Part shown: positions 1 to 64,000 of the stretch, piece after piece
Numbering within the stretch: position 1 is the stretch's first letter
How the letters are laid out: each line of letters starts with the position of its first letter
From: Sanyastnella coralliicola
Lineage (GTDB): Bacteria > Bacteroidota > Bacteroidia > Flavobacteriales_D > Sanyastnellaceae
NCBI RefSeq assembly: GCF_030845195.1
Contig: NZ_CP132543.1
Location: 3,551,501 to 3,615,500, forward strand
Direction of reading: 5' to 3'
Length of the DNA: 64,000 nt
Program-made: the position numbers and the translations under genes
The notes under the pieces: model-generated
The model's database searches: none
Seen by the model: the letters and a program-made list of their open reading frames with translations, nothing else
Told to the model about the DNA's origin: nothing

Positions 1-600
1 AAGACCGAAGAGCTCATCCGGAGAATGCGTCGTGCGCAGTTTGCGCGCCAGAACGTTGAGATCTTCAAACCTATGGTAGACGTTCGTTATAGCGACACCG
101 AAGTGGTTTCGCACGATAAGAAAGCGATCCCGTCTACCCCTGTCCCTCACAGTTCTCAATTGTTGTTGATGGGGTCTGGCGTTGATGTCATCGGCATTGA
201 CGAGGCTCAATTCTTTGATGACGGTTTGCCTGAGGTCTGCAGCCAATTAGCCAACCAAGGTATCCGAGTCATATGCGCCGGTCTTGATCTTGACTTTTTG
301 GGTCGTCCTTTTGGTCCTATGCCTGAATTGCTCGCTATCGCGGAATTCGTAACGAAAGTGCATGCGATATGTATTAAGACAGGAGATTTAGCCCACCATT
401 CATTCCGACTAAATCAAGATAATAGCCTCGTGGCTTTAGGCGAAAAAGACCTTTATGTTCCGCTATCGCGGGAAGCGTTCCAGCGCGCAATGAAGGATCC
501 GTCGTACATTACTGAGGAAGACCTTGCTGCCATTCGCAGCGTACTCGAAAAAGAAGAACCGGAACCAACCGAAGATGCTCAACCTGACGAACTTGCTTGA
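1..600 (+). CDS. tdk: Thymidine kinase, type II (5' end outside window)
   Basis: Phosphorylates thymidine to dTMP in the salvage pathway. The reading frame is open from base 1, and the first residues (KTEELIRR) are the end of the P-loop, so roughly the first 20 codons lie outside the window. Visible are the DEAQFF motif with the family's catalytic Glu and the [12 protein letters not shown] segment that follows it. Type II kinases usually bind zinc with four cysteines. Here the first pair reads CIKT and the second is replaced by LYVPLSR, so at most one zinc ligand remains. I believe this is common in Bacteroidota but could not check. The last 26 bases overlap murF-alr, suggesting translational coupling. 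Confidence 0.93.
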
Positions 601-3019
601 ATCGCTTCCCAATGTTGAAGTGGTAGGTGCCTCTCCGGAGGGCTTCAAGCACTTTTCGATTGACACCCGTGTTCTCACTGACCCGAAAAGAGCTTGTTTC
701 ATTGCCTTGACCGGTCCAAATCACGATGGACATCAATTCATCGCCCAAGCCTATGAATTGGGGGTGCGGCATTTTCTTGTCCATACTATAGAAGAGAAAT
801 ACATGTCGGAGGCTACGTTTTATGTAGTTCCAGACACGCGCGAAGCGCTTCAGCAGATTGCGGGAGAACATCGCAAGAGTTTCTCGAACCCCGTCATTGG
901 GATTACGGGAAGCAATGGCAAAACCATTGTAAAAGAGTGGCTGAATCATCTGTTAATGGATGAGTTTCAAATCGTGCGATCACCCAAGAGCTACAATAGC
1001 CAGATTGGAGTGGCTTTGAGCCTTCTAAACATTTCTCCACTTCACGAAATGGCCATTATCGAAGCTGGTATTTCTATGCCAAATGAGATGGCACGCTTGG
1101 AGGAAATGATTGCTCCCGACATGGCTGTCTTCACTCATTTGGGATCAGCTCACTTGGAGAATTTTGTAGACCAAAAAGCGCTCGCCCTCGAAAAAGCTCA
1201 GCTCTTCAAGAACGCACAAACCGCGGTCTACTGCAATGACGAGGAAGACATTACAGCGGCTCTCGACAGTGTCGGCTTCAATGGTCAACGAATTACTTGG
1301 GGAAGACAGAAGGGGGACATAATCCTTTCGGAAATCCGTCAAATGGGTGCAGGAGCTGAGTTGACCATTCAATTTGAAGGAAGAAGCTATGTCACGTCCA
1401 TCGTTGATGGCAGCGAAGCGTTCATCAGCAACACCATGACCGCGTTGACAATCGCTTCTCGCTTCACGAAAGAGTTTGATCGAGTGATTGAGGAATCATC
1501 CAAACTCAGCACGTTGAACATGCGTTTGGAGCGGCTTGATGGTTGGGGAGGTTCAAAGATTATTAGCGATGTCTATTCCAATGACCTTCCTTCTTTGCGC
1601 ATTGCACTTGACGAGCTCTCGAAGATGAAAGCAAGTCAACGTGTTGTTGTGTTGAGCGACATTCCGCAATCTGGGCTGAGTCAAGAAGAGCTATACGCTG
1701 TTGTCAACGAACAATTAGTTAGCCATAACATAGACCTACTTATTGCGGTAGGTTCCTCTATTTCTAAAGGTGCATTTGACGTAAAGACTGAAGCATATCA
1801 AAACACCGATAGTGTGATTGCGTCGCTAGATCAACTTGACCTGAATGACGCAGCCATTCTTTTAAAAGGTGCTCGAACGTTTGGTTTTGAGCGCATCACG
1901 AATGAACTGCAACAACGGGCGCACGAGTCTATTTTGTTGGTCGACCTTCGGAACCTCACAGAAAACCTGAATTTCTATCGATCAAGGCTAGATAATCAGA
2001 CACAGATTATGGTCATGATAAAGGCCTTCGGTTATGGCACGGGTGGAGTTGAAATTGCTGAACTGCTCGAGTATAACAGGGTAGATTGCCTAGGCGTTGC
2101 TTACGTTAATGAAGCGATTGATTTGCGGAACAAGGGCATCGGTCTACCCATCTTTGTGTTGAACCCAGACATTGCTTCCTTCTCGCAGATGATTGATCAC
2201 CGCATCGAACCAGAGATATACAGCATGCGCCAATTGACCGCTTTGGTTCAGGAGTTAAAACGCAAAGGTCACGGTGGGAACTACCCTATTCACTTGAAGA
2301 TCGACACAGGAATGCATCGTTTAGGCTTTGTTCAGTCCGAGATTCCAAGGTTGATCGAATTCCTTAATGAACATAAGGAAGTAAAAATCAAAGGCGCTTT
2401 AAGTCATTTAGCTGCGGCTGATGACCCAACTCACGACGAATTTACTAGAGGTCAAATTGAACAGTTTCAGCGCACCGCGAAGCAGATTTCTGAAGGTATT
2501 GGGTATGACTTTACACGTCACATTTGCAATACCGCAGGCCTCATGAGATTCCCAGAAGCGCACTTTGAAATGGTGCGTTTAGGTATCGGATTGTACGGTG
2601 TGAGTTCATGCGCTGAGGATCAAGGTAAACTTGAACAAGTTGGTACTTTAAAGAGTAAAGTTTCCCAATTGCACCACATTCTGGCAGGCGAAAGCGTTGG
2701 CTACACCCGATCCGGAGTATCAGATCAACCAAGAACCATTGCTACTATACCAATTGGCTATGCAGATGGCTATCGCCGATCGCTTAGCAACGGAGCAGGA
2801 GTCATCTTGGTCAATGGTCATCGAGCGAAGGTCGTGGGCAAAGTCTGCATGGACATGGTCATGATAGACGTCACAGGATTGCAAGTTGAAGAAGGAGATG
2901 AAGTGACCATTTTCGGAAGCAATCCTACACTCGAAGAGCTCGCGGCTGCGGCAGACACCATCCCATATGAGATTATATCAGGGATTTCGCAGCGCGTGAA
3001 GCGCATTTACCTCTCGTGA
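575..3019 (+). CDS. murF-alr: Bifunctional MurF ligase / alanine racemase fusion
   Basis: One 814-residue protein joins two steps of peptidoglycan precursor synthesis: L-to-D-Ala racemisation, and addition of D-Ala-D-Ala to the UDP-MurNAc-tripeptide. The MurF half (about residues 1-450) has the ATP-binding GITGSNGKT loop with Lys116. The Alr half has the PLP lysine in [11 protein letters not shown] (Lys483) and IPIGYADGY (Tyr729), which holds the family's catalytic tyrosine, followed by VGKVCMDM. I chose ATG 575 because the protein then begins [12 protein letters not shown] like a MurF N-terminus; the frame is open upstream to 524, but that part is antiparallel to nothing and reads low-complexity Lys. 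It overlaps tdk by 26 bases. The fusion is a known Bacteroidota arrangement, not a sequencing error. Confidence 0.95.
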
Positions 3020-3022
3020 TTT

Positions 3023-3036
3023 GTCCACTTATGGAC
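3023..3036. other. Short inverted repeat after murF-alr
   Basis: GTCCA-CTTA-TGGAC forms a 5-bp hairpin directly after the murF-alr stop. There is no T-run after it, so it is a poor intrinsic terminator. The rest of the gap up to 3161 is AT-rich with no recognisable element. Confidence 0.3.
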
Positions 3037-3161
3037 CTGAGTCAGTGAATTTTTACCCTTTGCATTAACATCAGCTTTTTGATTTAAGATGAAACTCAAT
3101 GAGGGATTAGTCATTCTTCATTGTATTATCGTAGCCCAAAGTATTCGAAACCAAACCTGTA

Positions 3162-5804
3162 ATGATGAAGAATATCTACATTCTAGCATTAGCAATCTTC
3201 TTCGCTCTCGGAGCAACAGCTCAAGGAGAGGCCCCATTTATTGATGGAGAGCTGCTTGTGCAAGTAGTTGACAACGACAAAGTTGATCAGCTAACCAATG
3301 ATCTTAGAGAGGTACAAGGTGTATCTACTCAACTCGAAGCACTAGAGCTTTTGAGTAAGCACATGCACATCTGGAAATTCACTTTTGATGCAGATGCGAT
3401 CAGCACACGCGACATGCGTATTGCTTTCGATCGCCACCCTCTTGTAAGCATTGTGCAGTACAACCACTACGTTCAGCTTCGTGAAGTACCAAACGACACG
3501 AACTACGGAAACCAGTGGCACCACAACGACCCACAGGATAACGACATCGACACTGAAGAAGCATGGGATATCACTACAGGTGGTACGACTGCGTTTGGTG
3601 ATGAAATCGTTGTTTGTGTGATTGAAGGTGGAAACTTGAACCACGAAGACCTGGTAGCTAACAAGTGGTTCAACGATCAAGAGATTCCTGACAACGGTAT
3701 TGATGACGACGGCAACGGATACGTCGATGATTACGATGGTTGGAACGTTGGAAGCGACGATGACAGCGGTGTATTCAACGGAGGTCACGGTACTCAAGTT
3801 ATGGGTATGATCGGTGCCAAAGGAGATAACGACCAAGGTGTAGCAGGAGCTAACTGGGATGTGAAAATCATGTCTGTGGCTGGTGAAAACATCTTCAACG
3901 AGGCTTCAGTAATTGAAGCGTATGACTACCCATTGGAAATGCGTAAGCTGTACAACAGCACTGGTGGTGCTCAAGGAGCATTCGTTGTTGCTACCAACGC
4001 ATCTTGGGGTATCGATAACGGAGACCCGAACGATATTCCTCTCTGGTGTAACTTCTACGACACACTAGGTACTTACGGTATCCTAAACTGTGGAGCGACA
4101 GCAAACAACAACGTAAATATTGACGTCGTTGGAGACATCCCTACTGCTTGTTCAAGTGATTACATGATCTCCGTTACAGCGACAAACAGCAGTGACGTTC
4201 GAACATTCTCTGGTTACGGAGCGACAACAATTGACCTTGGTGCACCGGGAGAAAGCGTTTGGACTACTCAAGGTAGCAACGCATACGGAGCTACTTCTGG
4301 AACAAGCTTCGCATCGCCATTGACTGCTGGTGCCATTGCATTGATCTACTCAACGCCTTGTCCTTCTTTCATGGCCCTTGTACAAGGTGACCCGCACGCC
4401 GGTGCAGACTACGTTCGTCAAGTGCTTTTTGATGGTACTGATGCCGTAGCTAACCTCGCAGACGAATGTGTAACTGGTGGACGTCTAAACGTAAACAACT
4501 CAATCAACCTCATCTTGAACTCTTGTAGTGATAGTGAGTGTTTGACTCCATTCAGTGTAGCTGTGACGCAAAGCGGTGAAGACTACACGATCACTTGGGG
4601 AGAAACAGCAGCCATGATTTCATTCGGTGTTCGTTACCGTGAAGCAGGTGCTGATGAGTGGACTGAAGTAATGGATCTAACAGATCCTTCATACACGCTT
4701 TCAAACCTTCTATGGTGTACGGAATACGAAGTAGAAGTGATGGCAACTTGTGAAGAAGGAGATAGTGAATGGAGCAACACTTTGGTATTCACAACAGACG
4801 GTTGTTGTGAGAACCCAGCAGTGGAGTCTATCACGGTAACTGGAATTTCTGAAACCGGTGCGACGATCTCTTGGGAATCAATCCTAGCAGCAGATTTCTA
4901 CAACGTTACGATTACTCCTGCTGGAGGTGGAGACGCTATTGAATTCCCTGCGATAAATAATACGCTTCTTGTTTCTGACCTTGATACGTGCACTGTATAC
5001 GAAGTGACGATTGCTACAGAATGTGGTGAAGAGCTACTCGACCCAACAGATGCGATTACATTCAACACCGTTGGATGTGGTGCATGTGCAGATCTCGATT
5101 TCTGTATTCCTGATGGAAACAGTGGTGAAGAGTGGATTGAGAACTTCGAATTCAACACGCTTTCAAACAACTCGGGAGCAAACGAAGGGTACGCAGATTA
5201 CACTGAAAACCCGGCGTTGAGCACCACAGTTGACCCGGGTGCTACCTACCCTATGACACTGACCCCTGGCTTCGAAGGTTTTGCCTATACGGAATACTTC
5301 CTCGTGTGGCTTGACATGAACCAAGATGGTGAGTTCACAGACAACGAGATTATTTTCGATCCAGGTGCAGGAACAACTGAGGAAATCACTGCGGAAGTAA
5401 ACGTCCCAGCTACTGCTACTCCTGGTTCAAGCCGCCTTCGTGTGGCGATGAAGTATGTTGGTGATTTCGGTGACCCTGAACTTCCAACACCATGTGAAGA
5501 GGTTGAGTACGGTGAATTCGAAGATTACTGTATCGAAGTCACAGACAACATCATCAGCGTAGAGGAAACAGGTCGTGTGAACTGGAACCTTTACCCGAAC
5601 CCGGCAACGGACGTGTTGAACATTACTGTTCCTTCAGGAGCATACAACCTAGAAGTAGTTGAATTGACTGGTCGTATTCTTGAGTCAACAATGATCCAAG
5701 GAAACGCGGTGGTGAATACTTCTGATTACGCTTCAGGAATCTATATCATTCGTTTGATTCAAGACGGACAAGTACTCGGAATGGAAAAAGTGATCATCAA
5801 GTAA
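3162..5804 (+). CDS. Secreted subtilase (S8) with FN3, GEVED and T9SS sorting domain
   Basis: Predicted extracellular serine protease of 880 residues. Order: signal peptide (MMKNIYILALAIFFALGATAQ), a propeptide-like region to about residue 110, S8 catalytic domain about 120-450, two fibronectin-III-like modules (about 455-645), a GEVED-type domain ending GEFEDYCIEV, and a type A T9SS C-terminal domain (LYPNPATDVLNI to the end). The catalytic His (GGHGTQV, His209) and Ser (GTSFASP, Ser382) are clear. Where the family has Asp (IDTG/VDGG) this protein has Glu155 in VIEGGNLNHEDL, so activity cannot be assumed. Two ATGs are adjacent (3162 and 3165). A strong terminator follows at 5829. Confidence 0.9.
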   Translation: MMKNIYILALAIFFALGATAQGEAPFIDGELLVQVVDNDKVDQLTNDLREVQGVSTQLEALELLSKHMHIWKFTFDADAISTRDMRIAFDRHPLVSIVQYNHYVQLREVPNDTNYGNQWHHNDPQDNDIDTEEAWDITTGGTTAFGDEIVVCVIEGGNLNHEDLVANKWFNDQEIPDNGIDDDGNGYVDDYDGWNVGSDDDSGVFNGGHGTQVMGMIGAKGDNDQGVAGANWDVKIMSVAGENIFNEASVIEAYDYPLEMRKLYNSTGGAQGAFVVATNASWGIDNGDPNDIPLWCNFYDTLGTYGILNCGATANNNVNIDVVGDIPTACSSDYMISVTATNSSDVRTFSGYGATTIDLGAPGESVWTTQGSNAYGATSGTSFASPLTAGAIALIYSTPCPSFMALVQGDPHAGADYVRQVLFDGTDAVANLADECVTGGRLNVNNSINLILNSCSDSECLTPFSVAVTQSGEDYTITWGETAAMISFGVRYREAGADEWTEVMDLTDPSYTLSNLLWCTEYEVEVMATCEEGDSEWSNTLVFTTDGCCENPAVESITVTGISETGATISWESILAADFYNVTITPAGGGDAIEFPAINNTLLVSDLDTCTVYEVTIATECGEELLDPTDAITFNTVGCGACADLDFCIPDGNSGEEWIENFEFNTLSNNSGANEGYADYTENPALSTTVDPGATYPMTLTPGFEGFAYTEYFLVWLDMNQDGEFTDNEIIFDPGAGTTEEITAEVNVPATATPGSSRLRVAMKYVGDFGDPELPTPCEEVEYGEFEDYCIEVTDNIISVEETGRVNWNLYPNPATDVLNITVPSGAYNLEVVELTGRILESTMIQGNAVVNTSDYASGIYIIRLIQDGQVLGMEKVIIK

Positions 5805-5828
5805 TCACTTCCTTACATATTTGATGAG

Positions 5829-5858
5829 AAGTCCCGCAAATGCGGGACTTTTCTTTTT
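5829..5858 (+). terminator. Intrinsic terminator of the subtilase gene
   Basis: A perfect 10-bp stem AAGTCCCGCA/TGCGGGACTT with an AA apex is followed by a TTTTCTTTTT tract. The apex sequence GCAAATGC is shared with the terminators at 33227 and 53096. Confidence 0.9.
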
Positions 5859-5919
5859 GGATTAATATTCTTGCGCTCCTTTTAACAGTTCAAAAAGACT
5901 TCCTTCGCTTATCCCTCGG

Positions 5920-5927
5920 TATCTTTG
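5920..5927 (+). promoter_or_regulatory. -7 element (TATCTTTG) of the beta-helix gene
   Basis: Matches the Bacteroidota TAnnTTTG element. It ends only four bases before ATG 5932, which would give a nearly leaderless mRNA, or initiation at the second ATG (5938). No clear TTG -33 box is seen. Confidence 0.4.
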
Positions 5928-5931
5928 GGTT

Positions 5932-8475
5932 ATGAGAATGATCATCTTCGCCTTCTTGGCACTCCTAAGCGTTTCCGCGCTAGCGATAGATGTACCTGGA
6001 GGAAACGTATCAGGAACATGGACCGCTGATAACAACCCATACGTCGTTCAAGGAGACATCCGCATTCCCGAAGGAGAAACGCTCTTAATTGAGCCGGGAG
6101 TTGAAGTGCAATTTGCAGGCGCCTACTTTCTTCGCGTTGTAGGAAACTTGCATGCAAATGGAGCCGTGGGAGATTCGATCACCTTCACCTCAAGTACAGG
6201 AAACAACTTGTGGAGAGGTCTGCGCGTAGATTCATTGGCAGCAAGCTCAGATACCGTTCGCATCCATCACTGCCGCATTACCAATATGCAACAGGGTAAA
6301 CTGACCTTCGTATTTAGCGGGAAGTTCATCTTTGAAGACAACCACGTATTCAACAACGTTGGGCACTTTGCCGGATGTATGTACACCACCGCTTCCGCTT
6401 CAGGAATCATTCGTCGAAACCGCTTTGCGTACAACGCCACCTCTAACCAAAGTGATGGTGGGGCCATGTACGTTTGGGATTCATCACCGCTCATTGAAGA
6501 CAACGTTTTCATTGGTAATTCCGCCACTTATTCTGGTGGGGCTATTTCTGTCTGGAGGAACGATCAGTGGACCAGCCCAATCATTCGAGGAAACCATTTT
6601 GAAGCAAATACAGCGCAGTCAGGAGCCGCCATTGTGCTGCACAGTAATACTACGCCCATCATTGAGAATAATGTCTTTTTGAATAACGAGACGTCTTATG
6701 ATGGGGGTGCGATTTGGCAAGGATATATTCTGGCTGATACCGTGCGTTATTCTGGAAACCTCTTCCAAGGAAATCACAGTAATCAGAAGGGTGGTGCCAT
6801 CCGTATTATCGAGTCGAAGGTGAAATTTGACGGCGACGTATTCGTTGACAACAGTACCAGTAATTTCAGTGGTGGAGCGATTCACGCCAATGATGAGGCT
6901 ACGATTGATTTTCGCAATGTTCGCTTTACCGAGAACTACAGCAGCAGCGCTGGAGGTGTGAAGGCTGAATCAAGCTGTGTATTGAAATTCGATGACTGTG
7001 TCTTTGACAAGAATGAGGCAGGAGCTTCGGGCGCAGCTTTTGGCTTCAGCTCGTATGTAGAAGCCACATTTAAGAACTGCCTCTTCGTGAATAATACCGC
7101 CAACTTAGGGGGTGTAGCGAACCTCACGCAGTTCAGTCACCCGCTCTTCATCAATTGCACCTTTGCGAATAACTCAGCCAATAACAATGCGGGTGTCTTC
7201 TACCTGTATTGGGATAGCGACCCTCAATTTGTCAATTGCATCTTCCACGGCAACGAGAGTACGGAAGGATTCAATTTTGTGGTTCAAGATTATATCTGGC
7301 ATACCTGCGAACCGAGTTTCGATCACTGTTTGGTGCAAGGTGGCCAAGAATCTCTTGACCTAGGTACCAGTTCTCTAGGTGGCTGGAACGCTGTGGTGGA
7401 AGATGACCCGTTATTTATTCTTCCTTCCGCTGGCGCGGGAAGCGGATACGACGGCTACAATGCGAATTGGAAGTTTCTAATCGAAGACTCACCCTGCATT
7501 GACGCTGGAAATTCAGATCACCCTGAACTTCCGATGTTCGACTTTGATGGGGAAGCGCGCGTACAAGGAGACGCCGTTGATCTCGGAATCTTCGAAGGTG
7601 GCGAAGCTATTACGCCTCCTGAAATCCAAAGCTTGACAGGGCCTTCATTGTTCTGTTTTCCTGATACCGCCCTCATTACAGTAGATGTCGCCGGAACGGA
7701 GCCATTCACCTACCAGTGGTATTTTGGTAACCTTCCTTTAGTGGATGAAACAGAGGCAAGTTTATCTATTGATTGGGGCATGGATAGCGGAGACTATTGG
7801 TGCGAAGTCAGCAACTTGGCAGGAACTGTTGCAAGTGGCGATTATGCGGTGACTACGAATGCTCAAATCCAGGTGTCTGAAGTGACTATCGTCGAACCGG
7901 CTTTGTGTGATGGCGACGAAGCGTTAGTAGATATCTCCATTTCAGGCGGGACTCCCGACTACCTTCTATGGATTGACGGAGGGGAGGCTTCAGTAGGGCT
8001 CAACGTGATCTCAACTGGACCACACGCATTGCTCATGGAAGACGCACTTGGGTGTCAGCAAGAATGGAATATCAACGTTGAAGGCCCTCCAGCGATCATC
8101 CTAGAGTTCGGAGAGATTATTGAACCTACATGCCAATTCTGCAGCGATGGTTCTATCTCATGGACGACCAACGGAACTCTTTTAGAGGTCAACGGAGAAG
8201 AACTTGAAGTTGCTGAGTTGATCGATCTGGCTCCTGGTACTTATACGTTCACCGTTTATAACGAGCTTGGTTGTTACTACGAAGAGACCTTGACCTTAGA
8301 AGATGACGACGATAATTCAGAGATCGACTTCAACGGAGACGGCGAAGTAAATTCTGGAGACCTCCTCGAATTCATAGCCAACTATGGGTGCACCGGATTT
8401 GACTGTGCAGGAGATCTCAACTTCGACGGCATCGTCAATGCGTTCGACTTGATCTTGTTCTTAGGGCTGTACTAG
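5932..8475 (+). CDS. Secreted parallel beta-helix protein with Ig-like, SprB-like and dockerin-like modules
   Basis: A secreted 847-residue protein. Signal peptide MRMIIFAFLALLSVSALA, then a right-handed beta-helix of about 500 residues with repeated N-x-F/N-N and GGAI turns (polymorphic-outer-membrane-protein style, as in SGGAIHAN). An Ig-like domain follows (FTYQWYFGNLPLV...DSGDYWCEVSN), then two SprB-like repeats with DALGCQQEW and ELGCYYEE. The C-terminus is not a T9SS domain but two dockerin-like loops, DFNGDGEVNSGDLL and DLNFDGIVNAFDLI, with a GCTGFDCAGDL linker. The protein at 35639 ends the same way. Substrate or binding partner is unknown. A copy of the dispersed 13-bp motif encodes the SALA of the signal peptide. 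It is convergent with the next gene, with a 4-bp gap. Confidence 0.85.
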   Translation: MRMIIFAFLALLSVSALAIDVPGGNVSGTWTADNNPYVVQGDIRIPEGETLLIEPGVEVQFAGAYFLRVVGNLHANGAVGDSITFTSSTGNNLWRGLRVDSLAASSDTVRIHHCRITNMQQGKLTFVFSGKFIFEDNHVFNNVGHFAGCMYTTASASGIIRRNRFAYNATSNQSDGGAMYVWDSSPLIEDNVFIGNSATYSGGAISVWRNDQWTSPIIRGNHFEANTAQSGAAIVLHSNTTPIIENNVFLNNETSYDGGAIWQGYILADTVRYSGNLFQGNHSNQKGGAIRIIESKVKFDGDVFVDNSTSNFSGGAIHANDEATIDFRNVRFTENYSSSAGGVKAESSCVLKFDDCVFDKNEAGASGAAFGFSSYVEATFKNCLFVNNTANLGGVANLTQFSHPLFINCTFANNSANNNAGVFYLYWDSDPQFVNCIFHGNESTEGFNFVVQDYIWHTCEPSFDHCLVQGGQESLDLGTSSLGGWNAVVEDDPLFILPSAGAGSGYDGYNANWKFLIEDSPCIDAGNSDHPELPMFDFDGEARVQGDAVDLGIFEGGEAITPPEIQSLTGPSLFCFPDTALITVDVAGTEPFTYQWYFGNLPLVDETEASLSIDWGMDSGDYWCEVSNLAGTVASGDYAVTTNAQIQVSEVTIVEPALCDGDEALVDISISGGTPDYLLWIDGGEASVGLNVISTGPHALLMEDALGCQQEWNINVEGPPAIILEFGEIIEPTCQFCSDGSISWTTNGTLLEVNGEELEVAELIDLAPGTYTFTVYNELGCYYEETLTLEDDDDNSEIDFNGDGEVNSGDLLEFIANYGCTGFDCAGDLNFDGIVNAFDLILFLGLY
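5973..5985 (+). repeat. Dispersed motif TTCCGCGCTAGCG, copy 1
   Basis: Exact copy inside the signal-peptide codons of the beta-helix gene (reads V-S-A-L-A). Confidence 0.85.
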
Positions 8476-8479
8476 ACGA

Positions 8480-11400
8480 TTATTCCTTCACAACCCGCTG
8501 AACTCCTGCACCTACAATCTCTATTAAGTACATTCCTGAAGCTTGATTGCTAAGGTCAATGGCTGTGCTTCGTTGCACCACACCTTGATCTACTAATCGT
8601 TCTGCGAGGTCGCGTACTTCATAGCTTTGTCCGAACAATTGAACTGGCGTATTTAAGAAGAACTGCCCTGTACTTGGGTTCGGGAATACGGTGAATTGAA
8701 GCTTCTCGATTTCTGAAACGCTCACGTTATCATCAAGCAAGTTCACATTGTCGATCCACGTGTGGTTTCCGTAGCCTCCGATATTGGCGAAGGCTAGCTC
8801 AACACATGATTCTCCAGACAGCATGCTCAAATCAACAGAATCTGTTCTCCATACGAGCTCACCACCAAGGTCATACCAGAACCATACGTAGCAATCTTCA
8901 ACTGTCAAGTCGTCTCCGAATTTCGAGTACGCTGGTGTCCACTCTCCTGCATCAACACGATACCAGAGCTCTAGTCCGTCTTCGTAGTCTGCATATTTAA
9001 CGTGGGCTACATCAAAGTGAATGAGCGGTGACTCTACGTCAGTGAAGTCCATTGCTGGCATTACCAGGAGATCAGCCAAGCCTTGCGTATCCACCCAGTA
9101 GTTCGGGAATTGAGCTACACCATTTGAGGCGTCATCAAGCTGCACTGCCGGTTCCCATGTTCCTAGTCCGCTGGTTTCTAGTTTCCAGTTCTCAGGAGGG
9201 AAGATTTCTCCATTAAAGTCTTCTACCACTGGCATTGGAACACCTTCACTAATGACGGTGATCATGTCTTCCCAGGTATAGCTTGCGCTATTGCCTTCTT
9301 CATCTGTGACCGTCAAGCTGACATCGTAAGTACCAGGAGTATTCCACATAGCCATGGCATTGTAGCCCTCTGATCCAGATTCAACCGCTCCTTCAAACGT
9401 CCAATCATAGGAAGCTCCAGCACAACGTAACACACTGTTGTCTGTGAAGCGGATAGTATCTAGTGCACATTGCAGTGCCATGTTCACCTCGAGCTTATTC
9501 GCCGTGAAACCAACTTGCAGCGCTGAAGGCGTGTAGAAATCGTTCTGGTGAACGCTTCGAGAGCCAGCACAACGCACCTTTCCTTCGCAGTAATTGGTTT
9601 GAAGGAAGACAACAGGCGTGCGTGCTGGAAGGTTATTTGCGTATAGCTCCCACGAATCCATCGTGTTGTCTTTGTAGTACACCGAGTGGTCTGAGCCGAG
9701 GTACAACCCTCCGTCCGTTCCTCGCTGGTGAGCGATGGCTGTGATGTACACATTGTTGATCACCTCGTCACCGATATCTTGCCAAGTGTCACCTGCATCC
9801 GATGATGAAAAGACCTTGTTTCCCGATTGACCACCGAGCAAAATAGCCCATAGTTGATCAGGGTTTTCCCCATCTACATCAATGTAAATCGCCTTGTTGC
9901 TGTTGTTGCCGTTTTCTACGGAAGTCATGCTGACATCTTCCCAATTCTCTCCGCCGTCAGAAGTGCGCCAGATCTTCCAGTTGCTTCCGCTCTGCCTGTG
10001 GGTCACGTAGATACGATTCGGGTCGCGCGGTGCGACCTTCACGTGAATGATCTTGTCACCCCCGAAGTTGTTGAGCTCTGTCCAACCTGAACCTCCGTTG
10101 GTGCTCTTCCATAGTGATGACCCATTTGGTGAGTACATGATGTTGTAGCATCTAGGGTCCCATTCCATGTTCCCGTATTCTCCCCACCAGTAGCTGGTGT
10201 TGGCTGCCTTGCTGTTGTCAAATGGCAGGCCGCTGATACGTTCAAAGCGATCTTCAGTATATCTAAACGCGCCACCATCGTGGTAACCAATGGTTGCGTC
10301 TCCCGGGTTCACAAACCCTCGGAAGTTATCGCCGGCAAGCTCTGCCAGCCAGCCTCCTGATGTTTCGTCTTCAGCTCCCCAATAATAGAGGTCACCGTTG
10401 CGGATATGTGTTCCGTTGTGGTAGGTACCTCCTACCATGACATCACCTTCCTTGATTCCTGATTGCCATCCCCAAAAGTCTGTACCGTGAATTCCGTACA
10501 TGCGTGGTTCGAGGTTGTCTCCTTGATCTGCGCTGTAGTAGAGCCCACCGTCTGAAGCGACCCACATGTCCACGCCGTTTTCTGTTGAGAAGAACTTGAC
10601 ATCGTGCACATCAGCGTGGCTGTAACGTTCTGCGGTAAATTCGCCTGCCCAGGTCACCCAATGGGCATTCAACGACCAATTTGATCCGTAGTCTAGTGAT
10701 CTCCACACATTAATTCCTGCTCCGAATAGACGTCCTTCTTGATCTGGAGAAACATCCAGGGCAAGGTCATAGTAAAATTGTCCTCCATCTCCGGTTCCGT
10801 CTTCACTCCAACCTAGGATATTTGGGTTGCTTCCTGCAGCCCAAGCTCCTCCAGGACCGCTGCCGCAACACTGGAATTCAAAGTTTTCACCTTGGTCTTG
10901 GCTTCGGTAAATTCCGAATAAACCGTTTCCACCATCCGCTGCTCCACTAGCGAGGATGTAAATGTCATCTGGATGAAGCGGTGTTACCGCCATCTCGATG
11001 CGGCGTTGTTCTTCTCCTGAGTTTGGAGTTGGCCAACCGGTGGTACCAGAAGTCCATGTGTTTCCGCCGTCGGTAGACTTCTTGAATAGCGTGTTGTTTC
11101 CTACGAGCGATGCAGAATACACCATTTCTGGATTTGTGGGATGGAACTCAATTTCCATGTGTTCTCCAGAAGATGCGGTATTCCAATTGGCTCCTGCGTC
11201 TTCACTGATGAACAAGCCTCCGTTCGTTGCTGCCAACAAGGTGTTGGCATTGTCTGGCTTGATCTTCAAATCACGAACCCAATTGTTTTGTCCTTGGAAG
11301 TTTGCATCTCCGGTCAGTGCCCATGTGGCACCACCATCTGTGGTTTTGTAGATCTTTCCGTTCCCTTCTCCGAAGTAAACGATGTCTGTGTTGTTCGGGT

Positions 11401-11959
11401 CGATGGCAATACTGTAAACACTCGTTACAAGAAGCTCACGCGACATCAACTCCCAGTGCATTCCTTTGTCTACGGATTTCCAAATTCCCGCGGTAGCGGA
11501 ACCAGCCCAGACAACATCTGGATTCGCTGGTGCTTGCTCAACCGTGTAGATGTGACAAGCCCCTGGAGATTGCACTTGAAAGTACATCGCCACTTCAGGA
11601 TCATAGTGCCAAGGACCCATTTCTTCCCATTCACCGTTTTCACGATTCTGAGATTGGTAGCGCTCCATATATGCTTGCTGATCGCGGAAATCCATTGCGG
11701 GTGCTCCTTGCGGGTTGCCTGTAGCTTGGATGTTGCGCAGCCAACGCTTGTAGTATTGCGTATGCTGGTTCTTTACTAAAGGATGTGAGGTGTAGTAGGC
11801 GTCATGCGCTGCTCGAACTGCAGAAGGCTCCGCATTACTGTACATCAGCTGCACCCATTCAGGGTCAGTAGAAGAAGCTATGTATTCGGTTTGTGGCACT
11901 AGCTGAGCATTACCATAGAAGGCAAGGCACACAGCCATGATCGCTAGAAAATGACGCAT
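8480..11959 (-). CDS. Secreted BNR/sortilin-like repeat protein with PKD and T9SS sorting domain
   Basis: A secreted 1159-residue protein of unknown substrate. Signal peptide MRHFLAIMAVCLAFYGNAQ. From about residue 110 to 790 it carries repeated BNR/Asp-box blades (KTTDGGATW, SEDAGANW, KSTDGGNTW, RTSDGGENW, SSSDAGDTW), as in VPS10/sortilin-like beta-propellers. A PKD domain follows (FTDNSVLRCAGASYDWTFEG...GTYDVSLTV), then a jelly-roll module like those in cleaved-adhesin proteins (about 910-1085), and a T9SS type A domain (VFPNPSTGQFFLN...GMYLIEIVG). Bacteroidota proteins of this shape are often annotated as glycosyl hydrolases, but no catalytic residues can be assigned here. It is monocistronic by context. 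Confidence 0.88.
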   Translation of the reverse strand: MRHFLAIMAVCLAFYGNAQLVPQTEYIASSTDPEWVQLMYSNAEPSAVRAAHDAYYTSHPLVKNQHTQYYKRWLRNIQATGNPQGAPAMDFRDQQAYMERYQSQNRENGEWEEMGPWHYDPEVAMYFQVQSPGACHIYTVEQAPANPDVVWAGSATAGIWKSVDKGMHWELMSRELLVTSVYSIAIDPNNTDIVYFGEGNGKIYKTTDGGATWALTGDANFQGQNNWVRDLKIKPDNANTLLAATNGGLFISEDAGANWNTASSGEHMEIEFHPTNPEMVYSASLVGNNTLFKKSTDGGNTWTSGTTGWPTPNSGEEQRRIEMAVTPLHPDDIYILASGAADGGNGLFGIYRSQDQGENFEFQCCGSGPGGAWAAGSNPNILGWSEDGTGDGGQFYYDLALDVSPDQEGRLFGAGINVWRSLDYGSNWSLNAHWVTWAGEFTAERYSHADVHDVKFFSTENGVDMWVASDGGLYYSADQGDNLEPRMYGIHGTDFWGWQSGIKEGDVMVGGTYHNGTHIRNGDLYYWGAEDETSGGWLAELAGDNFRGFVNPGDATIGYHDGGAFRYTEDRFERISGLPFDNSKAANTSYWWGEYGNMEWDPRCYNIMYSPNGSSLWKSTNGGSGWTELNNFGGDKIIHVKVAPRDPNRIYVTHRQSGSNWKIWRTSDGGENWEDVSMTSVENGNNSNKAIYIDVDGENPDQLWAILLGGQSGNKVFSSSDAGDTWQDIGDEVINNVYITAIAHQRGTDGGLYLGSDHSVYYKDNTMDSWELYANNLPARTPVVFLQTNYCEGKVRCAGSRSVHQNDFYTPSALQVGFTANKLEVNMALQCALDTIRFTDNSVLRCAGASYDWTFEGAVESGSEGYNAMAMWNTPGTYDVSLTVTDEEGNSASYTWEDMITVISEGVPMPVVEDFNGEIFPPENWKLETSGLGTWEPAVQLDDASNGVAQFPNYWVDTQGLADLLVMPAMDFTDVESPLIHFDVAHVKYADYEDGLELWYRVDAGEWTPAYSKFGDDLTVEDCYVWFWYDLGGELVWRTDSVDLSMLSGESCVELAFANIGGYGNHTWIDNVNLLDDNVSVSEIEKLQFTVFPNPSTGQFFLNTPVQLFGQSYEVRDLAERLVDQGVVQRSTAIDLSNQASGMYLIEIVGAGVQRVVKE

Positions 11960-11975
11960 GATTACAGGTTTGCTA

Positions 11976-11983
11976 CTAAGATA
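11976..11983 (-). promoter_or_regulatory. Possible -7 element (TATCTTAG) of the BNR-protein gene
   Basis: Reads TATCTTAG on the minus strand, one base off TAnnTTTG, 16 bases before ATG 11959. No TTG is seen at the proper distance. Confidence 0.3.
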
Positions 11984-11997
11984 AGGAGTCTGATCAA

Positions 11998-12366
11998 TCA
12001 GACAGAAGCAGGATGAGATATCTTTCCTCTTCGAATGAGGTTAATCTCAACTCGCTGAGGTCGAAGGATTTCAGCGATAATGTCTTCTACTTCTTCCGGG
12101 TCGAATTCAGCACACGAAAACAGGTCAATTGCGGCATAAGCACGCTCTGGCCAGGTGTGAATACTTAAATGACTTTCAGAAAGAAGGTAGACCCCTGTGA
12201 CACCGACAGGCTCAAATTGTTTGTAGGAAGCGTTAAGCACAGATAGGTTCAACCGTTCGGCGATAGCCTCTAGTAAAGGCTCTACCGAATTGCGATAAGA
12301 GATGAGGTCTGGATCCACTCCAAACACATCCCAAATTCCATGAAATCCTAATGCTTGCTCCTCCAC
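11998..12366 (-). CDS. speD: S-adenosylmethionine decarboxylase proenzyme
   Basis: Makes decarboxylated SAM, the aminopropyl donor for spermidine. The 122-residue length fits the short bacterial class. The self-cleavage motif LSESHLSIHTWPE is intact (pyruvoyl group from Ser65), and the conserved Cys85 lies in DLFSCAEF. The start is GTG 12366: an in-frame TAA lies just upstream and there is no ATG before the conserved region. It is the last gene of a minus-strand run with the spermidine synthase-like protein and a lipoprotein (15-bp gap). Confidence 0.93.
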   Translation of the reverse strand: MEEQALGFHGIWDVFGVDPDLISYRNSVEPLLEAIAERLNLSVLNASYKQFEPVGVTGVYLLSESHLSIHTWPERAYAAIDLFSCAEFDPEEVEDIIAEILRPQRVEINLIRRGKISHPASV

Positions 12367-12381
12367 GTCCGAAAAGATGGC

Positions 12382-12903
12382 TTACTCTGCCATCATCATC
12401 ATAAGGAACTCCTCTTCGTCTGCGAGTTTGAGGAGAGACGCGTAGCTTTCAGAAGCGTCAACTTCGATTACTTCAGGAGTTGTCTCACGTGGACCGTAAT
12501 CCCACTCGATTGGGTTTACCAATTCACCGATCACTTTGTAAGGACCGTCGAACTCCATTCCTAGGAAGTTAACTGTTTGCTCAGGGATAGAAGATGTTGC
12601 GAAAGCACCCATTGTACCGTAGATCTCTTCGTACATGATGTACTCAGAGTGTGATGGGTTCATCATGTACATATCTTGTACAAAGTCGAACTCAACAGGC
12701 TCTTCACCTGGGACCGTAATTACGTGAACACCGTGTCCCATTTCAACCCATGCAACATCACGCGGAGGGATTTCCACGTTCAACGAGTCGATTGAAACTT
12801 CGATATAATCGTTTGTTGGGTTGTCAACCGCTACAGCAACAAGATCAGGACCACAAGATGCAAGTCCAACAGCAACAAAGAGGAAAAGAATAATTCGGTT
12901 CAT
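12382..12903 (-). CDS. Lipoprotein of unknown function in the polyamine run
   Basis: A 173-residue protein not recognised. Signal peptide with lipobox (MNRIILFLFVAVGLASC, acylated Cys17). The mature part looks like a small beta-rich domain (NPTNDYIEVSIDSLNVEIPP) followed by an acidic tail ending EEEFLMMMMAE. It lies between the spermidine synthase-like gene (63 bp) and speD (15 bp), so it is probably co-transcribed. No polyamine function can be read from the sequence. Confidence 0.75.
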   Translation of the reverse strand: MNRIILFLFVAVGLASCGPDLVAVAVDNPTNDYIEVSIDSLNVEIPPRDVAWVEMGHGVHVITVPGEEPVEFDFVQDMYMMNPSHSEYIMYEEIYGTMGAFATSSIPEQTVNFLGMEFDGPYKVIGELVNPIEWDYGPRETTPEVIEVDASESYASLLKLADEEEFLMMMMAE

Positions 12904-12966
12904 CGGTCTAATTTAATCGGAAGCAATATAGACAAATTGCCTATGCCTGCACGTTAAAGGCGGCAA

Positions 12967-14499
12967 TTAATGCGTTTGTCCGGGTTGTGTTTGGAATTCC
13001 GCCTTCCACTTGTTCCAATCGTGGAGATAATAATCCAAGATGATCGGGTGATCGAGGGAGTTTGTTTGCACGTCTTTAATGGGAACGTCAGGTGGCAACA
13101 TGAATAAGTACTGAACCAGTTCAGTATCTAAATACTCCACACCTTCAGCAGCAGTGAAGCTTTTGAGCTGATGAAGATTATTCTTCTTACTGGCCATGAT
13201 GAATCCCCAGTCGCCAAAGGAAGGCACGTTTGAATGGTAAGCCGTTACGTTTTCAAAGGCTTCTTCCATGGTTCGGTAGATGCAACTGAAAACGCTGTTC
13301 GCGAAGTAGATCTCCCCTGCTTGGGTTACAAATACACCGTCTTCCTTTAGAAGGTTATTCGCCAAAAAGTAGAACTGGCGACTATATAACTTGGCTAGGC
13401 TTTGATCACTCGGGTCTGGAAGATCAGCGATGATCACATCGTAACTTTCCGTGTTCTGCACGAGATAGGTGAAAGCATCTCCCTGAATCAGCTTCACTCG
13501 AGGATCACTCGCTGCCCCTTCATTAATATTGACCAAGAAAGGATTGGTCTTTGCCAAATGAAAGATCATGGTGTCAATATCGACCACATGCACCTCTTTA
13601 ACGTTCGCATGTTTCAAGGCCTCGCGGCTCGCCAGATTCTCTCCTCCACCTAGAATTAGTACGCGTTCAACGTCTCCCTTCAATGCAATAGGAACATGCA
13701 CTAACGGCTCGTGATAACGATGCTCGTCTTTGGATGAAAACTGGATGATGCGATTGAGGTACAAACGCAGATCGTCTTCCTTCTGCGTCAACACAATCTT
13801 TTGGTAAGGTGTCTGCTCGTTGTATACGATCGGGTGCTTATAGATCTTCTGATCCCAGACTTGCAAAAGATGTGATGCTTTAAAGGTTAGGCCTCCTAAT
13901 ACTAGTAGCGCTGCGACGCCTAATACCATGCTTCCTCGCTGTTCGCGGAAATGGACATAGTTCAATACCAAGCCCAGAATAATATTCAAGGCGCCGAACA
14001 TCAGCGAAGAGTAAAACAGGCCGACAAACGGAAGGAGGATAAAGGGGAACACAAGGGTTGCTAACAAACCTCCGATATAGTCTAGCGACAAGATCTTTGA
14101 AAGCGAATCTTTGAGGCTATCGTCATCAGAGTACGTCAACAGTGGCACCTCCATTCCGGTAAGGAACCCGATCAAAAAGACGATCCCGAGACAGAAGAGC
14201 TGCAAACTCTGGGGGCTAACCGTTACAAACAGCCAGTAAACAAGGGGAACAGATATTCCGCCAATGAGTCCTAATAGGTACTCGATACGCACGAAATACA
14301 TCAACGATCTTCCCGAGTGAAATTTCGAAACATAGGCCCCAATACCCATTGAAAAAAGGTAGACACCAATGACGATTGAAAACTGCTTCACTCCATCACC
14401 CAAAAAATAGGTTGCGGCGGTGCTAATCAAGAGCTCATAAACGATCGAACAGAGGCCGGCAATGAAGACAGAAGCTGAAAAAAGAATTTTATTTCCCAA
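12967..14499 (-). CDS. Membrane-anchored spermidine synthase-like protein
   Basis: 510 residues: about six to seven hydrophobic helices (residues 1-215), then a spermidine synthase-type Rossmann domain. Visible are VLILGGGENLASREAL (usually GGGDGxxxRE), the acidic ribose-binding position in VHVVDID, GDAFTYL, and ADLPDPSDQSLAKLYSRQFY, where the family's catalytic Asp lies. GGGEN in place of GGGDG is a change in the cofactor/substrate loop, so the exact amine product is open. With speD 600 bp downstream, aminopropyl transfer from decarboxylated SAM is the natural inference. It is divergent from the YgiB-like gene, with 45 bp between the starts. Confidence 0.82.
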   Translation of the reverse strand: MGNKILFSASVFIAGLCSIVYELLISTAATYFLGDGVKQFSIVIGVYLFSMGIGAYVSKFHSGRSLMYFVRIEYLLGLIGGISVPLVYWLFVTVSPQSLQLFCLGIVFLIGFLTGMEVPLLTYSDDDSLKDSLSKILSLDYIGGLLATLVFPFILLPFVGLFYSSLMFGALNIILGLVLNYVHFREQRGSMVLGVAALLVLGGLTFKASHLLQVWDQKIYKHPIVYNEQTPYQKIVLTQKEDDLRLYLNRIIQFSSKDEHRYHEPLVHVPIALKGDVERVLILGGGENLASREALKHANVKEVHVVDIDTMIFHLAKTNPFLVNINEGAASDPRVKLIQGDAFTYLVQNTESYDVIIADLPDPSDQSLAKLYSRQFYFLANNLLKEDGVFVTQAGEIYFANSVFSCIYRTMEEAFENVTAYHSNVPSFGDWGFIMASKKNNLHQLKSFTAAEGVEYLDTELVQYLFMLPPDVPIKDVQTNSLDHPIILDYYLHDWNKWKAEFQTQPGQTH

Positions 14500-14509
14500 C
14501 GGATTAGTC

Positions 14510-14517
14510 TAAGTTTG
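14510..14517 (+). promoter_or_regulatory. -7 element (TAAGTTTG) of the ygiB-ygiC-like pair
   Basis: A perfect TAnnTTTG. It decides the start of the next gene: the in-frame ATG at 14515 lies inside the element, so translation should begin at ATG 14545, right before the lipoprotein signal. Confidence 0.5.
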
Positions 14518-14544
14518 GATTCGTTGAATCAGACACGACCAAAG

Positions 14545-15096
14545 ATGACTAAATTTCCTTCAACACGCCTATTTGGCCTCTCAATGGTTTTCGCACTAGG
14601 TATCACCCTGATCCTCAGTGGTTGTACGGACGATGACGGGCACCCTCGTCTCATGGAATACGACGAGAAAACTGTACACGAAAGCACGAAAGGAGTCGAA
14701 ACTGAGCTCGAGGAGCAAGAACCAGGTGACGAATACCTCATTCTTGATGAGCGCATGATCGATGAAAAAGAAGATTCTCGCGCTATCGTTCACAACCTTG
14801 ATGGAACTGTAGACACACTATCTTTTGCGAGCCTTGCGAACGACGACGGATCTAACCCTCGTTACTCACCAATGCGCGCTGTATTGATGTATGGTCTTGC
14901 TCGTTCATTCTTTAACCCGAACATGGGGAATGTTCGCCCTGATCCTAGCTACTACAAAACGCCAGGTGCCTACAACAAATCTGCTGGTCTTCGTGAAGAC
15001 ATGATGTCTTCGTCACGTACACGCAGCGTGCGCACTCCAAAAGGATCTTCTAAAGGATACGGAGGTGGAAAGTCGTTCCGTTCTTCTGGAGGATGA
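14545..15096 (+). CDS. YgiB-like lipoprotein with Gly/Ser/Arg-rich, diglycine-ended tail
   Basis: A 183-residue lipoprotein: MTKFPSTRLFGLSMVFALGITLILSGC, acylated at Cys27. An acidic stretch (EKTVHESTKGVETELEEQEPG) is followed by a helical segment, then a basic Ser/Arg/Gly tail ending GKSFRSSGG. In E. coli a DUF1190 lipoprotein (YgiB), which from memory also ends in a Ser/Arg/Gly tail, is paired with the ATP-grasp protein YgiC. Here the downstream gene is the YgiC relative and overlaps by 32 bases. Sequence similarity to YgiB is only in overall layout and context, so the family call is inference. Confidence 0.65.
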   Translation: MTKFPSTRLFGLSMVFALGITLILSGCTDDDGHPRLMEYDEKTVHESTKGVETELEEQEPGDEYLILDERMIDEKEDSRAIVHNLDGTVDTLSFASLANDDGSNPRYSPMRAVLMYGLARSFFNPNMGNVRPDPSYYKTPGAYNKSAGLREDMMSSSRTRSVRTPKGSSKGYGGGKSFRSSGG

Positions 15097-16249
15097 TCGC
15101 TTTCGCGAAGTCCGCGTTCCAAAGAAAAAACACATCCCAGCAAAACTGCACTGGTTCCTCGGTGAGGAATACTTCAGTGGAGAATTGTTGAGCGTATACC
15201 CGAGTGAGGTGCGTGCTTTCAAGGCGGTTGCCGAAGAAGCGTTTGACATCTTCCTCAAGGCTACCGATCATATCATCGAGCACAAGGGTCTCGAAGCTCT
15301 TGGCATCCCTGCGCTATTTCACCCAGTCATTGAATACACTTGGAAAAACCGGGATCGTCACCCCTTCTTGATAGGCCGTTTCGATATCAACGGAGTATTT
15401 GATCGGGTCAAAGGAAAGGTCATCGAGTTCAACGCAGACACGATGAGTTCCATTCCGGAAACCATCATATGGCAAGAATTCCAGCGCAAGCAACTCGGAG
15501 AAAACGAATATCAATTCAACGAACTCGCCATTCGTCTGGAGCAACAGCTTCGAACGATTCGCAGTCGTTTCCCTGGAGAAGAGTCTAACCTCACCGGAAG
15601 TTCGTTTGGATACATTGAAGACCAGCTCAACATTGACGCGGTGATGGAACAAGCTTACAAAGCTGGATTCCTCGTTCAAAATGTTGACGTTCCTGAAATC
15701 ATCTTCTCAGAAGAAGGCGTCTTTTACGAAGCGGGAAGCGAATACCAACGTGTAGACGTCTGGTACAAAATGGCCCCATGGGACTGGACCTTCAACGAAG
15801 AGCCTGGGTTGGCACAAATCCTATCAGACCTCATCATGAATGAGCTGGTTTTGGTGCTGAACCCTCCTTACACGGCTATTTGGCAGAACAAGCGTTTCCT
15901 TGCATACATCACGGAGCACTTCCCGAATGACGTCATTGCCAAGACTTACCTGGAACGACCAACGGATATGCGTGATGGCCTGGTAGAGAAGCCCATCTAT
16001 GGACGAATTGGCGAGAACATCGTACTGCACGATCCTGACGGTGACCTGCAACGTAGTCAAGGCGACTTCGGCAATCAGCCAAAGATCTATCAAGAGTATC
16101 TACCGCTAGCCGTAGATGAAGAAAAACACTACTACCAAGCCGGTGTTTTCATGTGTGACGGTCCGGCTGCACTGAATTTACGCTGTCAAGAATCTAAGAT
16201 CATGACAGACGACTGTGAGTTCATGTCGCACGTCATTTCGGAATATTAG
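15065..16249 (+). CDS. Glutathionylspermidine synthase-like ATP-grasp amide ligase (YgiC family)
   Basis: 394 residues, the length of YgiC/YjfC and of the synthetase half of GspS, without an amidase domain. Family features seen: IGRFDINGVFDRVKGKVIEFNADTMS (metal/ATP region), YKMAPWDW, LVLNPPYTAIWQNKRFLAYI, KTYLERP, QEYLPL, and the C-terminal ALNLRCQESKIM. GspS joins the glycine carboxylate of glutathione to spermidine; YgiC-like members have no firmly known substrate. The start is GTG 15065, inside the upstream lipoprotein gene; the ATGA at that gene's stop is in another frame and gives no protein. Facing polyamine genes lie 600 bp away. Confidence 0.85.
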   Translation: MESRSVLLEDDRFREVRVPKKKHIPAKLHWFLGEEYFSGELLSVYPSEVRAFKAVAEEAFDIFLKATDHIIEHKGLEALGIPALFHPVIEYTWKNRDRHPFLIGRFDINGVFDRVKGKVIEFNADTMSSIPETIIWQEFQRKQLGENEYQFNELAIRLEQQLRTIRSRFPGEESNLTGSSFGYIEDQLNIDAVMEQAYKAGFLVQNVDVPEIIFSEEGVFYEAGSEYQRVDVWYKMAPWDWTFNEEPGLAQILSDLIMNELVLVLNPPYTAIWQNKRFLAYITEHFPNDVIAKTYLERPTDMRDGLVEKPIYGRIGENIVLHDPDGDLQRSQGDFGNQPKIYQEYLPLAVDEEKHYYQAGVFMCDGPAALNLRCQESKIMTDDCEFMSHVISEY

Positions 16250-16278
16250 CCCTTGATTCGGCGCCACTCAAAGGAGCC

Positions 16279-16306
16279 GCCTACGGCATACAGCCTACAG
16301 CATACG
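16279..16306 (+). repeat. Four tandem heptamers GCNTACR
   Basis: GCCTACG-GCATACA-GCCTACA-GCATACG, intergenic between the ygiC-like gene and the purF-like gene. No other copies were seen in this window. Confidence 0.8.
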
Positions 16307-16343
16307 TTAATCCAGGTTAAGGAAATACACCTCAAAAAAAACG

Positions 16344-16351
16344 TACCTTTG
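16344..16351 (+). promoter_or_regulatory. -7 element (TACCTTTG) of the purF-like gene
   Basis: A perfect TAnnTTTG, 23 bases before ATG 16375 and just after an A8 run. No clear TTG is seen at the -33 distance. Confidence 0.45.
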
Positions 16352-16374
16352 CATCCCAGCACAGGGCACCTCCT

Positions 16375-18276
16375 ATGAGCGACGCAATCAAGCACGAATG
16401 TGGTATCGCGCTTCTGAAATTGAAGCAACCACTGTCTTATTACCGTCAGAAGTACGGCACTTCTTTTTACGGCCTAAATAAAATGTATCTCCTGATGGAG
16501 AAACAGCACAACCGCGGACAAGATGGCGCGGGATTGGCCAACATCAAACTTGACGTAGCACCCGGACAACGATACATTTCTCGAATGCGATCAAACAATG
16601 ATCGTCCGATTCAAGATGTGTTTGCACGGGTGAATGCTCGCTTCAAAGACCTGGAGGAGAAAGACCCAGAGAAGTTGAACGACGTAGAATACCTGAAAGA
16701 GAATTTCGGATTCACTGGTGAGGTATTCCTCGGACACCTTCGCTACGGAACCTTTGGAAAGAACTCTATTGAGAGTATTCACCCCTTCCTTCGTCAGAAC
16801 AACTGGATGACCAGAAACCTTGTGGTTGCTGGAAACTTCAACTTGACGAACGTTGACGAACTCTTCGGTCAACTGGTTGAGCTTGGTCAGCACCCAAAGG
16901 AGAAAGCCGACACGGTGACAGTGATGGAGAAAATCGGGCACTTCCTCGATGAAGAGAATGAGCGCCTATTCCGCATCTACAAAGACCAAGGTTACGCCAA
17001 CGATAAGATCTCACACCTCATCGCCCAGAACATGGATGTCGCAGAAATTCTGCGACGCTCAGCTGACAAGTGGGATGGTGGGTACGCCATGGCCGGTATG
17101 ATGGGCCACGGGGACGCTTTTGTCTTGAGAGATCCAAGTGGAATTCGTCCGGCCTATTGGTACGAAGACGACGAAATCGTTGTTGTTGCCAGCGAACGCC
17201 CGGTGATCCAGACGGCTTTCAATGTACCAATGGAACAGGTGCAAGAAATCGATCCAGGACACGCCTTGATCATTCGTAAAGACAACCGTGTTTCGATTGA
17301 TCAGATCCGCGAACCGCTAGAACGCAAAGCATGTAGTTTCGAGCGCATCTATTTCTCTCGAGGAAGCGACTACTCGATCTACTCTGAGCGTAAAGAGCTT
17401 GGTCGCCTTGTGGTACCAAAGATCCTCAAAGCTGTAGACCACGACCTTGAGAACTCTGTGTTTAGCTTTATTCCTAATACCGCTGAGACTTCGTTCTATG
17501 GTATGGTAAAAGGACTAGAAGACTACCTCAACCAATGGAAGTTCGACGAAATCCGCAAGGAAGGGGAAGGCATCTCTGCTGAACGTCTGGAGAAATTGAT
17601 TTCTGTGCGTCCGCGAGTAGAGAAGATTGCCATCAAAGACGCTAAGCTTCGCACCTTCATCACGCAAGATGATGCGCGTGACGACATGGTAGCTCACGTA
17701 TATGATATTACCTACGGAACGGTCAATAAGGGCACTGATAATCTTGTGGTTATCGATGACTCTATTGTTCGTGGAACGACGCTGAAGAAGTCGATCATCC
17801 GCATCCTTGACCGTTTGGGGCCTAAGCGTATTGTCGTGGTGTCTAGCGCACCTCAAATACGCTACCCTGACTGTTACGGTATCGACATGGCGAAGATGGG
17901 TGATTTCATTGCCTTCCAAGCAGCGATTTCCCTCTTGAAAAAGCACGGTAAAGAAGATCTGATTGACTCTGTTTACCGCAAGTGTAAGGAGCAAGAGAAC
18001 CTTCCGAAAGAGCAGGTGAAGAATTACGTGCAGGAGATCTACGAGCCATTCACAGACGAGCAGATCAGCGACGAAATTTCAGAATTGCTCACACCGAAGA
18101 ACATCAATGCCGAAGTGAAAATCATCTACCAAAGTGTAGACAATTTGCACCAAGCATGTCCTGAAAACCTAGGTGATTGGTACTTCACAGGAAACTACCC
18201 AACTCCAGGAGGGAATAAGGTGGTTAATCGTGCCTTCATCTACTACGTAGAAGGACGAAACGAACGCGCCTACTAA
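16375..18276 (+). CDS. Amidophosphoribosyltransferase-like protein, long Bacteroidota form
   Basis: A 633-residue class II glutamine amidotransferase fused to a phosphoribosyltransferase domain. The presumed nucleophile is Cys9 (KHECGIALL), so eight residues would have to be removed for an N-terminal Cys. Amidotransferase signatures are KQHNRGQDGAGLA and GHLRYGTFGKN. The PRPP loop is VVIDDSIVRGTTLKKS (about 459-474). Canonical PurF is near 500 residues; this one has extra segments and a long C-terminus (EILTPKN...YYVEGRNERAY). Many Bacteroidota have such a second PurF-like protein besides a normal PurF, so whether it makes phosphoribosylamine for purines is uncertain. Confidence 0.85.
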   Translation: MSDAIKHECGIALLKLKQPLSYYRQKYGTSFYGLNKMYLLMEKQHNRGQDGAGLANIKLDVAPGQRYISRMRSNNDRPIQDVFARVNARFKDLEEKDPEKLNDVEYLKENFGFTGEVFLGHLRYGTFGKNSIESIHPFLRQNNWMTRNLVVAGNFNLTNVDELFGQLVELGQHPKEKADTVTVMEKIGHFLDEENERLFRIYKDQGYANDKISHLIAQNMDVAEILRRSADKWDGGYAMAGMMGHGDAFVLRDPSGIRPAYWYEDDEIVVVASERPVIQTAFNVPMEQVQEIDPGHALIIRKDNRVSIDQIREPLERKACSFERIYFSRGSDYSIYSERKELGRLVVPKILKAVDHDLENSVFSFIPNTAETSFYGMVKGLEDYLNQWKFDEIRKEGEGISAERLEKLISVRPRVEKIAIKDAKLRTFITQDDARDDMVAHVYDITYGTVNKGTDNLVVIDDSIVRGTTLKKSIIRILDRLGPKRIVVVSSAPQIRYPDCYGIDMAKMGDFIAFQAAISLLKKHGKEDLIDSVYRKCKEQENLPKEQVKNYVQEIYEPFTDEQISDEISELLTPKNINAEVKIIYQSVDNLHQACPENLGDWYFTGNYPTPGGNKVVNRAFIYYVEGRNERAY

Positions 18277-18298
18277 GCAGCAATTCACTATTCATTCG

Positions 18299-19141
18299 TT
18301 ATTCTTCCACCGGCCTGTTCCCTTGCAGGCCCCCGGTGTGAATAGCCAGGATCGATTCCGCGCTAGCGAGTTTACCTTGCTTCAGAAGATCTTCAAGACC
18401 GAACATCATTTTGGCCGTATATACACGATCAAGTGGTAAGCTCGCTTGCTCTTTCTGGTGCATAAAAGACTGAAGCTCAGGAGGACATTTTGCAAAGCCT
18501 CCGAAGGTATAGTCCCAGATCCACTCTACTCGTTTGCTAAGTTCTTGCGCAAGCTCTTCATCAAAAAGCGCCCAAAGCAATTGTTGTTGCAATCGTGTAG
18601 GAAGCGATTCGTCTTTCAAGGCTGGAAACGCCAAAATGCGTTGCCCTGGTTTCGCTGAAAGTAAGATGCCCGCCAAGGTGGTTCCGGTACCAACAGAAAC
18701 CGCGATGATGTCAGCTTCTTTGTCTTCGTCGTCTAAAATCTCCATGCAGCCGTTGATGCCCAAGAAGTTACTGCCTCCCTCTGGAATAAAGTGGCAAAAC
18801 CGATACTCTTCGTGCACCCATTGCTTGAACGACTCACTATTGCGAAGGGCAAACCACTCGCGCTCTATGAACACCAATTCCATGCCCCAAGCCTCACAAT
18901 CGCTGAGTGTTGGACTCAACTTCGGTGGACGCGAACCATGCACCAGTCCGACACATGGGATTCCAGCTTTTTGACACGCAGAAGCCGTAGCATGAAGGTG
19001 ATTGCTAAAGGGACCTCCCACCGTCACAATGCGGTCTACCGATTTTTCTTGGGCCTTGATGAGGTTGTACTTCAGTTTGAAATACTTGTTCCCCGGAGCC
19101 TCTGGGTGTTGTTGATCAAGGCGTTTGACTTCGATTGGCAT
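18299..19141 (-). CDS. ACC deaminase / D-cysteine desulfhydrase-like PLP enzyme
   Basis: A PLP fold-type II enzyme of 280 residues. The lysine-bearing motif GNKYFKLKYNL lies at residues 17-27, with GGPFSNHLHATA and the phosphate-binding SVGTGTTLAG. Relatives are about 300-340 residues with 20-30 more before this motif; here an in-frame stop lies just upstream of ATG 19141, so the N-terminus is short. Substrate (D-cysteine, ACC or other) cannot be told from sequence. A copy of the dispersed motif lies near the 3' end and reads L-A-S-A-E-S. It is convergent with the purF-like gene (22-bp gap). Confidence 0.82.
   Translation of the reverse strand: MPIEVKRLDQQHPEAPGNKYFKLKYNLIKAQEKSVDRIVTVGGPFSNHLHATASACQKAGIPCVGLVHGSRPPKLSPTLSDCEAWGMELVFIEREWFALRNSESFKQWVHEEYRFCHFIPEGGSNFLGINGCMEILDDEDKEADIIAVSVGTGTTLAGILLSAKPGQRILAFPALKDESLPTRLQQQLLWALFDEELAQELSKRVEWIWDYTFGGFAKCPPELQSFMHQKEQASLPLDRVYTAKMMFGLEDLLKQGKLASAESILAIHTGGLQGNRPVEE
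18356..18368 (+). repeat. Dispersed motif TTCCGCGCTAGCG, copy 2
   Basis: Exact copy, antisense within the PLP-enzyme gene. Confidence 0.85.
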
Positions 19142-19224
19142 GTCTTAGGTTTGGTACATCCACTATTGTTCGACGCAATTTGTCTAAGAAAATTCACTTA
19201 ATTCGAACCTTGACCAAGATAGCT

Positions 19225-19605
19225 ATGGAATCAACTGAACTAAGCCAAGAAAAATACGACAAGCTCCGTGCCTACGCAGTGAAATCAGTTATTGAATATG
19301 ACTCTTCTCCTGAAGAGGTAGTTCGCGTATTGGAAAAGGGAGGCATGACGCCTGAGCAAGCGCAAGGTGTAATCCAAGAAATGAAAGACGCGAACATCTT
19401 TAACATGAAGCGTCAAGTCGAAAAGAAAGATCGCGGCGCTGCATACCGTAAGATCGCTATTGGTGCCTTGTTCCTTGTTGGTGGTTTGATCATCACTATT
19501 CTTACCTACGCGAATGCATCTGGTGGTGGTCGCTACGTCATCACTTATGGAGCCATTATTTGGGGAGCCATCAAGTTGATCGACGGCTTAACAGACTTGA
19601 AATAG
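19225..19605 (+). CDS. Small membrane protein of unknown function
   Basis: 126 residues, not recognised. A hydrophilic helical N-terminal half (SVIEYDSSPEEVVRVLEKGGMTPEQAQGVIQEM, similar in style to small UBA-like or winged helical segments) is followed by two membrane helices (IAIGALFLVGGLIITILTYA and a second one around YGAIIWGAIKLIDGL). I chose ATG 19225; the open frame upstream overlaps the neighbouring promoter region and reads unlike a protein. Confidence 0.7.
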   Translation: MESTELSQEKYDKLRAYAVKSVIEYDSSPEEVVRVLEKGGMTPEQAQGVIQEMKDANIFNMKRQVEKKDRGAAYRKIAIGALFLVGGLIITILTYANASGGGRYVITYGAIIWGAIKLIDGLTDLK

Positions 19606-19620
19606 CTAAATACGGCCGCT

Positions 19621-19640
19621 TTGCACGATTCGTGCAGCAA
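19621..19640. promoter_or_regulatory. Inverted repeat upstream of the DUF5522 gene
   Basis: TGCACG-ATT-CGTGCA (19622-19636) inside a wider TTGC...GCAA frame, 24 bases upstream of the -7 box at 19660. It could be an operator or a small hairpin. Confidence 0.35.
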
Positions 19641-19659
19641 TTCAGAACATCCTAAATCA

Positions 19660-19667
19660 TACCTTTG
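19660..19667 (+). promoter_or_regulatory. -7 element (TACCTTTG) before the DUF5522 - hutU pair
   Basis: A perfect TAnnTTTG, 13 bases before ATG 19681. It argues against the upstream in-frame TTG at 19621 as the start. Confidence 0.45.
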
Positions 19668-19680
19668 TTGTTGGAGCAGA

Positions 19681-19878
19681 ATGGCAGCCAGCATGAGCGA
19701 TGATATGAGCGGGTTCGGACGCATGAAATCTCTTGACCCCGAAGACTTTTATTACAGCGAAGAAGGATTCGTCGTTTTCACAGAAAAGTACCACTTGAAA
19801 CGTGGCTACTGCTGTAAAAGCGGCTGCAAGCACTGTCCGTACGGTTACGACAAGAAAACGGGCCGTATCAAATCATAA
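19681..19878 (+). CDS. DUF5522-type small Cys-rich protein
   Basis: 65 residues. The family signature is complete: YYSEEGFVVFTEKYHLKRGYCC, then GCKHCPYGYDKK. The CC-x3-C-x2-C cluster suggests metal binding. Function is unknown. A start at 19693 (second ATG) is also possible. It lies 15 bp before urocanase and is probably co-transcribed with it. Confidence 0.75.
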   Translation: MAASMSDDMSGFGRMKSLDPEDFYYSEEGFVVFTEKYHLKRGYCCKSGCKHCPYGYDKKTGRIKS

Positions 19879-19893
19879 CTGAACCGAGACCTC

Positions 19894-21927
19894 ATGAGCA
19901 CAATGACTGCTGAGACCTTGACCAAAGAAGCTTTTCAATCACACCTGAGTGCAGGAATTCCTTCAGGTTTACCTGAGCACCCAGGGATTGATTCCAATGT
20001 TAGTCACGCCCCTCGTCGTAAAGACATTCTTGATACTGAAGAAAAAGAGCTTGCCATCCGCAATGCCCTTCGCTATTTCCCAAAGGATCTCCATTCCGCG
20101 CTAGCGAAAGAATTTGCAGACGAACTCAAAACATACGGACGCGTATACATGTACCGCTACCGTCCGACTTATGAAATGAAAGCGCGTCCGATCGACTGGT
20201 ACCCTGCACAATGTCAGCAGGCAGCAGCGATCATGTTGATGATTCAAAACAACCTGGATTACGCCGTAGCTCAACACCCCAATGAGTTGATCACCTACGG
20301 TGGAAATGGCGCGGTTTTCCAGAACTGGGCGCAGTATCACTTGGTGATGAAGTATCTCTCGGAAATGACCGAAGAGCAAACCTTGGTGATGTACAGCGGA
20401 CACCCACTCGGACTTTTCCCTTCTCATAAAGATGCTCCACGAGTGGTGGTGACGAATGGAATGATGATTCCAAACTATTCGAAGCCAGATGATTGGGAAA
20501 AATTCAATGCTTTAGGAGTTACACAGTATGGTCAGATGACCGCTGGTTCGTACATGTACATTGGACCTCAAGGAATCGTTCACGGTACTACCATTACTGT
20601 GTTGAATGCAGGCCGCAAACTCACTGGAGGCGGAAGCCTTGCTGGTAAATTATTCGTGACTGCTGGTCTTGGCGGTATGAGTGGTGCACAGCCGAAGGCC
20701 GGTAATATCGCTGGCGTTGTTTCTGTAACCGCAGAGGTGAACCCAGCCGCGGCGTACAAACGTCATGAGCAAGGATGGGTTGATGAGGTAATCACTGATA
20801 TCAACGAACTCTGTGAAAAGGTGCGCGCCTCAAAAGAAGCCGGTGAGGTGAAGTCATACGCTTACCTCGGTAACATCGTAGACGTGTGGGAGGCTTTTGA
20901 CGCACAGAACATCCATGTAGACCTTGGTTCTGATCAAACATCGTTGCACAACCCGTGGGCGGGTGGTTACTACCCTGCCGACATCAGCTTTGAAGATGCA
21001 AATGAGATGATGGCTGCTGAGCCGGAGAAATTCCGTGACGCGGTCAAGGAGACCTTGCGTCGTCATGCTGGGGCGGTCAATCGCCATACAGCAAAAGGAA
21101 CTTACTTCTTCGACTATGGTAATGCGTTCTTGTTAGAGTCTTCACGCGCCGGAGCAGACGTGATGGCCGCTGATGGAAAGCGTTTCAAATACCCGAGCTA
21201 CGTCCAAGACATCCTTGGGCCAATGTGTTTCGATTACGGTTTTGGTCCGTTCCGTTGGGTGTGTTGTTCGGGAGATCCAGCTGATCTTCAATTGACTGAC
21301 AACATTGCGTGCGAGGTGCTCGAAGAAATGCGTCAAGTTTCTCCGCCGGAGATTCAGCAACAAATGGCTGACAATATTCAGTGGATCAAAGGGGCTCAAG
21401 AAAACCAGATGGTTGTGGGTTCTCAGGCGCGTATTCTTTACGCTGACGCGGAAGGGCGTATGAAGATAGCGAAGGCTTTCAATGACGCTATCGCGGAAGG
21501 TAAATTGAACGGTCCTGTTGTTCTTGGTCGTGATCACCACGATGTAAGTGGAACTGATTCTCCATACCGCGAAACGTCGAACATCTACGATGGTTCTTCA
21601 TTCACCGCTGATATGGCAGTTCAAAACTTCGCGGGAGACGCATTCCGTGGAGCGACTTGGATTTCACTACACAACGGTGGTGGAGTTGGCTGGGGTGAAG
21701 TGGTCAATGGCGGTTTCGGAATGCTACTTGACGGCTCAGCTGATAGCGAACGCCGATTGAAGATGATGCTTCATTGGGACGTCAATAACGGTATTGCTCG
21801 TCGCTCCTGGGCGCGAAATGACGAAGCTATTTTCGCCATTAAGCGTGCCATGGAGGATGAACCTCGCCTCAAAGTGACCCTTCCGAATATTGTAGATGAC
21901 AACGATCTAGACGGTCTCTTCGACTAG
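19894..21927 (+). CDS. hutU: Urocanate hydratase
   Basis: Converts urocanate to imidazolone propionate, the second step of histidine breakdown, using tightly bound NAD+ as electrophile. 677 residues, the long form of the family. Conserved blocks: ELITYGGNGAVFQNWAQYHL, MYSGHPLGLFPS, TQYGQMTAGSYMYIGPQGIVHGTT, GLGGMSGAQPKA, DQTSLHNPWAGGYYP, FRWVCCSGDP, SLHNGGGVGWGEV. No other hut gene lies in the window. One copy of the dispersed motif reads H-S-A-L-A-K around residue 69, and a 12/13 variant lies at 21486. Confidence 0.96.
   Translation: MSTMTAETLTKEAFQSHLSAGIPSGLPEHPGIDSNVSHAPRRKDILDTEEKELAIRNALRYFPKDLHSALAKEFADELKTYGRVYMYRYRPTYEMKARPIDWYPAQCQQAAAIMLMIQNNLDYAVAQHPNELITYGGNGAVFQNWAQYHLVMKYLSEMTEEQTLVMYSGHPLGLFPSHKDAPRVVVTNGMMIPNYSKPDDWEKFNALGVTQYGQMTAGSYMYIGPQGIVHGTTITVLNAGRKLTGGGSLAGKLFVTAGLGGMSGAQPKAGNIAGVVSVTAEVNPAAAYKRHEQGWVDEVITDINELCEKVRASKEAGEVKSYAYLGNIVDVWEAFDAQNIHVDLGSDQTSLHNPWAGGYYPADISFEDANEMMAAEPEKFRDAVKETLRRHAGAVNRHTAKGTYFFDYGNAFLLESSRAGADVMAADGKRFKYPSYVQDILGPMCFDYGFGPFRWVCCSGDPADLQLTDNIACEVLEEMRQVSPPEIQQQMADNIQWIKGAQENQMVVGSQARILYADAEGRMKIAKAFNDAIAEGKLNGPVVLGRDHHDVSGTDSPYRETSNIYDGSSFTADMAVQNFAGDAFRGATWISLHNGGGVGWGEVVNGGFGMLLDGSADSERRLKMMLHWDVNNGIARRSWARNDEAIFAIKRAMEDEPRLKVTLPNIVDDNDLDGLFD
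20094..20106 (+). repeat. Dispersed motif TTCCGCGCTAGCG, copy 3
   Basis: Exact copy, sense within hutU (reads S-A-L-A). Confidence 0.85.
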
Positions 21928-22112
21928 ATTTTATCCTGTCTTCCAACGAGTTAATTGGTCACCTTTGGTGTTGACCCTCCTTCGTATTCCCCTTTGTTTA
22001 CAGTTCGTGTAGGACTAATTACAGTTCAGCTACGTATTCTGACCATTCAACAGAATCGAATTCGAATACCGTTCACTTCCTTCTTCCTTTGCGTGGAAAC
22101 CCAGGATACTCC

Positions 22113-22141
22113 GGAAACGTTTTAATATGACTTTCGTTTCC
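22113..22141. promoter_or_regulatory. Candidate TetR operator
   Basis: GGAAACG, 15 bases, CGTTTCC: perfect 7-bp arms with centres 22 bp apart (two helical turns). It ends 16 bases before the -7 box, where the -33 region should be, so bound protein would block transcription of the tetR-efflux operon. The rest of 21928-22170 shows no gene. Confidence 0.45.
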
Positions 22142-22157
22142 ATTGGGGATTTTGGGT

Positions 22158-22165
22158 TAGCTTTG
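22158..22165 (+). promoter_or_regulatory. -7 element (TAGCTTTG) of the efflux operon
   Basis: A perfect TAnnTTTG ending five bases before ATG 22171, so the leader is very short. Confidence 0.45.
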
Positions 22166-22170
22166 CCCCC

Positions 22171-22794
22171 ATGGAAGAAAAAGAGTCGAAGATAATTGAG
22201 GCTGCTATCGGCATATTCATGCGATTTGGAATCAAAAGCGTGAACATGGCTGATGTCGCGACTCAACTTGGGATCAGTAAGAAGACACTCTACAAGTACG
22301 TATCAGATAAGGCTGATTTGGTCAAGCGCGCAATGGAATATCACTGCGACCTTGAAGACAAGCAGCTAAAAGAGATTGCAGAAAAGAACCTCAACGCCAT
22401 TGATGAGAGTTTTGAGGGGATGCGCATGGTCATGAACATGGTGAAAGACATTCACCCTTCGGTGTTGTTTGACATCCAGAAATACCATCCAGAGATCAAG
22501 AAATCAATGGAGGAGGATCGCCATAAGATTATCTATGACCATCTCACAGCGAACATGGAGAAGGGCATGAAAGAAGGGGTATATCGTGACGATATCCACC
22601 CTGACATCGTGGCTTCGCTTTATGTCAATAACGTGGAAGCGATTTTCCACAAACTCACTTTCGTGGAAACGGAATACTCGTTCGCAACACTTTACCGCGA
22701 ACTATTCCGACTGCATATCAGAGGAATTGCCAGTGCAAAAGGCATCGAATACCTCGTCGAAAAAATGAAACAAGAATCAAACGCCAAACAATAA
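22171..22794 (+). CDS. TetR-family repressor of the efflux operon
   Basis: 207 residues. The N-terminal TetR helix-turn-helix is AAIGIFMRFGIKSVNMADVATQ with LGISKKTLYKYVSDKADL (about residues 8-50). The C-terminal ligand domain is all helical. First gene of the operon, two bases before the tolC-like gene, so it probably represses itself and the pump. The inducer is unknown. Confidence 0.9.
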   Translation: MEEKESKIIEAAIGIFMRFGIKSVNMADVATQLGISKKTLYKYVSDKADLVKRAMEYHCDLEDKQLKEIAEKNLNAIDESFEGMRMVMNMVKDIHPSVLFDIQKYHPEIKKSMEEDRHKIIYDHLTANMEKGMKEGVYRDDIHPDIVASLYVNNVEAIFHKLTFVETEYSFATLYRELFRLHIRGIASAKGIEYLVEKMKQESNAKQ

Positions 22795-22796
22795 CA

Positions 22797-24206
22797 ATGA
22801 AACCAGCAAAAGCACTCTCGTTAGTGATCGCCGTGCTTATCGCACAGTTCTCCTATGCACAGGAGGCGGTGAGCATGAGTCTTGCCCAGGCGCAACAATA
22901 TGCGCTTGAACACGGCTTTGCTGTTACCAACGCACGTCTTGATGCGGCCAAAGCCGAGCGAGAAGTGAAAGAAACGTTGTCGATCGGTTTACCTCAAGTA
23001 ACGGGGTCAATCGATTACAACAACTACATCGACATTCCGGTGCAGGTAGCCCCTGCAGATGCCTTTGGCTTCCCGGATTACCTTAACCAGTTCTTATTTG
23101 ATGTTTCAAATGAAACTGGTGTTGCCTTAAATGCTCCTGAACCCGATCCAGATGCGATCAGTGAGTTCCAGTTCGGAACGCCGCAAACCATCACCGCAGG
23201 AATCCAGGCAACGCAAATCGTCTTCGACGGTTCTTACTTCGTAGGAATTCAGGCTTCACGCGCCTACGCTGACGCCATGCGAAACGGAATCGAAAAGTCA
23301 GAAGTGGAGACCAAAGAAGCCGTGGCCAGTGCTTACCACACGGTACTCGTTGCACAGGAAAACAGCCGCATCCTTTCAGAAAGCCTCGGTCTACTAAAAG
23401 ACACTTTCGAAGAGACACAAGCACTCTACGAGAATGGCTTCGCTGAAGAAATGGATGTAGATCAGCTTCGTCTCAACCTTGCTGACTTGGAAAGTCGCAT
23501 CAAGTATGCCGACCAACAAGCAGAGGTTGCGCTTGACATGTTGAAGTTCCAAATCGGTATGGATCTAGCCGCTGACCTCACGCTAACAGATAACGTGGAG
23601 TCTTTGACTGGAGATACAGGAGCTTCAATGCTCAGCACTCCGTTCAACATCGAAAACAATCCTGACTTCAAGATGCAGCGCAGCTACGTGAATCTAGCTG
23701 AGCTCGGGGTGAAGAATGAAAAAGCGCGTGCACTTCCTTCCATTGGAGCTTTCTACAGCTACCAGAGAAACGCCCAGCGTGATGAATTCAACTTCCTCGA
23801 TTTCGATCAAAAATGGTACCCTATCCAACTTTGGGGTGTGCAGATGACCGTTCCAATCTTCGGTTCTACACAAGGATACCAACGTATTGAAAAGGCGAAG
23901 GTTGATTTGGCTCGCGCCGAAGAAGCACTCTTCCAAGTTGAACAAGGAGCAAAACTGGAATTCACCAGTGCGCGCATTGACTTTGACAACTCACTCGAAC
24001 AACGTGAGATTCAAAAGCAAAACTTGGAACTCGCTGAGAAGATCTTCAACAAAACGCAGATCAAGTACAACGAAGGGGTGGCTAGTAGCTTTGAACTTTC
24101 TCAAAGCCAGTCGCAGCTTTTGACTACTCAAGGAAACTATATCAACGCCACGTTACAGCTACTCAACGCACGTGCGCGACTCAATAAAGCACTCAACAAT
24201 TTCTAG
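22797..24206 (+). CDS. TolC-family outer membrane efflux protein
   Basis: 469 residues with signal peptide MKPAKALSLVIAVLIAQFSYAQ. Two OEP repeats with the long coiled-coil alpha-barrel segments (LAQAQQYALEHGFAVTNARLDAAKAEREV; later NLADLESRIKYADQQAEVALDML) and the repeat ends IKYNEGVASSFELSQSQSQLL. Forms the outer-membrane exit duct of the tripartite pump encoded with it. Confidence 0.92.
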   Translation: MKPAKALSLVIAVLIAQFSYAQEAVSMSLAQAQQYALEHGFAVTNARLDAAKAEREVKETLSIGLPQVTGSIDYNNYIDIPVQVAPADAFGFPDYLNQFLFDVSNETGVALNAPEPDPDAISEFQFGTPQTITAGIQATQIVFDGSYFVGIQASRAYADAMRNGIEKSEVETKEAVASAYHTVLVAQENSRILSESLGLLKDTFEETQALYENGFAEEMDVDQLRLNLADLESRIKYADQQAEVALDMLKFQIGMDLAADLTLTDNVESLTGDTGASMLSTPFNIENNPDFKMQRSYVNLAELGVKNEKARALPSIGAFYSYQRNAQRDEFNFLDFDQKWYPIQLWGVQMTVPIFGSTQGYQRIEKAKVDLARAEEALFQVEQGAKLEFTSARIDFDNSLEQREIQKQNLELAEKIFNKTQIKYNEGVASSFELSQSQSQLLTTQGNYINATLQLLNARARLNKALNNF

Positions 24207-24226
24207 CCAGACCAACGATTTCAGCC

Positions 24227-25387
24227 ATGAAAACGACAATCAAAATATTATCATTCTTCGCTTTCACAGCATTTCTTGCCAGCTGTGGTGGCGAAGCCGT
24301 AGATCAAGACCTACAGGCCTTGACTCAAAAACGCGACTCAATCAAAACAGAGATCGCTACCATGACCGAGGAGCTCATGGAACTCGAAACCCAAATCGCA
24401 GAGATGGATGACGATTTCACATTGCTTCAGGTAACTGCCATTGAGGCTTCTATTTCGACCTTCGATCACTACTTCACCGTTCAAGGAACGATCGAAACCG
24501 ACATGAACGCACAGGTTTTCCCTGAGTCTCAAGGAATGATCACTTCAATCAAAGTAAATGAAGGACAGCAAGTCTCAAAAGGACAAACCATCCTGACACT
24601 TGATACGGAGTTGATTCGTAAGAACATCGCAGAAGTAGAAACACAGTACGAACTTGCTGTTGAAATCTACGATCGCCAAAAGCGTCTTTGGGAGCAGAAC
24701 ATCGGCTCAGAGGTCCAGTACCTCGAGGCAAAGACCAACAAAGAACGCCTAGAAGGAACACTTGCTACACTCAACAAGCAAGTAAGCATGGGTACTGTTC
24801 GCGCACCATTCTCTGGAGTGATTGATCAAATCGGACCAAAGATTGGAGAGATGGCGAGCCCGGCATTCCCGGTAGCGCGTATCGTGAGTCTTGACAAGAT
24901 GTACGTAACAGCTGACGTTTCTGAATACTACGTGAACGCAGTAAAGGAAGGAATGAACATCGATGTTATCCTCCCTGGAATTGATACGCTTGATGCGGAA
25001 ATTGATCGCGTAGGACGTTTCATCAAGCCAGAAAACAGAACCTTCGAGGTTTCTGCAGAGCTAGAAAACTCACCTTCTCTTCGTCCCAACATGTTCTGTG
25101 CGTTGCGCGTGAACGATGCGCACTACGATAGCACGATGGTGATCCAGTCTTCAATGGTTCAGCAAGATGTTTCAGGAAAAGACTTCATCTATTTGTTGAC
25201 TCGTGAAGGCGACAATTACAGCGTGAAGAAGCAGCCAATCACAACGGCTGAATCATTCGGAAATGAAGTACGTGTATCAGCAGGGCTCAAGCCTGGAGAT
25301 CTTATTGTTGACAAGGGCGCGCGTCGCGTGATCGATGGTCAAGAAGTGGAGTTGTTCATGGAGAACGCTTCTGTAGCAACTAAGTGA
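24227..25387 (+). CDS. RND efflux periplasmic adaptor (membrane fusion) lipoprotein
   Basis: 386 residues. Lipobox FLASC (Cys21). A short helical coil (about 28-65) comes before the barrel-sandwich halves: the first ends VFPESQGMITSIKVNEGQQVSKGQTIL, and the second, VRAPFSGVIDQIGPKIGEMASP, follows the hairpin. A beta-barrel and membrane-proximal domain complete the protein. It bridges the RND pump and the TolC-like duct. Confidence 0.92.
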   Translation: MKTTIKILSFFAFTAFLASCGGEAVDQDLQALTQKRDSIKTEIATMTEELMELETQIAEMDDDFTLLQVTAIEASISTFDHYFTVQGTIETDMNAQVFPESQGMITSIKVNEGQQVSKGQTILTLDTELIRKNIAEVETQYELAVEIYDRQKRLWEQNIGSEVQYLEAKTNKERLEGTLATLNKQVSMGTVRAPFSGVIDQIGPKIGEMASPAFPVARIVSLDKMYVTADVSEYYVNAVKEGMNIDVILPGIDTLDAEIDRVGRFIKPENRTFEVSAELENSPSLRPNMFCALRVNDAHYDSTMVIQSSMVQQDVSGKDFIYLLTREGDNYSVKKQPITTAESFGNEVRVSAGLKPGDLIVDKGARRVIDGQEVELFMENASVATK

Positions 25388-25413
25388 TCTATTCATCCTT
25401 TAATCAGTAAATC

Positions 25414-28400
25414 ATGAAAGAAGAGGATATCATTGATCAAGGCGAAGGTAGCAACCAATCAAAAGAGGAAAAGCTCAAAGAGTTTGGCCTGACTACCTTC
25501 TCGATCTCAAACCGCACAACGGTCTTTGTGATCACCTTTATCATCTTCGCTGCCGGGTTGTACTCGTACATCACGGTACCAAAAGAAAGTTTCCCAGAAG
25601 TAGTTATTCCTGAGATCTACGTTGGCACACCGTACCCAGGTAACGGACCTACCGATATCGAAAAGTTGATCACTCGACCACTCGAGAAAGAGATCAACAC
25701 CATCACAGGTATCGACGAAATCGTATCTACTTCTACCCAAGGTTACTCTGCCATCCAGGTCAAGTTTGACTTTGATGTGACGCCAGAAGAAGCCTTGAGA
25801 AAAGTAAAAGACAAGGTAGACGTTGCGATGTCTGATCCAGACTTCCCTGACGACCTGCCTGCTGACCCGAACATCTTTGAGATGAACTTCTCTGAGCTTG
25901 TTCCTGTAATGAACGTCAATCTTTCTGGAGATTACTCTCTAGACGACCTTAAGGCTTACGCCGAAATCTTGGAAGACCGCATTGAGAATGTCCCAGAAAT
26001 TTCAAGTGTCGACATCCGCGGGGTGATGGATAAAGAGGTAGAAATTGAAGTCGATTTCTTGAAGGCGGAAGCCATGAACATCAGCTTCAATGACATCTCC
26101 GGAGCAATCCAACAAGAAAACCTGACCATTTCAGGGGGTGACGTTTTGGTTGACAACTTCAAACGTACCCTTCAGGTCAAAGGAGAATTCCAGACGATGC
26201 GCGACATCGAGCGCGTGATTGTGAAGAGCGAAAACCAAAACGTGGTATTCCTCGGAGATATCGCAAAGGTGGAGTTCGTTGAAGAAGAGAAAGAGAGTTT
26301 CGCTCGTGAATACCTTCAGCCGGTAGTTTCGCTAGACATTATCAAGCGCGCGGGAGAAAACCTCATCGAGGCCAGCGATCAGATCAACGAGATCATTGAT
26401 GAAGCACGATTGAACGATCTTCCAGAGAACCTTTCGATCACTATTACCAATGACCAAAGTGATCAGACACGTACTCAGGTAGACGAGCTTCAAAACAGCA
26501 TCATCTTCGGGGTGATCTTGGTTGTAGGGGTTCTTCTATTCTTCCTTGGTCTGAGAAATGCACTCTTCGTTGGGGTGGCGATTCCACTTTCGATGTTCAT
26601 GTCATTCATGATCTTGAACGTCATGGGAATTACCTTCAACGTAATGGTTCTCTTCTCATTGGTACTCGCATTGGGAATGCTCGTCGACAACGGAATTGTG
26701 GTCGTCGAGAACATATATCGACTCATGGACGAAAAGGGCATGAATGCCATCCAAGCTGCACGCTACGGTGTGGGTGAGGTGGCATGGCCTATTATCGCAT
26801 CTACGGCAACAACACTAGCAGCCTTTATTCCTCTCGCCATTTGGCCTGGAATGATGGGTGAGTTCATGAAGTACCTCCCAATGACGCTCATTATCGTATT
26901 GAGCTCATCTCTTTTTGTCGCTTTGGTAATTAACCCAGCGTTGACTGCCGTTTTCATGCGTGTTGGAGAACAACAAGTAAACAAGCGCCGCTCACTTATG
27001 GTGGGAGGAATCTTGACTGCAGTTGGTCTACTCTTCGTGTTGGTGAGCTACGGTATGATCGATGAAGATGGTGTAGATCAAGGAGTAGCAGTGCGTGTAT
27101 TCGGTAACATGCTTGGTGTGGCTGGCGCATTAACTCTGCTCAACACCTTTGTTCTCACGCCTGCGGCGGAAGGCTTCCAAAACAAAGTGCTTCCTCGCCT
27201 TGAGAGCGCTTACGAGCGATTCTTGACTTACGCAGTATCTGGTATTCGTCCGTGGGTATTCTTCTTCGGAACTATTGGTATGCTCTTCCTATCATTCATC
27301 TTGATGGGCGTGGCTACTCCGAAAGTAGAGTTCTTCCCTGCGAATGAGCCTCAGTACTTGAATATCTTCATTGAGAAGCCAATTGGAACCTCAATTGATG
27401 AAACGAACCGTGTAACCGAATTGATCGAGCAACGCGTGATCAACGTGGTGAACAGCGAGCAATTCCAGAAGCCAGATCCTGTGACAGGAGAGGTTCAACC
27501 ATTCCTGGTGAACTCTGTTATCGGTCAGGTCGGTAACGGAACAAGTGACCCTAACCAGGGGCCGCAGCTCGGAAACACGCCACACAAGGCACGTATTACC
27601 GTCTCATTCATCAAGTTCCAGGAACGTCAGGGCTTGAGCACCAATGATGTGTTGAACGCTATTCGTGAAGACCTGAAGAGCTTCCCTGAAGCAGAGATTG
27701 TCGTCGCGAAGAACGAGAACGGGCCACCACAGGGTCCTCCGATCAACATCGAAATCAAGGGCGACGACTACGATTCATTGATGCACTACGCACAAGTAAT
27801 GAAACGCTTCATCAATGATCGCAGAATCGCTGGTATTGAAGAGCTCAAGCTTGACGTCAACAAGTCGAAGCCGGAGATGCCGGTGACGATTGACCGCGAA
27901 AAAGCACGTCGATACGGACTATCAACTTACCAAGTAGGTGATGCCATTCGTACCGCGCTCTTCGGTCGTGAGGTGAGTACTTTCAAAGATGGAGAAGATG
28001 ATTACCCAATCAACATCCGATTTAGCGAAGAGTACCGCAACAACCCAGATGCCCTCTTGAACCAGAAGATCACCTTCCGTGATCCTGCGAACGGACAGAT
28101 TAAGCAAGTACCAATTTCGTCTGTAGCCACGATCGGTAAGTCGAACACCTTTAACGCGGTGAAACGAATCGACTTGGAACGAGTGATCACGATCTCTTCC
28201 AACGTTCTGGAAGACTACAACGCCAATGAAATCGTGAATTCGATCAAAGGCGAGCTTCAAACATTCGAAATGCCGGATGGAATCACTTGGGAGTTCACAG
28301 GTCAGCAAGAAGAACAAGCAAAAGAAATGGCCTTCTTGGTTTCTGCCCTTTTGATTGCCTTCTTCATGATCTTCTTGATCATCACAGCGCAGTTCAACTC

Positions 28401-28944
28401 GATCAGCACACCTTTCATCATTGGGTTCTCTGTATTGTTCTCAATGATTGGTGTACTTCTCGGATTGGTTGTGTTCCAGATGGACTTCGTGATCTTGATG
28501 ACGATGATCGGAATCATCTCACTGGCCGGAGTCGTCGTAAACAACGCCATCGTACTGATTGACTACACCAATTTGATACGTGACCGTAGAAAACGTGAAT
28601 TGGGTCTGCCAGAAAACGAGCGTTTGGAATTCAAGGATGTGGTTCAAGCCATTATTGAAGGTGGTAAGACACGTCTACGCCCAGTACTTCTTACAGCGAT
28701 CACAACAATCTTAGGTCTTCTGCCTCTTGCGGTAGGGCTTAACATCGACTTCGTAGGCTTCATGGTTGACTATGACCCGAAGATCTACGTAGGTGGTGAC
28801 AACAATGTGTTCTGGAAACCAATGTCTTGGGCGATCATCTTCGGATTAACCTTCGCCACCTTCTTGACCTTGGTCATCGTGCCAATTATGTATTGGTATT
28901 TGAACAGAATGAAGTACAAGATGTTATATAAGAAAGCAGTATAA
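25414..28944 (+). CDS. RND-family efflux permease (HAE1-like)
   Basis: 1176 residues, a proton-driven inner-membrane exporter. It starts with about 30 hydrophilic residues, then TM1 (TVFVITFIIFAAGLYSYITV), porter domains, and the TM4 proton-relay segment LALGMLVDNGIVVVEN, which has one Asp where AcrB-type pumps have two. The second half repeats the plan (FLIITAQFNSISTPFIIGFSV; GVVVNNAIVLIDYTN). Between the halves, about residues 522-585, lie two extra hydrophobic helices not found in AcrB. Substrate is not predictable. Terminator at 29016. Confidence 0.92.
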   Translation: MKEEDIIDQGEGSNQSKEEKLKEFGLTTFSISNRTTVFVITFIIFAAGLYSYITVPKESFPEVVIPEIYVGTPYPGNGPTDIEKLITRPLEKEINTITGIDEIVSTSTQGYSAIQVKFDFDVTPEEALRKVKDKVDVAMSDPDFPDDLPADPNIFEMNFSELVPVMNVNLSGDYSLDDLKAYAEILEDRIENVPEISSVDIRGVMDKEVEIEVDFLKAEAMNISFNDISGAIQQENLTISGGDVLVDNFKRTLQVKGEFQTMRDIERVIVKSENQNVVFLGDIAKVEFVEEEKESFAREYLQPVVSLDIIKRAGENLIEASDQINEIIDEARLNDLPENLSITITNDQSDQTRTQVDELQNSIIFGVILVVGVLLFFLGLRNALFVGVAIPLSMFMSFMILNVMGITFNVMVLFSLVLALGMLVDNGIVVVENIYRLMDEKGMNAIQAARYGVGEVAWPIIASTATTLAAFIPLAIWPGMMGEFMKYLPMTLIIVLSSSLFVALVINPALTAVFMRVGEQQVNKRRSLMVGGILTAVGLLFVLVSYGMIDEDGVDQGVAVRVFGNMLGVAGALTLLNTFVLTPAAEGFQNKVLPRLESAYERFLTYAVSGIRPWVFFFGTIGMLFLSFILMGVATPKVEFFPANEPQYLNIFIEKPIGTSIDETNRVTELIEQRVINVVNSEQFQKPDPVTGEVQPFLVNSVIGQVGNGTSDPNQGPQLGNTPHKARITVSFIKFQERQGLSTNDVLNAIREDLKSFPEAEIVVAKNENGPPQGPPINIEIKGDDYDSLMHYAQVMKRFINDRRIAGIEELKLDVNKSKPEMPVTIDREKARRYGLSTYQVGDAIRTALFGREVSTFKDGEDDYPINIRFSEEYRNNPDALLNQKITFRDPANGQIKQVPISSVATIGKSNTFNAVKRIDLERVITISSNVLEDYNANEIVNSIKGELQTFEMPDGITWEFTGQQEEQAKEMAFLVSALLIAFFMIFLIITAQFNSISTPFIIGFSVLFSMIGVLLGLVVFQMDFVILMTMIGIISLAGVVVNNAIVLIDYTNLIRDRRKRELGLPENERLEFKDVVQAIIEGGKTRLRPVLLTAITTILGLLPLAVGLNIDFVGFMVDYDPKIYVGGDNNVFWKPMSWAIIFGLTFATFLTLVIVPIMYWYLNRMKYKMLYKKAV

Positions 28945-29015
28945 CACACATAATTGGTTGGTTTGTCGAGAGTTCCAACCAGTGTTTACTAGTTTGGTTA
29001 AGGTTTAAACGAATC

Positions 29016-29042
29016 AAGCCCCGGAAACGTCCGGGGCTTTTC
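29016..29042 (+). terminator. Intrinsic terminator of the efflux operon
   Basis: A perfect 9-bp GC-rich stem AAGCCCCGG/CCGGGGCTT with a six-base loop, then TTTTC. Confidence 0.88.
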
Positions 29043-29082
29043 GTATTCTACCCTTAGCCGTCAATTTTTGGTTAATTTTAGC

Positions 29083-29095
29083 TTCCGCGCTAGCG
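29083..29095 (+). repeat. Dispersed motif TTCCGCGCTAGCG, copy 4 (intergenic)
   Basis: Exact copy, the only one outside a gene, between the efflux terminator and the arsS promoter. Confidence 0.85.
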
Positions 29096-29136
29096 AATTG
29101 TGTCAGGATCGTGATAAACGTGGTAAAACACCGACC

Positions 29137-29144
29137 TACATTTG
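29137..29144 (+). promoter_or_regulatory. -7 element (TACATTTG) of arsS-arsM
   Basis: A perfect TAnnTTTG, 24 bases before ATG 29169. Confidence 0.45.
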
Positions 29145-29168
29145 CAAGACGCGAAAATCGTTTGAGAA

Positions 29169-30146
29169 ATGAACAAGAGCCTCCCCATACTAGATCAGTC
29201 GTTTGAGTCTACTCTACGCAAGCATCAGATTGAACTGAAACGTAAAGAGATCAAAATCTTGCAGGTGAACATCGGTAAGCTATGTAACCTTGCTTGCTTG
29301 CATTGTCACGTTGAGGCAGGGCCAAAGCGTACAGAAAACATGGTGCGTGAAACGGCTGACCGTATTCTTGACCTTCTCCGTAAAGAGCCACAAATTCACA
29401 CCGTTGATATCACTGGTGGGGCGCCTGAGATGAATGAGAACTTCCGCTACTTCGTTTCTGAAATCAGAAAGATGGGCAAAGAGGTGATTGACCGTTGCAA
29501 CTTGACTGTGTTCTTCGAGCCAGGACAAGAAGACACGATTCAATTTCTCGCAGATCAAAAGGTAAAGGTGGTCGCTTCTCTTCCATGCTACCTGAGTGAC
29601 AACGTGGATAAACAGCGCGGTAAAGGAACTTTCGTGAAGAGTATCGATGCCCTGCAGCAAATGAATGATCTAGGTTACGGAAAGCCTGGAACAGGTCTAG
29701 AACTTGATCTTGTTTACAATCCGGTAGGTGAACACCTTCCTCCTGGACAAGCGAAACTTCAAGAAGATTATAAAGTCTACCTCAAAGACAATTTCAATAT
29801 CGAATTCAATCAGTTGTACACCATTACCAACATGCCGATCAAGCGTTATGCGCACATGCTCGAACGTGAAGGAAAAATGGTGGAATACATGCAGCTGTTG
29901 ATCAACGCGTTTAACCCACGCGCAGCCGAAGCTGTCATGTGTACGGAGTTGATCTCTATTTCATACGACGGACAGATTTACGATTGTGACTTCAACCAGA
30001 TGTTGGAGATTCCATTGAATTGGAAAGATCGTACCGTATTCAACATCGAATCATTTAGCAGCCTAGAAGAAGACATCGCATTCGACAACCACTGCTTCGG
30101 ATGCACCGCTGGTGCCGGAAGTTCATGCGCAGGTGCCATTCTTTAA
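29169..30146 (+). CDS. arsS: Arsenosugar biosynthesis radical SAM protein ArsS
   Basis: 325 residues. The radical SAM cluster motif is C39-x3-C43-x2-C46 (CNLACLHC), followed by VDITGGAPEMN. The C-terminal region holds further cysteines in YDCDFNQMLEIPLNW and CFGCTAGAGSSCAG, typical of the ArsS family. In this pathway a radical SAM enzyme transfers the 5'-deoxyadenosyl group to dimethylated arsenic, giving the precursor of oxo-arsenosugars. It is followed nine bases later by arsM, which supplies methylated arsenic. Some family members are selenoproteins; this one has an uninterrupted frame with Cys. Confidence 0.88.
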   Translation: MNKSLPILDQSFESTLRKHQIELKRKEIKILQVNIGKLCNLACLHCHVEAGPKRTENMVRETADRILDLLRKEPQIHTVDITGGAPEMNENFRYFVSEIRKMGKEVIDRCNLTVFFEPGQEDTIQFLADQKVKVVASLPCYLSDNVDKQRGKGTFVKSIDALQQMNDLGYGKPGTGLELDLVYNPVGEHLPPGQAKLQEDYKVYLKDNFNIEFNQLYTITNMPIKRYAHMLEREGKMVEYMQLLINAFNPRAAEAVMCTELISISYDGQIYDCDFNQMLEIPLNWKDRTVFNIESFSSLEEDIAFDNHCFGCTAGAGSSCAGAIL

Positions 30147-30155
30147 TCGAACATC

Positions 30156-31199
30156 ATGACCACAAATAATATCCAAGATTCTGTCAAGAACTACTATGGA
30201 GAAGTTCTTGAGACCAAAGCAGACCTTAAAACCTCTGCATGTTGTCCAACAGAAGCCATGCCTAAGCACCTTCGTCCGCTAGTGAAGAATGTGCACAAAG
30301 AAATCAAAGACAAGTTCTACGGCTGTGGATCACCGATTCCACATGCACTCGAAGGTATGACCGTAGTTGACCTTGGGTGTGGAACGGGGCGCGATGCCTA
30401 CGTGCTTTCTCAGTTGGTGGGTCCAACGGGAAAAGTCATCGGAATTGACATGACCGAGGAGCAGCTTGAGGTGGCTAACCGTCATGTTGATTACCACATG
30501 GAGAAGTTTGGGTTTAATGCGCCGAACATTGAATTCCGCCACGGTTTAATTGAGGATCTGGCTTCAGCTGGTCTAGAAGACAACTCTGTTGACTTGGTTG
30601 TGTCAAATTGTGTAATCAACCTTTCAGCTGACAAGACGAAGGTTTTCAAAGAGATCTTCCGCGTGTTGAAGCCAGGTGGAGAGATGTACTTCAGTGATGT
30701 ATTTAGTGGTCGCCGTATTCCTAAGGCTATCGCCGAAGACGATGTCTTGCTCGGGGAATGCTTGGGTGGTGCCATGTACACTGAAGACTTCCGTCGTGCC
30801 CTGCGTAATCTAGGATGCCTTGACTACCGCGTAGTATCAAGCGGGGTGATTGACATCGAGGATGAAGAGCTCTACGCTAAAGCGGGAATGATTGATTTCT
30901 ACTCATTGACGGTTCGTACTTTCAAAGTAGACTTCGAAGACATCTGCGAAGACTACGGACATGTCGCTTACTACAATGGAACGATTCCTCATGCACCACA
31001 CAGCTTTGTGTTAGACGACCATCACGAGTTCCAAACAGGGATGCCTGTACCGGTATGTGGAAACACTGCTCGCATGTTGGCAGATACGCGATTCGCCTCA
31101 CACTTCCGTGTAGTGGGTGACTTTAGCACACACTTCGGACCATTTGATAAGGGAAGCGATGAGAGCAAAGGCAATGATTTGCCTGCAGCTTGTTGCTGA
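30156..31199 (+). CDS. arsM: Arsenite methyltransferase ArsM
   Basis: 347 residues. SAM-binding motif VVDLGCGTGRD and VIGIDMT. The arsenic-binding cysteines of ArsM are matched by C30 (in TSACCPT), C57 (FYGCGSP), C152 (VVSNCVINLS) and C202 (LGECLGGA); the 50-residue spacing of the last two equals that of algal ArsM. The C-terminus ends AACC. Converts As(III) to mono- and dimethyl arsenicals. No arsR, arsB or arsC is nearby, so arsenic methylation here looks metabolic or constitutive, not part of a resistance operon. Confidence 0.9.
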   Translation: MTTNNIQDSVKNYYGEVLETKADLKTSACCPTEAMPKHLRPLVKNVHKEIKDKFYGCGSPIPHALEGMTVVDLGCGTGRDAYVLSQLVGPTGKVIGIDMTEEQLEVANRHVDYHMEKFGFNAPNIEFRHGLIEDLASAGLEDNSVDLVVSNCVINLSADKTKVFKEIFRVLKPGGEMYFSDVFSGRRIPKAIAEDDVLLGECLGGAMYTEDFRRALRNLGCLDYRVVSSGVIDIEDEELYAKAGMIDFYSLTVRTFKVDFEDICEDYGHVAYYNGTIPHAPHSFVLDDHHEFQTGMPVPVCGNTARMLADTRFASHFRVVGDFSTHFGPFDKGSDESKGNDLPAACC

Positions 31200-31274
31200 T
31201 AATCAAAGCATAAGAATCAAATAGTAGTAGCTGCTTAAGGTGTTGCTTATCTGGCACTTTAATCAGTCTATCGT

Positions 31275-31282
31275 TACTTTTG
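31275..31282 (+). promoter_or_regulatory. Possible -7 element (TACTTTTG)
   Basis: A perfect TAnnTTTG in the gap between arsM and the next gene, 81 bases before ATG 31364. A second, weaker box (TATCTTAG at 31337) lies closer to the gene. Confidence 0.35.
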
Positions 31283-31363
31283 TACCCCTGAACCGGTATT
31301 TAGAATCATTCTTTGATCTAGTTTTTTTCCTTTTCTTATCTTAGGAATCCAAACTAGCAAAAA

Positions 31364-31732
31364 ATGACAGCTAAACATCTGATTTTCTCAACGGCATTCG
31401 TGCTGTTGAGCCTAGTTGGTATTGGCCAAGACAAGACAGCACCGTCTGACGTCGAAGCGGCCACCATTCAAACCAACAAAATGGTCGAGCTACTCAATCT
31501 CGATCAAGCTCAAAAAGAGCAGGTCTATCAAATTAACCTTGAAACGGTCAAAGAGATCAGCGCTATGAAAACGAGCGCCGGATCCCAAGTCGGTTGGGAC
31601 CAACTCGCTCCTGTTGTAAAGACACAACAAGACCGCATTGCTGCGCTTCTGACAGCAGATCAAAAAGTCCTTTTCAAGGAAATGAACGATCGTTACCGCG
31701 AGCGTATGATCGAACGTTCAGAAAAGAAATAG
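31364..31732 (+). CDS. Small secreted helical protein, Spy/CpxP-like in shape
   Basis: 122 residues. Signal peptide MTAKHLIFSTAFVLLSLVGIGQ. The mature part is helical with LLNLDQAQKEQVYQINLETVKE and RIAALLTADQKVLFKEMNDRYRERM, like the LTxxQ motifs of periplasmic Spy/CpxP chaperone-type proteins. That relation is inference from shape. It precedes the Asp-repeat lipoprotein by 22 bp. Confidence 0.65.
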   Translation: MTAKHLIFSTAFVLLSLVGIGQDKTAPSDVEAATIQTNKMVELLNLDQAQKEQVYQINLETVKEISAMKTSAGSQVGWDQLAPVVKTQQDRIAALLTADQKVLFKEMNDRYRERMIERSEKK

Positions 31733-31754
31733 CCACAACTCAACCTTTCCTAAA

Positions 31755-32054
31755 ATGTCAAATAAGAAGTTCACATTGGTGGATGCAGATATCTCCACCG
31801 TGAAAGAAAGTCCGGCTTCTTCTCGTCCAAAATACTGGACAAAAGCAAGCAGCGTTGTTATCGCTCTTGCTGTAGGAAGTGCGGCATTGTCAGGATGTTC
31901 TGACGACAAGCCATGTACTGACGCAGACCGTGGCGCAGACCCATATGTATACGATACAGGCCAATTTGCCGATCCTTATGATTTCGGAGGTGATAGCGAC
32001 ACAGGTGTTGCTGATCCAGCAGGGAACGGGGATCTATGTAGAGATTACGACTAA
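31755..32054 (+). CDS. Small lipoprotein with three Asp-rich repeats
   Basis: 99 residues, not recognised. An unusually long hydrophilic N-terminus (33 residues) precedes a hydrophobic segment and lipobox (AALSGC, Cys48). The mature part is almost only Asp, Gly, Pro, Ala and Tyr, in three imperfect repeats: DADRGADPYVY, DTGQFADPYDFGG, DSDTGVADPAGNG. These sit between CxD-type cysteines (KPCTD and DLCRDYD). The net charge is strongly negative. The cupin/JmjC oxygenase gene starts eight bases after its stop, so the two are surely co-transcribed. The repeats could bind calcium or be the enzyme's substrate; both are guesses. Confidence 0.7.
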   Translation: MSNKKFTLVDADISTVKESPASSRPKYWTKASSVVIALAVGSAALSGCSDDKPCTDADRGADPYVYDTGQFADPYDFGGDSDTGVADPAGNGDLCRDYD

Positions 32055-32062
32055 GAAAAACC

Positions 32063-33223
32063 ATGTTCGATATTAATCAATTGTTCAGCCCACTTTCGTG
32101 GGCTGAATTCATTTCAGAATACTTCGAGAAAAAGCACCTGCTCATCTCTAGAAATGACCCGCATTACTACGATGAAGTAGTCACGTTAGAAGATGTAGAT
32201 GAGGTGATTTTCTCCCAGAAGATCAATCACCCCGCATTTCGAGTAGTTGATTCAAAAACGGGTGAGTTCCCTGATCCGAGGCGCTACACTCAGAATGGAA
32301 CTTCATCCATTAATCCGGTAGAATTCTGCCGAGAGTATACTGAGGGAGGAACACTCGCGCTCGCTGGGATGCAACATCATGTGCGTTCGCTTCGAGCGTT
32401 CTGTAACAACCTACAGCGCGCTTACGGACATCCGACCCAGACCAATCTCTACTTGACGCCTCAAGATGCTCAAGGTTTTTCTCCTCACTACGACAACCAC
32501 GATGTCATCGTGCTTCAAATCCATGGTAAAAAACACTGGAGACTGTATGAGTCAGACATGAACTTGCCGGATAAATCCATGCCTTTTCAGAAAGAAGGGT
32601 TCACTCCTGGAAAAGTGTTCAAGGAGTTTGATCTCAACGCTGGTGATCTCCTGTACATTCCTCGTGGACTTGTGCACGATGCGATTACCACGGATGAATC
32701 ATCACTGCACGTGACCCTTGGTGTACTTGGATATACTTGGAGTCAGTTGCTCATCGAATCGGTGGTTAAACTCACGGAGGAAAACAAAGAGTTCCGTCAT
32801 TTCGTTTCGGAAGGCATGCGATCAACAGATTATGATCAGCACTTTAAGACCTTGCTTAGCAAGCTCGAAGAAGACCTTCGAGAACGCAACGGAATTAGTC
32901 GATTCTCAAAGCAATTAGAGGAGCAAACTCCATCAGAAAACGTTGGCCACTTGCTCAACCTCATTGATTCCTCTTCGAATCAAGGTCCGGAGGAATTCGC
33001 CATCATTGAAGGAGTCTCTCTAGAAGAGAATGGCGAGGCTATCAGCTTTAAAAAAGGGTTTAAGGAAGTTTCCTTCCCTATCTTCTGTAAGAACACGTGT
33101 GAAGAACTGGTAACCCACGGAGAACGATTCTCTCGATCTCATCTCGACAAAGAGCTAGATGATGAAGGGGTTGATGTTATGATCTCTCGCTTGCTCAGGG
33201 AGGGAATCATCAAAAGAGTTTAA
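32063..33223 (+). CDS. Cupin-like (JmjC) 2-oxoglutarate/Fe(II) oxygenase
   Basis: 386 residues, close to the bacterial ribosomal oxygenase (YcfD/RoxA) family. An N-terminal SWAEFISEYFEKKHLLI segment leads to the JmjC barrel. The iron triad is visible as the HYD of FSPHYDNHDVIVLQIHGKKHW and the distal His of YIPRGLVHDA. A C-terminal winged-helix-like part follows (about 270-386). Known relatives hydroxylate Arg or His on ribosomal proteins. This gene sits not with ribosomal genes but directly after the Asp-repeat lipoprotein, so the target may differ. Confidence 0.83.
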   Translation: MFDINQLFSPLSWAEFISEYFEKKHLLISRNDPHYYDEVVTLEDVDEVIFSQKINHPAFRVVDSKTGEFPDPRRYTQNGTSSINPVEFCREYTEGGTLALAGMQHHVRSLRAFCNNLQRAYGHPTQTNLYLTPQDAQGFSPHYDNHDVIVLQIHGKKHWRLYESDMNLPDKSMPFQKEGFTPGKVFKEFDLNAGDLLYIPRGLVHDAITTDESSLHVTLGVLGYTWSQLLIESVVKLTEENKEFRHFVSEGMRSTDYDQHFKTLLSKLEEDLRERNGISRFSKQLEEQTPSENVGHLLNLIDSSSNQGPEEFAIIEGVSLEENGEAISFKKGFKEVSFPIFCKNTCEELVTHGERFSRSHLDKELDDEGVDVMISRLLREGIIKRV

Positions 33224-33226
33224 ACG

Positions 33227-33258
33227 AAAAAGGCCCCTGCAAATGCAGAGGCCTTTTT
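33227..33258. terminator. Bidirectional intrinsic terminator
   Basis: AAAAAGGCC...GGCCTTTTT with one C-A mismatch in the stem and a GCAAATGC apex. It serves both the oxygenase gene (+) and the RNA-binding protein gene (-), which converge here. Confidence 0.88.
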
Positions 33259-33277
33259 AATTATATCGAGTGATTGA

Positions 33278-33754
33278 TTACCAACCTGAGTTGCCACGAT
33301 CACGGTCGTAACCTCCACGGCCACCACCACGATTGTCGCGGTCGTATCCTCCACGACCTCCGCGATCTCCACCACGGTCACCACCGCGGTCACGATCATA
33401 TCCTCCGCGGTTTCCACCACGGTCACGGTCGTAGCCTCCACGGCCTCCGCCGTAGCCACCACCTCCGCGGTTATCGCGACGGAATCCGCCACCTCCACGG
33501 TTGCCCATCTCCTCACGAGGACGAGCTTCTTTAACCACCATACGACGACCGTCGTACTCCATATCGTTTAGAGCTTCGATCGCAACGCGACCAGCGTCAT
33601 CATCATCCATTTCAACGAAGCCGTAGCCTTTAGAATTTCCGGTTTCGCGGTCCATGATGACCTTCGCCGATGAAACCTCTCCGTACTCTCCAAAGAGTTC
33701 CATGAGGTGGTCCTGAGTCACATTAGGGCTCAGTTTTGTAACAAAAATGTTCAT
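33278..33754 (-). CDS. RNA-binding protein with RRM and RGG-rich tail
   Basis: 158 residues. One RRM (residues 1-80) with RNP2 IFVTKL and RNP1 KGYGFVEM, then a tail of about 75 residues made of RGG and GGYDRDRGG repeats. This is the form of the cold-induced RRM proteins found in Bacteroidota and cyanobacteria; it likely acts as an RNA chaperone. The repetitive DNA of the tail (33290-33500) yields long open frames on both strands, which are shadows. The upstream region 33755-34004 is AT-rich, with a small CCAC-AAAA-GTGG hairpin (33786-33797) in the probable leader and no gene. Confidence 0.9.
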   Translation of the reverse strand: MNIFVTKLSPNVTQDHLMELFGEYGEVSSAKVIMDRETGNSKGYGFVEMDDDDAGRVAIEALNDMEYDGRRMVVKEARPREEMGNRGGGGFRRDNRGGGGYGGGRGGYDRDRGGNRGGYDRDRGGDRGGDRGGRGGYDRDNRGGGRGGYDRDRGNSGW

Positions 33755-34004
33755 ATAAGAGAATTAAAAAAAATGCAGTGGGATTCCACAAAAGTGGCCT
33801 GAACTGGGGAGTTTACTTGTTATCCTGGAGATTTGACTTCGTCTAAAAAACTAAAAACAGCTCCCCTTAAATCATTGTATTAATTGCCGGATTTTTCATT
33901 CCGACAGTACGAAGGTAGACTTTTTCCACAGTCACACCTCCTTCATTGTGTAAAATTCGTGTTAATAAGGCATTGATTAACAATTAACTGAGCAATTTCC
34001 CCGC

Positions 34005-35618
34005 TTATTGCTTAATCAACGAGATCACTTCACCGTCCTCTGTACGAAGCAAATAGCTCCCGCTTTCGAGGCCTGATAAGTCCCAAATGGTGTTGTCATT
34101 CACCATTCCCTGACGTAATACACGTCCTTGGCTGTCGTAAATAGTTACGGTGCCCGACGTACTTACCTCGATACGTAGAGCTCCTTGAATTGGGTTCGGG
34201 TAGGCCTTTAGTTTCTTTTTCGCCAGGTAACTAACCGAGTTACTCCAGTCAACCACTACGGTGAATGATGCTGAACATACGCCATCGCTGACAGTGACCA
34301 CATATTCTCCTGGGAGTAAGTTGATTGCCGTATCTCCTGTTTGACCGTTGCTCCACTCAATGGTCCATCCCGCTTCCGCGTTAGCGAAATCAATAGTCAC
34401 AGAACCATCAGCTGCGTCAACAGCAGAAGCCGGAGTCTGAGTGAGCACGTAGCTCGGATTAAAGGATTGCTCTCGCAGCGATTCAAAGAAGTTGTAACCC
34501 GCGAGCATTGCAAACGGCGCACACTCGCCGTGGTCGAAATTACCTCCATCAAGCGCTTGAACAGTGGTAGAACCATTAGCGATCATCGTTTCTTCGGCGA
34601 CCACAGAATTCATGTAGCCTACTTGATCATCTCCGGTACAGTAATACAAATTCGTTGGTGCGGTAGGGGCCCAGTCATATACGTCGTTATCTGCCAAAGC
34701 AAGACGCAGTGGGTGTTGTGGGTCTGTTTCAAAAGCCTCTAACACTTCAGGAACCAACATTTCAGAAGGAACATCTGGAAAGGCGTTGTTGATTTGCCCC
34801 ATGGTGGTCAAACCAGTAAACAAGTCTGGAATCACCGCTGCGTATTGAGGTAGGAAGATATCCTCTAACTCTTCATAAAGGTTGCCATATACTTCTTGGT
34901 AGCTCAAGATAACGTAAGGCATGTACCCTGGTGTTGGGTAAACCTCATCACTGGTCAATACTTCGGCTTGTGAGCCAGAGATGTCATACGGACCGCTCAT
35001 TGGAGCGCTTCCGGTAACCGTAAACTCATCTGAAAATTCAGTTTCAATCTTCTTGTGCAGCGCCATGGTTGCGTGACCCCCTTGAGAATACCCCCACAGG
35101 AAGAGTTGATCATCTAATTCAAAATCGAGCTCATCTTGAAGGTTGTGCGCTGCGCGAATCAAATCTAGGCTCGCATTGGCTTGTGACTCTGCATGCACGT
35201 ACAAATGCATCCCTGGTGAATCTCCCAAGCCGATGTAATCAGGCATAGTGATCGCGTAACCTGCACTAGCATATAGCAACCCCAGTCTCGACTCGTAATT
35301 CTGGTAACTAGGCACGTTGATTTTCAAGGCTACGGTGCCATGCTGATAGCTCGACAGTGGTAATGGACAATCAAGATCACTCGGCAAACAAAATGCCCCG
35401 GTCACTTGAACACTATCACCATTGGGGTGAATCGTTTGATAGGTCACTTTGTAGAAATCAACCTCATGTTGAAGGTTCACCAAATCACTATTTAGTCCAA
35501 AATCTTGAAGGATCTCGGTGATCTCATCAACCGTATAATGGTCGAGGAGTTCCACGTCCTGAGCGTAGCTAAAAGAAACAAGAATAGTCAGGATCAGAGA
35601 GAGAAGGAGTCTTTTCAT
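34005..35618 (-). CDS. Secreted alpha/beta hydrolase (lipase-like) with T9SS sorting domain
   Basis: 537 residues. Signal peptide MKRLLLSLILTILVSFSYAQ. The alpha/beta-hydrolase core spans about 60-380, with the nucleophile in WGYSQGGHA and an oxyanion-side SYQHGT segment. It resembles secreted lipases of the LIP type. A SprB-like module follows (LTQTPASAVDAADGSVTIDF...GEYVVTVSDGVCS), then a T9SS type A domain (AYPNPIQGALRIEVS). A T-variant copy of the dispersed motif encodes F-A-N-A-E-A in the SprB-like module. It is probably co-transcribed with the gene upstream (20-bp gap). Confidence 0.87.
   Translation of the reverse strand: MKRLLLSLILTILVSFSYAQDVELLDHYTVDEITEILQDFGLNSDLVNLQHEVDFYKVTYQTIHPNGDSVQVTGAFCLPSDLDCPLPLSSYQHGTVALKINVPSYQNYESRLGLLYASAGYAITMPDYIGLGDSPGMHLYVHAESQANASLDLIRAAHNLQDELDFELDDQLFLWGYSQGGHATMALHKKIETEFSDEFTVTGSAPMSGPYDISGSQAEVLTSDEVYPTPGYMPYVILSYQEVYGNLYEELEDIFLPQYAAVIPDLFTGLTTMGQINNAFPDVPSEMLVPEVLEAFETDPQHPLRLALADNDVYDWAPTAPTNLYYCTGDDQVGYMNSVVAEETMIANGSTTVQALDGGNFDHGECAPFAMLAGYNFFESLREQSFNPSYVLTQTPASAVDAADGSVTIDFANAEAGWTIEWSNGQTGDTAINLLPGEYVVTVSDGVCSASFTVVVDWSNSVSYLAKKKLKAYPNPIQGALRIEVSTSGTVTIYDSQGRVLRQGMVNDNTIWDLSGLESGSYLLRTEDGEVISLIKQ
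34374..34386 (+). repeat. Dispersed motif, copy 5 (TTCCGCGTTAGCG)
   Basis: One C-to-T change from the consensus; antisense within the hydrolase gene (reads A-N-A-E). Confidence 0.8.
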
Positions 35619-35638
35619 AGTTGGAAGGTAGGGCTCTT

Positions 35639-37249
35639 TTATGGCCCGAACAGATTAGTTAACGCTAAAAGTAGGTCGTAGGTATCTACATCGTCATCAT
35701 CATCTAAATCTCCTTCACAATCAGGACCCGAACAACCATAGTTTGAAAGGAAGTTAAGCAAGTCGATAACGGACCCTGTAAGATCGTTATTCAGGTCTGC
35801 ATCAGCGTCTTCCAAAGTTTGTCCTTCAACGAAGTAATGCTCTGTATTGATCTCCAGGTCATAGAACTCTTCAACCAAGCCATTAGGCCAACGAATAATC
35901 AGGCTGTCGACCGTTTGACGCTCACCTAACCCGAATACCATTCGGTCACTATTCTGCTGCGAGTATCCACTCGCGCCGAGGTGTTCATCTACCTGCATGT
36001 GGCCGTCACTCCAAAGCGTCACACGAGAACCAAAGGCATCGCGGTTCGAAACCGTACCTTCAAAACGAAGTCCAATGTAATTGCCCGTCTCTGAGTTGTT
36101 CTCGAAGAGTTGAACGCCCGGTGAGTCACCAAACAAACTGTTTGCAACGAGAATATCCTCGTCACCGTCGTTATCTGCATCGGTAATCGCAATTGCTGCG
36201 CTGCTCCACGGGCTATCAATCACGCCGTCGTCTCCTGTAATGGCGAAGGTCCCATCTCCAACGTTCCTAAACAGGCGATTGGGGAAGGTTGAGAAATTGT
36301 AGTTGTTTGCCATGTACAAGTCCTTCTCACCGTCGAGGTTGTAATCAAACCAGGCTACTCCCCAGCCCATTCCTGGGTCATCTACCTCCAACTCTTCTTC
36401 CACGTTCGTGAAAGAGCCATCACCATCATTGCGCAAGAGCGCATTTCCATCGTAGTTGTTGGTAATGTAGATGTCGAGCCAGCCGTCGTGATCGTAATCA
36501 GTGACGTCTACCCCCATTCCTTCACCAGAATGTGCAGCGCCCAGCTGGAATCCTTGGTTATTGAATACTCCTGAACCGTTGTTGATGTACAGGCGGTTGG
36601 GTTGATAGGCATCATGGGTCAGGTAAAGGTCTACGTCTCCATCATTGTCGCTATCAAAAAACACAGCGCCCATTCCAACCAAGTTGTCAAAAGCTCCCGA
36701 GGCCACGTAGTGATCGGTAAATCCACCGGAGTGTCCGAGGTAAAAAGCGTTGGCTTGGTTGATATTCACGACGTAAATGTCGAGCCAACCATCATTGTTG
36801 ACATCACCAGTAATCACGCATCGGCATTGTCCTTCATCCGCAATTCCCAGGGCTTCTGCGCCCTCAACGAATAGGCCATTGCCCATGTTTCGGTAGAATG
36901 AATTCGGTCCGTTGTAGTTTCCGCAATAGAGGTCTTTGTCACCGTCGTTATCGAAATCTGCCCAGATAGATGCGTAGGTATTTCCGGCATCGTCCAGGCC
37001 TAATTGTGGAGCAACGTCTGTGTAGGTTCCGTCGGCATTGTTTTGATATAGTTTATTGGGCGAGTTCTTGATACTCACGTAGAAATCATCCAGTCCGTCT
37101 TCATTGATATCAACCACTGAAAGTCCGTAGTTGATACCCTCTCCGGTAATATTCGCCCCTTCAGAAACATCGCTGAACACGGCTTCCTGCCCGACAATCA
37201 CAGAGCTAGCCACACAAGCCAAAGCGAGGATTAAGGTCTTTTTCATCAT
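35639..37249 (-). CDS. Secreted FG-GAP/VCBS and ASPIC-UnbV protein with dockerin-like end
   Basis: 536 residues, CRTAC1-like. Signal peptide MMKKTLILALACVASSVIVGQ. About seven FG-GAP blades with Ca-binding DxDxDG loops (DINEDGLDD, DFDNDGDKD, DVNNDGWLD, DSDNDGDVD, DYDHDGWLD). An ASPIC/UnbV domain follows (DAFGSRVTLWSDG...RMVFGLGERQTVDSLIIRWPNG). The C-terminus is two dockerin-like loops with GCSGPDCEGDL between them, matching the end of the beta-helix protein at 5932. There is no T9SS domain. ATG 37249 is chosen because the upstream TTG-led extension would mask the signal peptide. Confidence 0.86.
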   Translation of the reverse strand: MMKKTLILALACVASSVIVGQEAVFSDVSEGANITGEGINYGLSVVDINEDGLDDFYVSIKNSPNKLYQNNADGTYTDVAPQLGLDDAGNTYASIWADFDNDGDKDLYCGNYNGPNSFYRNMGNGLFVEGAEALGIADEGQCRCVITGDVNNDGWLDIYVVNINQANAFYLGHSGGFTDHYVASGAFDNLVGMGAVFFDSDNDGDVDLYLTHDAYQPNRLYINNGSGVFNNQGFQLGAAHSGEGMGVDVTDYDHDGWLDIYITNNYDGNALLRNDGDGSFTNVEEELEVDDPGMGWGVAWFDYNLDGEKDLYMANNYNFSTFPNRLFRNVGDGTFAITGDDGVIDSPWSSAAIAITDADNDGDEDILVANSLFGDSPGVQLFENNSETGNYIGLRFEGTVSNRDAFGSRVTLWSDGHMQVDEHLGASGYSQQNSDRMVFGLGERQTVDSLIIRWPNGLVEEFYDLEINTEHYFVEGQTLEDADADLNNDLTGSVIDLLNFLSNYGCSGPDCEGDLDDDDDVDTYDLLLALTNLFGP

Positions 37250-37401
37250 AGTCAGTGCTCTCAACGCCACTAAGTTAGCGGCTTTAGGTTCTTCCAATCA
37301 AGCCTGAGTTGGCAGAATGTGCCAAGGCTATCGGCGAAATAACCTTCGAACTTTGCAAAAGTTGACAAGTCAAGTGGATGAAAGGCATTATCTTCGCTCC
37401 C

Positions 37402-37644
37402 ATGGACAACAAAAGCTTTCCATTTCAGCGCCAGAACTATATCCTCATGCTTATCGGCATGGGTGTGGTGATCCTTGGGTTCATCTTGATGTCTGGCGGT
37501 GGGTCTGATGACCCGAATGTATTCAGCGAAGAGATCTTTAGCTTCCGCCGAATTACGCTTGCGCCGCTCGTGGTGCTTGGTGGTTATGGTTTCATCATGT
37601 ACGCCATCATGAAGAAGCCGAAGACGACTGATTCAGCAGAATAA
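37402..37644 (+). CDS. DUF3098 small membrane protein
   Basis: 80 residues. It starts MDNKSFPFQRQNY, followed by two membrane helices (YILMLIGMGVVILGFILMSGG; LAPLVVLGGYGFIMYAIM) with a short loop DDPNVFSEEIFSFRRI, the DUF3098 pattern. It precedes uppP by 17 bp, as in many Flavobacteriia. Function unknown. Confidence 0.8.
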   Translation: MDNKSFPFQRQNYILMLIGMGVVILGFILMSGGGSDDPNVFSEEIFSFRRITLAPLVVLGGYGFIMYAIMKKPKTTDSAE

Positions 37645-37661
37645 CTTAGCCCTCCCCTCCC

Positions 37662-38450
37662 TTGTCGATCATTGAAGCGATCATACTTGGTATTATTCAA
37701 GGACTCACCGAGTTCCTTCCCGTTTCTAGTAGCGGACATTTAGAACTCGCCAAAGCGGTACTTGGAAACGAGCAGCTGCCGGCTGAAAGTTTAGCCTTTA
37801 CCGTCATTGTGCACTTCGCCACTGCATTGAGCACGATCGTCATCTTCCGCAAAGACATTGTGGAGATTGTCAAAGGACTTTTCTCAGGAAATAAAGAATC
37901 CATTAGCTTCTCAATGAAGATCATCGTTTCCATGATCCCAGCAGCGTTGATTGGCGTCTTGTTTAATGATCAAATCGAAGCGTTGTTCAGCGGCCAAATC
38001 TTGCTTGTTGGAGCCATGCTGGGAGTTACTGGGTTGTTGCTTTTCCTCGCTGACCGCGCGAAATCAACAGAGAAATCTGTGGGTTTACTGGACGCGGTTG
38101 TGATCGGATTAGCGCAGGCTATTGCCATTCTTCCTGGAATTTCTAGATCAGGTGCTACAGTGAGCACGAGCGTGTTGCTGGGAATCGATCGCGAGAAGTC
38201 TGCACGCTTTTCGTTCTTAATGGTGGTGCCATTGATTCTTGGTAAAATGGCCAAAGACATCCTTGACGGTGTGCAGTTTACAGGAGATGCTTTCGGTGTG
38301 TATGTCGCAGGATTTATTGCCGCATTTATCGCCGGCTTACTCGCTTGTCAATGGATGATTGCCCTAGTGAAACGCAGTCAATTAAAGTACTTCTCTTATT
38401 ACTGCTTCATTGTAGGTGCCATTGCCTTGGTGTGGGCGCTCAGCGCTTAA
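37662..38450 (+). CDS. uppP: Undecaprenyl-diphosphatase UppP (BacA)
   Basis: Removes one phosphate from undecaprenyl diphosphate so that the lipid carrier for cell-wall precursors can be reused. 262 residues, eight or so membrane helices. Both family motifs are intact: GLTEFLPVSSSGHL and LPGISRSGATV. The start codon is TTG 37662; no ATG or GTG lies before the conserved IIEAIILGIIQG start. Confidence 0.95.
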   Translation: MSIIEAIILGIIQGLTEFLPVSSSGHLELAKAVLGNEQLPAESLAFTVIVHFATALSTIVIFRKDIVEIVKGLFSGNKESISFSMKIIVSMIPAALIGVLFNDQIEALFSGQILLVGAMLGVTGLLLFLADRAKSTEKSVGLLDAVVIGLAQAIAILPGISRSGATVSTSVLLGIDREKSARFSFLMVVPLILGKMAKDILDGVQFTGDAFGVYVAGFIAAFIAGLLACQWMIALVKRSQLKYFSYYCFIVGAIALVWALSA

Positions 38451-38482
38451 CAGCTTTCCTCTTGTCTCGAATTCTTCTTCAC

Positions 38483-38497
38483 GGTTGACAGTCAACC
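38483..38497. promoter_or_regulatory. Perfect palindrome upstream of the M1 peptidase gene
   Basis: GGTTGAC-A-GTCAACC, 7-bp arms around one base. It lies 16 bases before a TACTTTTA box (38514-38521), over the expected -33 region, so it may be an operator. Confidence 0.4.
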
Positions 38498-38525
38498 TAC
38501 TGCCGTTTTTGGCTACTTTTAGCTC

Positions 38526-40970
38526 ATGACCAGATCATTGCTACTCCTTGCGCTCGTGTTGCTATCCGTTTCCGCGCTAGCGCAAAAAGAATACTTCGGA
38601 TGTCACAATTACCGAAACCGGGTGATGCCCGAAAGCAAGAAACTCACGCATGCGCAACAAAAAGCGTTGCAGACGAGCATCTTGCGAAGCGACACCATCG
38701 ATATTCAGCATTATGACATTTTCATTGACGTTACTGATTACGGTGGCGGAGTGATTGATGCGGCCACTACGATCACCTACTCACCGATTGAGCCAGACCG
38801 CGAGAGCATTATTCTTGACCTCTTTCAGCTGCAGGTTGATAGTGTTGTAGACGCCACTGGTCAGCTCACCTATACCCACGATGGTGAGTTCCTTCAGGTC
38901 TACTTTGACGAGTCTCCTGAAGTTGGTGAGACCTACGATATGACGGTTTACTACCAAGGAGATCCACATCAAGATCCGGGATGGGGTGGATTCTACTTCC
39001 AAAGCTTCTACATCTACAATCTTGGTATTGGCTTGACTACTGTTCCGCCAAACTTTGGAAAGGTGTGGTACCCTTGTTTTGACACCTTCCTTGAGCGCGC
39101 TTCATACACATACCGCGTGCGTTCTGCGAATGGAATGGTGGCAAGCTGTCAAGGAGATTTGGTTGAGGAAATCATTGAAGAAGGAGACACCTTGACGCGT
39201 GTTTTTGAATTCCCGGGACCTATCCCAACTTACCTTTCTGCTATCGCTGTCGCGGAATACGAGACGACCTCTTTTGTACACGAAGGCGTTTACGGAGACG
39301 TAGACGTTACCCTGACAAGTAAGCCGGAGCATCAAGGAGCGATGAATAATACCTTCCAGGAGGTTGGAATTGCCATTGATGCCTGTGAATACTGGTGGGG
39401 ACCAAACCCATGGTCACGCGTTGGATACGTTTACACCACAGACGGTGCCTTGGAGATTCCGACGAACATTGCCTACCCTCAATTCATGGCCAATGAGAGC
39501 CTGAATAGTAATGCTGAGCTCTTCACGCATGAGCTCGGTCACTACTGGTGGGGTGATGTGATCACGATGATCGAGCACAACCACATGTGGATTAAAGAAG
39601 GACCGGCAGAATACTCTTCTCAACTCTTCTTCGAATGGCGTGATGGTTGGGAAGAATTTACCGACGTAGTGAAAGACAACCAGCTCTTCGTTTTGGAAGA
39701 ATGTCACGTGCAAGACAATGGTTTTCATGCCATGTCTCCGATGCCAGATGAAGAGATTTACGGACGAACGACTTACCAAAAAGGAGCTTCTGTACTTCAC
39801 AATTTGCGTGCTTATCTCGGCGACGAACTCTTCCGTGATGGAATGATGACGATGCAAGAGAGCATGCCTTATTCGAATGTCAATGCCGCTGAATTCCGTG
39901 ATTCTCTGAGCATGTACACAGGGTATGACTTGACCGACTTCTTCGATGATCAAATCTTCAACCCTGGGTTCAGCGTGTTCGTTCTTGACTCTGTATCAAG
40001 TACTGACAACGGAAGTGGCTACACCCACACGTTGTACCTCCAACAGAAACTTCGTGAGTGTCCTGATTTCTACGATAACGTACCGCTTGAGGTGAGCGCC
40101 ATTGGTGCTGACTGGAGCAAAGAGAACTTCATGGTAAACGCTACTGGACAGTACTCAACGGCAACAATTGAAACCGATGAGATGCCGGCATTGATTGAAC
40201 TCAACACCAATGGCCGTCTGAACCAGTCGCGTTTGGATACTGAATTTGTTATCGATGACACCTCGTCTCCGCTCAATCGTCCATTCGTTGACTTCCGCTT
40301 GGGCACAAATGAGATCAATGAAGGCGATTCAGCATGGGTGCGCGTAGAGCACATCTGGGCAGGCCCTGACAATGACAACCTCATGCCTTACATCTACGAG
40401 ATCTCTTCAACACACTTCTGGAAAGTGAGTGGAATCTTCCCTGAAGGCATTGAAATGGATGGGCGCCTGACATACGCAGGAGACGATCCTATCGAAGACC
40501 TTGACAATGACCTTTACGGTGTCAACGAAAACGATGCGATGCTTGTTTGGCGCCCTGATGCCTACTCTCCATGGATGAAGTATCCTGACTATGAGTGGCA
40601 AGGCGGTAACCTGAACAATGGCGCAGGTCAGTTCGTGATTGAGCCGCTGCTTCCTGGTCAGTATGCCTTTGCTAATGGTGATGTTGCTGCTGCTATCGCT
40701 AGCGCGGAAGCGGTGACTCCTAAGATTTACCCGAACCCAAGTAACGGTGTTATCCAGCTGGAGCTGCCTGAAGCGCTTCAACAAAGTGCGTTAATCACTG
40801 TCAACATCATTGACATGAATGGCCGAACAGTCATGAACACCACACTTCCTTCAGGAATTGTGCGTCACCAATTAGACCTGAGCACCCTGTCTCAAGGTTC
40901 TTACTTGGTACAATTACTTGATCAGGGAACGATCGTTAGTACGTCTCGTATTGAATTGTTGAACCGATAA
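38526..40970 (+). CDS. Secreted M1-family metallopeptidase with T9SS sorting domain
   Basis: 814 residues. Signal peptide MTRSLLLLALVLLSVSALAQ. M1 aminopeptidase fold: the substrate loop reads GALEI where the family has GAMEN. The zinc site is HELGHYWWGD with the third ligand in WIKEGPAEY. A C-terminal T9SS type A domain begins IYPNPSNGVIQLEL. The change of GAMEN Asn to Ile suggests altered N-terminus recognition. It carries two copies of the dispersed motif, one in the signal peptide (V-S-A-L-A-Q) and one in the linker just before the sorting domain (I-A-S-A-E-A), plus an 11/13 variant at 39245. Confidence 0.9.
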   Translation: MTRSLLLLALVLLSVSALAQKEYFGCHNYRNRVMPESKKLTHAQQKALQTSILRSDTIDIQHYDIFIDVTDYGGGVIDAATTITYSPIEPDRESIILDLFQLQVDSVVDATGQLTYTHDGEFLQVYFDESPEVGETYDMTVYYQGDPHQDPGWGGFYFQSFYIYNLGIGLTTVPPNFGKVWYPCFDTFLERASYTYRVRSANGMVASCQGDLVEEIIEEGDTLTRVFEFPGPIPTYLSAIAVAEYETTSFVHEGVYGDVDVTLTSKPEHQGAMNNTFQEVGIAIDACEYWWGPNPWSRVGYVYTTDGALEIPTNIAYPQFMANESLNSNAELFTHELGHYWWGDVITMIEHNHMWIKEGPAEYSSQLFFEWRDGWEEFTDVVKDNQLFVLEECHVQDNGFHAMSPMPDEEIYGRTTYQKGASVLHNLRAYLGDELFRDGMMTMQESMPYSNVNAAEFRDSLSMYTGYDLTDFFDDQIFNPGFSVFVLDSVSSTDNGSGYTHTLYLQQKLRECPDFYDNVPLEVSAIGADWSKENFMVNATGQYSTATIETDEMPALIELNTNGRLNQSRLDTEFVIDDTSSPLNRPFVDFRLGTNEINEGDSAWVRVEHIWAGPDNDNLMPYIYEISSTHFWKVSGIFPEGIEMDGRLTYAGDDPIEDLDNDLYGVNENDAMLVWRPDAYSPWMKYPDYEWQGGNLNNGAGQFVIEPLLPGQYAFANGDVAAAIASAEAVTPKIYPNPSNGVIQLELPEALQQSALITVNIIDMNGRTVMNTTLPSGIVRHQLDLSTLSQGSYLVQLLDQGTIVSTSRIELLNR
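38570..38582 (+). repeat. Dispersed motif TTCCGCGCTAGCG, copy 6
   Basis: Exact copy, in the signal-peptide codons of the M1 peptidase. Confidence 0.85.
40697..40709 (-). repeat. Dispersed motif TTCCGCGCTAGCG, copy 7
   Basis: Exact copy on the minus strand, in the linker codons before the T9SS domain of the M1 peptidase. Confidence 0.85.
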
Positions 40971-40982
40971 GGGCCGCCGCTG

Positions 40983-42023
40983 TTAAGCTCCGGCTCCTTT
41001 CAGGGTCAGCGTTTTCACGATGGCCTCTACTTCGCGAATGTACTCGCGCTTGTCGAAGTACGGAGCGTAAGCATAGCCATCTACGGAAACGATGCGCTGG
41101 TTGGCTTCATCATAGAAGGTTAGCATGTAGTATGGCCCTCCCATGAAGTCATTCTGCATCTTCCATAGTCCGCGAACTTCAGAGGCAAACATGCCCTTGA
41201 ACACCACTTCTTCGTAAGTCGGAACGAGGTGCATTTCATTGGCCATGTAGCTTCCGTCTGTCGGACCAGGCACGTACTTGCGGAGCATCTCTTGCCGCTT
41301 TTCAAGCAGCCAGTTCATGCTAAATACTGAGTCGGTTGTATACGGGTAGGTATAAACGAAGACACCTTCTTTGATGTCGTGATTGTTCCCCCCTTTCATA
41401 CGTGTCATTTCACGCTGTAACCAGAGAAACTCCAAGCGTTCATCGTTGGTGTCAACAATTTCAGCGACCACGAACATGTCACGCGGAATATCTAGGGTTA
41501 ACCCGTATTTCTCCATCAAGTCAGCGTTGAGGGCTTCGTTGTCAAAGGCACGCACATTCGCTGCCAAACGATCCACTTCTTCTTTGTGAAGGATACTTAG
41601 GATTTCATTCCCTCGAGCGGTGATGGCGTCGGCTAGCTCTTGCTGAGACTTTCCTCTTGCTTCGATATAGATCTGACCGCTTGAATAGCGGTTACGGGCG
41701 AATTCAACTTTGGGGATGGTTTGCTCCACCGACTGACCTACTTCGATGTAGATAATGTTACGGTGAGGCTTCCAGAATTTGTCAAAGTCTCTAGGGTCGA
41801 GGTTGACAAGGTCAAAATGACTTTCGGCTTGAGGTAGAACAGGGTATGGTTGGTCAACAACCTCGCGGATAGCAGCGCCCACTGGGCCATTCCATACATT
41901 TTCAGAGGCAACAACAAGAAGTTCTCCTGCCGGACCAACTTTGCCCGGAAGGACGGGTGCTTCACCGCTTTGACTGCATGCTAGCAGAACGGAGAACATC
42001 CCCAAGAATAGTAGCTTTTTCAT
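40983..42023 (-). CDS. DUF4837 lipoprotein
   Basis: 346 residues. Lipobox VLLAC (Cys16). The DUF4837 pattern is seen in GPAGELLVVASENVWNGPVGAAIREV, FWKPHRNIIYIEVG and GIWKM-like GLWKMQNDFMGGPYYMLTFYD. Function unknown. It overlaps the lytic transglycosylase gene by four bases (ATGA), so its job is probably in the cell envelope. Confidence 0.83.
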   Translation of the reverse strand: MKKLLFLGMFSVLLACSQSGEAPVLPGKVGPAGELLVVASENVWNGPVGAAIREVVDQPYPVLPQAESHFDLVNLDPRDFDKFWKPHRNIIYIEVGQSVEQTIPKVEFARNRYSSGQIYIEARGKSQQELADAITARGNEILSILHKEEVDRLAANVRAFDNEALNADLMEKYGLTLDIPRDMFVVAEIVDTNDERLEFLWLQREMTRMKGGNNHDIKEGVFVYTYPYTTDSVFSMNWLLEKRQEMLRKYVPGPTDGSYMANEMHLVPTYEEVVFKGMFASEVRGLWKMQNDFMGGPYYMLTFYDEANQRIVSVDGYAYAPYFDKREYIREVEAIVKTLTLKGAGA

Positions 42024-43498
42024 AGACTGATCTTTTCAATTTTGATCTTTTGTCCTTGCTTCAAATCCTTGGCGTTCAGCCCTTTGTTGAGTCGTTGTAT
42101 TTGCTCGACCGAAACACCATCATATAATTTGGCAATATCCCACAAGGTATCACCTTTTCGAACAGTATGATAGCGATAGTCTGAGTCTTGCGTAGTTTCA
42201 GGTTTCGGAGTACGCTTTTCAGTTTTGTTAACGGAAGAACTACTCTTTTTCTTGTCCTTCTTATCAGTGTAGATGTAAAGTTTCTGTCCGGCTCTGATCA
42301 TCGAGCCGCGAATATTGTTCCACGCTTTAAGCTGTGAAACCGTTACGCCATGGCGCTGAGCAATGCTTCCCAGCACATCTCCCGAGCGTACGTAGTATAC
42401 GACCGGCTCGTCTTGAACCACGATTTCCGGTTCCTCGTCTTTCTTATAGTTGTAGATACTATCAGCTACCGCTAGGAAATCAGAAGCTGTTCCATAGGGT
42501 AATCGAATGGCGTAATCACTGTCTTTCGGGATCACTCCTTTTCGATACGTAGGGTTGTACCAGCTGAGCGCTTCCTGATCAATGTCGAGGAAGGCCTCAA
42601 TCTGATCGAAACGCAATTGATCACTTACTTGGATCGTATCCGTTTCTAGCCAACTGCACGTCGCTTCCGCTGGGTAAATGTTATACTCCTCATGGAAGTT
42701 CATGAGGTAGACCACGGCAATAAAGGCGGGCACATAGCCACGTGTTTCTCGAGGTAGGTATGGTCTTACTTCCCAATACGTGGTTTTCCCTCCTGACCTT
42801 CGAATGGCTTTGTTGACGTTCCCTGGACCGGCATTGTAAGCTGCCAGCGCAAGGTTCCAATCGCCGTACAAGCCGTGAAGCTTGTGCAGGTATCTGCACG
42901 CAGCTTCGGTGCTTTTCACCGGATCCATGCGCTCATCAACGTAAGAGTTGACTTGAAGGTCGTAGGCACGTCCGGTCTGGTACATAAACTGCCACAACCC
43001 TGTAGCACCCACACGTGAACGGGCTCTTGGGTTGAGCGCAGACTCAACAATCGGAAGGTGCTTTAACTCCAATGGAACATCAGCAGCATCCAGTTTTTCT
43101 TCGAACAATGGGAAGTAATAGCCCGACATGCCAAGCATTCTTCCGAGCTGTTTGTTCCGTCGAGAGTAATAGAAGCTGATATAATCGAGAACGGTTTCGT
43201 TCCCTTTAAGATTCATCGGGGTTTGTGCGTCGAGCAAGTCAAGACGTTGCAATACCAATGCGGTATCAATCGAAGGAAGCTCACCTTCTTCAAAGTCGTA
43301 GACGTTCCAAAAGGAGGTGTCCGTACTTAGACAGAATTGCTCTTGAAATGATTGTTGCCAGATCGAATCGATCTCGCTGAGGTACAGGCCGCTCAATAAC
43401 TGGGCGTCTGAAACAGGGGCTTCTACTTGGGTAGAATCCTGTGCTGTCATGCCCAGATGAATCAGGGCAAAAAGAATCATGAAGTTAACTCGGCGCAC
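42020..43498 (-). CDS. Lytic transglycosylase with two LysM domains (MltD-like)
   Basis: 492 residues, cleaves the glycan strands of peptidoglycan. A signal peptide (about 1-19) is followed by an SLT domain whose catalytic Glu lies in LPIVESALNPRA, with GATGLWQFMYQTGR and LALAAYNAGPGNVNKAI. Two LysM peptidoglycan-binding modules come last (YYVRSGDVLGSIAQRHGV; YHTVRKGDTLWDIAKLYDGV), separated by a Lys/Ser linker. Middle gene of tatA - mltD-like - DUF4837. Confidence 0.92.
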   Translation of the reverse strand: MRRVNFMILFALIHLGMTAQDSTQVEAPVSDAQLLSGLYLSEIDSIWQQSFQEQFCLSTDTSFWNVYDFEEGELPSIDTALVLQRLDLLDAQTPMNLKGNETVLDYISFYYSRRNKQLGRMLGMSGYYFPLFEEKLDAADVPLELKHLPIVESALNPRARSRVGATGLWQFMYQTGRAYDLQVNSYVDERMDPVKSTEAACRYLHKLHGLYGDWNLALAAYNAGPGNVNKAIRRSGGKTTYWEVRPYLPRETRGYVPAFIAVVYLMNFHEEYNIYPAEATCSWLETDTIQVSDQLRFDQIEAFLDIDQEALSWYNPTYRKGVIPKDSDYAIRLPYGTASDFLAVADSIYNYKKDEEPEIVVQDEPVVYYVRSGDVLGSIAQRHGVTVSQLKAWNNIRGSMIRAGQKLYIYTDKKDKKKSSSSVNKTEKRTPKPETTQDSDYRYHTVRKGDTLWDIAKLYDGVSVEQIQRLNKGLNAKDLKQGQKIKIEKISL

Positions 43499-43553
43499 AA
43501 TGTCACTTTAATTAACCTACGCAGAAATATGCTGATTGTTTTATGGAGAGACC

Positions 43554-43730
43554 TTAGTCTTCGATGCGTTCGCCTTTCGATGACTTTTCGTCATCTGCCT
43601 GTGTAGCGTCTTTGAATTCTTTGACACCACGTCCGAGGCCGCGCATGAGTTCAGGAATCTTACGTCCTCCGAACAAAAGCAGGATCACTGCTACGATTAG
43701 TACGATTTGCCAAGGGCCAATGCTTCCCAT
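43554..43730 (-). CDS. tatA: Sec-independent translocase protein TatA/E
   Basis: A 58-residue protein: MGSIGPWQIVLIVAVILLLF, then GGRKIPELMRGLGRGVKEFKD and a polar tail. This is the complete TatA plan: one membrane helix, the FGG hinge, an amphipathic helix. It forms the pore of the twin-arginine export system. TatC is not in this window. First gene of a run with the lytic transglycosylase and DUF4837. Confidence 0.93.
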   Translation of the reverse strand: MGSIGPWQIVLIVAVILLLFGGRKIPELMRGLGRGVKEFKDATQADDEKSSKGERIED

Positions 43731-43756
43731 AATGGATTTTTTTGGAGGTTCTCTGC

Positions 43757-43785
43757 TAGAGCGTCTGCTCTAACACTCGCGTTAG
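43757..43785. other. Two adjacent hairpins in the tatA leader
   Basis: TAGAGC-GTCT-GCTCTA (43757-43772) and CTAAC-ACTCGC-GTTAG (43770-43785) share bases and so exclude each other. They lie between the -7 box and ATG 43730. Confidence 0.45.
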
Positions 43786-43787
43786 GA

Positions 43788-43795
43788 CAAAGGTA
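43788..43795 (-). promoter_or_regulatory. -7 element (TACCTTTG) of the tatA operon
   Basis: A perfect TAnnTTTG on the minus strand, 57 bases before ATG 43730. Confidence 0.45.
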
Positions 43796-43827
43796 TATAA
43801 ACGCTACGGATGTGTCGCGTTTTTCGA

Positions 43828-44667
43828 CTAATTCAGCGCCATATTATCGATGAGGCGCACACCATCAACCCATGCGGCTACCAAAGCGCGCACTTCACGT
43901 GACCAATCGGAGGCTTCTTGAAAGTCATCGGCGTACACTACAGACAGGTATTCGAGCTCCACTCCGGGCTGCTGTTCCAGATGGCGCTGTCCCCAATGCT
44001 GTACCATTTGCGGATCCACTTTCGTTGCGCGTTCCGCCATCTCTTTTAAGGTTCGGTAGATCGCTAGCGCATTTTGCCTGCCTTGCGGCGAAAGGCGCAC
44101 ATTGCGAGAACTCATGGCCAACCCATCCGTGTCTCTAATAAGTGTGCAAGGCATAATCTCTGTTGGGATCTGTTCTCTACGCACCAATTCGCGAATGATG
44201 GCTAATTGCTGAAAGTCTTTCTCTCCGAAATAGGCTTTGTCTGCTTGAATCGCATCCAATAAAAGGCGAACGATGGTTACCACCCCGTCGAAATGGCCTG
44301 GTCGCTCAGCCCCTTCGAGTGTTTCGGTCAAGAAACCATAATCAGCGCGAAGGCTTTCGACCTTGTCACCGTATATATCGTTCACACCTGGGGCAAAAAT
44401 AGCATCGCAACCGTAGCGTTTTGCCAGTTCAATATCGGCAGAAAGTGTGCGCGGATAAGCTTCTAAATCGTTCGATCTATCGAATTGAGTAGGGTTTACG
44501 AAGATGCTACACACACAAATTTCGTTCTCTTTTGCGGCCCGTTCAATCAAGCTGCCATGCCCCGCGTGAAGCGCTCCCATTGTGGGAACATAACCCACTG
44601 ATCCTGCGCTGGTAAAGACTTTGCTTCGCAGCGCTTTCCATTCGTCTGGATGTGTGAAAAGGATCAT
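43828..44667 (-). CDS. panC: Pantothenate synthetase
   Basis: Joins pantoate and beta-alanine using ATP, the last step to vitamin B5. 279 residues. HIGH-like motif YVPTMGALHAGH, FVNPTQF, YFGEKDFQQL, and the KMSKS-like site as GLAMSSRN. Divergent from the glycogen synthase-like gene across a 111-bp region with promoters on both strands. The nucleotide stretch around 44065 keeps the CGCTAGCGAT core of the dispersed motif without its CCG arm. Confidence 0.95.
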   Translation of the reverse strand: MILFTHPDEWKALRSKVFTSAGSVGYVPTMGALHAGHGSLIERAAKENEICVCSIFVNPTQFDRSNDLEAYPRTLSADIELAKRYGCDAIFAPGVNDIYGDKVESLRADYGFLTETLEGAERPGHFDGVVTIVRLLLDAIQADKAYFGEKDFQQLAIIRELVRREQIPTEIMPCTLIRDTDGLAMSSRNVRLSPQGRQNALAIYRTLKEMAERATKVDPQMVQHWGQRHLEQQPGVELEYLSVVYADDFQEASDWSREVRALVAAWVDGVRLIDNMALN

Positions 44668-44701
44668 AGAAAATGGGGTGGTTTAGTTACGGCAAAACGG
44701 C

Positions 44702-44709
44702 CAAAGCTA
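44702..44709 (-). promoter_or_regulatory. -7 element (TAGCTTTG) of panC
   Basis: A perfect TAnnTTTG on the minus strand, 34 bases before ATG 44667. Confidence 0.45.
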
Positions 44710-44719
44710 ATAGATTCAT

Positions 44720-44750
44720 TTGAATTTGGGCCTTATTTTTCGTAATTTTG
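44720..44750 (+). promoter_or_regulatory. Promoter of the glgA-like - DUF4270 - glmS block
   Basis: TTG (44720-44722), 20 bases, TAATTTTG (44743-44750): the full Bacteroidota promoter pattern, 28 bases before ATG 44779. Confidence 0.6.
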
Positions 44751-44778
44751 CAGACAATCCTGACAAATTCAATTCCTG

Positions 44779-45609
44779 ATGAGTAAAGCCAGAATCCTAT
44801 ACGTTTCTCAAGAAATACAACCTTTCTGTCCAGAAACAATTATCTCAAGGATTAGCAGGCATCTCCCACAGGGCGCACACGAGAAAGATAAAGAGATCAG
44901 AGTGTTCATGCCTCGTTACGGTAAGATCAACGAGCGCAGACACCAACTTCACGAAGTGATCCGTCTTTCTGGAATGAACCTTATCATCGACGATACGGAT
45001 CATCCTCTAATCATTAAAGTCGCATCTATCCCTAGTGCGCGTATGCAAGTTTACTTCATTGATAATGAAGAATTCTTCAAGCGCAAAGCGTATGTAACGC
45101 AAGAAGATGGCGAAATGTTTGAAGATGCCGATGAACGCTCGATGTTCTTTGTGCGCGGCGTGTTGGAGACAGTGAAAAAGCTAGGCTGGGTCCCTGATGT
45201 GATCCATAGCCACGGCTGGATGTCTGCACCTTTAGGTATGTACGTAAAAGAAGTCTACAAAAACGACGCACATTTCTCTAACTCTAAACTTGTCTACAGC
45301 ATCTACGAAGATGGTTTCGAAGGCGTGTTGAACGAGAATTTCAGCAAGAAATTAGTTCAAGACGGAGTTTCAGAAGCAGCGGCAGAGATCGTTAAAGAGC
45401 CAACATTTGTTAATCTTAACAAGCTGGCTGTCCACTATTCTGATGCTGTAATCGTTAATGGTGAGAATATTGATTCAGAATTGCGCACCTTTGTCGACAA
45501 TTCTGATAGCGTATCTATCACTTGTGACAATGAAGACAACATCGTTGCTGAAGCGACTACACTTTATGATACTATCCTTGAGGGAAAGCCGGCACTCGTT
45601 GAAGAGTGA
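44779..45609 (+). CDS. Glycogen/starch synthase-like protein, N-terminal half only
   Basis: 276 residues. It matches the GT5 starch-synthase catalytic domain (ILYVSQEIQPFCPE; EIRVFMPRYGKINERRHQLHEV; DVIHSHGWMSAPLGMYVK). It stops before the C-terminal GT1-like half that binds the nucleotide sugar in normal GlgA (about 480 residues). The usual KTGGL start loop is replaced by SQEIQPF. This short form is standard in Flavobacteriia next to panC and glmS. Without the second domain it probably does not make glycogen alone. Confidence 0.83.
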   Translation: MSKARILYVSQEIQPFCPETIISRISRHLPQGAHEKDKEIRVFMPRYGKINERRHQLHEVIRLSGMNLIIDDTDHPLIIKVASIPSARMQVYFIDNEEFFKRKAYVTQEDGEMFEDADERSMFFVRGVLETVKKLGWVPDVIHSHGWMSAPLGMYVKEVYKNDAHFSNSKLVYSIYEDGFEGVLNENFSKKLVQDGVSEAAAEIVKEPTFVNLNKLAVHYSDAVIVNGENIDSELRTFVDNSDSVSITCDNEDNIVAEATTLYDTILEGKPALVEE

Positions 45610-46927
45610 TCAACGGCCATTAAATCATATTGTTGAGAAGCGGCCTATTTGGGCCGCTCTCTTTTTGTTCATGCTTTTCGCCATCGCAGGATGCGATAAA
45701 CCTGAACAAGAACTAGGTCTGGGCATCCAACCCGATGATGACCTATTGACGGCATTCCAAACAGACACCACAACCATTGAGTGTTTCACCATCCGTGAAG
45801 ACTCCTTGGCAACGGATGAACTTTCGCAGTCATTGCTTGGAAACTACTTCGATCCATTCACTGGAATTACACGTACCTCGATCTACACTCAGCTCCGACT
45901 CGGAACTCCTGATCAAGACTTTGGTTCCAACCCTGTTGCTGATTCCATCGTGCTCGCTATGCGATACACAGGGGAATCATACGGGTCACTCCAAGATCAA
46001 TTCTTCGAAGTATACCGCCTCACAGAAGACTTGTACATCGATTCAACCTACTATTCGAACGATGACTTCGCTTTCGATTTTGACAACCTCGTTGAAATCG
46101 GACAAGAAACACAAGGCTTCAATCTTTCAGACAAGCTCTTCTTTGAAGAAGATTCAGCGAACCCTCAGTTGCGCCTTCCGCTAGACCTTGCCTTTGGAGA
46201 GGAGCTCATGAACGCAGGTGCTGAGATCTACGACACCAACGAGAATTGGTTGGAATACTTCAAAGGAATCTACGTTCGCTCCTCAAGCGGAGGTGGCGGA
46301 GTGGTGAATCTAGACCTTGTAGACAGTGAGTCTGCTGTGCGTCTATATTACCACAACGACGATGACACGCTGTTCTACGACTACGTGATCAACACGTCTT
46401 GTGCCCGAGTGAACCGCTTTGAACATAGCTTCACTGGAGACTTGATGCCACTGAACAACTTTGGCGAAGCTCCTGCCAACCAAGTAGGTTATGTGCAAGC
46501 TGCAGCTGTCTGTAAAACGCGCATTGAGTTCCCATACATTGATGATTACAACGAGTTCGAACAACGCACAATTAACAAAGCAGAGCTAATCATTCCTGTT
46601 TCTCAGGAGTTTGATGAGCGTTTGCCTTTCCAATCTGCTTTGTTCCTGTTGACCGAGGATGAAGACGGTGACGCCGTAGGTCTTCCAGGTCAGCTCTCAA
46701 CAGTTGTCGACATCGGCGGTAGCTACAATTCAAGCACGAATGAATACCGATTCAACATTTCACGTTGGTTCCAAGAGTACCTCAATGGTAACCAAGCGGT
46801 GAACTTCATGAACTTGGTGTCAAATAACGCCGGTATCTCTGTACGTCGCGTTGGAGCCAATGGACCTGAGGCTGATCCAGAGGATTCATCGAACAATATG
46901 AGGTTGATTCTGACCTTCACTGACTGA
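45566..46927 (+). CDS. DUF4270 lipoprotein
   Basis: 453 residues from ATG 45566. A signal sequence PIWAALFLFMLFAIAGC with acylated Cys is clear, followed by DKPEQELGLGIQPDDDLL, the usual DUF4270 opening (LGxxxxP). The rest is beta-rich with no catalytic motif. The start is a problem: ATG 45671 leaves only seven residues before the Cys, and the next in-frame ATG is 45566, inside the glgA-like gene. That gives a 27-residue charged N-region and puts the hairpin at 45639 inside the coding sequence. Usual order in Flavobacteriia is glgA-like, DUF4270, glmS. Confidence 0.78.
   Translation: MILSLRESRHSLKSDQRPLNHIVEKRPIWAALFLFMLFAIAGCDKPEQELGLGIQPDDDLLTAFQTDTTTIECFTIREDSLATDELSQSLLGNYFDPFTGITRTSIYTQLRLGTPDQDFGSNPVADSIVLAMRYTGESYGSLQDQFFEVYRLTEDLYIDSTYYSNDDFAFDFDNLVEIGQETQGFNLSDKLFFEEDSANPQLRLPLDLAFGEELMNAGAEIYDTNENWLEYFKGIYVRSSSGGGGVVNLDLVDSESAVRLYYHNDDDTLFYDYVINTSCARVNRFEHSFTGDLMPLNNFGEAPANQVGYVQAAAVCKTRIEFPYIDDYNEFEQRTINKAELIIPVSQEFDERLPFQSALFLLTEDEDGDAVGLPGQLSTVVDIGGSYNSSTNEYRFNISRWFQEYLNGNQAVNFMNLVSNNAGISVRRVGANGPEADPEDSSNNMRLILTFTD
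45639..45666 (+). terminator. Terminator-like hairpin between the glgA-like and DUF4270 genes
   Basis: AGCGGCC-TATTTG-GGCCGCT followed by CTCTTTTT, 30 bases after the glgA-like stop. It lies within the likely N-terminal codons of the DUF4270 gene, so it may attenuate transcription or be a coding coincidence. Confidence 0.55.
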
Positions 46928-47054
46928 TCTAATATCAGATAACATCTTACGCATAGCTTGTCGTTGATTACGCAAACTTGCAATGGCCAAGCTCGAAGGC
47001 ATTTTTGTATACCTTCGTAATGGTCTATGATGATCCTAAAACTGTAGAACACCT

Positions 47055-48899
47055 ATGTGTGGAATTGTCGCTTATCTCGGAGACGAGAATGCATACCCTG
47101 TACTTATCAAAGGGTTAAAGAGACTGGAATACCGTGGCTATGATAGCGCGGGTGTTGCCATCCTTAAAGAAAACGACATTGCGCTTCACAAGTGCAAAGG
47201 AAAAGTGAGTGATCTTGAAGCACACATCGGTGACGCTTCAACCGACGGAACAGTAGGAATCGGTCACACCCGTTGGGCAACTCACGGGCCTCCGAACGAC
47301 ATCAATGCTCACCCTCACGTTTCAGGAGATGGAGAACTCGCCATCATTCACAATGGAATCATTGAGAATTACAGCACCCTAAAGGAAGAGTTAATCAACC
47401 GCGGACACAAGTTCGAGAGTGATACAGATACTGAAGTGTTGGCCCACTTAATTGAAGAAGTGCGCAGCAACACAGACGTTGATCTTTTTGAAGCTGTCCG
47501 TATTTCATTGAATGAAGTCGTTGGTGCTTACGCCATCGTTGTGATGGACCGCAACAATCCAAACCAATTGATCGCGGCGAAGAAATCGAGCCCATTGGTG
47601 ATTGGAATTGGAGAAGACGGAACATACTATGTAGGTTCTGATGCGACACCAATCGTTGAATACACGAAAAACGTTGTCTACCTCGAGGATGAAGAGATTG
47701 CTTTGATGGACCGTCAAACAGGTCTGAAGATCAAGACAATCCAAAACCGCGAGAAGACTCCATACATCCAAGAACTAGAACTTCACCTTGAAGCTCTAGA
47801 GAAGGGTGGATACGATTACTTTATGTTGAAGGAAATCTACGAGCAGCCGCGTTCTATCCGTGATTGCTTCCGTGGACGAATGAACCTTCAGAAAGGAATG
47901 ATTCGCTTGTCGGGTATCGAAAATTTCGAAGACAAGTGGACGAATGCCAAGCGCATCCTGATTGTGGCTTGTGGTACTTCATGGCACGCCGGCCTTGTAG
48001 CTGAGTACCTCTTCGAAGACCTCGCACGCATTCCTGTAGAAGTAGAATATGCTTCCGAGTTCCGTTACCGAAACCCAATCATCAACGAAGATGACATCGT
48101 CATTGCGATTAGTCAGAGTGGTGAAACAGCCGATACCTTGGCTGCCATTAAGATGGCTAAGAAAAAAGGGGCACACATCTTCGGTGTGTGTAATGTGGTA
48201 GGGTCTACCATCTCAAGAGAAACTGACAGCGGTTGCTACACGCACGCTGGACCAGAAATCGGGGTGGCATCTACGAAAGCATTCACCGCTCAAGTAACCG
48301 TGTTGACTTTGATGGCACTGACCGTAGCCCAAAAGCGCGGTACGATCAGCCCAGAGCGTCTGCACCGTCTGATTGCCGAGATCAACTCATTGCCAGACAA
48401 AATTGAGCAGACCTTGGCGTCAAACGATCAAATCGAATTCATTTCTGAGATCTACAAAGACGCGAGCAACGCCCTATACCTGGGTCGTGGATTCACCTTC
48501 CCTGTTGCGCTTGAAGGGGCATTGAAGCTAAAAGAGATCAGCTACATCCACGCCGAGGGATACCCTGCGGCTGAGATGAAGCACGGGCCGATTGCCTTGA
48601 TTGACGAGGAGATGCCAGTATTCGTGATCGCTACGCAAGGACAGAGCTACGAAAAAGTAGTCAGCAACATCCAAGAGGTAAAAGCGAGAAAAGGAAAGAT
48701 TATCGCCATCGTTACGATTGGGGATACTGAAGTGAAGAAACTCGCTGATCACGTGATTGAGATTCCAAAGACCGATGATGTACTGGTACCGCTGGTTTCA
48801 GTAGTTCCACTGCAGTTGTTGAGCTACCACATCGCGGTAATGCGTGGGTGTAATGTTGACCAGCCGCGTAACCTTGCGAAATCAGTAACCGTAGAGTGA
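47055..48899 (+). CDS. glmS: Glutamine-fructose-6-phosphate aminotransferase (isomerizing)
   Basis: Makes glucosamine-6-phosphate, the entry point to peptidoglycan and LPS sugars. 614 residues. N-terminal Cys2 nucleophile (MCGIVAYLG), GHTRWATHG and NGIIENY in the glutaminase domain (1-240). Two SIS domains hold ACGTSWHAGL, ISQSGETADT, CNVVGST and EGYPAAEMKHGPIALI, and the end reads DQPRNLAKSVTVE. Upstream, 46928-47054 holds only a weak TACCTTCG box (47010). No glmS ribozyme is expected or seen. Confidence 0.97.
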   Translation: MCGIVAYLGDENAYPVLIKGLKRLEYRGYDSAGVAILKENDIALHKCKGKVSDLEAHIGDASTDGTVGIGHTRWATHGPPNDINAHPHVSGDGELAIIHNGIIENYSTLKEELINRGHKFESDTDTEVLAHLIEEVRSNTDVDLFEAVRISLNEVVGAYAIVVMDRNNPNQLIAAKKSSPLVIGIGEDGTYYVGSDATPIVEYTKNVVYLEDEEIALMDRQTGLKIKTIQNREKTPYIQELELHLEALEKGGYDYFMLKEIYEQPRSIRDCFRGRMNLQKGMIRLSGIENFEDKWTNAKRILIVACGTSWHAGLVAEYLFEDLARIPVEVEYASEFRYRNPIINEDDIVIAISQSGETADTLAAIKMAKKKGAHIFGVCNVVGSTISRETDSGCYTHAGPEIGVASTKAFTAQVTVLTLMALTVAQKRGTISPERLHRLIAEINSLPDKIEQTLASNDQIEFISEIYKDASNALYLGRGFTFPVALEGALKLKEISYIHAEGYPAAEMKHGPIALIDEEMPVFVIATQGQSYEKVVSNIQEVKARKGKIIAIVTIGDTEVKKLADHVIEIPKTDDVLVPLVSVVPLQLLSYHIAVMRGCNVDQPRNLAKSVTVE

Positions 48900-48915
48900 T
48901 TCTTGTCAGAAAAAG

Positions 48916-48944
48916 TGTAAGACTCGACAAAAGGCTTACATTTG
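48916..48944 (+). promoter_or_regulatory. Promoter -7 box with overlapping inverted repeat, before the outer-membrane protein gene
   Basis: TACATTTG (48937-48944) is a perfect -7 element. TGTAAG (48916-48921), 13 bases, CTTACA (48935-48940) is an inverted repeat overlapping it and could be an operator. The leader to ATG 49092 would be about 140 bases, long for this window. Confidence 0.4.
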
Positions 48945-49091
48945 GCACCAGCGCTAACTGTCTGAACTAGGGTAAATATGCCCCTGTATCAAACGGGAAG
49001 TGTTGAAAACGAAGATATTTACCAAAATCTAGAAGCTAAATCTTTCCGTCCTTGCACGATGGAAACGAGTATTACTAAATTTTCAACCATC

Positions 49092-49862
49092 ATGAAAAAA
49101 GTAGTCTTTTTTATTGCGGCAGCGCTACTCTGCCTCGCTGGTACAAATGAAGTACAAGCACAGAAACAGATCGGAGGCGACAAGAACGTCGAGTTCCAAT
49201 TCTCTCCACTAGGAGGTAACCCGATCGGAATCAACGGTATCCGTCTACGTCTCTTCAACTCTGAGTCGTCTGCGATCCGTGTTAACGTATTTGTTGGATC
49301 ATCAACAGACAAAACTGTAAACACTGAAGAAGGTGCGATCAGTACTGAGGATCCAGTGAGCCCAATCCTTTTCGATTACGCTCGCATGTTTGATCTTACT
49401 ATCCGTCCAGGATACGAGATGCACTTCGACGGAACTGACCGTCTATCTCCTTACGTAGGTGCTGAGATTGATTTCGGTATCGGTAACGTATCTAGCGAGT
49501 CTGAGTACTGGGGGCCAAATGACATCGACGATGCAGGTGAGCTTGAGCAGTACATCGTATGGACTGAAACTCAGAAGCAATCATACACGCGTTTTGGACT
49601 AAACCTTCTATGTGGTTTTGACTTCTACTTCGCAGACAATGTGTATCTTGGAGCTGAGATGGGCTTTGGATTCAGCAACACAAGCTGGGCTGACGAAGAG
49701 CTAGAAGTTTCTGACCAGGTTGCTTACAACCTATTGAACGGAAACGATTCTGACGAAGATCTTCCTGCAGCTGGTGCTGGAGACCTTTCAGATCAGTCTA
49801 ATAGCTTCGCAGTTGGTCCTAACGTGAACGGACAGATCCGTCTCGGTTTCTTGATCAACTAA
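49092..49862 (+). CDS. Outer-membrane beta-barrel protein of unknown function
   Basis: 256 residues from ATG 49092, with signal peptide MKKVVFFIAAALLCLAGTNEVQAQ. Alternating aromatic/polar strands (MFDLTIRPGYEMHFDG, LSPYVGAEIDFGIGNV, YTRFGLNLLCGFDFYFADNVYLGAEMGFGF) and a final strand GQIRLGFLIN fit a small eight-stranded barrel. The open frame upstream to 48978 would put 38 residues before the signal peptide and is rejected. It is followed after 13 bp by a lipoprotein gene. Confidence 0.78.
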   Translation: MKKVVFFIAAALLCLAGTNEVQAQKQIGGDKNVEFQFSPLGGNPIGINGIRLRLFNSESSAIRVNVFVGSSTDKTVNTEEGAISTEDPVSPILFDYARMFDLTIRPGYEMHFDGTDRLSPYVGAEIDFGIGNVSSESEYWGPNDIDDAGELEQYIVWTETQKQSYTRFGLNLLCGFDFYFADNVYLGAEMGFGFSNTSWADEELEVSDQVAYNLLNGNDSDEDLPAAGAGDLSDQSNSFAVGPNVNGQIRLGFLIN

Positions 49863-49875
49863 TAGAACTATTAAA

Positions 49876-50724
49876 ATGAAACTGTTTACCAAACTTGGTT
49901 TTTTCGCGCTCGCAGTAGGTGCTATGATCTTGACTTCATGTTCGAAGCAAGAAGAAAGCAACAACTTCGAGTACCAGACTCAAACAACTATTGAGCAACA
50001 GCGTGCTGCTGAACAGCTCATGGGTCAAATCTCTGAACTAGGGGTTTGGAATGAGGAGCGTGGCCAGTTGTACAAATTCAACTTGCAAACGCGTGAATTC
50101 AGCTTTGCTGACCCTAACGACGGATGGAACTTCTCTAACTCAGAAGGTCCTGTGTTCATTGAGAACCCTGAAGGTGGCGGCATCCTGATTATCCCTTCAT
50201 TCTCTTTTGGGTCTAACACAGGAGGAACCGTAGTAGCTGGTAACAGTGCCCTTGACATCACTTACACGTTCTGCTTCTCTGCTTCTGACGAAGCGCTTGG
50301 CCTTGATCTATTCGATTACGGCGGCAACTTCGACGGAATCTCTATGGTACTTGGTATCGCCGGAGACTTCGAAGCACTAGCAGACGGAAATGTTGATGAA
50401 GATTCTGACTTCACAGATTTCTTCCAAGGATTCTGCCTCTACTTCGTTTACGATAACGAAGCGCAAGGCTCTTACGAGATCCTTGACTGGTTCGATAACC
50501 TAGAAGACGACTTGGATAATCTTGATGAAAAAGGTTTCGGGTACTTGATCGACTTTGTAAACTTCAGCGTGTACTTCACTTCTGATGGTACACTTGATGT
50601 AAGCGGTGGTCAGATCAACTTTACCGGTGAATACTTCGGAATCCTTGAGATCCTTGATAACCTGGAAGACGATACTGTCGATTTCGACATCGTTCCTGGT
50701 TTCGGAGCCATGGGTTGTAGTTAA
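49876..50724 (+). CDS. Acidic lipoprotein of unknown function
   Basis: 282 residues. Lipobox ILTSC (Cys22). The mature protein is very acidic, with a beta-rich middle (GGILIIPSFSFGSNTGGTVVAGNSALDITYTFCFSASDE) and an Asp/Leu stretch (WFDNLEDDLDNLDEKGFG), ending FGAMGCS. Not recognised. Operon partner of the barrel protein upstream. Confidence 0.72.
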   Translation: MKLFTKLGFFALAVGAMILTSCSKQEESNNFEYQTQTTIEQQRAAEQLMGQISELGVWNEERGQLYKFNLQTREFSFADPNDGWNFSNSEGPVFIENPEGGGILIIPSFSFGSNTGGTVVAGNSALDITYTFCFSASDEALGLDLFDYGGNFDGISMVLGIAGDFEALADGNVDEDSDFTDFFQGFCLYFVYDNEAQGSYEILDWFDNLEDDLDNLDEKGFGYLIDFVNFSVYFTSDGTLDVSGGQINFTGEYFGILEILDNLEDDTVDFDIVPGFGAMGCS

Positions 50725-50747
50725 GCATTCCCTTACTCACAATATTC

Positions 50748-50775
50748 AAAAGCATCCTTCGGGGTGCTTTTGTCG
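50748..50775 (+). terminator. Intrinsic terminator with TTCG tetraloop
   Basis: AAAAGCATCC-TTCG-GGGTGCTTTT, a 10-bp stem with one T-G wobble and a stable TTCG loop, followed by a short T-rich stretch. It ends the barrel-lipoprotein operon. Confidence 0.85.
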
Positions 50776-50797
50776 TTTTACCCCCTATCTTTCCAGC

Positions 50798-51544
50798 ATG
50801 CATGTGATCTTTCATCTCCTTGGTAAGCCCTATCGGGCGGAATTGAATAACGGCACTGATATCTCCATCCCCTTAGAATCAGGTGAAGGAAAAGTATCTG
50901 CTTGGTACGTACCCCCTATTTCGATCGAACCCGTTAAAGGTGACGGCTTCGTTGGTAGTGTGGCGCAGGGCGGAAGCGTCAATTTCAGAAACATCAGCTT
51001 TAATCCGCACGGTCACGGTACGCACACCGAATGCCTTGGTCACATCACAGAGACCCTGCATTCAGTCAACCAGAAAATCAAAGAGTACCACCTCGACGCT
51101 CAATTAATCACTGTGCACCCAACGAAGCACAACGATGATCTCGTCATCGAGGCCGATCAAATTCCTGATGGCGCCCTGCCTTCTGCGCTGATACTTCGAA
51201 CGAGTCCGAATACAGCCTCTAAACTCACACAACAGTATAGTGACACCAATCCACCGTATTTGAGCTCAGAATGCGCTAAAAAGATTGTTTCGGCAGGTGT
51301 TCGTCATCTGTTGATTGACTTACCTAGTGTTGATCGTGAAGTAGATGGCGGCGAATTACGTGCGCACCACATCTTCTGGCAAATTGGTGCAGACGAAAGA
51401 CATGACGCGAGCATTACAGAAATGGTCTATGTGCCAGATGAAATCCGCGATGGATATTACTTCATGAATCTGCAGTTCCCACCATTCGAGAATGACGCGA
51501 GCCCAAGTCGACCAATCATTTATCCTGCAGTACCGGCATCGTGA
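50798..51544 (+). CDS. Cyclase-family (kynurenine formamidase-like) hydrolase
   Basis: 248 residues. The metal-binding motif of the cyclase family is seen as NPHGHGTHTECLGHI, with SVDREVDGGELRAHHIFW near the C-terminus. Relatives hydrolyse N-formylkynurenine or close cyclic amides; no other tryptophan genes are here, so the substrate is open. ATG 50798 is chosen because the terminator at 50748 lies upstream of it and the remaining upstream frame is antisense-like. The 3' end overlaps the convergent histidine kinase gene by 25 bases. Confidence 0.78.
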   Translation: MHVIFHLLGKPYRAELNNGTDISIPLESGEGKVSAWYVPPISIEPVKGDGFVGSVAQGGSVNFRNISFNPHGHGTHTECLGHITETLHSVNQKIKEYHLDAQLITVHPTKHNDDLVIEADQIPDGALPSALILRTSPNTASKLTQQYSDTNPPYLSSECAKKIVSAGVRHLLIDLPSVDREVDGGELRAHHIFWQIGADERHDASITEMVYVPDEIRDGYYFMNLQFPPFENDASPSRPIIYPAVPAS

Positions 51545-52998
51545 ACCGGTAATTCAACCATGAAGGTACTTCCCTCTCCAGGGGTGGTCGTGAAACTGAT
51601 GACACCTCCTGCTTGATCCACGATGTTATGCACCATCGCTAATCCAAGCCCCGTGCCGGTTGACTTGGTGGTGAAGTTCGGTTGGAAGATCTTCGACTGC
51701 ATGTCTTCAGGAATACCCATTCCATCATCCTCAACCGTGGCAATGAGGAGGTCATCTTTCCGCGTAAGCGCCACCTTTACCTCACCCACTCTGTTCTCAG
51801 GAATGGCCTGAATGGCATTCTTGATCAAGTTGTTGAATACGCGCAGAATCTGATCACGATCGATGTATACAGAAGTGTCAACGTCTTTACCAGGGCCGCT
51901 GTAAATGACTCTTGCACTCGTCTCGTCGTGAAACAACTCAACACATCCGCTGATGGATTCATTGAGATCAACACGCTCCCGTTGCGCCTTGGGCATCTTT
52001 GCGAAGTCACTGAATTCGCTCGCGATATTGCTCAAGGCATCAATCTGCTCGATCATGGAATCTGCAAACTTCTTCAGCTTTGGTTCAAACTCAGGGTCAT
52101 CGCTTTTGAACGACCGCTCCAAGTGTTGAACGCGCAGTTTCATTGGCGTCAATGGGTTCTTAATCTCATGGGCCACTTGCTTTGCCATTTCTCGCCATGC
52201 GCTTTCCCTTTCTGATTTGGCCAGTTCACTGGCCGAACGCTTGACTTCATCCAGCATCCGGTTATACTCGTTCACTAGAGCGCCAATCTCGTCGTTACTA
52301 TCCCATGAAATGGCTTCGTTGCGTTGTTGGAGGTCAACATGGGCCATTCGTTTCCCAATCTTCTGTAGCGAAGAGGTGATGTAATTCGAAAGGAAATACG
52401 CCAACAACGCCGCCCCCATGAACAAACCAACGTAGATCTTCGTCAACTCGCGAAGGAAGGCGTTCAACTCGGCGCGGTCTACTTCACGCTTATCATAGCG
52501 CACGTTGGTCACCGCAATTGGACGATCATCGACGTCACGGAAATACCAGTAGGCCATGATGTAGGTTCCGTGATCGACATCTTTGGCCATTTCTGCACGG
52601 TCATTACCAGTGCTGAGCTGTTTTAAGATGGTGTAATCGATCTCTTGGGCAAAGCCAAGGGCATCGAAGTTGTTCTGGCTCGAACTGATCAGGAGACGAC
52701 CTCTAAGGTCGTATAGGTTTATTGCGAGATTGTGGACGTCAGAGAGCTCGCAGATTTTATCTGTGAAGATGGTTGGTACCGAATCGGTAGCCATGTATCC
52801 ATTTCCTTGCTGATCGAGGAAATAGCGCATGCTTTCCTGGATCGCCAACTCTTTGCGGCTCAGGCGCGAGAGGTTATACTCCTCCTCCTGCTGTTTGAAG
52901 TTAATGTACGCCGTGATTCCCGAAGCCACGAAGGCCAGGAGAATGATGGTTAGCATCGAGAAATAGATGCGCTGACGTAATGTGAGATGGATGCCCAT
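51520..52998 (-). CDS. Orphan sensor histidine kinase, NtrY-like
   Basis: 492 residues. TM1 at about 11-31, a periplasmic sensor of about 140 residues, TM2 ([19 protein letters not shown]), HAMP, then dimerisation helix with [12 protein letters not shown] holding the phosphorylated His, and the ATPase domain with N-box [30 protein letters not shown] and GEGSTF. No response regulator is next to it. The H-box HEIKNPLTP is that of NtrY/NtrB-type kinases. Signal unknown. Confidence 0.9.
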
Positions 52999-53095
52999 AT
53001 TCTATTTGGAAAGATACACGAAAGCGCCGGGCTCTCGTCATTTCTTACCAGCATCAAAAAACGTGCTAGGTTGAAAAAATTGAAGGTCCCGCAGA

Positions 53096-53125
53096 AAAAC
53101 AAAAAGCCCCGCAAATGCGGGGCTT
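53096..53125 (-). terminator. Intrinsic terminator of the atp operon
   Basis: On the minus strand AAGCCCCGCA/TGCGGGGCTT (perfect 10-bp stem) with a GCATTTGC apex, followed by TTTTTGTTTTT. Confidence 0.9.
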
Positions 53126-53153
53126 CTTTCCATCCTCAATAATGTCCACGTTA

Positions 53154-54032
53154 TCAACCGTTGAGAGCTTCCGCTCCACCAACGATCTCGAGAATTTCAT
53201 TTGTAATCGACGCCTGACGAGCTTTGTTGTAGGTCAACTTCAACTCTTTCAATAGGTCAGACGCGTTATCAGTCGCTTTGTGCATTGCCGTCATACGAGC
53301 TCCGTGCTCACTAGCATGACTATCCAGCAAGGCCTTGAACAGTTGGAGACGAATTGAGTTCGGGATGATGTTCTCAACGATCTCTTCTCTGTTTGGCTCG
53401 AAAATGTATTCGGTAGCGGCGCTTCCGCCTTCCTCTGCCTTCGCAACAACTGGTAGCATTTGCTCGGTAATCACATCCTGTACGGCTGCGTTCTTGAAGC
53501 TATTGTATACTACGACTACTCGGTCATACTTCGCGTCAGCGAATTGGCTCATTGCAATCGTTGCAATGTCTCCTGCATTTCCAAAAGTCAGGTCATCAAA
53601 GATCTCGTACGGAGTGTCTGAGTAACCATCTGTTGTGTGATGCGAAGTCTTGCTGAAAGTATCAGAAGCTTTCTTACCAAGTGAAAGTACGTGAACGTTC
53701 TTGCCGGCGTAATCTTCCGCAATCAGGCGTTTCACTTCTTTCACGATGTTGTTATTGAACGCTCCACATAGACCGCGGTTCGAAGTGATCGCAATAACGA
53801 GTACGTTGTTCACCTCACGTTCAACACTATATACACCTTCGCTGGAATCAAGGGTAGAGCTCACGTTCGCCAAGATCTCTTGCAGTTTCTCTGCGTAAGG
53901 GCGCATCTGAGTAATAGCATCTTGGGCACGACGAAGCTTCGCCGCAGACACCATTTTCATCGCCTGAGTAATCTGACGTGTTGATTGGACCGATGTGATC
54001 CTACTTCTTACCTCTTTGAGACCTCCAGCCAT
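53154..54032 (-). CDS. atpG: ATP synthase F1 gamma subunit
   Basis: The rotating central stalk. 292 residues. N-terminal MAGGLKEVRSRITSVQSTRQITQAMKMVSAAKLRRAQ and C-terminal ASEHGARMTAMHKATDNA...LTYNKARQASITNEILEIVGGAEAL are the two conserved helices of the shaft. Last gene of the atp run, two bases after atpA. Confidence 0.97.
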   Translation of the reverse strand: MAGGLKEVRSRITSVQSTRQITQAMKMVSAAKLRRAQDAITQMRPYAEKLQEILANVSSTLDSSEGVYSVEREVNNVLVIAITSNRGLCGAFNNNIVKEVKRLIAEDYAGKNVHVLSLGKKASDTFSKTSHHTTDGYSDTPYEIFDDLTFGNAGDIATIAMSQFADAKYDRVVVVYNSFKNAAVQDVITEQMLPVVAKAEEGGSAATEYIFEPNREEIVENIIPNSIRLQLFKALLDSHASEHGARMTAMHKATDNASDLLKELKLTYNKARQASITNEILEIVGGAEALNG

Positions 54033-54034
54033 GC

Positions 54035-55612
54035 TTATGCATATTTCGAAGTAAGCTCCGCTGCTGCGTCACGTAGTACTTGCTGTACTTCATCCGTCAA
54101 TTTACCAGACTTCAATACGTCTAGGCTATCACGGTGCTTGTTACGCATGTAAGAGAGGAACTCTACTTCAAATTCTTTCACCTTGTTAACTGGAACTTTC
54201 GATACAAGACCTTTTGTTCCTAGGTAGATGATCGCAATCTGCTCTTCTACCGTCATTGGCGAGTTCTGTGCTTGCTTAAGGATCTCTACGTTACGCGCAC
54301 CTTTATCAAGTACTGCTTTCGTAGCGTCGTCAAGGTCAGAACCGAACTTCGCGAATGCTTCCAACTCGCGGTACTGAGCTTGGTCAAGCTTCAATGTACC
54401 CGCAACTTTCTTCATCGACTTAATCTGTGCCGACCCTCCTACACGTGATACCGAGATACCTACGTTAATCGCTGGACGTACACCTGATAGGAACAAGCTC
54501 GACTCAAGGAAGATCTGTCCGTCGGTAATAGAAATTACGTTTGTTGGAATGTAGGCAGAAACGTCACCTGCTTGTGTTTCAATGATTGGAAGGGCTGTCA
54601 AAGAACCTCCTCCTTTCACGATACCTTTCATTGACTCAGGAAGGTCGTTCATCTGAGCAGCAATCTCGTCAGAGTTAATCACCTTCGCTGCGCGCTCAAG
54701 AAGACGGCTGTGTAGGTAGAATACATCTCCTGGGTACGCCTCACGACCTGGAGGACGACGTAGAAGAAGTGATACCTCACGGTAAGCTACCGCCTGCTTA
54801 GAAAGATCATCATATACGATCAATGCTGGGTTACCAGTATCACGGAAGAACTCTCCAATCGCAGCACCTGTAAATGGTGCGTAGAACTGAAGCGGTGCAG
54901 GGTCAGATGCGTTCGCCGCAACAACTACTGTGTAGTCCATTGCTCCTGCGTCTTCCAACGTCTTCACGATTCCAGCTACTGTTGATCCTTTCTGACCTAC
55001 GGCAACGTAGATACAGAATACAGGCTCACCGCGCTCGTAGAACTCACGCTGGTTGATGATCGTATCGATCGCAACCGTAGTTTTACCTGTCTGACGGTCA
55101 CCAATGATCAACTCACGCTGACCACGGCCGATTGGAATCATCGCGTCAATCGCCTTGATACCTGTCTGTAGTGGCTCGTTTACTGGCTGACGGTAGATAA
55201 CTCCCGGTGCTTTACGCTCGATCGGCATTTCGTAAAGGTCACCTTCGATAGGTCCTTTACCGTCGATCGGCTCACCAAGTGTATTTACAACACGACCAAG
55301 CATTCCTTTACCGGCGTTCACAGACGCGATCAAACCAGTACGTTTCACGCTTGATCCTTCTTTTAGGTTTCCTGAAGGACCTAGAAGTACGGCACCTACG
55401 TTATCTTCCTCAAGGTTAAGTACGATACCGCGAACTCCGTTCTCGAACTCGATAAGCTCACCAGACTGTACGTTTGACAGTCCGTAGATACGGGCAATAC
55501 CATCACCTACCTGAAGAACCGTTCCTACTTCTTCAAGTTCTGCTTCTGACTTTACGCCAGAAAGTTGTTCTCTGAGGATCGCAGATACTTCTGCGGGTTT
55601 CAAATCAGCCAT
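54035..55612 (-). CDS. atpA: ATP synthase F1 alpha subunit
   Basis: 525 residues. P-loop [23 protein letters not shown], and the alpha signature [14 protein letters not shown]. Forms the non-catalytic nucleotide sites of the F1 hexamer. The catalytic beta subunit gene (atpD) and atpC are not in this cluster. Confidence 0.98.
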
Positions 55613-55654
55613 TGGATGACGTTTGTTTTGTCCCGAGTGTCGGGACTATTTCAA

Positions 55655-56215
55655 TTATAGCGCTGCTTCGTACGAATCGTCGTCAAACTCGCGGTGGAGT
55701 TTTCTGAACTGACTAAGTACCGAAGCATCGATCATCTTGTCTTCGACCTTAAGAACGAATCCACCAACGATGGCTGGATCTACGCTCTCTTCGATCTCTA
55801 CAGCTCCTCCCGAATTCAGCTTCGACACGATCACATTGATCTTGGCGCGCGCTTCTTCAGTCAGTGCAGTAGCAGTTATAACTTGTGCGGATAGAATGCC
55901 TTTACGCTTCTTCGTGAGCTCAAGGAAATGCGTTGCCACCTCAGCTAGCACCGCTTCACGACCTTTTGAGGTCATGATGCCGATGAATCCTGTAGTCATC
56001 TCAGTGATGTGAGATCCAAAAAGCGCTTTCAGGATGTTCTCCTTCTTATCGCCCTTTACAACTGGACTTAGCAACAACAGCTCAAGATCTCGAGACTCTT
56101 GGATCGTAGATGAGATAAGGCGCATGTCTTTTTCGACAGCGTCTACCTCGTTACGTTCCGTAGCGAGATCTAGAAGCGACTTGGCGTATCTATGTGCTAC
56201 TTTCGGGTTACGCAT
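55655..56215 (-). CDS. atpH: ATP synthase F1 delta subunit
   Basis: 186 residues. VAHRYAKSLLDLATERN at the N-terminus and DPAIVGGFVLKVEDKMIDASVLSQFRKL at the C-terminus are the OSCP/delta signatures. Links the F1 head to the peripheral stalk. Confidence 0.95.
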   Translation of the reverse strand: MRNPKVAHRYAKSLLDLATERNEVDAVEKDMRLISSTIQESRDLELLLLSPVVKGDKKENILKALFGSHITEMTTGFIGIMTSKGREAVLAEVATHFLELTKKRKGILSAQVITATALTEEARAKINVIVSKLNSGGAVEIEESVDPAIVGGFVLKVEDKMIDASVLSQFRKLHREFDDDSYEAAL

Positions 56216-56220
56216 TTCAA

Positions 56221-56718
56221 TTAATTGAGGTCAGTTTCCTGAAGCAATTTGTCAACGAGCGCCTTTTGGCTATCGTCGCTCGAAAGGCTCTGACGAACTA
56301 CTTTCTCAGCGATTTCCAGTGAAAGCATAGCTACGTGCTCCTTTAGGTCAGCAAGAGCAGCTGCTTTCTCTGTTTCGATAGCTTCGCGTGCGCTGTTCAC
56401 CATTTTCTCAGCCTCTTCCTTGGCTTGGTTCTTCGCGTCAGCGATCATCGAGTCTTTCAACTCACGAGCTTCCTTCAAGATGTTGTCACGCTCAACACGT
56501 GCTTCCTGAAGCAACTTTTCGTTGTCAGACTTTAGATCTGCAATATCCTGACGAGCCTTCTCAGCCTCATTCAGTGATTCAGCGATCGATTCTTCACGTT
56601 CCTTTAGTCCTTTCAAGATCGGACCCCACGCCGCACGGCGAAGGATGATCAAGACAATGATGAAGGCAATTGAAGCCCAAACCATGGTGCCGAGACTCGG
56701 CGAGAGCAAAGCATCCAT
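56221..56718 (-). CDS. atpF: ATP synthase F0 subunit b
   Basis: 165 residues. One membrane helix (SLGTMVWASIAFIIVLIILRRAAWGPIL) and a long charged coiled coil (about 35-150) that forms the peripheral stalk. Five bases before atpH. Confidence 0.95.
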   Translation of the reverse strand: MDALLSPSLGTMVWASIAFIIVLIILRRAAWGPILKGLKEREESIAESLNEAEKARQDIADLKSDNEKLLQEARVERDNILKEARELKDSMIADAKNQAKEEAEKMVNSAREAIETEKAAALADLKEHVAMLSLEIAEKVVRQSLSSDDSQKALVDKLLQETDLN

Positions 56719-56740
56719 ATCTTCTAAATGGGTTTCTTAA

Positions 56741-56986
56741 TTATCCTAGAGCTACAAGGAGGCAAACGATCACTGCGAATAGTGCTACACCTTCTACAAG
56801 TGCCGCAGCAACGATCATGTTCGCACGGAGGTCACCAGTTGACTCAGGCTGACGAGCCATCGCTTCTAGTGCCGATCCACCGATACGACCGATACCAATA
56901 CCTGCACCGATTACGGCTGCACCAGCTCCAAGGCCTGCAAGACCTTTGTTCATTAGAGTGTCGATAAGAACAGTTAGCAATTCCAT
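56741..56986 (-). CDS. atpE: ATP synthase F0 subunit c
   Basis: 81 residues, two membrane helices with the polar loop ARQPES. The ion-carrying Glu lies in ALVEGVALFAV. Helix 1 (GLAGLGAGAAVIGAGIGIGRIG) has the Gly repeats needed for ring packing. The usual residues of sodium-binding c-rings are not apparent, so protons are the likely coupling ion. Confidence 0.96.
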   Translation of the reverse strand: MELLTVLIDTLMNKGLAGLGAGAAVIGAGIGIGRIGGSALEAMARQPESTGDLRANMIVAAALVEGVALFAVIVCLLVALG

Positions 56987-57004
56987 TGTTCTTTATTTAT
57001 TGGG

Positions 57005-58159
57005 TTAATGATGTGCTTCTTGAGTGGCATCTCCGAAGTAGAGTGCTGCCAGTAGGGTGAATACGTAAGCCTGAAGGAATGCTACTAGCAACTCCAGGAA
57101 GAACATAAACACCATAAAGGCAATTGCTCCTACTCCAACCCCTAGTCCAAGACCTGTGCTTGTCTGTCCGAAGATCACTACAAGACTCACGAACGCCAAG
57201 ATGACGATGTGACCTGCACTGATGTTGGCAGTCAAACGGATCATAAGAACCGTTGGTTTAAGAAGAATACCTACAAATTCAATTGGGATAAGAATAAACT
57301 TAATCGGAAGCGGTACTCCCGGAGGCCATAGGATGTGGCCCCAGTAGTGCTTGTTTCCGTTAATCGTTGTGATGATGAACACGAATGCTGCAAGCACCAA
57401 TGTCACACCCAACGTACCTGTGATGTTGAACCCGCCAAGGAATGGTACCAGACCAAGTAGGTTACACATCCAGATGAAGAAGAATACTGTCAATAGGAAT
57501 GGCAAGAACTTGTCTGCCTTCTTCGCTCCTAGTGAAGGGATCGCCACCTCATCACGAATGAAGAGGATAAGTGGCTCCAATGCATTTTGCAATCCGGTTG
57601 GCGCTTGACCTGCGCGCTTCGTGTATGCCTTACCAACTGAACGGAAGACCAAGATCATGATCAACATGATCATCAACATACCGAATACTGACTTCGTAAT
57701 CGAAAGGTCAAATGGCTGTGCTCCAATCACCGCGTGTGTGTCGTGATCGATTGGTGCGTAAGAACCATATGCATCCGCTTCCGCGTTAGCGTATAAAATC
57801 TTGTCGTGGTAATTCACTACGTACTGACCGTCTCCGATATCAACACGCTCTACTCCTTGATCATCGTGGTGGAAAGCAGAAGACATGAACATCTGCAATC
57901 CATTGTCTGTCCAAAGAATAACTGGGAGTGGAATACTTACTTCAGGAATACCCTCGGCATGGTCTCCGAAAAGGTGGATAGAGTGTGAATCAGCAATGTG
58001 GTGAATAATGTACTCACCTGCCTGGAACTCAGCCTTCTCAGCATGGTCATCACCGTGTCCTTCGCCAGAGCCTGACGCCAGCACAGAAGGTGCCACAAAC
58101 ATAGCCGCGGCTACGAGGATTAGGACTTGGAAAAAAGAAGAAATCTTATGAAGATTCAT
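57005..58159 (-). CDS. atpB: ATP synthase F0 subunit a
   Basis: 384 residues, much longer than the 270 of E. coli because of a periplasmic N-terminal part of about 150 residues, preceded by a signal peptide (IKSSFFQ-type start, LILVAAAMFVAPSVLASG) and rich in His/Asp (GHGDDHAEKAEF). This extension is typical of Bacteroidota. The essential Arg lies in VLMIRLTANISAGHI. A T-variant copy of the dispersed motif encodes Y-A-N-A-E-A-D within the extension, a segment that should tolerate insertion. Confidence 0.95.
   Translation of the reverse strand: MNLHKISSFFQVLILVAAAMFVAPSVLASGSGEGHGDDHAEKAEFQAGEYIIHHIADSHSIHLFGDHAEGIPEVSIPLPVILWTDNGLQMFMSSAFHHDDQGVERVDIGDGQYVVNYHDKILYANAEADAYGSYAPIDHDTHAVIGAQPFDLSITKSVFGMLMIMLIMILVFRSVGKAYTKRAGQAPTGLQNALEPLILFIRDEVAIPSLGAKKADKFLPFLLTVFFFIWMCNLLGLVPFLGGFNITGTLGVTLVLAAFVFIITTINGNKHYWGHILWPPGVPLPIKFILIPIEFVGILLKPTVLMIRLTANISAGHIVILAFVSLVVIFGQTSTGLGLGVGVGAIAFMVFMFFLELLVAFLQAYVFTLLAALYFGDATQEAHH
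57779..57791 (+). repeat. Dispersed motif, copy 8 (TTCCGCGTTAGCG)
   Basis: One C-to-T change from the consensus; antisense within the N-terminal extension of atpB. Confidence 0.8.
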
Positions 58160-58194
58160 CGCCTTGGTTTATCAACCCCTTGTAAAAATCGGTG

Positions 58195-58223
58195 CAAAAG
58201 TAGGGATTAAATCTGGCTGGCAA
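58195..58223 (-). promoter_or_regulatory. Promoter of atpBEFHAG
   Basis: On the minus strand: TTG (58223-58221), 18 bases, TACTTTTG (58202-58195), 35 bases before ATG 58159. This gives the core subunits a start of their own in addition to read-through from sprE. Confidence 0.55.
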
Positions 58224-58281
58224 GGCATTCCTCGCAAAAAAAATAACTGAATGTTACCTGAAGAGGCTAACTGTGGAAAAC

Positions 58282-58674
58282 TCAGTCGTTCTCATTCCCT
58301 TCTTGCTGGCTGATTTGGCGCTGTTTCATCGCTGAACGCACCAGCAAAATGGTGAATGACATATAGGTCACGAATAATGCGATGACGAAGGAAATGGCGT
58401 CATCTTTTATTAACAATAGGTACAAAAGGGTGACTACCATGGCCACCATTAGCTTGATACCAATGACCCCTGTGAAGGCTGCTACAAATCTGCCCGGACT
58501 TTTCGTCTCCGAGCGCTCCATCATGCGTTTTGAAAGTAGGTTGATGAAACCAAAAACAACGATCATCGCCGGGATGGCCCAGATGTATGGCTGATTGAAC
58601 CCGTACACCAACACCATGTAAAGCGCTACCAACAATGCGGTAACCAGAAGGTTTGAGGTTAGAAAACGTTTCAT
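58282..58674 (-). CDS. Four-helix membrane protein in the AtpI position
   Basis: 130 residues with four membrane helices (LVTALLVALYMVLVYGF; YIWAIPAMIVVFGFINLL; GVIGIKLMVAMVVTLLYLLLI; AISFVIALFVTYMSFTILLV). The position between atpZ and atpB and the helix number match AtpI-type assembly factors, but sequence support is weak. It overlaps atpZ by four bases. Confidence 0.65.
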   Translation of the reverse strand: MKRFLTSNLLVTALLVALYMVLVYGFNQPYIWAIPAMIVVFGFINLLSKRMMERSETKSPGRFVAAFTGVIGIKLMVAMVVTLLYLLLIKDDAISFVIALFVTYMSFTILLVRSAMKQRQISQQEGNEND

Positions 58675-58892
58675 TTCTTCATCAGGTCTTTGATGGCATA
58701 GTACATGCCTGCGGAAACACCGATGAGTGCTCCGGCGATCGTCCAGCCAGGGGTTTCGTTACCCTGGTATTCGTCTAGCTTGATTCCTCCATAGATGAAC
58801 AGCCCGATGGTCGCTGCCATCGTGAATGCCATTCCGGAGTATCGTAGGAATGCGTTAGGCCGTGCGTTCTTCTGCTCTTGCTCCTTCGTCAC
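58671..58892 (-). CDS. atpZ: AtpZ/AtpI-family F0 assembly protein
   Basis: 73 residues, two membrane helices with the family loop GIKLDEYQGNETPGW. Start GTG 58892 is preferred: it gives the normal length, whereas the longer open frame to 58958 runs deep into bactofilin in another frame. Overlaps bactofilin by 38 bases. Thought to help c-ring assembly or ion supply to the ATP synthase. Confidence 0.8.
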   Translation of the reverse strand: MTKEQEQKNARPNAFLRYSGMAFTMAATIGLFIYGGIKLDEYQGNETPGWTIAGALIGVSAGMYYAIKDLMKK

Positions 58893-59274
58893 GGCTGGAA
58901 ATATCCTTGATCTTGCTTCCCATGTGTAGGGTACCTGCAAGCTTAGCTCCAGGTTCAATGCTCAACTGACCGTAGTGGATCTCTCCCTCCATTTGAGCTG
59001 ATGCCTTTAGCGACAAGAGCTCTTCAACGCCTAGCTTTCCGGTAAGCTTGCCTTCCACTTCACAATTCTGGCAACGAACCGTTCCGTTTACAGACCCCTG
59101 AGGCCCGATAACCAAACGTCCTTTCGTCTCAAGGTCCCCCTCGAAAGATCCGTCGATACGAATGTTGCTTTCACAAGAAACCTCGCCTTTGAAACGCGTT
59201 CCTTCCACGATGCGGTTGATGCCGCGCTCGATGTTGTTGTCGATACTTCTTGCCATCTTGTCTTTCTTCAGCAT
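58855..59274 (-). CDS. Bactofilin
   Basis: 139 residues, a polymer-forming beta-helix cytoskeletal protein. The core shows the regular repeat (FKGEVSCESNIRIDGSFEGDLETKGRLVIGPQGSVNGTVRCQNCEVEGKLTG) flanked by short disordered tails. ATG 59274 is three bases after the sprE stop; ATG 59256 is an alternative. It may tether cell-wall enzymes: an M23 peptidase gene is divergent from this run. Confidence 0.93.
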   Translation of the reverse strand: MLKKDKMARSIDNNIERGINRIVEGTRFKGEVSCESNIRIDGSFEGDLETKGRLVIGPQGSVNGTVRCQNCEVEGKLTGKLGVEELLSLKASAQMEGEIHYGQLSIEPGAKLAGTLHMGSKIKDISSRDEGARAEERTA

Positions 59275-59277
59275 AGC

Positions 59278-61932
59278 CTACGGTTGATAATTGTCTAGGA
59301 AGAATTGCTGGTATCCCTCCAAGTCTTTGGTCTTAAACAGAGTCACGTAGTTCTCTTTCGAGATCAACGCTGTAGTGTAACCAGCGTCTCGGTACTCTTT
59401 CATATCATCGCTTGCCATGAATACGCCGAAGAAAGACGTTGCGTCTTCCAATCGGTTAAAGGTTTTGACAAGGATTACCTGATTGTTTCGGTCGATCAAA
59501 TTCGAAGACACCTTCAAGCCAGAACTACTAAAGTTCTTTCCGGTGAAGTCTGACATCTTCGCCTTCGTGGCGTTCAGGTCAGTTCCTCGTACCGGAAGTA
59601 CCATCATGAAGTAATGGCGTGCCGTTTCATTGTAGTTGAACGGCGATGGTGCTGGCGGCTCGTCTTTCGGGTCATCCGCCGTGTCTTCTTTTCCTCCTGC
59701 GCCTTCTGATTTCTCACCGCGAAGTTTCGCGAGTAGTTCAGTAGCGAAGGCAGATTCTTCTGTGTTTGGACACTCCGCTATGACAGATTCTAGCTCTGCG
59801 AAGTAGTTGTCGCGCATGCCGTACTGTCCGTCCATGTATCCTACAGACTGTGCCTTAAGCACTTTGTATTTACACAGGACGCTGTTGTCTGGCTCTGTGC
59901 GAATCACACTGTCTGTCTCCGTGATCACCTCTTGGTAACGTCGCTGGTAGTACTTTGAAAGCACCAACTCATAAGCTTCGCGCTCTTCCGCTTTCTTCAG
60001 CTCCGCGTAATCTTGGTAATCAGGGTTTTCTACGAGCAAGGCCCATTCTGAACCAGGGTAACGCTCCACAATAAGGTCGCCCCAATATTGACTGCTACAA
60101 GTTCCACAGAACGGGTTCTTGTACCCTTGCGACTCTTTGTACAGGTAGCTGCGGTACAATAGGTAGAAGCTCGTTGGGTGGAACTCTGAATCATCATAGC
60201 GTGTTACCAAAACCTCCCACTGCTCAATCGCATTGTCAAGGTCTTCTAGCTTCTCGCGGTAAATAACTCCTGAGTTATAATAGGCGTTAGCAATAGATCC
60301 CTTCGACGCTACTTGACCAGCTTCGCTGCACGGAAGAGAGGCCAACATCTCATCTACCGTTGGGATACCGTCTGTTTCAACAATCAAGGTGTCTTTCGGC
60401 GCGTCAATCACCTCTTCCTCCTCATTGTTGAATGTGGTTTCTAGCTTTTGGCTTCGGCGCCAGTTGTCTTCTAGTTTACGGTCACCCCAGTAATCCAAGA
60501 AGTTGCGCTGACCGATGTCGCGGAGCTGGTCATTGTATACCCAGAATGCCCCGGCGTTTCCACCGCCTTGTCCGGCTGCCGCTGCTGCTGCCGCCGCTTC
60601 AAGCGCTAAACGTTCTTCTTCCGCTTCGTCTTCCTTCTGCTTGCGAATCTTCTCAAGCTTGGCGATCAATGATTCTTCGTCGAGCTCACAAAGGGCTGTC
60701 AAACTATCCTGCTCCTCAATCACGTTCAAGTGCTGCACGAGTTCTGTCAAACTCTCTGCTTTGTTCTTAACGTCAAGGTAGCGTTCGTGCTCTTCTTGAA
60801 TGTTGCGGTATGTACTGTCGTAGTATGCCTGCGCGCTCTGGTAGTCTTTGTCTTCCAAGTGAAGGTCTGCCAAACGCAAGAAGCTCTTCATCTTCTGCTT
60901 CTGGTTTCCTTGGTTCACTTCTACCGAAGTCTTCAAGTAGTCAATACCACCTTCACGGTTTTGTTCTTCGAGTTCCAATTCCGCGAGAGCGTAATAAATC
61001 TGATCTTGATACTCCAGGTTCTTCTCGTCCTTCAACATTTTGAAGAGCGTCTCCTTGATCTGGTTTGAATTTCCACCTCGACGATCGAAAGCCATGGCTT
61101 GCATGATCTTCGAGTAGAACTCCATCTCATAGGTTGGCTTGAGTTTCAACACGGCGTTGAAGTAGGCAATCGCATCTTGCCCTTTGTTCTGGCGCTGCAT
61201 CAACTGAGCAAGAATGAAGGTCGGACGTGCCTTTTCCTTCTTCTTCTCCATTAAGTTGATTCCTTTTTCGAGCTCCTCAGCAGCTTCCTTCCACATCTCC
61301 TGGCGGATGAAGTAATCTGCATACACGAGCTGAACTTCAGACTTCACCTCAGGCTCGAGGTTCTTCATCTGCGAAGCTTTCAGGATAGCGTTCTTCGCCT
61401 GGTTATAGCTTTCACGCTCCAGGTAAACACGCGTAAGCCAAGCGTTCGCTTGGGCTTGAATATTCTTGTCTTTGTATTTACGACTTACGTAGAGGAACAT
61501 CTCCTCTGCCTTGAAGTAGTTGCGCTTGAGGAAGTAGGCCTGACCAATCAACAGGTAGTTGTCGTCAATCCACTTATTCATCTCCGGACGCTTAGACTTT
61601 CGTTTGTCGCGTTTCGGAGGATCCATGTTGTGACGTTCGATTACCCGCGAGCTCTTCTCAATAGTTCGCTCCATGAGCGGGAAGATGCTTTGCGCAGATT
61701 CTTCGTCTCCATAGACGAACAGAGGTAGAACCTCATCGTAATCATCTTCGTGCTTATCCCAGAGGGTCGCGTCGGCTTCCTTCATCGCCTCTTGTGCGTA
61801 GAAGAACCCATTGTAGTGCGCCGTGGTATTGTGGAATACACGGTACACGAACCCGTCTTTCCTTGTTGTACATGCAAGCATGAACAGGAAAGCGAAAACA
61901 AGCACAAACCGAAGTTGCTTAAGGATATCCAA
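59278..61932 (-). CDS. sprE: T9SS-associated TPR lipoprotein PorW/SprE
   Basis: 884 residues. Lipobox FMLAC (Cys21). The opening TTRKDGFVYRVFHNTTAHYNGFFYAQEAMKEAD is typical of SprE/PorW. About ten TPR-like helical hairpins follow (residues 130-450 and 545-700), then an Ala/Gln/Gly low-complexity break near 440-460, and a C-terminal domain with HYFMMVLPVRGTDLNATKAKMSDFT. SprE is needed for type IX secretion and gliding in Flavobacterium johnsoniae. Its presence fits the four T9SS cargo proteins in this window. Confidence 0.9.
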   Translation of the reverse strand: MDILKQLRFVLVFAFLFMLACTTRKDGFVYRVFHNTTAHYNGFFYAQEAMKEADATLWDKHEDDYDEVLPLFVYGDEESAQSIFPLMERTIEKSSRVIERHNMDPPKRDKRKSKRPEMNKWIDDNYLLIGQAYFLKRNYFKAEEMFLYVSRKYKDKNIQAQANAWLTRVYLERESYNQAKNAILKASQMKNLEPEVKSEVQLVYADYFIRQEMWKEAAEELEKGINLMEKKKEKARPTFILAQLMQRQNKGQDAIAYFNAVLKLKPTYEMEFYSKIMQAMAFDRRGGNSNQIKETLFKMLKDEKNLEYQDQIYYALAELELEEQNREGGIDYLKTSVEVNQGNQKQKMKSFLRLADLHLEDKDYQSAQAYYDSTYRNIQEEHERYLDVKNKAESLTELVQHLNVIEEQDSLTALCELDEESLIAKLEKIRKQKEDEAEEERLALEAAAAAAAAGQGGGNAGAFWVYNDQLRDIGQRNFLDYWGDRKLEDNWRRSQKLETTFNNEEEEVIDAPKDTLIVETDGIPTVDEMLASLPCSEAGQVASKGSIANAYYNSGVIYREKLEDLDNAIEQWEVLVTRYDDSEFHPTSFYLLYRSYLYKESQGYKNPFCGTCSSQYWGDLIVERYPGSEWALLVENPDYQDYAELKKAEEREAYELVLSKYYQRRYQEVITETDSVIRTEPDNSVLCKYKVLKAQSVGYMDGQYGMRDNYFAELESVIAECPNTEESAFATELLAKLRGEKSEGAGGKEDTADDPKDEPPAPSPFNYNETARHYFMMVLPVRGTDLNATKAKMSDFTGKNFSSSGLKVSSNLIDRNNQVILVKTFNRLEDATSFFGVFMASDDMKEYRDAGYTTALISKENYVTLFKTKDLEGYQQFFLDNYQP

Positions 61933-61980
61933 TGTTCGTTGGTGTTGTTTGATTTCGGCTTCTCTTTAACAGAGAACACG

Positions 61981-61988
61981 CAAAATTA
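61981..61988 (-). promoter_or_regulatory. -7 element (TAATTTTG) of the sprE-bactofilin-atp run
   Basis: A perfect TAnnTTTG on the minus strand, 48 bases before ATG 61932, in an AT-rich divergent region. Confidence 0.45.
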
Positions 61989-62048
61989 TTTTAATTTTTC
62001 CTTTTTTCTTTGCCTTTTCGGCGTTTCAGCCGTTCATTCACCGTCACA

Positions 62049-62921
62049 ATGAGCAAACGGCGCAAAAAAATAGTCAGAAAATTAAAGCGTGAATTTCGTC
62101 TTTCTCTGCTTCACGAGGCAAGCTACGAAGAACGTTTTTCCATTCTGCTCACACCTTTTAACGTAATTCTGCTGATCGCAGGAATCGTGGTTGTCATTGG
62201 TGGAATCACCTATGCTATCACCGCGCTCACGCCTTTGCGTGAATATGTGGTGCCGGGTTATATCGATCAGCAACACCGTCAAGATGCCTTGGATGCCAAG
62301 CTCAAAGCTGACTCGTTAGAATACCGTTTGAAGCAGCAAGAGGCTTACTTGGTGAACCTTCAGACCATTCTCACCGGGGGTGTTCCTTCAGATAGTTTGC
62401 TTCAACAACAAGCAGGTGGTGACGCTAGCGCGGAATTGGATTACGAAATCTCTCCGCAAGATTCTGCATTACGTGCTCAAGTGGAAGATGAAGATCGCTT
62501 CGTCTTGCGCGTGAGTCAATCTAGCGCCGAAGAAGAAGGTGCAACTACTGGGTTTCTATTCAAGCCTGTAGAAGGCACCATCAGTTCAGGCTACGATGCC
62601 GACAACGACCATTATGGTATCGATTTGGTAGCTCCAGAAAACAGTGTGGTCAAAGCAGTAACGGATGGAACCGTTATTCTATCAAGCTTCACCAGCGACG
62701 GAGGGAATGTCATCGCTATTCAGCACAAAAACGAATTCATTTCCATCTACAAACACAACAGTGCCTTGTACAAGGAAATGGGTGAGCAAGTACGCGCGGG
62801 GGAGTCGATCGCAGTGATCGGAAATACAGGAGACCACAGTGACGGGCCTCACCTGCATTTCGAATTATGGCATCGAGGGAACCCGGTGGATCCCCTCGAC
62901 TATTTCATCTTTGAAGAGTAG
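62049..62921 (+). CDS. M23-family peptidoglycan endopeptidase
   Basis: 290 residues. A basic N-terminus (SKRRKKIVRKLKREFRL) and one membrane helix (VILLIAGIVVVIGGITYAI) are followed by a coiled coil (about 85-115) and a LytM domain with zinc ligands in HYGIDLV and HLHFELW. Both halves of the H-x3-D and HxH motif are present, so it should be active. ATG 62049 is used; the frame upstream to 62010 lies in the promoter region. A copy of the dispersed motif encodes D-A-S-A-E-L in the linker. Confidence 0.9.
   Translation: MSKRRKKIVRKLKREFRLSLLHEASYEERFSILLTPFNVILLIAGIVVVIGGITYAITALTPLREYVVPGYIDQQHRQDALDAKLKADSLEYRLKQQEAYLVNLQTILTGGVPSDSLLQQQAGGDASAELDYEISPQDSALRAQVEDEDRFVLRVSQSSAEEEGATTGFLFKPVEGTISSGYDADNDHYGIDLVAPENSVVKAVTDGTVILSSFTSDGGNVIAIQHKNEFISIYKHNSALYKEMGEQVRAGESIAVIGNTGDHSDGPHLHFELWHRGNPVDPLDYFIFEE
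62423..62435 (-). repeat. Dispersed motif TTCCGCGCTAGCG, copy 9
   Basis: Exact copy on the minus strand, in linker codons of the M23 peptidase. Confidence 0.85.
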
Positions 62922-62922
62922 A

Positions 62923-63849
62923 CTACTCTACAAGTACAATGTCAAAATCTACGAGATCAACGAACTTCTGAATTCGGTGGTCAATCTCATTTGTCGTTAG
63001 CGACATCAAACGCTCTGGTCCGAACGCCTCACATGTAAACGACGCCATCGCAGATCCGATGATCACCGCACGCTTCATGTTCTGGAATGAAATGTCGTCA
63101 GTGTGCGCAAGGTATCCGATGAACCCACCAGCGAAAGTATCTCCAGCTCCTGTTGGGTCAACTACGTCTTCCAACGGCAGTGCGGGTGCGAAGAACACTT
63201 TTTCTTCATCGAACAATAGTGCTCCGTGCTCACCCTTCTTGATGATCAGGTAACGTGGGCCCATTGTCAAGATCTTCTGCGCCGCCTTCACCAATGAGTG
63301 CTCGCCCGTCAACTGACGTGCTTCTTCATCGTTGATCGTCAATACGTCCACCTTCGCAATCACTGCTGCAAGCTTGTCCATTGCGATGTCCATCCAGAAG
63401 TTCATCGTATCAAGCACAACCAGCTTCGGACGTTTCGGCATTTGGTCAATCACAGACATCTGTACTGTTGGGTCAAGGTTTCCGAGCATCACATACTCAG
63501 CTCCTTTCGCCTCTTCAGGAACTACAGGTTGGAAATCAGCCAATACGTTCAACTGTGTATCGAGCGTATCACGAGAATTCATGTCGTAATGGTACTTTCC
63601 AGACCAGAAGAAAGACTTCTCTCCTTCTTTAATCTGCAGACCGCCTTGTGCGATACCGCGCGCTTTCATGTCAGCCAAAAACGCTGAAGGAAAGTCATCA
63701 CCCACCACAGAGATGAGTTCAGAATGCTTAACGAAGTAGCTGGCAGCCAGCGTGATGTAGGTTGCGGCACCTCCCACTACTTTATCGGTTTTCCCGAATG
63801 GTGTTTCAATGGCATCAAAGGCCACCGTTCCAACTGCGATTAGACTCAT
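62923..63849 (-). CDS. PfkB-family sugar/nucleoside kinase
   Basis: 308 residues. The C-terminal PfkB signature DPTGAGDTFAGGFIGYL holds the catalytic Asp. The N-terminal region shows GGAATYITLAASYF and ISVVGDDF. The substrate (ribose, adenosine, fructose or other) cannot be told. It is convergent with the M23 gene with one base between the stops. Confidence 0.88.
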   Translation of the reverse strand: MSLIAVGTVAFDAIETPFGKTDKVVGGAATYITLAASYFVKHSELISVVGDDFPSAFLADMKARGIAQGGLQIKEGEKSFFWSGKYHYDMNSRDTLDTQLNVLADFQPVVPEEAKGAEYVMLGNLDPTVQMSVIDQMPKRPKLVVLDTMNFWMDIAMDKLAAVIAKVDVLTINDEEARQLTGEHSLVKAAQKILTMGPRYLIIKKGEHGALLFDEEKVFFAPALPLEDVVDPTGAGDTFAGGFIGYLAHTDDISFQNMKRAVIIGSAMASFTCEAFGPERLMSLTTNEIDHRIQKFVDLVDFDIVLVE

Positions 63850-63863
63850 GTGAAATTTTTCCG

Positions 63864-63871
63864 CAAAGATA
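63864..63871 (-). promoter_or_regulatory. -7 element (TATCTTTG) of the PfkB kinase gene
   Basis: A perfect TAnnTTTG on the minus strand, 14 bases before ATG 63849. Adjacent to the divergent tRNA promoter. Confidence 0.45.
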
Positions 63872-63902
63872 TTGTTTTGCTTATAAGATTAGCGTAATAT
63901 TG
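63872..63902 (+). promoter_or_regulatory. Promoter of tRNA-Asn
   Basis: TTG (63872-63874), 20 bases, TAATATTG (63895-63902), one base off TAnnTTTG, 28 bases before the tRNA 5' end. Confidence 0.55.
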
Positions 63903-63930
63903 CACCCCGTTTTACGCGGGCAACATACCT

Positions 63931-64000
63931 TCCCCTGTAGCTCAGTTGGTTAGAGCATCTGACTGTTAATCAGAGGGTCGTTGGTTCAAGTCCAACCGGG
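63931..64000 (+). tRNA. tRNA-Asn (GTT), 3' end outside window
   Basis: The cloverleaf is clear: acceptor 5' strand TCCCCTG, D arm GCTCAGTTGGTTAGAGC, anticodon stem TCTGA/TCAGA with loop CTGTTAA (anticodon GTT at 63965-63967), T arm GTTGG-TTCAAGT-CCAAC. Only CGGG of the acceptor 3' strand is inside the window; it pairs correctly with the 5' strand. Confidence 0.96.

Follow-up and report, generated by a model that had tools for sequence, protein, structure and literature searches.

A YgiC-type ATP-grasp ligase in Sanyastnella coralliicola is encoded beside a lipoprotein that ends in Gly-Gly, and the pair lies next to genes for polyamine synthesis. We consider it probable (about 0.6), judging from sequence comparisons, that this ligase joins a polyamine as an amide to the C-terminus of the lipoprotein. 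As read from gene neighborhoods and protein tails, the pairing of enzyme and tail recurs in other bacteria and some phages. We give an even chance to a broader reading, in which YgiC-type ligases are dedicated modifiers of the Gly/Ser/Arg C-termini (often RGGFG-like, ending in Gly, Ser, or Ala) of membrane proteins that are their operon partners, adding a polyamine before export. This would apply to several bacterial phyla, including Gram-positive bacteria, and to phages, with the clade discussed here bringing its own amine-making enzymes.

Gene content of the locus

The window, a 64,000-nucleotide stretch of the S. coralliicola genome, contains the following features:

11998..12366, minus strand: speD, S-adenosylmethionine decarboxylase (PF02675, TIGR03330)
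12382..12903, minus strand: 173-aa lipoprotein, conserved speD partner (clade loci, alignment, predicted model)
12967..14499, minus strand: membrane-fused polyamine aminopropyltransferase, SpdS-like domain at residues 259-441 (NF002956, NF037959, PF01564, PDB alignments)
14515..15096, plus strand: YgiB-like lipoprotein, proposed amine acceptor, C-terminus ...GYGGGKSFRSSGG (ORF, lipobox, tail, orthologue alignment)
15046..15093, plus strand: the lipoprotein's last 16 codons, SSKGYGGGKSFRSSGG (most conserved 16-residue window)
15065..16249, plus strand: YgiC-type ATP-grasp amide ligase, 394 aa from GTG (PF03738, PDB relatives, fold search, invariant residues)

The lipoprotein and ligase pair is divergent to the group of speD, 173-aa lipoprotein, and aminopropyltransferase genes. 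The genes named in an earlier note on this DNA are where it placed them, as borne out by the open reading frames and by matches to PF02675, TIGR03330, NF002956, PF01564, and PF03738; it made no mention of the conserved 173-aa lipoprotein, whose gene separates speD from the aminopropyltransferase gene. The SSGG-ended lipoprotein overlaps the ligase, as had been described, by 32 nt between its stop and the longest ligase ORF, though the true ligase start may be further downstream than the GTG at 15065. Promoter and terminator scans of the locus gave no excess over shuffled sequences. Base composition across 12-16 kb resembles that of the flanks and so does not indicate a recent insertion.

SpeD matched PF02675 (109 bits) and TIGR03330 (109 bits, cut-off 75.65), which places it among the prokaryotic AdoMet decarboxylases. 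The aminopropyltransferase scored 541 bits against NF002956 (cut-off 472), as a membrane-fused (PRK03612) enzyme, 49.6 bits against NF037959 ("fused MFS/spermidine synthase", cut-off 40), and 141 bits against PF01564 over residues 259-441; by eye, its first approximately 200 residues read as membrane helices. These two proteins are the genome's only matches at E <= 0.001 to PF02675 and Spermine_synth, respectively. The 173-aa lipoprotein is predicted to be beta-rich, with one of five models above a mean pLDDT of 80, and its fold search returned nothing at E <= 0.001 (best 1.7e-3, the N-terminal domain of AlgF).

The genome also has a separate cluster of arginine decarboxylase-like, agmatinase, and deoxyhypusine-synthase-family genes, and because of this other polyamine route the amine is not fixed as spermidine. 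The genome has two matches to the glutathione-synthetase ATP domain (182 and 24 bits) and none to either of the two glutamate-cysteine ligase families searched. DUF350 was likewise unmatched in the genome, and a Pfam search of the module genes found neither PspA nor DUF350.

The lipoprotein is 193 aa long from a TTG (14515) or 183 aa from an ATG (14545), with the lipobox LSGC and the C-terminus ...KSFRSSGG. It had no Pfam family above cut-off, PF06693 (DUF1190) included, and its orthologues in loci L039 and L059 did not match PF06693 either. The likeness to YgiB put forward in the earlier note thus extends to position and tail but not to membership in a Pfam family. In an alignment of 16 orthologues, the final 16 residues ranked first of 168 sixteen-residue windows for conservation. 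The note had named loss of the terminal Gly-Gly from ligase-paired orthologues as refuting its proposal; every clade lipoprotein (17/17) retained it, although these tails lie inside the longest ligase ORF and the overlap could thus add to their conservation.

The ligase and its relatives

The ligase matched PF03738 with 225 bits (cut-off 29.3) over residues 33-391 of 394, and the Pfam search found no further family and no amidase domain. Its nearest solved chains were YgiC (7uk8) and YjfC (7uk6), followed by trypanothione synthetase and E. coli GspSA, and its predicted model (pLDDT 84) had a Foldseek TM of 0.80 to both YjfC 7uk6 and GspSA 2io8. The earlier assignment to the glutathionylspermidine synthetase family is upheld by this match, the ATP-grasp fold, and the presence of GspSA among the solved relatives. 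Among the residues that it shares invariantly with E. coli YgiC and YjfC are R105, D107, E121, N123, N275, K276, K309, R314, Q343, and R373; these also align with GspSA, and we take them to be the conserved ATP-grasp ligand residues. A PF03738 match without amidase, an ATP-grasp fold, and conserved ligand residues together place the enzyme with the YgiC/YjfC ligases. A bifunctional glutathionylspermidine synthetase/amidase was ruled out, as the synthetase part alone is present; the NF007801 score was 84 bits against a cut-off of 882.

In a quick-method tree of 66 ligase rows, the 17 clade ligases formed one group (SH-aLRT 99), and we relied on this tree, which has several long rows, solely for that grouping. 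The Gly-Gly label was clustered on it (8 changes versus a shuffled mean of 17.4), with near-copies contributing to the value.

Partner tails across ligase loci

Sixty-three of the 71 sampled ligase loci had a nearby partner with a Gly/Ser-rich tail. These partners ended in Gly-Gly in 40 of 63 cases and in Gly, Ser, or Ala in 61, compared with 3 and 130, respectively, of 655 other ORFs in the compared loci. This background was built mechanically from non-overlapping ORFs with a minimum length of 90 aa, unverified as genes, after removal of partners and ligases. The other 23 partners end in GS, SS, HA, GE, AA, AS, or CG, which rules out a strict Gly-Gly rule. Among the more YgiC-like Bacteroidota ligases, all 15 partners lack Gly-Gly and two end in Glu. 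The tail-ended partners include proteins without a Pfam match and three phage proteins, and in Achromobacter phage Motura the genes for a homospermidine synthase, a Gly-Gly-tailed lipoprotein, and the ligase are consecutive. Eight loci were counted without such a partner. One of these (L004) is truncated at a contig end. Another (L012) has an upstream ORF with an RGGFG motif that ends in Arg; this may be a genuine exception or may reflect an error in the draft genome, which is 70% complete.

An initial automatic choice of partners by Gly/Ser/Ala/Arg content made a pick in 50 of 66 loci, 31 ending in Gly-Gly and 43 with both of the last two residues small. It missed annotated partners and, because of shadow ORFs, chose the wrong gene in several loci of high GC content (e.g., L078-L081). 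We then compiled the final table manually, using gene annotation, adjacency, and tails. Outside the clade, the tail was part of the grounds for choosing a partner, so the totals are inflated. The plasmid loci (24, of which 19 were among the 60 matches listed of 158 and 5 among the 20 listed of 136) and the four phage loci (among the 30 matches listed of 67) were hand-picked for diversity. We left out of the counts a 98% copy of the window (L038/L058), a 21-bit match below cut-off (L024), and second copies of loci from the same genomes. Because a hand-made table selects for tails, a small-residue partner end was also predicted in writing beforehand, and this held in four of five new loci. Two of these four partners end in Gly-Gly, two carry a strict RGG[FYWL] motif, and two are DUF1190 proteins, an already known partner type.

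Linkage to polyamine genes

The speD gene adjoins the lipoprotein-ligase pair in all 17 clade loci, accompanied by the aminopropyltransferase in 16 (the remaining locus, L066, begins near a contig edge) and by the 173-aa lipoprotein in 15. Three gene arrangements keep the polyamine genes and the pair together, from Flavobacteriaceae to Saprospiraceae and another family. The association of speD with the pair, for which the earlier note suggested a search in other Bacteroidota, holds within the clade but not in the 17 ligase loci from other Bacteroidota (L041-L057, 8-17 kb each), where blastp (E <= 1e-3) found no match to the window's SpeD, aminopropyltransferase, or 173-aa lipoprotein. The ligase is patchy in its own order: two of the 40 genomes sampled, its own among them, carry it. 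Of the 40, speD was found in 10 and Spermine_synth genes in 12, and both occur without the ligase. Two family members (G009 and G010) have speD and no match to the window ligase, and their contexts were uninformative.

Proposed mechanism and alternatives

The module probably serves C-terminal amidation of the lipoprotein. SpeD would supply decarboxylated AdoMet, likely the first step of amine supply, from which the membrane-anchored aminopropyltransferase could make a spermidine-type (aminopropyl-bearing) amine. The ATP-grasp ligase would activate the lipoprotein precursor by phosphorylating the carboxylate of its C-terminal Gly, and would join the polyamine to this C-terminus as an amide. The ligase is presumably cytosolic and the lipoprotein exported; by eye, the ligase N-terminus is not signal-like, so ligation would have to precede or accompany export, a timing that is assumed here. 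The product would be a lipidated protein, periplasmic or surface-located, whose Gly/Ser/Arg tail has a polycation covalently attached. We infer the tail as substrate, this module as the amine source, the order of events, and the envelope function. The earlier proposal of an amine on the lipoprotein C-terminus is favored by the comparisons, the gene linkage, and, in the part of the literature available, the published activity of homologues; a requirement for Gly-Gly and an obligatory spermidine are not supported, given the 23 of 63 other ends and the second polyamine route.

The ligase could instead add an amine other than spermidine, such as homospermidine or putrescine, with SpeD and the aminopropyltransferase modifying something else or the conjugate afterwards. 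This somewhat doubtful alternative has its core claim in common with the preferred reading and differs in the amine source. It draws on the separate polyamine cluster in the genome, the homospermidine synthase adjoining the pair in phage Motura, and the other Bacteroidota ligase loci, none of which (0/17) had a speD match; related membrane-fused spermidine-synthase-like proteins also reportedly fail to make spermidine. The near-constant company of the clade ligases with speD (17/17) and the aminopropyltransferase (16/17), each the sole match to its family in the genome, speaks for the module's own amine. It is unlikely, in our estimate, that the ligase acts on small peptides or glutathione to form a glutathionylspermidine-like metabolite, with the lipoprotein a co-regulated envelope protein and its tail serving export or surface contact. 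PF03738 does take its name from glutathionylspermidine synthetase, the genome has the two glutathione-synthetase ATP-domain matches, and a phage hss-gss cluster has been read, in the available part of PMC9992855, as potential glutathionylhomospermidine formation. However, the window enzyme lacks the amidase domain and has YgiC and YjfC as its nearest solved relatives, YgiC is stated to be without Gsp activity (available part of PMC12506659, citing Sui 2012), the two glutamate-cysteine ligase families searched were unmatched, and the small partner end across unrelated protein bodies and phages would be left unexplained. Glutathione is thus unlikely as the main ligase substrate.

That the polyamine group and the envelope pair are neighbors by history, with no common chemistry, appears highly improbable: the patchiness of the ligase within its order and the presence there of speD and Spermine_synth genes without it would fit, but the persistence of the linkage through three arrangements and several families and the flank-like base composition would not. 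We find it barely credible that the Gly-Gly end is conserved only because the ligase reading frame overlaps it. The lipoprotein stop falls within the longest ligase ORF in all 17 clade loci (the ORF starts being predicted); yet E. coli YgiB and YjfM, separated from their ligases by 5 nt and 2 nt, both end in Gly-Gly. Small or Gly-Gly ends are also found in L044 and L045, where the genes do not overlap, and in L076, L085, L090, L116, and L120, where the partner is downstream of the ligase. This origin of the Gly-Gly end is largely refuted.

Relation to known systems

Peptide-spermidine ligase activity has been published for the E. coli homologues YgiC and YjfC, according to the part of that literature available. 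In E. coli ygiB-ygiC and yjfM-yjfC, a Gly-Gly-ended lipoprotein or membrane protein is encoded directly upstream of the ligase, as here, and the ligases share family, length, and invariant residues with ours at 22-23% identity. YgiB and YjfM are DUF1190 proteins, unlike the window lipoprotein, and the genes covered around both pairs include no speD or aminopropyltransferase, the yjf operon having PspA and DUF350 instead. Compared with GspSA, the window ligase has the fold and conserved ATP-grasp residues in common and no amidase domain; the nearer relative, YgiC, is stated to lack GspSA activity (available part of PMC12506659).

The link to polyamine genes, which had seemed the outstanding feature of the locus, is conserved and was already reported: the available part of PMC11237479 (Ravi et al., 2024) describes the association of polyamine genes with the ligase, citing Li 2019. 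Among the PspA/CesT-Tir operons described there, one group has an ATP-grasp ligase and a DUF1190 lipoprotein, with variants carrying AdoMet decarboxylase, and another has a membrane-fused spermidine synthase-like enzyme and another lipoprotein. The window unites both gene sets and differs in the absence of PspA and DUF350 from the module genes, for which reason we do not class it as a PspA-type polyamine envelope operon. No discussion of the partner's C-terminus was found in that available part, nor an earlier description of the common tail end of ligase partners in the literature searched. In the part of the literature available, no physiological substrate of YgiC or YjfC was named.

In eukaryotic SUMO- and ubiquitin-spermidine, spermidine forms an amide with the C-terminal Gly-Gly of a protein (+127.15 Da); according to the available part of PMC12270671, these conjugates are made by E1 and E2 enzymes rather than an ATP-grasp ligase, and no exported lipoprotein is involved. 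If polyamine amidation of the tail is true, it would be a new protein modification for bacteria, with polyamines covalently linked to the envelope, and would give a role to DUF1190 proteins and to further unnamed lipoproteins, among them those of phages. On the broader reading, which has an even chance, the product and not the enzyme would match the SUMO-spermidine conjugate, and clusters so far taken as glutathionyl-polyamine pathways would need re-reading. The common tail end makes YgiB and YjfM concrete candidate substrates in E. coli K-12.

Organization of the block and its enzymes

Our ORF calls placed the five genes in one compact block, three on the minus strand and two divergent from them on the plus strand. 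Together with family searches, they confirmed the earlier note's observation that polyamine genes lie divergent to an SSGG-ended lipoprotein and a ligase.

Genes of the block (coordinates in the window, strand, product)
11998-12366, minus, speD (family search, 109 bits)
12382-12903, minus, 173-aa lipoprotein (Pfam search, no family above cut-off)
12967-14499, minus, membrane-fused aminopropyltransferase (NF002956, 541 bits, cut-off 472)
14515-15096, plus, lipoprotein ending SSGG (Pfam search, no family above cut-off)
15065-16249, plus, YgiC-type ATP-grasp ligase (PF03738, 225 bits)

The SSGG lipoprotein and the ligase overlap by 32 nt, counted with the longest ligase ORF. The 173-aa lipoprotein is beta-rich by prediction, and a fold search with its model weakly matched the N-terminal domain of AlgF. 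The closest solved relatives of the ligase are YgiC and YjfC; its model (mean pLDDT 84) has a TM score of 0.80 to YjfC and to the synthetase half of E. coli GspSA. Positions invariant across this ligase, YgiC, and YjfC, which also align with GspSA, include R105, D107, E121, N123, N275, K276, K309, R314, Q343, and R373. The catalytic domain of the aminopropyltransferase aligns with solved spermidine synthases, including a D-x-x-D-P stretch.

Conservation of the polyamine linkage

We evaluated linkage in the ligase clade of the window, comprising 17 loci (the window, L039, L040, and L059-L072, with the 98% identical sister L058/L038 excluded). All 17 carry speD, 16 the aminopropyltransferase, and 15 the 173-aa lipoprotein alongside speD; the aminopropyltransferase is missing only at L066, whose stretch starts close to a contig edge. 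Three gene orders occur: a fully divergent, window-like order; a lipoprotein-speD pair placed behind the ligase and convergent with it, seen in Flavobacteriaceae and Saprospiraceae; and, in L039 and L040, a co-directional speD as the next gene after the ligase. Queried by blastp with the window's speD, aminopropyltransferase, and 173-aa lipoprotein, a further 17 Bacteroidota loci with a ligase (L041-L057, each represented by 8-17 kb) gave no hit to any of the three. Tight polyamine linkage is thus a trait of one ligase clade among the sampled Bacteroidota.

The window's genome is a single contig of 4.1 Mb, in which the speD and aminopropyltransferase of the block are the only matches to AdoMet decarboxylase and Spermine_synth, respectively (E <= 0.001). 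Among named relatives, the closest to this locus is a Flavobacteriales metagenome-assembled genome, whose ligase is 98% identical. Across 40 sampled genomes of the order, the ligase was present in two (G000, the window's own, and G001), speD matched in 10, and Spermine_synth was above cut-off in 12, so both polyamine genes also exist apart from this ligase. A search of the same-genus genome G002 gave no match to the ligase, speD, or Spermine_synth.

A conserved small-residue tail on ligase partners

In an alignment of 16 orthologues (truncated L066 omitted), the last 16 residues of the SSGG lipoprotein were the best-conserved 16-residue window (rank 1 of 168), with a mean identity to the window protein of 0.81 versus 0.45 upstream of the last 40 residues. 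Conservation of the terminal GG with the ligase, which the earlier note had proposed as a check, was complete in the clade (17/17). E. coli YgiB and YjfM likewise end SSRSMGG and RGHWGG, and RefSeq names the ligases paired with them peptide--spermidine ligase.

We extended the comparison with 24 loci from plasmids and 4 from phages, chosen by hand to be diverse among the matches listed of 158, 136, and 67 records. Plasmid and phage partners vary widely in length, and those scanned are partly DUF1190 and partly without a Pfam match. A partner was present in 63 of 71 loci (the exceptions being L004, at a contig end, L012, L041, L052, L055, L086, L113, and L118). Because partners beyond the window clade were selected partly by tail inspection, the 63-partner totals overstate the case: 40 end in GG (3 of 655 other mechanical ORFs from the compared loci, taken as background), 57 have Gly, Ser, or Ala at both last positions (34/655), 61 at the last position (130/655), and 30 contain RGG[FYWL] within the last 45 residues (2/655). 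Outside the clade, GG ends were found in 3/4 nearby Bacteroidota, 0/15 more YgiC-like Bacteroidota, 17/24 other bacteria, and 3/3 phages. The strict RGG[FYWL] motif occurs in 0/17 window-clade partners, where KGYG or RGYG stands in most rows. Two Bacteroidota partners end in Glu (L014 and L016, where GGGE and GAGE follow an SRGGFG motif), and the upstream ORF at L012 that carries RGGFG terminates in Arg, which is either a real exception or an artifact of a draft genome that is 70% complete. With these three loci in view, partner tails may form a broader class than our counts suggest.

Before fetching five more plasmid loci, we fixed the prediction of a neighboring lipoprotein or membrane protein that has an RGG-aromatic-like motif and two small C-terminal residues, mostly GG. 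The small-residue end held in four of the five (L116 GG, L117 GS, L119 GS, L120 GG), and L118 had no neighboring gene with such an end. The expectation of mostly GG failed (2/4 new partners), and the strict motif was found in 2/4.

Proposed chemistry and choice of amine

We propose, as the most likely mechanism, that the ligase would activate the carboxylate at the C-terminus of the precursor lipoprotein, which would then be amide-bonded to an amine from the neighboring genes, with export and lipidation coming after ligation. This chemistry would resemble the peptide-spermidine ligation described for YgiC and YjfC (Pederick 2023, as mentioned in PMC12568646, PMC10948618, and PMC12270671) and the spermidine carried by the terminal Gly of SUMO (PMC12270671). 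That this ligase family associates with lipoproteins and polyamine genes has been published (PMC11237479), and the module is a variant of a known ligase-lipoprotein pair. The accessible parts of the literature searched contained no statement of the partner C-terminus as substrate; Pederick 2023, Li 2019, Sui 2012, and Iyer 2009, whose title names ATP-grasp ligases and peptide modification of proteins, may say more, so we claim no priority for this idea. The shared tail end makes the substrate question simply testable in E. coli K-12.

Together, speD and the aminopropyltransferase would yield an aminopropyl-bearing amine. A second polyamine cluster lies away from the block in the same genome, with three genes side by side:

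L115:4449-7707 (G000:C1:3490448-3493706), second polyamine cluster

It encodes an arginine decarboxylase-like protein (163 bits, under the family cut-off), an agmatinase (TIGR01230, 199 bits, above cut-off), and a deoxyhypusine synthase-family enzyme (PF01916, 145 bits, above cut-off; under every NCBIfam cut-off), and may supply putrescine and homospermidine by a separate route. Li et al. (2019) are reported to have found that related membrane fusions with AdoMet decarboxylase make no spermidine. In Achromobacter phage Motura (L112:1183-4008), a homospermidine synthase, a GG-tailed lipoprotein (127 aa, ending SFSAGG, with a weak DUF1190 match of 20.9 bits against a cut-off of 22), and a ligase stand in direct succession, a cluster discussed in PMC9992855 as possible glutathionylhomospermidine formation. 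These three lines make spermidine the weakest detail of the earlier proposal that the ligase might join spermidine or another amine to the Gly-Gly end, a proposal otherwise partly supported by the tail conserved with the ligase and the speD linkage in the clade.

Envelope context and further loci

Polyamines block channels. Operons of the ligase family can contain PspA, DUF350, or ion channels, both in the loci compared and according to PMC11237479, and from this gene content we infer a possible role of the tethered amine in envelope charge or channel block.

Several individual loci are recorded here. A potassium channel is the second gene after the ligase on a Pseudarthrobacter plasmid (L081), and an ion transporter is the first on a Deinococcus plasmid (L082). 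Tandem ligase genes adjoin DUF350 and a GG-ended DUF1190 protein on a Roseomonas plasmid (L085:3926-6276). SSGG-ended lipoproteins are encoded by the second gene upstream of the ligase in Aeromonas phage avDM9-HANS (L111:1949-2557; DUF1190, 77.6 bits) and Delftia phage PhiW-14 (L114:1888-2613).
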